From a virus: a DNA stretch of 31,834 nt. The notes under the pieces were generated by a model. That model saw nothing but the letters and a program-made list of their open reading frames with translations. It was not told the origin of the DNA and did not search any database. A program made the position numbers and the translations under genes. Location: positions 1 to 31,834 of IMG/VR virus record IMGVR_UViG_3300027983_000069; one strand, written 5' to 3'. Positions 1-31,834 of the stretch are shown here, one piece after another; positions within the stretch are counted from its first letter, which is position 1, and every line of letters starts with the position of its first letter.

Positions 1-399
1 TGCAGCTGGATTTCCATGCATTTGAGCATAAGCCAATCTTGCTTTCATCATGGCTCTGTTAGCATTATTTTCATCTTCTTGAGAGATTAAACCACCTTCT
101 TGCATTTTTTGCTTTTTTCTCAGCTTCTTGTTTTTTAGTGGATATTCATCTACATAATTTGCTTCTGGAAAATTATAATCTTGTCCTGGTTGCATCATCA
201 TACCTGTCCCTACATTTGGTTGTGCCCATACGGGATAGTTAACTCCTTGCATAGTAATTTGATTACCGGGTATTCTAGTATTCTGACCAGGATATTTCCA
301 TTGACCCATAGGATCATATATAATATCATTAGGTTTAGATAATTGCTTTTTATTATTTAAATTTTTTGTAGCAGTCTGTAAAACTTTTTTATTTGTCAT
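1..399 (-). CDS. Partial virion/cargo-like protein (C-terminus beyond window)
   Basis: The first 133 codons of a gene whose 3' end lies beyond the left edge. The ATG overlaps the TGA of the muzzle gene in an ATGA, which suggests translational coupling and supports this start. The visible protein is rich in Asn, Gln, Pro and Met, with a Lys-rich stretch at residues 89-98 that leads into KMQEGG (98-103), then an acidic, Ala/Met-rich helix-like segment. In crAss-like phages the genes after the muzzle gene often encode large internal or cargo proteins, so this could be the first of them; that is inferred from position only. The KMQEGG motif resembles QKGG motifs in the 320-aa protein at 16007-16969. 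I do not recognise an enzymatic domain in the part visible. Confidence 0.75.
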   Translation of the reverse strand, partial: MTNKKVLQTATKNLNNKKQLSKPNDIIYDPMGQWKYPGQNTRIPGNQITMQGVNYPVWAQPNVGTGMMMQPGQDYNFPEANYVDEYPLKNKKLRKKQKMQEGGLISQEDENNANRAMMKARLAYAQMHGNPAA

Positions 400-3300
400 C
401 TGTTTGAAATTTGATTTTTAACATTAGTAAATTTAACTACCATATTGATATTATTAGAAATATCTTTTCTTAAATATAAAAAGTTTAAATAGTGTCTAAA
501 CTTTTTTCTTTGTAATAAACTTTTATTAATATCTAAATTAGAAGGATTTAAAAGTTTGATATATCCATTAGGTTCTGTAACCCATAAATTCTCTTGATTG
601 TAATTACCTAACAATTGAGTAGTTCCTGTAATTAAAGGTCCTGTTGGTGGATATAAACTACCAATAGGTAATTCTCCTCTATCTTTAGTAATATCCCAGA
701 ATTGATTAAATCTATATTTGTTTTCTTCTTTTGAAAATAATATATCAAATCCTACAGAAGGAATTAAAGTAGGTTCAATAGGAATAGAATTATTAAGTTT
801 TGGGTATTGTAAACTTAATACTACATTATTTTTAGGAAAAATATTTAAATTAAGATAACCAGATACTTGTTCCATATTAAATAAAACTGCTTTATCAAAA
901 TTAGAATCTAATACTTGATACTGATCTACACAATTAATACTTCTTTTATAACATTCTAAAATGTATTCTACTGATTTTAAAGTAGTTATAGATTGACCTG
1001 TAATTATAGGTAATTCAATTTCAAAAGGATAATTTATTCCATAATAATTACAAAAACTATTGCAAGTATTATTATGTTTCCAACTTGCATTTTTTTGAGT
1101 TGTAAGAAAAGTACTTTTAGTAGAAATTACAAAATCAGGATGCCAGTCATGGTGACTTATCCAAAAGTTATTTTTAGGATCATAACTTACAGTCCAGGAA
1201 GCATTTTTAAATAAAGTAGTATCTCCTAATCTATATTTAGAATTTATATTATTATCTAATATAAAAAAGTCTCCTTGACCTTTGTAAAATACAATACCAT
1301 TAATAATTAATTTAGACACTGTTACTAATGGTATGTAAGTAACTCTATTAACATAATTTGTTCTAAGACTATAATCTTTTTTACTAAAATATAAAATAGA
1401 ATTAGTATTATCATATAAAGATTGAATACCTATACCTGCTACTGAATTATCTTGCCAAGGATACTCAGGAAAATCTTTAATAAGTTTATATGGTAAAAAT
1501 AGATTAAACCACCATTTTAAACCTGATTGAGATATTTCTTTTAATCCAGAACCATAACTAAATATTTTACCTTGATTTTGAGATACATAAAATAAACCAG
1601 CAGGAGTATTTATAACACTTAATCTATTTTGTGATGAACCATATTCATAGGGTCTATCTGCATTAGTAACCTTTTGTCCAGGTTGTGAAAATAAACCTCC
1701 ATCTCCAATAGTAATTTTTGTTCCAAGATCTGTTTGTAATTGATCTACACCCTGAAACATTAAAGGACTATCATTTTTAAAAGTAATAACTAAACCAGAT
1801 TTATTAATAGATTTAACTCCAGATATTTGAGATATAAACTCTTTATAATTATTAGTTAAATATGTAAACCAAGAATCTTTAAAAGATTCTAATTGTTGAG
1901 GTAAAGAATAAATAATTCTATCAGGATAATAAGTATAACATAGTTGAGCTACTAAAGGATTGTAATAAGATGATTGTAAATTACCAGATGAAAAATATTG
2001 ATTGTATAATTTACTAATGCTTAATGAGTAATCATATCTGTAAGTATTTCCTTTATCAATACTATCAGGATTTATATCAAACATTCTAACTAAATCAGTA
2101 TACTTATTAGCATCATAATTTTTAGACCATTCATATTCTCCCATTTCTCTAAAATCTACAAGAACATCTGATTCTACAAAAAAGTCTTTAACTCCAGAAA
2201 CAGTTAAATAAAAGAAAGCATCTTTTGCTCTAAATAAACCTGGATAATTTACTTGGTTAGGATCATTTTCATAATCATAATTATCATAATCTAATCTATA
2301 AAAATCACTTGGAAGACCTCCAGTTCCAGGAATAGGATTTAACCAGTTAGTAGGAGCTAAATTAGATAAATCATATTGTTTAGAATTTACCCAAAATCTA
2401 GGAGAAGGTATCATTTTATGAATATTATAATTATATTCAAAACCATTGGGTTGTTGATATAACCAATCATAAAACATAAACATTGTATTCTTTTCAGTAT
2501 ATCTATTTATAAAAGTATCTCCTCCAAAAAATACAGAACTTCTTTTAAGAATTTTTTGTGGTGGGACATTAACACAAGAAGGAGAAGAAAAGCCAATTGT
2601 ATCTAAAGTATAGTTTTCTAATTTTTGTTCACAAGGAGTAATTACAATTTGTTTTACAGATTGTAATTGACCATATTGATTTTTAAGATTTACTTTTAAT
2701 GCCGCATAATGACTAGCAATAGGCATAGTAAAAGAACCATCAATATCTTTAAAATCAGGAGCATCTATACCAGTAATAGAAATAGGATTTAAAGTATTTA
2801 AATTTACAACTCCTTTTTGTACAACATTTCCTAAAGTAGTTAATGATTGATCAATATATTTACCTGTATTATCAGTGATATATTTAGGTCCTGTATTAGC
2901 ATTACCAGCATTAGGACCAGACTTAGTTCTTATGACAACTGTATCAGATCTTTTAAGATTATTAATACTGTAGTTATTAGTAATGTTATTATTATTATAA
3001 GTAGGTACTTGCTGTATATTATTTTTTATATAAAAACTATCTTCTATTTTATATCTAAATATATCAGCACTATTATTACCTATCATGTTTGTATAAAAAC
3101 CATAAGCAATCATTTGTAAAGCAAATTGATTATAAGGAATAATAGTAAGTATTAATTTTTGAGCTGTTTCAGCACCTTCAGAAAAATAATATAATAATTG
3201 ATTTGATATTTGTAAAGTTCTAGTTATAGGGTCTAATTGTGACCATTTAGGTCTTGTATAACTATATGAAAGCCCTGCTACAGAAGATCCTCCTATTCCT

Positions 3301-5870
3301 ATAAAAGGTACTATTGCAGCATCTAAAAGTGTATTCTGTGCATCTAACAAAGGAGTTCCTGCACCTACTATAGTACTTAATGTGTCAGCAGCAAAATTAA
3401 ATCCTCCATTAAAATAAGATTCTAATGCTGTATTATAAACTGTATAAGCTACTTGAGTACTTACACCCGCGGCAAGTGCAGCTACTAATGCTACTCCAGC
3501 TGCATCTGTAGCATATCCTGGAGAAGTATAAGAAGGATTATTAATTGTATATTCACCTCTTATAGAAAGAAAAGCTTCTATTAAACCTGCTAAAAACATA
3601 GGTCCTAATGCAAAATCAGCCAATAATTTAAATTCAGGATGTTGACTAGGATTAATAAATTGTTGAGTAGCACTTCCTCTTAAATAACCATAAACTTTTA
3701 ATTCAGTATTAGATAAAAAAGGATTTCTAAACATTGTATCCGGAGAATGAAAAGAAAGTATTTCTCTTGGAATACTTTGCTTATCTACTTTATCACCAGA
3801 CTTATCATTAGCTTGTGGAATCTTAAAATAAGGATCATTATATTGATAATTATGATTATTTATGTTATTATTATTATAATGAGGAAATATAGTATTAAAA
3901 GGATAATTAGCATACAATCCTTTTCTTATTGTTTGTGAAGAAAATCCTGTTCCAGAAGCACCTTTTAAATTATAACTTCTAAAATTATTTAACATTCCTT
4001 TAGCAATAATAGATTTATTACCTTCTCTAGAACCTCTTAATATTTCATATCCTGTAATTCCTGGTATATCAACACCATCATTATCTTTAGGAATTATTAT
4101 ATTTTCAAAAAATACTCCCATTAACCTAATACTTAAATCATTAGTTTGATAATGATTGTTATTAGGTTTAAAGTGTACTGTATTATTACTTAAACAATTA
4201 TCTGGAAATTTGTGATGTCTTATTGGTAATCCACATAAATCATATTCAGAACTAGGATTTGATTCTTTACCAGTCCAACAATGAAAACTAGAGTTCCATA
4301 TTTCTGGTTGATGGTCTGGATATTTTTCAGTAGATTCCCAATAACCCATATCACCAGAAGCTATTACTATACCTCCATCTGGTAATGTATATTGAGTAGA
4401 ATTAATATTAGGTGTAGCATTTGGTAATAAAGGTACTATGACATCTTGGGAAGCAGTATTAAATACTTGAAATACTGTATTATCTACTCTAAGAACATTT
4501 GGATTACCTATTGGAGAAGCTGTTTCTAATTGAGTAATAGAACCTGGAATAGTATAATTTCTAGAAACTCTTCCTGGAATATGATAAGAAGCTGTTTTAT
4601 CTCCTGTATCATAAATCCATCTAATAAAATAAGAATAACTTTCATCTCTTAAATAACTACCTTTATTTCCACCATTTACATAATAAGCAGAAGGGTATTC
4701 TACAGAAGCCCATTTAGTTTTTATTAAATTAGCTAAAGGTTGATAATTAAAATCAAATTTAGAAGTTGGTCCTACTCTTAACAAATAATTATTAATTTCT
4801 GCTATTTGATCAGATTTTTCAAATACAGGAGATTGAATAGGGATAAATTCCAGAGGGACAGTGATTAAGTCATCTTTAATTTGATCTAAGGCAATAACAT
4901 TTGTTTTAGTAGAATATATACCAATTTGTTTAGCAACAGTCCCTTGATTGATATTTTGAACTATTACTAATATAAACTCATCAAAGTTTACACTATCTGC
5001 TTCTACTAATAAAGATAAAGAACCTTGAACATCATTAACATTCCATATAGGTTGATTATTACTTTGAGAAAAATAATCTGATATTTTTTGACCTTTTATA
5101 CTATATGCAATAGTAGCAAAATAAGTACCATTTCTAAGAGTACCTCCTTGAGTACCTAATGTTAAATTTAAACAAGGAGTCTTCATTAATCTAGCAAGTC
5201 TTATTGCATCACAATTAAGTTTATTTACAAAAGATACTGTTTCACAAACAGGCTCTATTACATTTGTTTTTTCAATCCATGCAACTCCAGGCCATAGTAT
5301 ATTTTGTGAAGGAATGGCTGGTATATTAGAATAATAATTTTGACCAATCCATTGAAAATCTGGTGTAGGCCATGTTTTAGGATCTCCTACATTTAAAAAT
5401 CTATCCGGGTTTAAACCATCTGCCCAATATATTTGCCATGAACAATCTTCTGTTTCTCTGGATGCTCCTGAAATTAAATACCTTTTATCAAAATTTAAAC
5501 AAGCATCTTGTACTATAGGTCTATATAAACATCTATCTTCTTCAAATAAACCTATTTCAGACATAACAGGTTCTCCAGTAGATTTATGTCCTGCTGTATA
5601 AATAATCCATTTATCAGAAAATAATTGTATTGCACCTATAATTCTTTTTTCTACTGCTGTGGCAATCATTGTTGTTCCAGTAGTAAAACATAAGTAATTA
5701 GAAGATTCATTAGATAGTGTACCTTGACCTCCTTCAAATGTATTATTACTAGCATTTCTGGCATGAGTCCACATACCATCTTGAACATAAGATGGATCAG
5801 CATCTTTATTAAGTCCTTTTATAAAATTATTAGTAATAACTTGAGTAGTATTTTGAATATTTTTTGCCAT
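396..5870 (-). CDS. Giant tail protein, crAss-like muzzle/tail-hub protein
   Basis: An 1824-residue protein and the largest in the window. Its size and position, directly after three small tail-ring genes, match the muzzle protein that closes the distal end of the short tail in crAss-like phages, in the role played by tail hub or nozzle proteins of other podoviruses. The N-terminus has a conserved-looking segment (NNFIKGLNKDADPSYVQDG, about residues 14-32). The body is rich in Asn, Tyr, Ser and aromatic residues, as expected for beta-rich tail proteins. An unusual Ala/Gly-rich hydrophobic region lies at about residues 745-870 (roughly 3260-3635). The start is 11 bases after the TAG of the previous gene; the end overlaps the next ATG. 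The family call rests on context, length and composition rather than on a catalytic motif. Confidence 0.8.
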   Translation of the reverse strand: MAKNIQNTTQVITNNFIKGLNKDADPSYVQDGMWTHARNASNNTFEGGQGTLSNESSNYLCFTTGTTMIATAVEKRIIGAIQLFSDKWIIYTAGHKSTGEPVMSEIGLFEEDRCLYRPIVQDACLNFDKRYLISGASRETEDCSWQIYWADGLNPDRFLNVGDPKTWPTPDFQWIGQNYYSNIPAIPSQNILWPGVAWIEKTNVIEPVCETVSFVNKLNCDAIRLARLMKTPCLNLTLGTQGGTLRNGTYFATIAYSIKGQKISDYFSQSNNQPIWNVNDVQGSLSLLVEADSVNFDEFILVIVQNINQGTVAKQIGIYSTKTNVIALDQIKDDLITVPLEFIPIQSPVFEKSDQIAEINNYLLRVGPTSKFDFNYQPLANLIKTKWASVEYPSAYYVNGGNKGSYLRDESYSYFIRWIYDTGDKTASYHIPGRVSRNYTIPGSITQLETASPIGNPNVLRVDNTVFQVFNTASQDVIVPLLPNATPNINSTQYTLPDGGIVIASGDMGYWESTEKYPDHQPEIWNSSFHCWTGKESNPSSEYDLCGLPIRHHKFPDNCLSNNTVHFKPNNNHYQTNDLSIRLMGVFFENIIIPKDNDGVDIPGITGYEILRGSREGNKSIIAKGMLNNFRSYNLKGASGTGFSSQTIRKGLYANYPFNTIFPHYNNNNINNHNYQYNDPYFKIPQANDKSGDKVDKQSIPREILSFHSPDTMFRNPFLSNTELKVYGYLRGSATQQFINPSQHPEFKLLADFALGPMFLAGLIEAFLSIRGEYTINNPSYTSPGYATDAAGVALVAALAAGVSTQVAYTVYNTALESYFNGGFNFAADTLSTIVGAGTPLLDAQNTLLDAAIVPFIGIGGSSVAGLSYSYTRPKWSQLDPITRTLQISNQLLYYFSEGAETAQKLILTIIPYNQFALQMIAYGFYTNMIGNNSADIFRYKIEDSFYIKNNIQQVPTYNNNNITNNYSINNLKRSDTVVIRTKSGPNAGNANTGPKYITDNTGKYIDQSLTTLGNVVQKGVVNLNTLNPISITGIDAPDFKDIDGSFTMPIASHYAALKVNLKNQYGQLQSVKQIVITPCEQKLENYTLDTIGFSSPSCVNVPPQKILKRSSVFFGGDTFINRYTEKNTMFMFYDWLYQQPNGFEYNYNIHKMIPSPRFWVNSKQYDLSNLAPTNWLNPIPGTGGLPSDFYRLDYDNYDYENDPNQVNYPGLFRAKDAFFYLTVSGVKDFFVESDVLVDFREMGEYEWSKNYDANKYTDLVRMFDINPDSIDKGNTYRYDYSLSISKLYNQYFSSGNLQSSYYNPLVAQLCYTYYPDRIIYSLPQQLESFKDSWFTYLTNNYKEFISQISGVKSINKSGLVITFKNDSPLMFQGVDQLQTDLGTKITIGDGGLFSQPGQKVTNADRPYEYGSSQNRLSVINTPAGLFYVSQNQGKIFSYGSGLKEISQSGLKWWFNLFLPYKLIKDFPEYPWQDNSVAGIGIQSLYDNTNSILYFSKKDYSLRTNYVNRVTYIPLVTVSKLIINGIVFYKGQGDFFILDNNINSKYRLGDTTLFKNASWTVSYDPKNNFWISHHDWHPDFVISTKSTFLTTQKNASWKHNNTCNSFCNYYGINYPFEIELPIITGQSITTLKSVEYILECYKRSINCVDQYQVLDSNFDKAVLFNMEQVSGYLNLNIFPKNNVVLSLQYPKLNNSIPIEPTLIPSVGFDILFSKEENKYRFNQFWDITKDRGELPIGSLYPPTGPLITGTTQLLGNYNQENLWVTEPNGYIKLLNPSNLDINKSLLQRKKFRHYLNFLYLRKDISNNINMVVKFTNVKNQISNR

Positions 5871-5881
5871 TAGATTGTTTT

Positions 5882-6766
5882 CTAAGTATTACTTTTAAAC
5901 ATATTATAATATTTATTGTATTGTGCTTTTCTATTAGTCCACCACATTTTTTCTAAATCTTTAAAATCAGGAGTATTAACTAAACTTAAAGCATTAGTCC
6001 TAGATGTTCTTAATCTTTGTTCTATTAAACCTAATCTTTGAGAAACATCTTCTCCATTCATATATAAATTTTCAAGTATTCTGTGTTTTAAAGCATACTC
6101 ATAATATTCATTTAAAAGGTCATGATCTGGAACAAGTAAATTACCTTCTTCATCTTCCATTGCACCTTGATACTCTATGTATACATTACCAGTTTGAAAT
6201 GTTACATATAAATAATTACTTTGCAACCAGCCATGATTTTCTGCATTATAAGATAAAGTAGGAGATTTACAATAAACATCTTTAGAAGCTTTCATTTTTA
6301 ATGGCATCAAATGTTTATAAGTTCTAACAGCACCTGTTTTTATAATTTGAGTTAATTGATAACTTTCACCATGACAATTTACAGTTATATTTGGTGTAAC
6401 ACATTCATTTTCAACAGGTGTACTACAAGGTTCTACATCATCTGGAAAAGGTGTATAAGGTATTTCTTGCATAGTAGTACCACTTGCTAATCCGTCATAA
6501 CCTACATTTTCAGTATATTTTCCACAAATCATAGCATTATTAAGCACATAAAAATCATCTGGTAATTTAACTTTACCATGAGATATTTCTAATATTACTT
6601 CCTTTGTTTGATTAACTTTTAAACCTAAATCATAATTAATTTTTTTAACTAATTTAATTAATTGTTGAGGTTCAATCATATTTTCAAGAGCAAATGTATT
6701 GAAATCAATAGTTACATCTTCTAATAATTGATTAAAAGTTCTATATTTAAGTGTGTAGTTAGACAT
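5882..6766 (-). CDS. Tail ring/tubular adaptor protein (crAss-like)
   Basis: A 294-residue protein, third of three consecutive small genes before the muzzle gene. The layout (N-terminal helices, a central beta region with VKLPDDFYVLNNA around residues 70-83, then a helical C-terminus with YYEYALKHRILENLYMNGE) recalls tail tubular or head-tail adaptor proteins of podoviruses (T7 gp11/P22 gp4-like), which form rings between portal and tail tip. Between these lies a Cys-containing loop (residues about 111-131, four Cys) that may be an insertion. It starts one base after the TAA of the upstream gene and ends in TAG 11 bases before the muzzle ATG. The likely place is the tail barrel of the virion. 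Family recognition is moderate; the exact ring position is not decided by sequence. Confidence 0.7.
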   Translation of the reverse strand: MSNYTLKYRTFNQLLEDVTIDFNTFALENMIEPQQLIKLVKKINYDLGLKVNQTKEVILEISHGKVKLPDDFYVLNNAMICGKYTENVGYDGLASGTTMQEIPYTPFPDDVEPCSTPVENECVTPNITVNCHGESYQLTQIIKTGAVRTYKHLMPLKMKASKDVYCKSPTLSYNAENHGWLQSNYLYVTFQTGNVYIEYQGAMEDEEGNLLVPDHDLLNEYYEYALKHRILENLYMNGEDVSQRLGLIEQRLRTSRTNALSLVNTPDFKDLEKMWWTNRKAQYNKYYNMFKSNT

Positions 6767-6767
6767 A

Positions 6768-7433
6768 TTATCTTAGTATATTTTGACCATCATCACTTCC
6801 ATCAGAAGGTATTTGCATAGACAAGGTTAATTCTTTTATTACAAATTGTTCTACTTCAGAAAATAAATATTCTGGTATATTTAAAGGTCTATTTTGATAA
6901 ATTTCACATTCAACATCTGTATTACAATTATCTACATTATTTTCAAAAATAGCTTCTATTCTTAAAGCTTCCCAATCTACATTAGGAGTAAATAAATAAT
7001 CATTTAAAATCCAAAAATATTTATTTTTATTATATTTAAAAGTAGTAGATTTAGTCATAGAAGACCAAGTGCCAGGATCAGTTCTAAACATTTCTATATA
7101 ACCATCAATAGAAGATACAGTTCTAATAAGTGGTCCAAATACTCCATTTAAAATAGAAGGAAGTTTATCTTTAGATCTTTTAAAATAACATTCTGAATAT
7201 ACTCCTATACAACCAGCATCAATTCTATCTACATCAATCAATTCAATATATGGTAATACTGAAAATATAGAACTTATTTTCATTAATTTAAATTTATCAT
7301 CTTCTCTTTTAATTAAAGATTTAGCATATTTAGTTATTGCAAAATATATAGTTCTATCTGTTAAAAAAGAATCTTCTTTAACAGCTTTTAAAACGTTTCT
7401 TATTCTTGATGTTGATTCTCCTATAGTGTTCAT
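6768..7433 (-). CDS. Tail ring protein (crAss-like), structural
   Basis: A 221-residue protein between two other putative tail-ring genes. The N-terminal part (SRIRNVLKAVKEDSFLTDRT) is helical, followed by a beta-rich middle and a C-terminal helix (YLFSEVEQFVIKELTLSMQI). It has no signal peptide, membrane segment or enzymatic motif. The ATG overlaps the TGA of the upstream gene (ATGA), and its own TAA is one base from the next ATG, so the three genes are probably translated as a unit. In crAss-like phages the genes in this place encode ring proteins of the tail barrel. That role is inferred from order and size; I do not recognise a specific motif beyond general resemblance to that conserved block. 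Confidence 0.65.
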   Translation of the reverse strand: MNTIGESTSRIRNVLKAVKEDSFLTDRTIYFAITKYAKSLIKREDDKFKLMKISSIFSVLPYIELIDVDRIDAGCIGVYSECYFKRSKDKLPSILNGVFGPLIRTVSSIDGYIEMFRTDPGTWSSMTKSTTFKYNKNKYFWILNDYLFTPNVDWEALRIEAIFENNVDNCNTDVECEIYQNRPLNIPEYLFSEVEQFVIKELTLSMQIPSDGSDDGQNILR

Positions 7434-8011
7434 AATTCAAATTCATTATAAGTTTTTAAACTTTCTTTATTTCTTGCACTCATCATGTTTTTATATACAT
7501 TTTTAGTATATTCACTTTTTATTCTTTGACTAGCAACTACTTGTATATATTTACTCCAATTTTCAGAATAAGATTTACTAACTGCTCTTGTAAATTTCCT
7601 ACAAGAGTTAAGACCCCAGTATTCTCTATTTAACATTTTTATTTTAGGAGCTATTGTACTATAAAATATTTTTGCTAATTTACCATCTGTATCCCAATTT
7701 TTGTTAAGTACTTTAACTCCATATTGAATTGATTTAGCAAAGTTTACATTTCGATCTCCTAAATACTCACATGTTCCTATGAATAACCACCCTAATGATT
7801 CTGGTAAAGCTACTCCATCTCTATTATCTATTACTGTTTGAAAAACAGTTTCATTAAAAGTTTTAATTACTGATTGTATAGTTCTTACATCTACATCTTT
7901 ATATCTAGGATATTTATCTTTAAAAGATTTATAAAAATTATCATCTGTAATAGTATAAGCTTTATTTCTAAATCTTGGTTTATTGAGGTCTGGTTTGTTA
8001 ATAAACGGCAT
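7430..8011 (-). CDS. Tail ring protein (crAss-like), first gene of tail block
   Basis: A 193-residue basic protein. It carries a segment I associate with a conserved crAss-like family: KPRFRNKAY near residues 11-19, KDKYPRYKDVD at 31-41, and RDGVALPESLGWLFIGT at 64-80, followed by NKNWDTDGKLAKIFY, ending in a basic helical region. The likely role is a ring protein in the connector/tail barrel, assembling with the next two products. It opens the tail block: directly upstream lie a good Bacteroidetes-type promoter (8043-8073) and the terminator of the preceding unit. The ATG at 8011 is preceded by an A/T-rich leader without a Shine-Dalgarno match. The 3' end overlaps the next gene in ATGA. Confidence 0.68.
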   Translation of the reverse strand: MPFINKPDLNKPRFRNKAYTITDDNFYKSFKDKYPRYKDVDVRTIQSVIKTFNETVFQTVIDNRDGVALPESLGWLFIGTCEYLGDRNVNFAKSIQYGVKVLNKNWDTDGKLAKIFYSTIAPKIKMLNREYWGLNSCRKFTRAVSKSYSENWSKYIQVVASQRIKSEYTKNVYKNMMSARNKESLKTYNEFEL

Positions 8012-8042
8012 AGTATAATATAATAAAAATTAATGATTTAAG

Positions 8043-8073
8043 CAAATATACTAAAAAAACAAAACCCCCACAA
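8043..8073 (-). promoter_or_regulatory. Bacteroidetes-type promoter for the tail block
   Basis: Read on the minus strand, TATATTTG at 8050-8043 matches the TAnnTTTG -7 consensus of Bacteroidetes housekeeping promoters exactly. A TTG at 8073-8071 lies 20 bases upstream, the usual spacing for the -33 element. It sits about 32 bases before the ATG of the first tail-ring gene. The -33 element lies inside the hairpin of the preceding terminator, so terminator and promoter share bases. Confidence 0.7.
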
Positions 8074-8082
8074 CTGTGAGGG
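8053..8082 (-). terminator. Intrinsic terminator after the fibre-gene unit
   Basis: On the minus strand CCCTCACAGTTGTGGGGG (8082-8065) folds into a 7-8 bp stem with a small loop, containing one T-G pair. It is followed by a T-rich run (8064-8053). It lies about 58 bases after the stop of the 249-aa fibre protein and just before the tail block. Confidence 0.8.
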
Positions 8083-8139
8083 CATCGCCGCATTATTACA
8101 AGAAACCAACAAACTTGCAATATTTTATTTTAATAAAGG

Positions 8140-8889
8140 TTAAACAGTAAATGTTCTTACAGCTCTTACTGCATAGTTCGCATTAAACTGAGAAGCTGAC
8201 ACTCCATAAAAATCAGAGCGATTAAATGCACCGTCAGCAGTGGGCAATGTGCTAGTCCAATATCCTATACTAGTAAGAATAGAAGTACTACCAGGTGGTA
8301 AAGTAAAAGTGCTAAAGCTTCTTGTTACTGCGTAACTGAAGAAAAAAGCTATTTCCCGTAAAGAGGGTAAATACCAATCATTTTTTAAATTTCTGACTGA
8401 TTGTGAACAAAGTATAGCTGCAGTTTTAGAGCCCGAAGCAACTAAATTTACTGTATTAGTTTCCCCATCCCAAATGTTTGTAACAACTGGTGTAGTTTCA
8501 ACACCAAAGATAGTACCAGCTGATAAATCTTCTGTGTCAACAACTATATAATGTTGTACTCCTGATACTAAATATCTATGGCAAATAATACCGCCTGCAG
8601 AAACAACATAATCACCAATTTCATATAAATAACTAGTTGCTATCATAGGAACTATTGCACTACAAAAATATTCTGTAATTATGTTAAGTACTTCACTTAC
8701 TGGTGTATTTGGAGTAACAATAGTAAATGAATTACAAATTATAGGATCACCTGTATATATAATACATTCTGCATCAAATATTTCAGAACATTTTTGTGGA
8801 TTAGCACATCCTATTGGTGTAGGACAAGGAGCTGGTGTTGTCATCATATTATCTTGACATCCACAATTTACAATAGCACAATTAGACAT
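8140..8889 (-). CDS. Fibre-tip protein with DUF1566/Lcl-like C-terminal domain
   Basis: A 249-residue protein with three parts. Residues 1-40 are Cys- and Pro-rich. Residues 41-80 form a module shared with the next fibre protein upstream (ECIIYTGDPIIC, then PVSEVLNIITEYFC). From about residue 85 a C-terminal domain shows the signature of DUF1566/Lcl-type domains, which have a C-type-lectin-like fold: NDWYLPSLREI (170-180), GYWTST (209-214) and YAVRAVRTF (239-247). Such domains are common at the tips of phage and bacterial adhesins and bind surface sugars, so a receptor-binding or mucus-binding role is plausible; this is inference from family. It is the last gene of the Cys-rich fibre unit and is followed by an intrinsic terminator. 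Confidence 0.75.
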   Translation of the reverse strand: MSNCAIVNCGCQDNMMTTPAPCPTPIGCANPQKCSEIFDAECIIYTGDPIICNSFTIVTPNTPVSEVLNIITEYFCSAIVPMIATSYLYEIGDYVVSAGGIICHRYLVSGVQHYIVVDTEDLSAGTIFGVETTPVVTNIWDGETNTVNLVASGSKTAAILCSQSVRNLKNDWYLPSLREIAFFFSYAVTRSFSTFTLPPGSTSILTSIGYWTSTLPTADGAFNRSDFYGVSASQFNANYAVRAVRTFTV

Positions 8890-8899
8890 AATTTATATT

Positions 8900-10552
8900 T
8901 TAAGAACAAGGTGTTGATTTAATATCTGTTGTACAAGGACTTACATAAGCCATCATACCATCTAAGGACATCCATCCAAAACCTCCTGAATTATCGGGTT
9001 CTCCTGAATCACAATCAAAAGGATAAACTTCAGCAGTATAATAAGTAGCTGTTAAAGATTGAGTACCAACAGTAGCATTACCTGCAATTTCACTACCTAC
9101 TCTTGCAAATTGAGGTACTTTATCACCTGCATTAACTCTTGATACTAAAGTATTTAAAACACTTGTACCTGTAATATTACCTAATTTTCCACCAGCAGAA
9201 TACTCGTTATCTTTTAAAAATTGAAGAACTAATTTTTTATCAGGAGTAATCCATATTTTTAATACATTAGTTAACATAACACTATCATTAGTACTTAATT
9301 TTACAAATCTAACACTAGTAACATAATTACTTTGTACTAAAAATTCAAACTGAGTATCTGAATTTAAAACTGTATTAGGAATAACTGATACATTTTTATT
9401 AAAAGTTATTGAACCACCTGCATTAACATTTACTCCTCCTACTCCATCATAAGGTTCTACAGTAGTTACACTAGCATAAGTATCATTTGATCCATAATCC
9501 CAGTTTAAAGCAGAACCACCATTCTTTAACGGAATCATTAACATGCCTCTAAAATGAACTACATTACCTATTCTTCTACATCTAGGTCTATAAGCAATAT
9601 CTGAATTACCAGTATAAAAATCAAATCCATGTAAATTAACCCATCCTGTATCTTGAATTTTAGCAGATAAAACATTACCTGCTAAAGTTAAATCTATACT
9701 AGGAGTATCAGTTACAGTTATATTATCTGATGAAGAAGCATTATATATATCACATATTACTAACCAAAGATTGTTAATAGCTTCTGCTACATTATTAGTA
9801 TTTACTACAGGACTCCATTTACCAAGATATAATTGAGAATAAGTTTGTGCAGGATTAGATAGTGTAGAATCACCATCACTTATACATTGAGAAGTAACAG
9901 CAGCTACTACAGAAGCAGGAGATCCTACTGCTGTAAGTAAAGCACAATACCCATTATTAGAATTATTATATAAAGCATTTAAAGCTTCTTGTAGATTATA
10001 AACTCCTGGAGTAAGAACACAAGATACTGATATACTAGGTAAAGTATAAGTAGGTAAATTATCAATTTGTTGTTGTAAATCAGTAAGGGTGACATTAATG
10101 CGATCAATAGAAGTATTAATAATATCAATTTGATCTACAATAGAACATACTTTTGTAGCAATTAATTTAACATAATCAATTAACTGCATAGTAGATTGAT
10201 TACCTACAATAAAGCAAGGTTCTACACTTACTACACAATCTGGACAATTATCCTGATTTTTAGGTACATCAGGAGTAACACCATTAAGTTCACATACTTT
10301 ATTAATAAGTAATTGAATTAATGTTTGAAAATCTTTTGGTGGACAAGCAGTTAAGTTTATACAAGCTAAATCATAATTAGATACATTTAATTGATCTAAT
10401 ATTGTACATAATTCAGTAGCTAAACTAAATATTACTTCAGAAATAGAATCTCCTTTACATAACTTAATACAAGGAATAGCTCGTCCTTGCCAAATAACAC
10501 AATTACTTGATATTGGACTACAAGGTCTATTATCTAAATTTAATGGTTTCAT
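8900..10552 (-). CDS. Long fibre/adhesin-like virion protein with repeated helical modules
   Basis: A 550-residue protein. Residues 15-52 carry the N-terminal module seen also in the 249-aa protein (NCVIWQGRAIPC, then DSISEVIFSLATELC). This is followed by related segments (QTLIQLLINKVCEL at 76-89 and MQLIDYVKLIATKVCSIVDQ at 122-141) and a short coiled-coil-like stretch (about 142-165). The C-terminal half is beta-rich; DTGWVNLHGFDFY and YRPRCRRIGNVVHFRG lie at about residues 303-340 and resemble the start of C-terminal domains in Bacteroidetes phage fibres. The likely role is a head or tail fibre or appendage; which site it decorates cannot be told. It starts 43 bases after the upstream gene and ends ten bases before the 249-aa gene, with which it probably forms a functional pair. 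Confidence 0.7.
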   Translation of the reverse strand: MKPLNLDNRPCSPISSNCVIWQGRAIPCIKLCKGDSISEVIFSLATELCTILDQLNVSNYDLACINLTACPPKDFQTLIQLLINKVCELNGVTPDVPKNQDNCPDCVVSVEPCFIVGNQSTMQLIDYVKLIATKVCSIVDQIDIINTSIDRINVTLTDLQQQIDNLPTYTLPSISVSCVLTPGVYNLQEALNALYNNSNNGYCALLTAVGSPASVVAAVTSQCISDGDSTLSNPAQTYSQLYLGKWSPVVNTNNVAEAINNLWLVICDIYNASSSDNITVTDTPSIDLTLAGNVLSAKIQDTGWVNLHGFDFYTGNSDIAYRPRCRRIGNVVHFRGMLMIPLKNGGSALNWDYGSNDTYASVTTVEPYDGVGGVNVNAGGSITFNKNVSVIPNTVLNSDTQFEFLVQSNYVTSVRFVKLSTNDSVMLTNVLKIWITPDKKLVLQFLKDNEYSAGGKLGNITGTSVLNTLVSRVNAGDKVPQFARVGSEIAGNATVGTQSLTATYYTAEVYPFDCDSGEPDNSGGFGWMSLDGMMAYVSPCTTDIKSTPCS

Positions 10553-10568
10553 ATTATAATATAAGTAT

Positions 10569-10611
10569 TATTAATGACAATTACAAATTTTAATATTAAT
10601 GACAATTACAA
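10569..10611. repeat. 18-base direct repeat at the end of the Cys-repeat gene
   Basis: The 18-base sequence TATTAATGACAATTACAA occurs at 10569-10586 and again at 10594-10611. The second copy contains the stop and last codons (Cys-Asn-Cys-His) of the 593-aa gene; the first copy lies just after it. It looks like a small local duplication of the gene's 3' end rather than a functional site. Confidence 0.8.
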
Positions 10612-12377
10612 TCAGGAATATTATCACAACAGTTTTGAATTAAAGTACAATTATAATCAGCATCCTTACTACCTTGTAAATCAGCTAATTCTTTTTTAAT
10701 CATCCATTTTTGATTATTTTCATCATTAGGACAACAATTGCTTATTCCATATCTTTTTTCAAGAACTTGTTTATATATAATTTCTGAAGAATTGCAAGCA
10801 TATTTTTCATATTTTTCTATATTACAAGTAAGATTAAAATAACCAGGTTTTATAAATCTTTTTTTATAAATTACAGGAGGACATATTTGATCTACACAAT
10901 TACCATAATAAATTACAGATGAATTAAGAGGTAAATCATTCCATTTAATTAAACATACTTTTGCACTAGTTATTCCGGGTTGTATAGTAATAGATTGTAT
11001 AGTAAGATCACAATCTAAATAAGTATAAGTAAAAGCAAAATTACCATTGTTAGTTATTGTACTACATACACAAGGTATATTAATTAAACATTCTTCACAA
11101 TCATCATAAATAAGATTGACTATAACTGTTTCTACATTTGAATGTAAAGTAGTAATTGCAACTGTCCAACAACTATCACAATTTTTTATTGTAATTGTAT
11201 TATTTAAATAAGCATTTAAATTAACAGTAGTAATAATAAATATATCATCATCTAAACAATTTGTCAATTTATAATAAATTGCTTTACAAGCACTACAATT
11301 ATTATAAGTATCAACAATTTCTATTAATTGAGTATTAGGGGGAATATAATTAATTTCTTCTACATTCCAACACCCACCACATTCTAATTTAACAGTTTTA
11401 CTTACATAATTAGAATAATTTTCTGTACTATATTTTATTAATAATGAATTATCACAATTTATAAATTTATAAGCAATAATAGGTAAACATGAAATACAAT
11501 CTTCAAATACTTGTGATACTGTAACATCAATTGGACATTGACAATCAGAATTTAAAGATTTACTTACAACCCAACATCCATCATGTCCTACTAATTCTAC
11601 TACTGAACTACTACCTATATATTGAGATAAAATTTGATTATTAGTATATAATATTTCATCTGTACTACAATTAGTAAGTTTTATACAAAGATCTGGACAT
11701 TCATTATCAATACAATTACCATTTTCAACAATAGAATATTGCCCTGTTACACCTCTAACTAAAGGATAATTTATAGAACAAAATTTAGCTGATCCAAATG
11801 TTTTAACTAAATTTCCATCACAATCTAAATACTGAATTTTAGAAGCATTACCAACTATTTCATAACATTTACAATCACAAGGATCTTCTACGGCATTAAA
11901 GGTTACAGCAACAACATTATCACAAACACCTTCATTTAAAGTTACATAAAAAGTATCATCAACAATTCCACCTCCTGCATTAATACTTATAAACTGATTT
12001 AAATATGCTGAAAGATTAGTATTAGTATTTCCTATAGTACCACTACAACCATATAAAGTATAACAACTACTATCACATTCAGGACATTCTTTAACATAAA
12101 GACTACAATTTGTGTTAAGTAATGTTAATGTGTTATAAGTAACATCTTCAGTATAAGTAGGAGCAGTAGGTAAGTTATCATAATCATTAAAATTTAAAAT
12201 AGGAGCTGTTCCTATATCAAATGTTTCTATTGAATAACATACATTTTTTAAACCATTTACTTCAATTCCCAAATAAGAATAAACTCCTGGATTTAAACCA
12301 CTATTAAGCCGTTTAAAATACAAAACAGTATTATCACAACAAGAAGTAAACTTTAAAAAAAGAATTAATGGAGGCAT
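10596..12377 (-). CDS. Cysteine-rich repeat virion protein (adhesin/fibre-like)
   Basis: A 593-residue protein with very many Cys. Two kinds of repeat can be seen. Type A (about 65-70 residues; roughly 99-165, 228-297, 298-364, 365-430) has the pattern Y-K-L-x-N-C ... L-x-x-Y ... CW-x-V ... C-x-x-C. Type B (about 168-228 and 436-500) has the pattern CxC ... YLDCD ... K-x-C-x-I ... GNC-x-(D)-x-x-CP. A C-terminal part with CNSSEIIYKQVLEKRYG (528-544) ends in DCNCH. Similar Cys-rich beta repeats occur in surface proteins of Bacteroidetes phages; the role is unknown but position beside the fibre genes suggests an exposed appendage. Its ATG overlaps the TAA of the 42-aa zinc-ribbon gene by one base (TAATG). 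No enzymatic motif or membrane segment was seen. Confidence 0.7.
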   Translation of the reverse strand: MPPLILFLKFTSCCDNTVLYFKRLNSGLNPGVYSYLGIEVNGLKNVCYSIETFDIGTAPILNFNDYDNLPTAPTYTEDVTYNTLTLLNTNCSLYVKECPECDSSCYTLYGCSGTIGNTNTNLSAYLNQFISINAGGGIVDDTFYVTLNEGVCDNVVAVTFNAVEDPCDCKCYEIVGNASKIQYLDCDGNLVKTFGSAKFCSINYPLVRGVTGQYSIVENGNCIDNECPDLCIKLTNCSTDEILYTNNQILSQYIGSSSVVELVGHDGCWVVSKSLNSDCQCPIDVTVSQVFEDCISCLPIIAYKFINCDNSLLIKYSTENYSNYVSKTVKLECGGCWNVEEINYIPPNTQLIEIVDTYNNCSACKAIYYKLTNCLDDDIFIITTVNLNAYLNNTITIKNCDSCWTVAITTLHSNVETVIVNLIYDDCEECLINIPCVCSTITNNGNFAFTYTYLDCDLTIQSITIQPGITSAKVCLIKWNDLPLNSSVIYYGNCVDQICPPVIYKKRFIKPGYFNLTCNIEKYEKYACNSSEIIYKQVLEKRYGISNCCPNDENNQKWMIKKELADLQGSKDADYNCTLIQNCCDNIPDCNCH

Positions 12378-12505
12378 TATTTAGGGGTAGTTATAGGTTT
12401 AACAGGTTTATTTATACAATTAGTACATCCTTGAGTACCATTTGGAAAAGTTCTTTTTTGACAACTACAGCCTAAAGATATATTACAGTTAGGGCATTTT
12501 GACAT
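12377..12505 (-). CDS. Small zinc-ribbon protein, 42 aa
   Basis: An intact 42-codon ORF between two structural genes, short enough to be overlooked. The product starts MSKCPNCNISLGCSCQKRTF and has seven Cys: CPNC (4-7), CSC (13-15) and CTNC (27-30) with one residue each side, forming a compact zinc-ribbon-like pattern. The tail is Pro/Thr/Lys-rich (KPVKPITTPK). It begins 18 bases after the stop of the 186-aa gene and its TAA overlaps the ATG of the 593-aa Cys-repeat gene (TAATG), so it is likely translated and coupled. Function is unknown; it could be a small virion or assembly protein, and the Cys pattern echoes its Cys-rich neighbours. Confidence 0.75.
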   Translation of the reverse strand: MSKCPNCNISLGCSCQKRTFPNGTQGCTNCINKPVKPITTPK

Positions 12506-12523
12506 ATAATTTGGTTTAAAAAA

Positions 12524-13084
12524 TTAACAATGTGAACAATTCATTTTATTAAGCAATTTTAAAGCATAATTATATAACACCATTCCTTTTTGAGGTTCAT
12601 GACAAAATTCTACTTTTGATTTTGCAGCTTCTAAATACATTTTAATTAATCTAAGTTCTTCTAATTTTTTCTTAATTAAAGAAGGAGGATCACAAGCACT
12701 TATATCTATATCACATAAAATTTTGTAATATTTATTCATTGCTATAGAAGTTCTTAAATAATTGTATTCAACATATACTTGATCATTTGGCGATACACTG
12801 TATTTAATAATATAAATTCCATCTGGTATATTTACATGTTGAGTATCACAATCTTCCACTTGTAATTGTAAATCACATGCTGTAAGTGTAATATGCCCTG
12901 TATCCTTAAAATCAACCATTACAGCACCTTCTATTTGATTAGAGTAGGTAAACCCAGGAACAGTTATATTAAGAGTAGGACAAGAAACAGTAACAGTATC
13001 TAAATAAACACTTGTATCAAATATTTTTAATATACAAGGATTTATTACAAAAGGAATTTCTAAACTTAAAACATGATTTGCCAT
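12524..13084 (-). CDS. Conserved structural protein of Bacteroidetes phages
   Basis: A 186-residue protein. The N-terminal two thirds are beta-rich (an Ig/jelly-roll-like look, about 1-110), with VSPNDQVYVEYNYLRT at 97-112. The C-terminal third is a long helix region (138-182) with EAAKSKVEFCHEPQKGM (152-168), and the protein ends in CSHC. I recognise the PNDxVYVEYNYLRT ... AKxKVEFCHEPxKGMxLY pattern as a family recurring in crAss-like and other Bacteroidetes phage structural regions, but with no known function. It heads the Cys-rich fibre block, just downstream of a strong terminator, so it may be expressed from a weaker or read-through transcript. It could act as an anchor or adaptor for the fibre proteins that follow; this is inference. 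Confidence 0.65.
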   Translation of the reverse strand: MANHVLSLEIPFVINPCILKIFDTSVYLDTVTVSCPTLNITVPGFTYSNQIEGAVMVDFKDTGHITLTACDLQLQVEDCDTQHVNIPDGIYIIKYSVSPNDQVYVEYNYLRTSIAMNKYYKILCDIDISACDPPSLIKKKLEELRLIKMYLEAAKSKVEFCHEPQKGMVLYNYALKLLNKMNCSHC

Positions 13085-13095
13085 AATATCTTTAT

Positions 13096-13129
13096 AAAAA
13101 AAAGGAGAGGAGTTATTAACCCAACTCCT
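13096..13129 (-). terminator. Intrinsic terminator after the 548-aa structural gene
   Basis: On the minus strand AGGAGTT (13129-13123) pairs with AACTCCT (13114-13108) around an 8-base loop, followed by CTCC and a run of eight T (13103-13096, with one more A/T stretch beyond). It lies about 36 bases after the TAG stop of the 548-aa structural protein. Confidence 0.8.
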
Positions 13130-13164
13130 TTTTCTAGTTTAATTGTTTAATTTTTGTTTAATTA

Positions 13165-14811
13165 CTACACTAAAGGCGTAGCAGGGAAATAGATTACATT
13201 TGAACATGCTGTTGAACAAGTGAATTTTTCAAAATCACATAAACCACAACCATCCTGAATTGCATCTGCTAAAGTGTTAAAAGCTGTTAATTCAACTAAA
13301 GAAACAATTTGCAACAAATATTGATCAGAATCAAAAGTTCCAGAAGGATTACTATGACGAGGAACACTATGTTGAATATAACTACCCCAATACAAACTAT
13401 TACGATTAATAGCTTCTACAATTTGATTTCCTTGTGTAATCTCTCTAATTCTTAAATCAGAATGTAAAAAGTTTTGTCTGTATGATTCAGATAAAGTAAT
13501 ATCACGTAATACAGTTTCTCCAAGACCATTAGCCTGAGTAGCTAAACATTGGTGTACTATACAAAGACCTTCAAATTCACAAGGATTACCATTTAAATCT
13601 AATTCAGAAGCATACAATTTAACAGGTTCTGTTTCATAAAAATCTGATATTTGAAAAGTACAATCACCAAATTTAGTATCAACATAAGCACCATTAAAGA
13701 TCATACCAGCACATTTACCATCAATGTGACCATTACTTACATAATTATTCCAAGTGTTTCCACCAGCAATAGCTAAATCAGCCGCAGATGTACCTGGTGC
13801 ATACCAAAGCAATCCTGTTTCATCTTGAATAACAATTTGAAGAAAAGGATTTATCAATGCATAATTTAAAATTCCATTAGCCCAGTTAATAAATACTGTT
13901 GTTGAATCTACTGCTACAGGAGCAATAGCATCAGCAGGACAACATCCTGTATATGCTTCTGCTGTATAATAGGTATTACGTTCTAAATATCTCAATACAG
14001 GAGAACCTTTAATATCAACACGTAAATTGTATGTTTCACCACACATAAATTCTTTACAACAAGAAGCTCCACCAGAACCTGTAATAACATCTACATTAGC
14101 AGCTGTTACAGTAGAGATTGTATAAATTGCTAATGTACCCGGTACACCTGCTTGTGGTGTAATAGTTACTGTATCAGTAGCAGTATAACTTTTACCAAGA
14201 CTTGCTATACCAGTTACAGTTGGAACACCTCCTGCAATTGTCACAAATAATGTTAATCCAGAACCTGTTCCTGTTACAGCAACTGTTTTTACTACAATAG
14301 CAGTAGCACTGTTAGTATAACCTACTCCAGGAGTACTTACTACACCTGTTAAAACACCTTCTCCAGCAGTCCAATAAGTAGAACCAATATGTAAAATTTC
14401 ATTTTTAGGTGCACATGGTTGAACAGTATACATTCTAGAAATATACTTAGGATTAATCATTTTAGATTTATTGGTTTCTTGATAACCACCTTTAAAAGGT
14501 CCTATGTTATCATTTCCATAAATAGCAGAACCAGCTAAAACAAAAGGACAGCAAGCAGTTCCAGGAGTTGCAGGAGCTAATGATAAGTTTGTTTTTGGGT
14601 CAAATATTCCAACATAACCATTAGTTTGTTTACTAGGAGCAGCTGCTGAAAGTAAATTTAATAGATAAGTAGGACGACCAGCTGTTGTAAGAAATCCATT
14701 TTGGGTTGTTGAAAGTACAGAAGTACCATCTACCAAAGTAAAAGGTAAAGATGTTCTTGTTGTTCCTGTACCTAAAAAGGTTTTATGGAACGCATGATTA
14801 AAATAAGCCAT
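13165..14811 (-). CDS. Major-type virion structural protein (possible auxiliary capsid protein)
   Basis: A 548-residue protein starting MAYFNHAFHKTFLGTG. A distinctive core segment (YNLRVDIKGSPVLRYLERN at 261-279, then YTAEAYTGCCPAD at 282-294 and VFINWANGILNYALINPF) matches what I recall of a virion protein family shared by crAss-like and some marine phages. An inserted beta-rich Gly/Thr repeat (about 156-245) interrupts the N-terminal half. The gene stands alone: a 99-base upstream gap, and a strong terminator just downstream, as with the MCP, suggest high expression and a high-copy virion protein such as an auxiliary capsid or capsid-tail joining protein. The TAG stop is followed directly by TAA. 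No protease or enzyme motif is visible. The exact virion position is unknown. Confidence 0.68.
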   Translation of the reverse strand: MAYFNHAFHKTFLGTGTTRTSLPFTLVDGTSVLSTTQNGFLTTAGRPTYLLNLLSAAAPSKQTNGYVGIFDPKTNLSLAPATPGTACCPFVLAGSAIYGNDNIGPFKGGYQETNKSKMINPKYISRMYTVQPCAPKNEILHIGSTYWTAGEGVLTGVVSTPGVGYTNSATAIVVKTVAVTGTGSGLTLFVTIAGGVPTVTGIASLGKSYTATDTVTITPQAGVPGTLAIYTISTVTAANVDVITGSGGASCCKEFMCGETYNLRVDIKGSPVLRYLERNTYYTAEAYTGCCPADAIAPVAVDSTTVFINWANGILNYALINPFLQIVIQDETGLLWYAPGTSAADLAIAGGNTWNNYVSNGHIDGKCAGMIFNGAYVDTKFGDCTFQISDFYETEPVKLYASELDLNGNPCEFEGLCIVHQCLATQANGLGETVLRDITLSESYRQNFLHSDLRIREITQGNQIVEAINRNSLYWGSYIQHSVPRHSNPSGTFDSDQYLLQIVSLVELTAFNTLADAIQDGCGLCDFEKFTCSTACSNVIYFPATPLV

Positions 14812-14910
14812 TTTGTTTTTTGTTTTTAATTAATAAATATACATACATATCTTAATATAAGAAATATTCCTAATATAAACAAGTTATATCTAAAAATAAA
14901 TTTTTTATAT

Positions 14911-15609
14911 TTAATTATTTCTTTCAGCAGATCCAGAACCTCTTGAAAATTGATTTCCAGATTCAGTATCTCCAGCAATAATACTTACTGCTTCATCTAT
15001 GATTAATTCTATAATATCATCTTTAAATTGACATTGAACTTCTACAATAGTTTGAAGATTAGTATAAGGATCTACACATCCTGTTATTTGAATTTTAATA
15101 GGTTGCTTATAGTATATTAAGTTAGCTTCTTCAATATTAAATTCTTCATTAGTATAGATGTTAACTGCTCCTCCTTTTAAAGTAGCAAATGTTTCAGCCC
15201 ATTCAAAATTAGGTTGTTTAGATTTATCATTAAGCAAAAGATTAAGATTACCTTCTTCAGCAAGATATACATTCATTCTTCTTTGATCACAACAACCTTT
15301 TTTAGCAAAAGCATCTACTCTTTTCCATTGTAAGTATTCATCAGGAAGTATTCCATTGTAATAATACTTTTTATTAATTAAGGGTAAACTAAAAGTATCT
15401 AAAAGTACTTGTAAATCATCTTTTCTTCTGGTAGATTGTTCATCACCTTCTTTAACTTGATTAATACCATGAAGTTGTCTTCTAACCCATTCAACTTGAG
15501 CCTTATTAAAAGATTCAACTATTTGCCAACACTCTATATTATCATAATCCTGACTATCTAGTTTGTTAAGTCTTTGTTTTATTTTAATAGTAATAGTACT
15601 GTTTTGCAT
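14911..15609 (-). CDS. Conserved virion assembly/connector-type protein
   Basis: A 232-residue protein. The N-terminal helical part (RLNKLDSQDYDNIECWQIVE at 13-32, then FNKAQVEWVRRQLHG) and the C-terminal acidic part (IDEAVSIIAGDTESGNQFSR at 205-224) are features I associate with a structural family conserved across crAss-like phages. The middle is beta-like, with YYKQPIKIQITGCVDP. The likely place is the head-tail connector or tail, from its position between the capsid group and the fibre/tail group; this is inferred. It begins three bases after the stop of the 76-aa gene. It is followed by 99 AT-rich bases without a clear terminator, where a promoter for the 548-aa gene may lie though none matches TAnnTTTG. 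Confidence 0.62.
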   Translation of the reverse strand: MQNSTITIKIKQRLNKLDSQDYDNIECWQIVESFNKAQVEWVRRQLHGINQVKEGDEQSTRRKDDLQVLLDTFSLPLINKKYYYNGILPDEYLQWKRVDAFAKKGCCDQRRMNVYLAEEGNLNLLLNDKSKQPNFEWAETFATLKGGAVNIYTNEEFNIEEANLIYYKQPIKIQITGCVDPYTNLQTIVEVQCQFKDDIIELIIDEAVSIIAGDTESGNQFSRGSGSAERNN

Positions 15610-15612
15610 TTG

Positions 15613-15843
15613 TTATTTCTTTTTAGTTTTAACAACTTTTTTAATCACACCTCTACCTTTTAAAATATCAGCTTTAGTAACTTTACCATCTTTATTTAAA
15701 TCTGGAAAACCACCTGTTTTACTTTTACCCTCAGATCTAGTCCAAGCAGCTGTACTTCCTCCTTTAGCCATTTTGTGATCAGAATCTTTCATTATACTAC
15801 CATCTGGCATTATATGATAACCTTTTGGAATTTTAGTTTTCAT
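15613..15843 (-). CDS. Small basic protein with an EF-hand-like Ca2+ loop
   Basis: A 76-residue Lys/Gly-rich protein. It contains MAKGGSTAAWTRSEGKSKTGG (residues 25-45), the signature of a small phage domain of unknown function (DUF6321-like, from memory). This runs into DLNKDGKVTKAD at 48-59, which fits a calcium-binding loop of the EF-hand/dockerin type with Asp/Asn at positions 1, 3, 5 and 12. The C-terminus is poly-basic (KKVVKTKKK). No membrane segment. It sits between the 50-aa GLYANIHAKRKRI protein and the 232-aa structural protein, with gaps of two and three bases, so the group is probably co-translated. A virion-internal, DNA- or capsid-associated role is possible; nothing in the sequence proves it. 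Confidence 0.75.
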   Translation of the reverse strand: MKTKIPKGYHIMPDGSIMKDSDHKMAKGGSTAAWTRSEGKSKTGGFPDLNKDGKVTKADILKGRGVIKKVVKTKKK

Positions 15844-15845
15844 AA

Positions 15846-15998
15846 TTATTTCTTTTTAGCAGTTTTTGCAGATTTAACAAAATTTTGTTTAGTAGGAGCA
15901 CCTTTAGTTCCGGGGGTTTTCATTGTTTCCCCAGAACCAGATGCTATTCTTTTTCTTTTTGCATGTATGTTAGCATACAATCCTTTCTTTGTCATCAT
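15846..15998 (-). CDS. Conserved small basic phage protein, 50 aa
   Basis: An intact 50-codon ORF between two annotated genes. The product begins MMTKKGLYANIHAKRKRIAS and continues GSGETMKTPGTKGAPTKQNF, ending in VKSAKTAKKK. The GLYANIHAKRKRI...GSGExMxxPGxKGAPT pattern is one I recall as strongly conserved in small proteins from distant phages, including marine podoviruses and myoviruses. Its function is unknown. It has the high Lys/Arg content of a nucleic-acid- or virion-associated peptide. Two adjacent ATGs (15998 and 15995) could serve as start; the second gives 49 aa. It stops two bases before the ATG of the 76-aa gene and starts eight bases after the 320-aa gene, so it fits snugly in the operon. 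Confidence 0.85.
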   Translation of the reverse strand: MMTKKGLYANIHAKRKRIASGSGETMKTPGTKGAPTKQNFVKSAKTAKKK

Positions 15999-16006
15999 TT
16001 AAAAGA

Positions 16007-16969
16007 TTAACAATTCTTTTTTGTACCACCCATTTTAGCTTTTGGTACTGTAGTTTTTTTGACAGAACCTCCTTTTTGATAACCCAAACTTTTTGCAACA
16101 CCATATCCAAGAGGTCCTAAAACACCAAATTTCATAGTTTCTTTTAATACATCCTTATATGGAAAAGGTTTTTTCTTAACTAGTGGAGTAGGTTTTTTAA
16201 TAACAGTAGAAGATTTATTACCACTACCAACATTTATATTATTGTTAGAAGAAGAATTACCACTTTTTGAAACTTTAGCAGTTGACCCTCCTTTTTGATA
16301 ACGCTTAATAGATGTGTTACCACTTCCAACACTAATGTTGTTATTAGAATTAGAATTACCACTTTTTGAAACAGTTGCTTTAGAAGAACTAGGACTAACC
16401 CGCTTTACAATTTTTTTCTTTTTGGGCATAATATCCCAAAGAGGATTAGGAGTTCTTATATTCCCTCCTTTTTGCATTTTTTTTATACTATTATTTTTTG
16501 AGTTTGTTTCTACTGCATTGTTACTTGATGAATTACCACTTTCTGAAACTGTAGCTTTTGATGTACCACCAGAACCACCTTGAGATGTAGATCCTGAATC
16601 AGCTTTTGAAGAAGTTGAATTAAATGTATTACCTGAATCAGAAGTTATATTTTTAGTAGTAGATGTACTTGGAGCGTATGTTCTAGACACTTTATCTCTT
16701 TTAGTTCCAAAAATTACGGCAACTCTATCAGCTCTAGCATTTCTTTTATCTGCAACAGATCCTTCACCTTCTATCTTTGATACCATAGCTTTAGTACGAG
16801 CTCTATCTATTTTTTTTTGTTGTCTATTATCAAAAGCTGAACCATCTTCTTGCATCTGTGATTGATTTGGTTTTTTCATAATAGGATCTCCTTTTTTCAT
16901 AATAGGAGTATATCTATTTGCAAATTCAGTGGCATCTTTTTTAACTGTACTTTTTTTTGGTGTTTCCAT
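16007..16969 (-). CDS. Low-complexity repeat protein with QKGG motifs
   Basis: A 320-residue, strongly basic, Ser/Asn/Lys/Gly-rich protein that I do not recognise as a known enzyme or fold. Residues 1-95 are charged and probably helical (with SAFDNRQQKKIDRARTK and SVADKRNARADRVAVIFGTK). From 100 on it is low complexity. Three imperfect repeats at about 137-169, 196-228 and 231-257 share K-A-[TK]-V-S-[KE]-SGNSxSNN; the first two end in K-[KR]-[MY]-QKGG. A third QKGG lies near the C-terminus (298-301) and KMGG follows at 312-315; a mildly hydrophobic segment FGVLGPLGYGVAKSLGY is at 281-297. It starts METPKKSTVKK, like the 81-aa protein upstream (MKTPKKGTVK). A virion-internal or scaffold-associated role is possible but unproven. 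Confidence 0.7.
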   Translation of the reverse strand: METPKKSTVKKDATEFANRYTPIMKKGDPIMKKPNQSQMQEDGSAFDNRQQKKIDRARTKAMVSKIEGEGSVADKRNARADRVAVIFGTKRDKVSRTYAPSTSTTKNITSDSGNTFNSTSSKADSGSTSQGGSGGTSKATVSESGNSSSNNAVETNSKNNSIKKMQKGGNIRTPNPLWDIMPKKKKIVKRVSPSSSKATVSKSGNSNSNNNISVGSGNTSIKRYQKGGSTAKVSKSGNSSSNNNINVGSGNKSSTVIKKPTPLVKKKPFPYKDVLKETMKFGVLGPLGYGVAKSLGYQKGGSVKKTTVPKAKMGGTKKNC

Positions 16970-16981
16970 TTTATTTTATGT

Positions 16982-17998
16982 TTAAGAGTTCCAATATTTT
17001 TCACAAGCAATTGTGAGGTCTTTTAAAATATCCTCATTTAAAGGATTTTTTAAATGTTCTAATACATCAGATACATTTCTTCCTAACATCATTCCTGTTT
17101 TAGTATGATAAATATATCCATCTGATTTATTAATAATATACTTAAAGAAAACTGAATCCCTAACAATAGCTTTAATTTTCAATGTTTCCATATCTAAACC
17201 TGCAATTTCCATAAAGGATTTAGTAGCACGTTCTTTGTTAGATTCTCCACCCTCTCCATTAATATAAAGATCCATATTCTCATATATGACATCTAAAGGA
17301 GTATTTTTCTTATATTGAGTACTATTAATATCTACTACTTTAGCAATATAAAATAGTTTAGAACTACTTTTATCAAATAATTTTTGAAGTTCTGATAAAG
17401 CTTTATTTCTTAATTTTTTATATTCAGTTCTTACTAATACAGTTTCTTCAATTTTATCTAAATAAAACTTAGGAGGAACAGCATAAGATCTTGCATCATC
17501 ATAAGATTTAGCAATCATAGAAAAGCCACCTGCTTCAATTACACATAATTTAACTCTATCAAAAGGATTTGCTGAATTAAGATATACAGGTTCATTACCA
17601 CATGATATTTCAATTTTATTCCAAAAACTTACATTATCTGGTTTAAGTATTTTTACTTTATTCCAAAAGTTTTCATCCTCTACATCTATTACATTAGCTG
17701 CAAGTTCTTTTTCTAATTCAGCTACTGAAATTCTAATTTGTTTTACTTTAGCTGCTTTATCATCAGCATTTAATAATCTAATTTCTGGAGCAAATTCATT
17801 TAATCCAGTAACATATCTTATTACACCATTAATTTCTAAACATGATACTTGTTCATTATGTGTAATACCATCATATAAACTCATATTATAGATTTCTAAA
17901 CCCATATTTAAAACATCTTTGTCAAAAAAAGGTCTAATTGCAATTGCTGTTTTTTTTGTTGAACCTTTTCCGGTCTCAACCATTGTGAAATTTTCCAT
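16982..17998 (-). CDS. Conserved structural-region protein, function unknown
   Basis: A 338-residue protein lying two genes after the MCP. The N-terminal half looks beta-rich (residues about 14-120, with AIRPFFDKDVLNMGLEIYNM); the second half is mixed with a helix at about 187-215 and the segment YNL-free charged region NGEGGESNKERATKSFMEIAG (split around 248-268) and ends in a helical tail. No enzymatic motif, signal or membrane segment. A protein of this size and kind commonly occurs just after the capsid gene in crAss-like phages and is probably a virion component, but I cannot name its role. It is separated from the 81-aa gene by 33 bases and from the 320-aa gene by 12. Confidence 0.6.
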   Translation of the reverse strand: MENFTMVETGKGSTKKTAIAIRPFFDKDVLNMGLEIYNMSLYDGITHNEQVSCLEINGVIRYVTGLNEFAPEIRLLNADDKAAKVKQIRISVAELEKELAANVIDVEDENFWNKVKILKPDNVSFWNKIEISCGNEPVYLNSANPFDRVKLCVIEAGGFSMIAKSYDDARSYAVPPKFYLDKIEETVLVRTEYKKLRNKALSELQKLFDKSSSKLFYIAKVVDINSTQYKKNTPLDVIYENMDLYINGEGGESNKERATKSFMEIAGLDMETLKIKAIVRDSVFFKYIINKSDGYIYHTKTGMMLGRNVSDVLEHLKNPLNEDILKDLTIACEKYWNS

Positions 17999-18031
17999 TG
18001 TTTTGTTGGTTTGTTATTTGTTAGTTATTAA

Positions 18032-18277
18032 TTATTTTTTCTTTTTAATAGGGAATCCATTTTTATCATAACCTGGTTTACCTTTATATTTTTGTCTATC
18101 CATGTCTTTATCGGCTTGTTTAGCTATTTTTTGAGATATAGACGCACTTTTTTTATTACCTTTACTTAGATAATCTTCTGTTGCCATAACAGATCCTGTA
18201 AAAACATTTTTATAATGTTTAGTACTATCTGCTGTAGGTTTAACTATTTTAACAGTTCCTTTTTTAGGTGTTTTCAT
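18032..18277 (-). CDS. Small Lys-rich protein, 81 aa
   Basis: An 81-residue, strongly basic protein beginning MKTPKKGTVKIVKPTADSTK and ending in KNGFPIKKKK. About a quarter of its residues are Lys. The first ten residues resemble those of the 320-aa protein two genes on (METPKKSTVK), which suggests a shared targeting or interaction motif or a common origin. No fold or enzymatic motif is recognised. It is the first gene after the MCP terminator, with a 190-base gap upstream that holds the terminator (18383-18424) and an AT-rich stretch in which I do not see a TAnnTTTG promoter. A small DNA-associated virion protein is possible; this is inference. Confidence 0.65.
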   Translation of the reverse strand: MKTPKKGTVKIVKPTADSTKHYKNVFTGSVMATEDYLSKGNKKSASISQKIAKQADKDMDRQKYKGKPGYDKNGFPIKKKK

Positions 18278-18382
18278 AATTACTTTATTATTTTGTTATC
18301 TCTAAATACTTATTATATTTTCTATCTAGGTACACTGTTGAATCTTTATAGAGTAAATTTAATACTTTTTTACTGTCAGTTG

Positions 18383-18424
18383 AAAAAAAGTGGTGATCTT
18401 ACATATTTCAGTAAAATTACCACT
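18383..18424 (-). terminator. Intrinsic terminator after the major capsid gene
   Basis: On the minus strand AGTGGTAATTTTAC (18424-18411) pairs with GTAAGATCACCACT (18402-18389), with one A-C mismatch and one T-G pair, around an eight-base loop. A run of seven T follows (18389-18383). It lies about 44 bases after the MCP stop. Confidence 0.85.
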
Positions 18425-18467
18425 CTCTTTATACAACCTTATTACTTCATTAACTGGTTATCTAGCT

Positions 18468-20087
18468 TTAGAAAGATCCTCCTGTAATAGGATTTTTCAT
18501 TACAATTTTCAGGATCTTTGTTGGATCTTTAACCCAGATTGCAGGCATTGTCTGTGACATCATTACTCTGTATCCATTAAATTGACCAGAAGATTGGAAT
18601 CCTTGACTACGACCCATGTAATCCATTGTTCCATTTTGATACCACCATTTCAATTGATTATCCCAAGATAATTTTAACAAGAAGATGTTATCATTAGTAT
18701 TATCGGTAAGATCAAAAATGATGAATGAATAAGAAGACAATGGGAAACCATCTATTTGTGGATTTTCAATATCATTAGTATGAATATTATCAAATGCAGG
18801 ATTCAATACAAATTTAACATTAGCCAAGAAAGGAATAACATAAGAAGTGTAAGCAAATCCAAAATTTAAATCCATTCCTTTACCTGTAATAGCACCGATG
18901 TCAGAAGCTTGAATTAATAATCCAGAAGACATTGCTTCACGTTTAATAGCTTCATTTACCAATCTCATACCACCCATTCCAGTTTGAACTATTAGAGAAC
19001 GTTTAGGATCTGGACCTTGAAATTCAACTTTACCATTAAAGAAGTTATAAATTTCTCCACGGAATAAATCCAATGTAAAGTTATTTTTATTATAAATTCT
19101 TTTAAATGAATTATCTAATTGTTTCCAAAGACCTGTTGACAATCTAATATCATCAGGACCATCCTGAGTAATTCTACCACCATGACCCCACATTAAGTAA
19201 GTTTCAATGTCATTAGCAATTTTAGATAAGTGAGCAGCTTCCATTCCAGTAAGGAAAGTTCTTGACAAATCACCATTATCAAATGCTTTTTTAATTTTAT
19301 CTTTACCTAACACTTTAATCATGTCTTCTAAAGAAGATATTGAAGGATCAATATTCTTATCAAAAGTTCTCCAGATTTCAGTTACAGGAACTGTACCATC
19401 TGCATTCATTCCTCCTTTGATCATTAAATCAGCACGAGAAGATACTGAATAATGAACATGAGCTTCTGCACCTCCTACAAAATTGTAAAATTCACGGAAA
19501 CCTGTTTTTGTTTGAATGTCTGAGAATCTTTCTCCATATTCACCTCTTGCAGAACCTTTACGGAATACTTTAGTACCATTACTCAAATACTTATTATCTA
19601 AATATTTATAGTTTTGATTATTAACTAATCTAACAGTATAAATAAAGCCATCTCCTACAGGTAAAATATCTTCTGAAGGAACTACATAAAGCTCTGCTCC
19701 ATTATATTTATCATAAGTAAAAATATCTCCAGCACCAAATTCTCTACGGTTTAATTTAACACGAAATGATGTACCATCAATACCTTTAAAAGCATTTTCT
19801 GATTCAATGTCTTCTGTAATATAAGGAAGATCATTAACAACAGGTGTCTGCCATTTATATTCTCCTCTTGCATTATCAACATTGATAACATTTTTACCAC
19901 CAAAACTAGACATTTGATAAAGTGGCATTTCCACTTTTTGGGACATAGCCCATAGATCAACAGGACCTAAATCCATAGGTTCAGCATCTTTTAACATATT
20001 CACTAAGTGATATGAATCTACATGTGAACTTACGCTGTAAGAAGTATCTCTTAAAAAGATACCATTATTTAAAACAGGAGTACTCAT
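18468..20087 (-). CDS. Major capsid protein (crAss-like, HK97 fold expected)
   Basis: A 539-residue protein that forms the icosahedral shell. Length, composition and segments such as GEYGERFSDIQTKTGFREFYN (split over residues 181-201), HVHYSVSSRADLMIKGGMN and SLIVQTGMGGMRLVNEAIKR match what I know of crAss-like MCPs. The C-terminal part contains NPQIDGFPLSSYSFIIFDL and the aromatic DNQLKWWYQNGTMDYMGRS, where the end of the capsid fold would lie. It follows portal and a scaffold-like gene in the expected order and is followed by a strong intrinsic terminator, which fits a high-copy product. The ATG at 20087 gives MSTPVLNNGIFLRD; it starts 24 bases after the scaffold-like gene's stop. No N-terminal protease cleavage site can be seen by eye. 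Confidence 0.88.
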   Translation of the reverse strand: MSTPVLNNGIFLRDTSYSVSSHVDSYHLVNMLKDAEPMDLGPVDLWAMSQKVEMPLYQMSSFGGKNVINVDNARGEYKWQTPVVNDLPYITEDIESENAFKGIDGTSFRVKLNRREFGAGDIFTYDKYNGAELYVVPSEDILPVGDGFIYTVRLVNNQNYKYLDNKYLSNGTKVFRKGSARGEYGERFSDIQTKTGFREFYNFVGGAEAHVHYSVSSRADLMIKGGMNADGTVPVTEIWRTFDKNIDPSISSLEDMIKVLGKDKIKKAFDNGDLSRTFLTGMEAAHLSKIANDIETYLMWGHGGRITQDGPDDIRLSTGLWKQLDNSFKRIYNKNNFTLDLFRGEIYNFFNGKVEFQGPDPKRSLIVQTGMGGMRLVNEAIKREAMSSGLLIQASDIGAITGKGMDLNFGFAYTSYVIPFLANVKFVLNPAFDNIHTNDIENPQIDGFPLSSYSFIIFDLTDNTNDNIFLLKLSWDNQLKWWYQNGTMDYMGRSQGFQSSGQFNGYRVMMSQTMPAIWVKDPTKILKIVMKNPITGGSF

Positions 20088-20111
20088 TATTTATTGTTTA
20101 ATTGTTACTTG

Positions 20112-21362
20112 TTAAAATTTTCTAAAAATGTTTCCAGGTTTAGAAATTGTTCTTTGTGTTGTTTTGTTAACATTTCTTGTGGTAGGTTCATCAACAATAA
20201 CTGAATTACTAGTTTTTCTAGATTCTTCTGTTTTAAGTTGTCTTACTACTTTTTCTGTAGCTACTTTACCACCTTGTTCTTTTATTTTATTTTTATATCC
20301 TTCCGGATCTGCTAATAACCATAATGCTTCTGCAATAAGATCATGTCTTGGTTCTACAAACTGATACTTTTCAAGTAAATGTCCTAACATATTAGTAGGT
20401 CTACCAGAAATAGAAGAGTATTTAGGTTGTACTAAACCTGAATATAACATGTTTTGTACTTTTTTATCTAATTTAATACCATCTAATTCACCACCTATTA
20501 ATGTGTCATAAACATTATCTGTGTACTCTTTAGCAGCTTCAGCTTGTTGTTCTTGTTTTTGTTCTTGTTCAGCAAGTTTTCTAGCTACTACTTCTTCTTG
20601 CATTCTATCTAATTTAGGTTTAAATTGATTAGCTTTTTGTTCTAATTTATTTAAATCATTCCAATCTGTAATTTCAGATTCAATTTCTTCTGGTGTACCA
20701 AATTGTGTAGCCCATAAATATTGTCTTGCAATTTCTGCTTGATCATACTCGTTAGTAGGATCTAATTGTCTTATTTCTTCAACTTGTGCTAATGTTTTAA
20801 ACAACCCTTTTAAATCTTGACCACCATCTGCTACATATTTTGCAGCATATTGTAATTCTTCTGGAAGAGCTTTAAAAAATTCTTTTGGTGTATTAGCTCT
20901 TATCTTTTTTTCTCTTTCTTCAAAATTTGCTTCAAACAACTCTCTAAAATCTTTAGTACTGTATTCTTCTAAAGGTTTATCATCATCAAAAGCTACTAAA
21001 CTATTTTCTTCAATCATCTTTTGAGCTAACTCATAAAGACTTGATTTATTAGCTGTAGGTTTTCCTTTTATATCAGCAACTTCTTCTTTATTTATTAAAA
21101 CATCTAATTCAGCAATAGTATCTTTTACTTCTTGTTCTTTCTCTTGAACTACCTTTTTTTCTTCAGGAGTTTTTGAGGTATTATCCATAAAAGAATAATC
21201 TACATTTTCTTTTAAAAATATTGATTTTGGTTTTTCTTCCGCAGGTAGCATAATGCTGTCTGCATCTATCAATCCAAATATTTCATCAATATTTATATCT
21301 ACTTGTTCTATTTTTGTAGAATCTAGTACTTGAGCGTTCTCAAGATTTACTTCTTTACTCAT
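20112..21362 (-). CDS. Scaffolding-type protein (by position and composition)
   Basis: A 416-residue, Glu/Lys-rich, largely helical protein between the portal and MCP genes, where tailed phages keep their scaffold. The N-terminus is acidic (NIDEIFGLIDADSIMLPAEE around residues 24-43). Residues about 215-285 form a Gln/Glu/Ala-rich coiled coil (QEEVVARKLAEQEQKQEQQA). The C-terminal 35 residues are basic and Thr/Ser/Asn-rich, ending in ISKPGNIFRKF, reminiscent of the basic tails by which scaffolds bind capsid subunits. No protease triad is seen. It starts after an 89-base gap behind the portal gene and lies 24 bases before the MCP. In crAss-like phages this product is also seen as a conserved uncharacterised virion gene; scaffold is the best guess. 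Confidence 0.65.
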   Translation of the reverse strand: MSKEVNLENAQVLDSTKIEQVDINIDEIFGLIDADSIMLPAEEKPKSIFLKENVDYSFMDNTSKTPEEKKVVQEKEQEVKDTIAELDVLINKEEVADIKGKPTANKSSLYELAQKMIEENSLVAFDDDKPLEEYSTKDFRELFEANFEEREKKIRANTPKEFFKALPEELQYAAKYVADGGQDLKGLFKTLAQVEEIRQLDPTNEYDQAEIARQYLWATQFGTPEEIESEITDWNDLNKLEQKANQFKPKLDRMQEEVVARKLAEQEQKQEQQAEAAKEYTDNVYDTLIGGELDGIKLDKKVQNMLYSGLVQPKYSSISGRPTNMLGHLLEKYQFVEPRHDLIAEALWLLADPEGYKNKIKEQGGKVATEKVVRQLKTEESRKTSNSVIVDEPTTRNVNKTTQRTISKPGNIFRKF

Positions 21363-21451
21363 ATTGTTGGTTTTTATTTATACTTTAATATACATAATAA
21401 ACTTGATAAATTTAAAACTGAAATGTAACTTTTTAACCTTATATGGCTAAA

Positions 21452-24199
21452 CTAACTTTTCTTTTTAACAGGTTTGGTATCAAATTTATTTTTATTAACT
21501 TTTGCTATTTCTAATTGCTTATCGGAAATACTTTCTTGAAGTTGTAATTTTTTTTCTTCAAGGTTCATTTTTTGAGAATGTCTTATGTTTTCATTGTTTT
21601 GTTTTTCTCTTTGTAAACTATTTTGATTATTATATTGCTCAGTTTGTCTTATTTCTTTCATTGAATCTTCAAAATCAGATTGTTTATTATCATTAAGATC
21701 TACCATTGCACCCATTCCAGAAGCTTTTATTTCAGCAACTAAAATATCTCTCTGTCTATTTTTTTCATCTCGTGTAGCATCAGCATCTAATTTAAGGTTA
21801 AGATTATTTTCTTCAGCTTTAATTAATTCTTCATGTTGTTGTTGCTGTTGTTGCATTTCATTTTGTTTTTGCAACTTCTGTTTTTCTTCAGCTTGTTTTA
21901 GATTAATATTAAGTTCTGCAATAGATTCAGATTGAACAACTTTACCTAAATCAAAAATACTAGCTCCAGTAGTATTATTTTGTATAGCCATTTGTTTTAG
22001 TTGTTCTAAAATAGATCTATGATTAGCATTAGTAGTAGCAAATATATTAAGATCTCTCATTAATAAATCTGTACCATTAATTTGAAAATTAATTTTTTCA
22101 TCAGCACTTGATGTATAATTTAATCTTGCAGAAGGTTTAGTAGAGTTATAATATTGTGCTAAATCAGTTCTCATTTGATGAACTCTTGGCATTAAATAAT
22201 CACAATGTTGAATAAAATATATTTCTGTTTGAGCATAAGAAGCACTAACAGATTGTTCTACTCCTGTAGCTGTCATTTGTGCAATTTGTTGACCCATCCT
22301 TTGAGGATTTAATCCTATTACTTCAAAAGCTTGTTGTTTAAAGTGATTAGCCAAATTAACTCTTGACATTAGTCTTTCTGTTTGAGAAAGATCTAGTTTT
22401 TGAAAGTGTTGATTGCTAAGTCCATTTTCAGTATTAGTAATACTTGTGTCTAAAGGTAATACTTGGAAATTTTTCATAGCTACATAAGCCTTGGCATAAT
22501 TACCTTTTCCCCAATCTTCTCCTAATGAATGTCTTGGCAAAGCATTTTGATCTAGCATAATAACAGTACCTAATTCATCTACTAATATATCAGCAATTTG
22601 ATTATTAACAATATTATATGCAATTTGAAAAGGTTTCATTAAATCAAGTAATGATGTTGATTTAGTATTTCTATCTGAAAATACAGATCCTTCTATTGGT
22701 ATTTTACAACCATATAAAGAATTATCACCTTTAAATTGAAATTTTAACGGTCCTATTTTATTTTTATTAATTCCTAAATATATTGGAGAACAACCATTAG
22801 GGTTATCCATACCTCTAAAAGAAGGTGTATTAGGACCAATTTTTATACCACCCCATACTTCATTAATCCATATCCAATCAATATGTTCACCATAAATTAA
22901 ATTATTTCTGGTTTTATTTTTCATTAATCTAGTATCATAAATAGGAACATCTATTACCATATAATCTTCTGATATAACTTCTGTAATAATTTCTCCATTT
23001 TCACTTACCTTAGTAAGATGTCCTAATTTTTTTTGAGATTTCCAATAATTAGTAGAAACTCTTAAAAGACTAGAATTATTATTAATACCGTATTCTTCAT
23101 TTTCTAATAAAAGTTCTGTCATAATATCATTAGAATTTAATACAGAACCATTCATAGCAGAAGAATATTGTCTAAACCCTAATGAAGGTCTATTAGTATT
23201 CCAATCATGTGATTTAGTACCATCATAAAAACTACCATCATTTTGTAAACCTCCTATTGTATAACCATCTGATTTTATAGGATATAATTCTTCTAATGAT
23301 AGTAATTGTTTTTCTGTCATAAGATACCCATATTTATCAATTGCATCCGGTATAGTCATTAAATCAACTTTACCTGCCCATTGTGCTTGAGAAAAATATC
23401 TACAATCTGGAGATTTATGATAGTAAGAAAGTATTGGATTCCACAATTCTACTTCATAATCATCTTCCATCATTTTAAAATGCCAAAACTCTCTATCTGC
23501 AATTAGCATATCTCTAAATCCTCTATCTTCTAATTCTTCCATAGAAAATCTTTCAACATCTACTTTATGCTGATGAGATGCCCATTGTTCAACCATAGAT
23601 CTATAATCTTTTTTATAAAAAGATTCTATTTCTGGTAATGTTTTTAATTTTTCAGGGGATAATTCTTCTTGTGCTTCTTCTGAATCAGGATCTAAACCTT
23701 GAGCTAACAATGCAGCTGTAATTTTAACTTGTGCATTTGACATTAAAACTTCTTCTACATCTTTTCTTTTTTGTTCTAACATTTCATTATAAGAGTGTTC
23801 ATCAACAGCTCTATATGATAGCTTAGTAGATCTTTTAGCAAACTCAGCAACTAATACATTTATTACATTTGGTATAATAGGGTAAAATTTTAATTCTAAA
23901 GCAGATTGATCTTCTTTTGTAAGAACATCAATTACATCTCGGTATTCATTATCTTCTTCTACTATATAATCAGACTTATCTATTAACCCTTTTGCAAGTT
24001 TATAATTCTTCATTAACCTTCTTGCATTCTTTTTAATCTGTCTTAACCCATTCCATTCATACCAATCCATATTCCAAGCAGCCCAATCATCATCTTTATC
24101 TTTTTTAGGTAAAAATTGCAATGGTTGGGTAATACTACCTATTTTATTATATTCTGTTTTTTTACCATTTTTAGCTTGAATAGCATTTATAATTTCCAT
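21452..24199 (-). CDS. Portal protein (crAss-like)
   Basis: A 915-residue protein, right after TerL and before the scaffold and MCP genes, which is the portal place in crAss-like phages. It forms the dodecameric DNA channel at one capsid vertex. Features: N-terminal region with KDDDWAAWNMDWYEWNGLRQ (about 36-55), FYPIIPNVINVLVAEFAKRS (107-126), and EFWHFKMMEDDYEVELWNP (238-256), all typical of large portal clips and stems. Later come a DILVDELGTVIMLDQNALPR segment and RVNLANHFKQQAFEVIGLNP. The last 150 residues are a Gln/Glu-rich coiled coil with a QQQQQQ run (about 781-786) and a basic end. Length is at the upper end for podovirus portals but fits crAss-like ones. It ends in TAG; the start lies six bases after the TerL stop. 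Confidence 0.85.
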   Translation of the reverse strand: MEIINAIQAKNGKKTEYNKIGSITQPLQFLPKKDKDDDWAAWNMDWYEWNGLRQIKKNARRLMKNYKLAKGLIDKSDYIVEEDNEYRDVIDVLTKEDQSALELKFYPIIPNVINVLVAEFAKRSTKLSYRAVDEHSYNEMLEQKRKDVEEVLMSNAQVKITAALLAQGLDPDSEEAQEELSPEKLKTLPEIESFYKKDYRSMVEQWASHQHKVDVERFSMEELEDRGFRDMLIADREFWHFKMMEDDYEVELWNPILSYYHKSPDCRYFSQAQWAGKVDLMTIPDAIDKYGYLMTEKQLLSLEELYPIKSDGYTIGGLQNDGSFYDGTKSHDWNTNRPSLGFRQYSSAMNGSVLNSNDIMTELLLENEEYGINNNSSLLRVSTNYWKSQKKLGHLTKVSENGEIITEVISEDYMVIDVPIYDTRLMKNKTRNNLIYGEHIDWIWINEVWGGIKIGPNTPSFRGMDNPNGCSPIYLGINKNKIGPLKFQFKGDNSLYGCKIPIEGSVFSDRNTKSTSLLDLMKPFQIAYNIVNNQIADILVDELGTVIMLDQNALPRHSLGEDWGKGNYAKAYVAMKNFQVLPLDTSITNTENGLSNQHFQKLDLSQTERLMSRVNLANHFKQQAFEVIGLNPQRMGQQIAQMTATGVEQSVSASYAQTEIYFIQHCDYLMPRVHQMRTDLAQYYNSTKPSARLNYTSSADEKINFQINGTDLLMRDLNIFATTNANHRSILEQLKQMAIQNNTTGASIFDLGKVVQSESIAELNINLKQAEEKQKLQKQNEMQQQQQQHEELIKAEENNLNLKLDADATRDEKNRQRDILVAEIKASGMGAMVDLNDNKQSDFEDSMKEIRQTEQYNNQNSLQREKQNNENIRHSQKMNLEEKKLQLQESISDKQLEIAKVNKNKFDTKPVKKKS

Positions 24200-24205
24200 A
24201 CTATG

Positions 24206-26905
24206 TTATTTTAAATTTTTAAAAGCACTTCTTGATGTTTTTACTTCTCCTTTGTAAACAGCTTTACCTAAATGTCTAAAAGGACTGTTGTTTAATTTAA
24301 ACAAATTTTGTGACTTTTGCAAATTTTTAGCTGAATCGTCCATAATAATTCGTTTAGCATATCCCCTATTAGATTGCTGTATTTTTACAAAAGCTACTAA
24401 TGCACAAAAAGCAACAAGTCTATCTACATTGACTCCATCAGCATATTCTCGCATTTCTTTAAGTAACATAGGGTCAGGTATTCTTTCTATACCGTAGGTA
24501 ACTTTTACAATAGTACCATCAGGTTTTGTTTTTACATCTAATTCTTCTTTAGTGTATTCAATAGCATAATTAAGAAGATGTTGTTTAAATAAAGTACCTG
24601 TATTTTTCCAACCATATTCTTGAAATACATTAGCATTCACATTAAGTTCTTTTAAAAACATAATTTGACTTTTCGGAACTAAATATTTTTGTTTTTTCCT
24701 TGAAATCATGTGTTGTATAAATAAGGAAATGTTATTTTCAATAACTGTCCATGCATTATACCATTCTATAATTAGTTCTAATCTTTGATGTGTTTTATTT
24801 AAATCATCAAACCTACCACACCATGCAGCTACTATTTTATCCGGTTCTATATACGTTTCTGTTTCTGTACCTGTTACTTTAGTAACTTCTACAGAAGTTT
24901 TCATTACATATATTGAACATAAGGATTCACTGGTTACGCTTTTTCCTTCAGAAACAGGATCTATAGAAGCATAGTATTGACCAAAACTAGGGTCTTTAAC
25001 AGGTCTTTCCCATACTACTAAACAACCTGTTTTATCTTCTGTTTTTTTAGAAATAGGAAATTCTTTTATTGGTTGTTTATTAGATTGTTTTACAGAAACT
25101 TGTCCTTTTTCATCAGTAGATATATCTAAAAGTTCATAAGAATATTCTTTTTCTTCAATTCTTCTTTCTTGAGCTGTAACTAAATGTATAGGAAACTTAC
25201 AGATTGTTCTATATGCAAAAGCTTCTTCAATATTTCTGGGATGTTGAGAAATTTCTAATTGATAAAGCTCTGGTGACATATCTTTTTTACAATCTATAAA
25301 ATAAGATTCTAAGTATTTTAAAGCTTTTTCTACTAAACTGTTTCCATAAAGATCTATACAAGGAGGCATTGACCATTGTTCTGGAATAAATAAACCTGTT
25401 TTTCCAATAGTACCTTTTTTATCTAATAAATTAGTTTCTACTTTATAGATAGAACTTGCTGCTGGATTTATAATCATATCCTTTAAAGGTCCACATTGTG
25501 ATAAATCTCCTACTGATCCGGCTGCTATAAACATCCCTGTAGTAATCATACCTGATTTTAAAGCTGGTTTCATATACCCAAAAGTTTGATCCATTTTAGG
25601 AGCAATACCTGCTTCTTCATGGAAAAAATATTTTACTGGTCCACCAACTCCTGATGTAGGATCTTTCTCAAAAGACATTCCTTGAATAGTACCTTTAAGT
25701 CCAACATCTGTTTTTCTATCTCCTTTTCTTACTTCAATTTTTTGTTGCCACATTAATATTTTATCTGGTGACATAGGTCTATGCCAAGCAGTATGTTCAT
25801 TAAGAAAAGAAGCATATTCTGATAAAAATTTCCAAGAACCTTTTTCATTAATATAATCTTTAAGACTAGCCCCCATTTTAAGAGTAACTCCTTCTTCAAA
25901 CCAAAGTTGATTAACTAACTTACCTATATGGAAATAAGAATTATGAGTAACAATAAAATCTTTTGTTATGTATAAATGATTGGGATTATCTACTACTATA
26001 CAAGAAGATTCTTCTAAATAATCTAATTTTGTAATTGAAACTAGTACATTTAAAAAATCTCTTTTTTCAAAACAACCTTTTTTTGCACCAATTTTTCTAT
26101 TTTCTAAAATAAAAGCATTTAATAAATCTAATTTAAATCTTTGATGTATTGTACTATCTTGCTCGTAAGTTAATCCAATTTCTAATAATTGTTTTGTATT
26201 AAGTATTTTAATTAACTGTATTTTTTCATCATATACTTCCCAATTATGTTCTATACCGCATCTAGTAGATCTACCATCTCCAAATTTAAATTCATATACA
26301 TCAGATAAACCATTATTTGTTTTATGTAAAATAGTTGTTAAAGTACCATCTGGATTCCAAAGTTTATCTCCTGGTTGAATTTCACCCATAGTTTTCCATC
26401 CGGTTTCAGCTAAAACTGGTTCAGAATGAGGTTGTTCACTAGCTATCTGCCTCTTTTTAAGTATAGCGACATGTTCATAATTAAGTTCAGCTAACATTTC
26501 ATACAATGCCATGTGATATTGAGCATCTCTAATTTTAGCAAAATCAAAAGATTGTTGTTCTTTATCAAAAATAGGTAAAAAGTTTAACCACATATAGTAG
26601 TCCCTACTTAAATACCATTTTTTACCATTATTAATAAAGAATACTCCTTTTCTACATTTAAGTTTTTGATCATCCCAATATGTTATAAAATCTTTAGATC
26701 TATAAGGAGCTATACAATATACTTTTTGATTTCTATATTTTATGGCTTCTGCATTAAAAACAATAGTTGTTTCATCAAATAAGTATTCTCCTGGTATTTT
26801 AAACAATGTTTTTATTTCTTCAAATAATTCTGTTCTAGAATTAAAATTAATTGTTGTCCAAACCCCATTATCCCAACAAGGAATGTTTTGATATATTTCT
26901 TTCAT
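24206..26905 (-). CDS. terL: Large terminase subunit with an embedded mini-intein
   Basis: An 899-codon gene for the DNA-packaging motor, ATPase plus nuclease. Without the intein (about residues 157-322) the mature protein would be about 733 residues. ATPase: a degenerate Walker A, KKRQIAS (150-156) joined to SYFH (323-326) after splicing; Walker B-like KYFFHEE (425-431); coupling-type motif IAAGSVGD (460-467). Nuclease (RNase H-like): D649 in SIDP, E723 in VIENN and D828 in NVDRL, the three acidic metal-ligand positions. The aromatic N-terminal segment (KKWYLSRDYYMWLNFLP, 95-111) is typical of this family. It is preceded by a candidate small terminase gene four bases upstream and followed six bases later by the portal gene. 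The intein splits the ATP-binding loop, so the ATPase should be inactive until splicing. Confidence 0.9.
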   Translation of the reverse strand: MKEIYQNIPCWDNGVWTTINFNSRTELFEEIKTLFKIPGEYLFDETTIVFNAEAIKYRNQKVYCIAPYRSKDFITYWDDQKLKCRKGVFFINNGKKWYLSRDYYMWLNFLPIFDKEQQSFDFAKIRDAQYHMALYEMLAELNYEHVAILKKRQIASEQPHSEPVLAETGWKTMGEIQPGDKLWNPDGTLTTILHKTNNGLSDVYEFKFGDGRSTRCGIEHNWEVYDEKIQLIKILNTKQLLEIGLTYEQDSTIHQRFKLDLLNAFILENRKIGAKKGCFEKRDFLNVLVSITKLDYLEESSCIVVDNPNHLYITKDFIVTHNSYFHIGKLVNQLWFEEGVTLKMGASLKDYINEKGSWKFLSEYASFLNEHTAWHRPMSPDKILMWQQKIEVRKGDRKTDVGLKGTIQGMSFEKDPTSGVGGPVKYFFHEEAGIAPKMDQTFGYMKPALKSGMITTGMFIAAGSVGDLSQCGPLKDMIINPAASSIYKVETNLLDKKGTIGKTGLFIPEQWSMPPCIDLYGNSLVEKALKYLESYFIDCKKDMSPELYQLEISQHPRNIEEAFAYRTICKFPIHLVTAQERRIEEKEYSYELLDISTDEKGQVSVKQSNKQPIKEFPISKKTEDKTGCLVVWERPVKDPSFGQYYASIDPVSEGKSVTSESLCSIYVMKTSVEVTKVTGTETETYIEPDKIVAAWCGRFDDLNKTHQRLELIIEWYNAWTVIENNISLFIQHMISRKKQKYLVPKSQIMFLKELNVNANVFQEYGWKNTGTLFKQHLLNYAIEYTKEELDVKTKPDGTIVKVTYGIERIPDPMLLKEMREYADGVNVDRLVAFCALVAFVKIQQSNRGYAKRIIMDDSAKNLQKSQNLFKLNNSPFRHLGKAVYKGEVKTSRSAFKNLK
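25940..26437 (-). other. Class 3-type mini-intein inside TerL
   Basis: An in-frame protein splicing element of about 166 residues, TerL residues 157-322; the N-terminal edge may shift by one or two residues. Block A: VLAETGWKTMGEIQPGD (164-180). The first residue is Glu or Gln, not Cys, Ser or Ala. Block B: CGIEHNW (216-222), with His220 and Trp222. Block F: SCIVVDNPNHLYI (301-313), with Cys302 at the usual Asp place. Block G: VTHN (319-322), then Ser323 as +1. Trp222, Cys302 and Thr320 form the WCT triad that defines class 3 inteins, in which the block F Cys starts splicing. No LAGLIDADG or HNH homing nuclease is present. Removing it joins KKRQIAS to SYFH, restoring the ATPase loop. Confidence 0.88.
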
Positions 26906-26909
26906 AATA

Positions 26910-27425
26910 TTAAGAATCGTATGCTAAACCAATGCCACCTCTTACTTTGCTAGATTGTTCTTCTTTTAAATCTTTATAAACCCCTTTAAAAGAAACTCTT
27001 ATTTGATCAAAGTTTTTAGCTGCTGAAATTAAAGAGTTTATATTACCATCTCTACCTGCTGTAATTACTGTAGTTTCCATATAAGTAGCTAATCTATCTA
27101 ACATAGAAGCCATGCCTTTATAAGCTCTTGAAGTAGGTGTTTCATATAATTTTTTACAAAAAGCTAAACCAATAAAAATACTTTTATCTTCAGTAGAAAA
27201 TTCAGCTTCTATTTCATTCAGTATAATATTTTCTTTTTCTATATCCGGAGTATGAAAAAAAGGATTTAAATCAGGATTAGGACAAGTCATATAGAATAAA
27301 TATAAATATATTTTAAGATATTCCGTAGGATATTCATCCATGATGTCTTTAAGAGCTTTTAAGGTATAACAGTGTTCAGTTGGTACAACTATATTATTTT
27401 GAACATCAAATAGTTTAATTAACAT
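26910..27425 (-). CDS. Candidate small terminase subunit (position only)
   Basis: A 171-residue, mostly helical protein ending four bases before the TerL ATG. It contains LKALKDIMDEYPTEYLKIY (23-41), an acidic middle segment, and SRAYKGMASMLDRLATYMET (98-117), then a basic C-terminal part (VYKDLKEEQSSKVRGGIGLA). Small terminase genes usually sit directly upstream of terL and are short and helical; this gene has both traits. I see no clear N-terminal helix-turn-helix, so the call is only a candidate. An alternative is a conserved crAss-like hypothetical protein acting in packaging. Its start is 15 bases after the nuclease gene. No membrane segment or enzymatic motif was seen. Confidence 0.6.
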   Translation of the reverse strand: MLIKLFDVQNNIVVPTEHCYTLKALKDIMDEYPTEYLKIYLYLFYMTCPNPDLNPFFHTPDIEKENIILNEIEAEFSTEDKSIFIGLAFCKKLYETPTSRAYKGMASMLDRLATYMETTVITAGRDGNINSLISAAKNFDQIRVSFKGVYKDLKEEQSSKVRGGIGLAYDS

Positions 27426-27440
27426 TATGTATATTTTTAA

Positions 27441-28274
27441 TTAATAATTTTTTGTAATAATTGTATTTTTCATATAATGTATAACAGATAAAACTTCATC
27501 TAAAAGATAATCTAATTCAATAACTGTAATTTCTTTAACAATAGGATTATTATCAGAATCTAATTTAGTAATAGGGTATCCGTATTCATCTAAAGATTCT
27601 ATTTCAAATGTTATATGTTCAACACTTATTTTGCCAGGTTTTAATTTAGGATTATGTTTTAATATCATATACATATAAAAACTTAATTGTAAAGCATAAT
27701 GATTTATATGACAATCATCTAAATGACTAATAGGACTTTTCATTTTATCAGTTAGTCCAGCCCAATTAGTGTAACCAACTGTTTTAATTTCTTTATTAGT
27801 TTTGTAATCAATTATATTTACATAATTGTTTATTACTTCTGCTTTATCAGTTTGACCACATATACCAACAGATTTAAGATAAACTAAATGTTCTGGATAA
27901 ATACCTTCCTGTAACTTTTGTATTGGAGATATCTTTATACCATTTAAATCATCTAAAGGTTTAATAACAGGAAGTGTAAAACCATCTTTTTCAATAAAAG
28001 GTACAGAACAAATATTTGATTCTCTTTTATTATGGTATAAAGTTCCTAAATCAGTAGATCTAGTTGATTCAGTATTCCATATTTTTTGAATTTCTTCAGG
28101 AGATATTCCAAACCATTTAGATTTTTTATTTTTACTAACTTTTTCTGAAGTTAGTTTAGCATCAAAACCTTTCTTAAAATGACTTACTACGGTAGTAACA
28201 CTTATCCAATTTATTTCTTCTGATTCATTATGGCTAGTATAACTATGATCTTTTGCGTTAAATAGTATACTCAT
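27441..28274 (-). CDS. PD-(D/E)XK nuclease, RecB/Cas4-like
   Basis: A 277-residue protein with the motif order of RecB/Cas4-type PD-(D/E)XK nucleases: GTLYHNKRES with His81; a possible acidic Glu128 (YPEHLVY); GQTDKAEV with Asp143; IDYKTNK with Asp156 and Lys158 (the D-x-K core); and HYALQLSFYMYM with Gln196 and Tyr200 (the QxxxY motif). These predict metal-dependent DNA cleavage, probably exonuclease-type. Such a gene is found near the terminase in crAss-like phages and may act in DNA processing, recombination or degradation of host DNA. Its ATG overlaps the TGA of the 123-aa zinc-ribbon gene (ATGA). The C-terminal 60 residues are extra to the core and include a LDYLLDEVLSVIHYMKN helix. Confidence 0.85.
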   Translation of the reverse strand: MSILFNAKDHSYTSHNESEEINWISVTTVVSHFKKGFDAKLTSEKVSKNKKSKWFGISPEEIQKIWNTESTRSTDLGTLYHNKRESNICSVPFIEKDGFTLPVIKPLDDLNGIKISPIQKLQEGIYPEHLVYLKSVGICGQTDKAEVINNYVNIIDYKTNKEIKTVGYTNWAGLTDKMKSPISHLDDCHINHYALQLSFYMYMILKHNPKLKPGKISVEHITFEIESLDEYGYPITKLDSDNNPIVKEITVIELDYLLDEVLSVIHYMKNTIITKNY

Positions 28275-28642
28275 TTTTTTAATTTTTCTAAATCATACTT
28301 CCAACTACATACTGTACACACTCCTTCACGCTCAGACATAGATACTTTTTGCCAGTTTTGTTTACAACTAGAACAGTTGTAAATAGTATTAATATCTTTA
28401 AGATAGTCATTCATATCTGATGAATAGTTTTTACCTTTATTATTACAAAGCCAATTTGCTACAGGACTGCTGTTACAAACCTCAACGGGTACAAATAAAG
28501 ACTTCTTTTTAACTCTTTTATCAAATATTAAAAATTTAAATGTTTTGTTGAATATAGTAAATTCAAAACCTTTACCTTTATAAGCTATTGCTGGAGTTTG
28601 CTCAGAGAGAAACTCTTCCATATTTAAAATATCTTTACTCAT
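28271..28642 (-). CDS. Small zinc-ribbon protein, 123 aa
   Basis: A 123-residue protein with a C-terminal four-Cys zinc-ribbon: Cys90-x2-Cys93 (NCSSCKQNW) and Cys109-x2-Cys112 (VCTVCSW). Two more Cys lie at 56 and 66. The N-terminal half is beta-like and basic (FTIFNKTFKFLIFDKRVKKK, 28-47). Zinc-ribbon proteins of this kind often bind nucleic acids or act in transcription or replication complexes; here the function is unknown. Its TGA overlaps the ATG of the PD-(D/E)XK nuclease, which suggests a joint function with DNA processing, and the preceding gene ends four bases upstream. Confidence 0.68.
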   Translation of the reverse strand: MSKDILNMEEFLSEQTPAIAYKGKGFEFTIFNKTFKFLIFDKRVKKKSLFVPVEVCNSSPVANWLCNNKGKNYSSDMNDYLKDINTIYNCSSCKQNWQKVSMSEREGVCTVCSWKYDLEKLKK

Positions 28643-28646
28643 AATA

Positions 28647-28898
28647 TTAGCTTTTAAAATTATTTAGTATATCACCATGTTCTTTTAATAAAACCATACT
28701 TACATCATATAGTAAGTTAGAAGGTATTTCCAATAAACCTATAATATCATTATTGTTATCTACATGTTTTATAACAATATTAGTATCTGTATTGTAAGGT
28801 TTAACATAAGAAATTAAAAATTTAGCATTATCTTTTTTAATAGTTACTATACTTTCTAACTTTTTATTACAAGGAATTATTATTTTATTGTCATTCAT
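28647..28898 (-). CDS. Hypothetical protein, 83 aa
   Basis: An 83-residue protein that I do not recognise. It has no Cys pair (a single Cys at 10), no membrane segment and no motif. The predicted structure is an alternation of short beta strands (KIIIPCNKKLESIVTIKKDN, 5-24) and a C-terminal helix (LLYDVSMVLLKEHGDILNNF), a small alpha/beta arrangement. It is held between two zinc-ribbon genes: its ATG overlaps the TGA of the 102-aa gene in ATGA and it ends four bases before the 123-aa gene. Genuine coding is supported by that tight packing on the same strand. Confidence 0.55.
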   Translation of the reverse strand: MNDNKIIIPCNKKLESIVTIKKDNAKFLISYVKPYNTDTNIVIKHVDNNNDIIGLLEIPSNLLYDVSMVLLKEHGDILNNFKS

Positions 28899-29203
28899 TT
28901 TTTAAAATTATTTAATTTATTTTCTTCTTCTTCCGTAATTACAGCTTGCCATTTAGGTCCAGCAGGGTATCCACAATGTGAAGATAAAGATCTTAGTTTA
29001 AGTTTAAGTGAGCAACCACATTCATTACAACAAGGTCCTGTACCTACTACAAGACATTTATCTCCTTTTAACTCACAATTATTACAAACTTCTAATCTTT
29101 GTTTAGCAACATCTTCTACAAATTCATCCCTAATAATAATATTAGTAATACCTTCAAGAATCTGTGTTCGGTTCTTCCATATTTCGTTTAGCATATTCTT
29201 CAT
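28895..29203 (-). CDS. Cys-rich zinc-binding protein, 102 aa
   Basis: A 102-residue protein with eight Cys in a compact central cluster: Cys40-x2-Cys43, Cys50, Cys58-Cys59-x2-Cys62-x-Cys64 and Cys77 (with HCGYPAGPKW at 76-85). This C..C, C, CC..CGC, HC pattern is one I associate with a short zinc-binding protein found near the IHF-like gene in crAss-like phages; it may bind one or two Zn ions and nucleic acid. The ATG at 29203 overlaps the 3' end of the IHF-like gene by 50 bases; a second ATG at residue 4 (29194) would reduce this to 41. The TGA overlaps the next ATG. Confidence 0.68.
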   Translation of the reverse strand: MKNMLNEIWKNRTQILEGITNIIIRDEFVEDVAKQRLEVCNNCELKGDKCLVVGTGPCCNECGCSLKLKLRSLSSHCGYPAGPKWQAVITEEEENKLNNFKK

Positions 29204-29558
29204 AAATATTTGATTTAAATTTTAATCTTTCTTTAGCCAAAACTATTAATTGTTCTTTTAAGTCTTTATTAAACTGTAATGTATTTTCTAATCTTTTATA
29301 ATGATTATGCTCATTTAAAGTTTTAGGATTTAAACCATCAATACGTTTAGTACATTTTAAAATTACATTATTTACAGCTTTGGCTTTTATATAAAATTGA
29401 CCTAATCCTACATTATTAATTCTAGGACGTTTTAGAGAACTTAATTCAATTCTTAATTGCTTATAATAAAATTCAATTACAGCTTCTACAAAATTTACAT
29501 CTACATTTAAATTTTCAGCTACAGGTTTATATAATTCAGAGGCTTTCTTTGGGATCAT
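29154..29558 (-). CDS. IHF/HU-like DNA-bending protein
   Basis: A 134-residue protein whose first 80 residues look like the IHF/HU fold: a helical N-terminus (VAENLNVDVNFVEAVIEFYY, 13-32), followed by the strand and arm beginning at RINNVGLGQFYIKAKAV (46-62), which is comparable to the GFGTF...R segment of HU. A long charged helix follows (about 86-125). An IHF-subunit gene is characteristic of crAss-like phages. The protein probably binds and bends DNA, in packaging, replication or nucleoid organisation. The gene overlaps the upstream 127-aa gene by 23 bases and the downstream one by 50, unusual even for this dense operon. The classic Pro of the arm (NP motif) is not in the expected place. 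Confidence 0.72.
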   Translation of the reverse strand: MIPKKASELYKPVAENLNVDVNFVEAVIEFYYKQLRIELSSLKRPRINNVGLGQFYIKAKAVNNVILKCTKRIDGLNPKTLNEHNHYKRLENTLQFNKDLKEQLIVLAKERLKFKSNIYEEYAKRNMEEPNTDS

Positions 29559-29919
29559 CTTTTCCTAAAAATTTATAATCTAATACTATTATACCTTGAG
29601 ATTGTATTTTTAATAAAGGATTGATTTTAATTATTTTTTTATTATTATTCTCCTTAATTATTAAACCATTTTTTTCTGATTTATTTAGGCAATTTCTTAC
29701 AGTTTGAGGGGATTTAAAAATCCAAGATTCTTCTTCTGAACAATCATAACAAAAATGAGTTAATTCAACAGGTTCACTAAAACTAAGTAAAGTAAGACAA
29801 TTTAAATCAGATTCACTCATTGAAATATTATTAATGTAACAATGAGTTAGAATTTGAAATTTTACTATGTTCCATTTAGATAATGTAACACGTTTTTGTA
29901 CTTGATTTACAATTGCCAT
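29536..29919 (-). CDS. Winged-helix-like protein, 127 aa
   Basis: A 127-residue protein. The region IFKSPQTVRNCLNKSEKNGL (67-86) looks like a helix-turn-helix recognition helix, followed by a basic wing KENNNKKIIKI (89-99), the layout of winged-helix DNA-binding proteins. The N-terminal half is helical with Cys at 27, 41, 57 and 60 (CYDC). A gene of this kind beside the IHF-like gene is usual in crAss-like phages; function may be transcription regulation or DNA binding. The start overlaps the preceding TAA by one base (TAATG) and the end overlaps the IHF-like gene by 23 bases. Confidence 0.62.
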   Translation of the reverse strand: MAIVNQVQKRVTLSKWNIVKFQILTHCYINNISMSESDLNCLTLLSFSEPVELTHFCYDCSEEESWIFKSPQTVRNCLNKSEKNGLIIKENNNKKIIKINPLLKIQSQGIIVLDYKFLGKDDPKESL

Positions 29920-30155
29920 TACTCAACTTCTGGATTCTCAGTTTGAGAAGGGTTTAATTGATTCATAAGAGTTACTAATTGAGAATCATAATGAAATCTT
30001 TTAAATTTAAATTCTGAAATTTCAGATATAAGTTTTTCATACTTACATTGAATTTCTAAAAAAGGAATTGCATCTTCAAAATATTGTTTCATTTCTTCTT
30101 TTCTTTGATTCAATTCTTGATCTGTTAATTGTTGTTCTGTGGGATCTGTTTTCAT
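29919..30155 (-). CDS. Small charged helical protein, 78 aa
   Basis: A 78-residue protein, first in the block of DNA-binding and packaging genes. It is acidic and almost entirely helical (QQLTDQELNQRKEEMKQYFE, 8-27; then KYEKLISEISEFKFKRFHYD, about 37-57), consistent with a short coiled coil. No known domain is recognised. A TATATTTG promoter element lies 22 bases before its ATG, so it probably opens a transcription unit; the stop overlaps the next ATG (TAATG). Confidence 0.6.
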   Translation of the reverse strand: MKTDPTEQQLTDQELNQRKEEMKQYFEDAIPFLEIQCKYEKLISEISEFKFKRFHYDSQLVTLMNQLNPSQTENPEVE

Positions 30156-30176
30156 TTTATATATTTAAAGTTTATA

Positions 30177-30184
30177 CAAATATA
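30177..30184 (-). promoter_or_regulatory. -7 promoter element for the 30155 unit
   Basis: On the minus strand TATATTTG, a full match to TAnnTTTG, lies 22 bases before the ATG at 30155. A clear TTTG -33 element at the right distance is missing (TTTAG is near 30204-30200), so the promoter is weaker in evidence than the one at 8043. It lies just after the lysis-unit terminator, where a new promoter would be expected. Confidence 0.5.
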
Positions 30185-30211
30185 CTATTTTTGTTTAAAC
30201 TAAATATATTT

Positions 30212-30246
30212 AAAATAAAAAATCCAAACATTTTAGTGTCTGGATT
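30212..30246 (-). terminator. Intrinsic terminator after the lysis cassette
   Basis: On the minus strand AATCCAGACA (30246-30237) pairs over ten positions (one G-T) with TGTTTGGATT (30230-30221) around a six-base loop. A T-rich run TTTTATTTTA follows (30220-30211). It lies 18 bases after the stop of the 52-aa ORF and ends the lysis unit. Confidence 0.88.
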
Positions 30247-30264
30247 ATATAAGATTAATTAAAA

Positions 30265-30423
30265 TTATTTATTTTTAATTGTAAAATTTAAAATTGTAAA
30301 TGCATAAAAGTTTTTAGTAATGTTTACTTCTAATTCTATTATGTTTACACTTAAAATTCTTAATTTAAATGTTAAAATTTTCCAATTTAATTTAGGATTT
30401 TTCCAATTGTTTTTATATTTCAT
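30265..30423 (-). CDS. Possible small basic protein, 52 aa
   Basis: An intact 52-codon ORF in the gap between the endolysin gene and its terminator. The product begins MKYKNNWKNPKLNWKILTFK and ends FTILNFTIKNK; it is rich in Lys, Asn, Ile and Leu, weakly amphipathic, with no Cys, signal peptide or motif. In favour: it starts 12 bases after the endolysin stop, after an A/T-rich leader like those of its neighbours, and the terminator follows 18 bases after its stop. Against: the base composition here is so AT-rich that a 52-codon frame could occur by chance, and I do not recognise the protein. Confidence 0.45.
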   Translation of the reverse strand: MKYKNNWKNPKLNWKILTFKLRILSVNIIELEVNITKNFYAFTILNFTIKNK

Positions 30424-30435
30424 TTTAAATTATTT

Positions 30436-30900
30436 TTAATTAGCTATTTCAAAATGCATAAAATCAAAATTCTTTTCACGTCCTAAAGAAAGAAATCCGT
30501 GTTTATAAAAAATATCAATCATTTGTTTATATTCAGGTCTTGCAAATCTAGCTGTCTTTGCAGTTTCTTTCATTTTGTTTCTTGCAGGATCTAAATCAAC
30601 TGCAACTGCCCAAGAGTGTCTTGAATAGTCACTTCCTCCTCTCATTTGTCTAAAATTAAAACACCCTCCGAATAAGTCTATTCCTAATTCTTGAATTTTA
30701 TCAAGTCCATATACTTCTAAAATTTCTTTAAAAACTGCTGTGAATTTATCTGCTACTTTACTATGACATCTCATTTTTGTTACAGTAGTTTTTAAATCCC
30801 AAGCTAATTTCATTGGATAAGGCAAAGTAATCATTACTAAACTATTCCCTTCTTGACTTGGTTTACCATACTTTGCTATTAGTTGTTTTGTTGTTATCAT
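30436..30900 (-). CDS. M15-type peptidase endolysin
   Basis: A 154-residue peptidoglycan peptidase. It has the M15 (VanY/DD-peptidase, L-Ala-D-Glu endopeptidase) zinc motif [20 protein letters not shown] (88-107), giving Ser93, His95 and Asp102, and the second motif NFDFMHFE (144-151), giving Asp146, His149 and Glu151. These supply the zinc ligands and catalytic acid. There is no signal peptide, so export would depend on the holin encoded 10 bases upstream. The likely role is cutting cell wall cross-links at the end of infection. It lies inside a compact cassette of spanin-like, holin and endolysin genes. Length is typical of single-domain phage M15 endolysins; no separate wall-binding domain is present. 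Confidence 0.9.
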
Positions 30901-30910
30901 GTTTAAATTT

Positions 30911-31372
30911 TTATAATAATTGATCTTTTTGTTTTTTAATATATTTAGCTAAATTAAGAACTCTTTTGAAAAGATGCCATAATCCATATCCGCTTACATT
31001 ATTTATTTTTTCATCTATAGAATAAATTTCATTAAGTATTAATGATATAACAGTTAATTTAGTAATAACTAATGGAATAGATATTACTAATAAAAAAAAT
31101 TCTCCTAATAAATTAATATCCAATATATAAGATGTAATTATTAATAGATTATAAGTTAATGCTTTAGAAATAAATCTTGATAATCCATTACTTGATAAAG
31201 GCATGTTAGTTCGTTTAGCAGCCCAAACACCAAAACATGTGTCTAAGAATATAAAAAACCCTACTAAAAGAATAAATATTTTAAGAGGTGATATTAAAGA
31301 TATCCCTATTAATGCATATTTAAAAAATGTTGATTTTAATGAGATTAAAATTGAAATTAATTCTTGCATCAT
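30911..31372 (-). CDS. Holin (phage holin/toxin-secretion type)
   Basis: A 153-residue membrane protein. Hydrophobic segments lie at about 17-46 (two short helices or one hairpin), 71-85 and 91-113. Between them is [17 protein letters not shown] (40-56) and [14 protein letters not shown] (59-72), the conserved cytoplasmic loop pattern D-x-x-x-G-x-x-x-A ... SS-x-G ... K of the phage holin family that includes TcdE-like proteins. The C-terminus is basic ([14 protein letters not shown]). It probably makes pores in the inner membrane and releases the M15 endolysin, encoded 10 bases downstream. Two adjacent ATGs (31372, 31369) are possible starts. The spanin-like gene stops seven bases upstream. 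Confidence 0.82.
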
Positions 31373-31379
31373 GACAAAA

Positions 31380-31834
31380 TTATTTTTTTAGATATTTAAT
31401 TGTAAATCTTATAATCAGAATGATTAATACTAATGTTCCTATTACTGCTAAAAAATTTACCCACCAAGGAATATATTTAATTCTAACTTCTTTACCTTTA
31501 ATATATGTAATTTCTTTTTCAATTATAGTATTACCTTTAACAATTGTGTAAACAGTATCTACAGTAGCTCTACTAGTATAAATGTTATTGTTTAGACTTG
31601 TTTGTAGATTTAAGATTTTTCCGTTTTTATCTCTTATAATATTATTTAACTTTGATAAAACATTACCTAAACTATCACAATATAAAGTATCTGTAATTGT
31701 TAATGTTTCACCAGGAGTTATTATTGTAGTATCTCTATATATAATAGTTTTGTTTACAGAAATTTCTTGTACACATAAAGGACAATATTTATTTAATTTT
31801 CTTTGTAAAGAACAAGATGTTAAAGCTAGTAAAG
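31380..31834 (-). CDS. Partial spanin-like lipoprotein (candidate u-spanin)
   Basis: The 5' end of this gene is cut off by the window; 150 residues are visible. The visible N-terminus, LLALTSC followed by SLQRKLNKYC, looks like the end of a lipoprotein signal peptide with a lipobox (L-T-S-C). A beta-/coil-rich periplasmic part of about 115 residues follows, with NKTIIYRDTTIITPGE and DTLYCDSLGNVLSKLNN. The C-terminus has a single membrane segment WWVNFLAVIGTLVLIILIIR and then a basic tail (FTIKYLKK). Lipid anchor at one end and membrane helix at the other is the layout of unimolecular spanins, which link outer and inner membranes and fuse them in the last lysis step. It precedes holin and endolysin by seven bases, supporting a lysis role. 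Only a few start codons are missing. Confidence 0.78.
   Translation of the reverse strand, partial: LLALTSCSLQRKLNKYCPLCVQEISVNKTIIYRDTTIITPGETLTITDTLYCDSLGNVLSKLNNIIRDKNGKILNLQTSLNNNIYTSRATVDTVYTIVKGNTIIEKEITYIKGKEVRIKYIPWWVNFLAVIGTLVLIILIIRFTIKYLKK

Follow-up and report, generated by a model that had tools for sequence, protein, structure and literature searches.

An insert with the sequence signature of a class 3 mini-intein in the large terminase subunit of a crAss-like phage

The gene for the large terminase subunit (TerL) of a crAss-like phage carries an in-frame insert at the position of the ATP-binding loop, which raises the question of what the insert is, how it came to be there and whether an intact terminase could still be made. 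The stretch of DNA analyzed, hereafter the window, spans positions 1-31,834 of the IMG/VR record IMGVR_UViG_3300027983_000069 (31,834 nt) and is a fragment. A second IMG/VR record, 3300007722_000275 (L081/L236), holds the same DNA, with all 60-mers taken every 500 bases matching, and the two records may come from one sample. The TerL gene is one uninterrupted frame encoding 899 aa (Table 1) that matches the terminase large subunit family PHROG 6681 (E 8e-58), the single TerL match within this 31.8-kb fragment; it shows 26% identity with the TerL of cr1_1, with 55% of the length covered. Pfam and NCBIfam searches gave no match to the TerL frame or to the insert, and a TerL profile had no match in the PDB at E 0.1. 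The preliminary description had assigned the DNA to a crAss-like phage, which is borne out by the Pfam families encoded near TerL (crAss_MUZ, CrAss_Ring_1, CrAss_Ring_2 and Crass_capsid); with crAss-type capsid, muzzle and ring proteins besides TerL, the window belongs to Crassvirales. Elsewhere in the window, neighbouring Peptidase_M15_4 (endolysin-like, 30436-30900) and Phage_holin_4_1 (30911-31372) genes are likely a lysis pair.

Table 1. Features of the interrupted TerL gene, in window positions (A1, alignment of 12 phage inteins; arrow, insertion site)
Feature	Positions	Strand	Basis
TerL precursor frame (large terminase subunit, crAss-like), 899 aa	24206..26905	-	Open frame; PHROG 6681
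N-extein, residues 1-156, ends ...KKRQIAS	26438..26905	-	Alignment with TerLs that lack an intein; empty site KRQIAS↓SY
Class 3 mini-intein, residues 157-322 (E157...N322), 166 aa	25940..26437	-	Empty-site comparison; phmmer to class 3 DnaB inteins; predicted HINT fold
C-extein, residues 323-899, starts SYFHIGK	24209..25939	-	Aligns without gaps to TerLs lacking an intein
H220, block B His (B:10)	26246..26248	-	Invariant in A1; equivalent to His65 of MchDnaB1 (PMC7664689)
W222, WCT Trp (B:12), in EHNW	26240..26242	-	Invariant in A1
Linker of about 42 aa, at the place of the LAGLIDADG endonuclease of relatives	26045..26170	-	Low model confidence; 357-aa full-length relatives
C302, predicted first nucleophile (F:4)	26000..26002	-	Invariant in A1; aligned with block-F Cys of 6rix/6bs8
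T320, WCT Thr (G:5)	25946..25948	-	Invariant in A1, THN motif
H321-N322, penultimate His and terminal Asn	25940..25945	-	Sequence; invariant in A1
S323, Ser+1, predicted second nucleophile, also the Ser of the P-loop in mature TerL	25937..25939	-	P-loop column common to DAC15, csAssE-Sib, crAss001 and cr1_1

The boundaries of the insert were set by comparison with intein-free relatives fetched from IMG/VR, which were sampled by closeness to the window. All 78 relatives with a readable site show the empty site KRQIAS↓SY[FY]H, and the window TerL without residues 157-322 (733 aa) aligns without gaps to two intein-free TerLs, with 82% identity to L001 and 81% to L002. The in-frame insert of 166 aa thus lies exactly where the preliminary description had placed it, and its removal restores a continuous alignment, as had been expected there. 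A scan of IMG/VR with exact patterns yielded 7 intein junctions versus at least 120 empty sites.

Class 3 inteins are defined by the WCT set, a block-B His, a terminal His-Asn and the +1 residue (PMC5222942; PMC7664689). Position 1 of the insert, as set by the empty-site comparison, is Glu157, which is not a Cys, Ser or Thr nucleophile. W222, C302, T320, H220, H321 and N322 occupy invariant columns among the 12 phage inteins aligned, and the first three fall at B:12, F:4 and G:5 also when aligned to solved class 3 DnaB inteins. The +1 residue is S323, where class 3 inteins have Ser or Thr. The insert agrees with the class 3 definition in every feature that can be read from its residues, and the WCT set without a position-1 nucleophile that had been claimed earlier is indeed present. 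In a phmmer search against the PDB, class 3 DnaB inteins came out on top (6rix, the M. chimaera DnaB1 intein, E = 2e-9; 6bs8, 3.6e-9), and a profile of the intein matched the PDB class 3 DnaB inteins with E 1.4e-23. The AF2 model of the intein has a confident core, with block means mostly at pLDDT about 80-95, and a low-confidence stretch at intein residues 92-131 (mostly under 50). The best Foldseek match of this model is 6riy (E = 1.2e-8), with the class 3 intein 6bs8 within the top ten; VIA gives Z 17.1 over 123 residues at 1.8 A with 6bs8, and other HINT proteins are among the matches. The model thus predicts a HINT fold, and intein classes are told apart by residues, not by fold alone. 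A chance match to inteins is excluded by the phmmer hit to 6rix together with the Foldseek hit to 6riy.

As for the insertion site, three MAFFT modes place S323 in one column with the Ser/Thr of the P-loop in DAC15 (GAGK↓S), csAssE-Sib (RFGK↓T), crAss001 and cr1_1. The insert therefore sits at a site of the TerL1-a type, between the position of the P-loop Lys and the following Ser/Thr, as in the mycobacteriophage TerL1-a intein, which lies in the P-loop between Lys and Thr (Kelley et al. 2016, PMC5050341), although the window clade has Ser in place of the Lys. In fact, the Walker A lysine is missing at its usual position in all 78 readable relatives (L001-L080), which have KRQIASS versus xGK[S/T] in other terminases. 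The earlier claim that the insert interrupts the Walker A region thus holds for the homologous P-loop position but not for a canonical Walker A motif (KRQIAS↓S, not xGK↓S/T), and, because the clade is without the canonical lysine, "Walker A" here denotes a homologous, deviant P-loop position. AF2 modelling of a TerL without an intein gave a mean pLDDT of 43, too poor to check this placement.

At the identical codon, L082-L085, L237 and L246 carry full-length inteins of 357-366 aa, versus 166 aa in the window, and L088 has a partial one. LAGLIDADG_3 (Pfam) was detected in both full-length relatives scanned, L085 and L237, whereas the same scan found no LAGLIDADG in the window intein, so that the absence of a homing nuclease noted in the preliminary description is upheld by both the 166-aa size and the Pfam result. 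The window is the sole mini-intein among the same-codon carriers with a fully readable intein. Moreover, a class 3 intein of 354 aa lies at the same alignment column in L097, a divergent crAss-like TerL; a scan of genome contigs for TerL-type inteins confirmed no relative. The splicing domain of the window intein is 74-83% identical with those of L237, L085 and L082. Across its 124 codons, dN/dS between the mini-intein and the full-length alleles is 0.11-0.18, averaged over both lineages and rough because dS reaches about 1 or more in every comparison; this indicates purifying selection between the alleles and fits continued selection for splicing. A search for an endonuclease remnant in the linker of about 42 aa found none, with local alignments no better than shuffles (p 0.15-0.93). 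As no similarity between linker and endonuclease reaches significance, the deletion event leaves no visible trace, and we infer the endonuclease loss, rather than a later gain in the relatives, from the full-length alleles.

It is also evident that the intein and its host gene show different relationships. The window TerL extein is 82% identical with that of the intein-free L001 versus 67% with that of L082, whereas the splicing domain of the window intein is 83% identical with that of L082. A single clade of intein carriers is rejected in the TerL tree (AU p = 0.003). The intein tree joins the window with L082 and L085 (support 83/82), and the alternative grouping of the window with L237 has AU p = 0.18. 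These results give a modest signal that suggests horizontal transfer of the intein; an older intein may instead have been lost repeatedly. Similarly, the codons AAG(-6) and AGT(-1) are common to the window, L082 and L085 but occur in 0/78 and 1/78 empty sites and are not found in L237, a pattern noted post hoc that is only suggestive of co-conversion of the flanks. An attempt to date a recent transfer was uninformative, with dS about 1 or above in intein and extein alike.

The absence of the endonuclease, the full-length relatives at the same codon and the low dN/dS together make a class 3 intein that has lost its endonuclease and still splices the most likely explanation, and we consider it highly probable that the insert derives in this way from a mobile full-length ancestor and excises from TerL to give the 733-aa product. 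By analogy with the class 3 inteins studied, TerL would be translated as an 899-residue precursor whose P-loop is interrupted by the mini-intein; C302, aided by H220 and T320, would attack the S156-E157 peptide bond to form a block-F branched intermediate, from which the N-extein would be transferred to Ser323. Cyclisation of Asn322 would then free the 166-aa intein, and an acyl shift would link S156 to S323, giving an uninterrupted TerL with its ATP-binding loop rebuilt. The ancestor would have been a mobile intein with a LAGLIDADG endonuclease at this codon, of the kind that remains in sister phages. TerL is essential in tailed phages, and we propose that the mini-intein is retained because this packaging motor would be disabled if splicing failed or the element were removed inaccurately.

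Other readings of the insert were also weighed. A serine directly precedes E157, and class 1 inteins may start with Ser (PMC5222942), so that Ser156 could be residue 1 of a class 1 intein and the spliced TerL would read KRQIA-SYFH. Such splicing would remove one P-loop residue found in 78 of 78 intein-free relatives, and it is on the length of the empty site that this start was rejected; moreover, the insert has the full WCT set, with a Cys in block F. The related L097 has Met just before its insert, so this position is not conserved as part of the intein, and a class 1 intein is hence highly improbable. If, on the other hand, the insert were a native part of the ATPase fold and not an intein, intein-free homologues should carry it; they were searched for it, and it is absent from all 78 readable ones. 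With a HINT fold predicted and endonucleases borne by same-site relatives, the probability of a native element is close to nil.

Two further possibilities accept the intein but not its ordinary splicing. Mini-inteins can decay, and the class 3 intein Arth_1007 of Arthrobacter has been reported as a pseudogene (PMC3196547), so that the window TerL might be cut at one or both junctions or left unspliced, with packaging served by another product. The catalytic residues are all intact, however, the splicing domain is conserved relative to the full-length alleles, the frame is open, and the fragment holds no second TerL match for an essential protein; a dead or cleavage-only intein is thus very unlikely. 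Alternatively, the intein may splice slowly until a late or stress cue arrives, which would put a post-translational gate on packaging. The endonuclease is gone, so a selfish benefit of mobility no longer explains the presence of the intein, and its P-loop position with the P-loop Ser as Ser+1 matches that of M. smegmatis DnaBi1 (PMC6195587). The intein has two other cysteines; however, L237 has Ala in place of C60, and C122 is part of the unconserved linker. The intein is missing from most sister phages, and the rarity of precise excision suffices to keep a mini-intein. The one observation that points to splicing-gated packaging here is the position of the insert. Regulated splicing is therefore unlikely, and slightly more doubtful still is its specific form, in which the endonuclease-less intein has been retained because it acts as a post-translational timer or sensor, holding back assembly of the packaging ATPase until a late or redox cue arrives.

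The preliminary description regarded a class 3 mini-intein at this site in a crAss-like phage as unusual, which does not agree with the comparisons. TerL is typically intein-containing in Delta crAss-like phages (Yutin et al. 2021, PMC7886860), and mycobacteriophage TerL1-c, -d and -e are class 3 (PMC5050341). Direct reading of the TerL inteins of the cultured DAC15, of cr111_1 and of csAssE-Sib showed class 3 signatures; DAC15 and csAssE-Sib, like L097, have them at the same P-loop column as the window, and cr111_1 has its class 3 intein 2 residues upstream. The WCT class 3 type is likewise found at the TerL P-loop of DAC15/DAC17 (Steigviridae). The inteins of these cultured or named phages are distant in sequence from that of the window, with DAC15, csAssE-Sib and cr111_1 outside the group of the window, L082, L085 and L237 in the intein tree, and, as a further difference, DAC15/DAC17, csAssE-Sib and cr111_1 are gut or sewage phages. 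DAC15 bears a LAGLIDADG domain but the window intein none, and the csAssE-Sib intein of 241 aa has no Pfam LAGLIDADG match. The mycobacteriophage TerL1 inteins share the terminase host with the window, but they belong to other phages, the class 3 ones lie at other sites, and several have endonucleases and proven splicing. Oxidation reversibly inhibits the splicing of M. smegmatis DnaBi1 (PMC6195587), which resembles the window intein in being a class 3 mini-intein that lacks an endonuclease, sits in a P-loop and has the Ser of that loop at +1. However, the host protein of DnaBi1 and of M. chimaera DnaB1 (6bs8, 6rix) is the DnaB helicase and not TerL, and splicing and redox response were shown there. 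As the closest functional model, DnaBi1 makes regulation of the window intein conceivable through its oxidation response. A search of the open-licence literature found no paper that names crAss-like TerL inteins class 3. The window intein is thus a further member of a class 3 TerL-intein family already present in this and other phage groups.

Related inteins were also seen in other proteins. Inteins of the same class 3 family with endonuclease lie in P-loops (GK↓) in L098-L104, L106-L108 and L089-L090, in phage proteins named by eye as DnaB-like, PhoH-like or helicase-like; L103 in this range stands apart, its host protein being named by eye as GroEL-like. This chaperonin on a phage contig (L103, 2725-5358; also in L105) is an unusual host for such a WCT class 3-type, LAGLIDADG-bearing intein, with the site SGDG↓...VTHN↓TSTS. 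In L086, an ATPase-like gene with a related intein is apparently split over two frames (705-1028 and 1032-2969), possibly by a frameshift or an assembly error. RefSeq labels the intein-bearing TerL of DAC15 (L112, H122, NC_055832.1) "DarB-like antirestriction", a name it also gives to several further phage proteins with inteins, and this label is probably a misannotation caused by the intein.

In crAss-like phages the TerL P-loop is a recurrent site of class 3 inteins, which otherwise confuse terminase annotation. This locus offers a clean natural pair, the mini-intein of the window and the mobile full-length forms that sister phages carry at the very same codon, surrounded by many empty alleles; the pair is useful for studying endonuclease loss in phage class 3 inteins and whether an intein without endonuclease is maintained.
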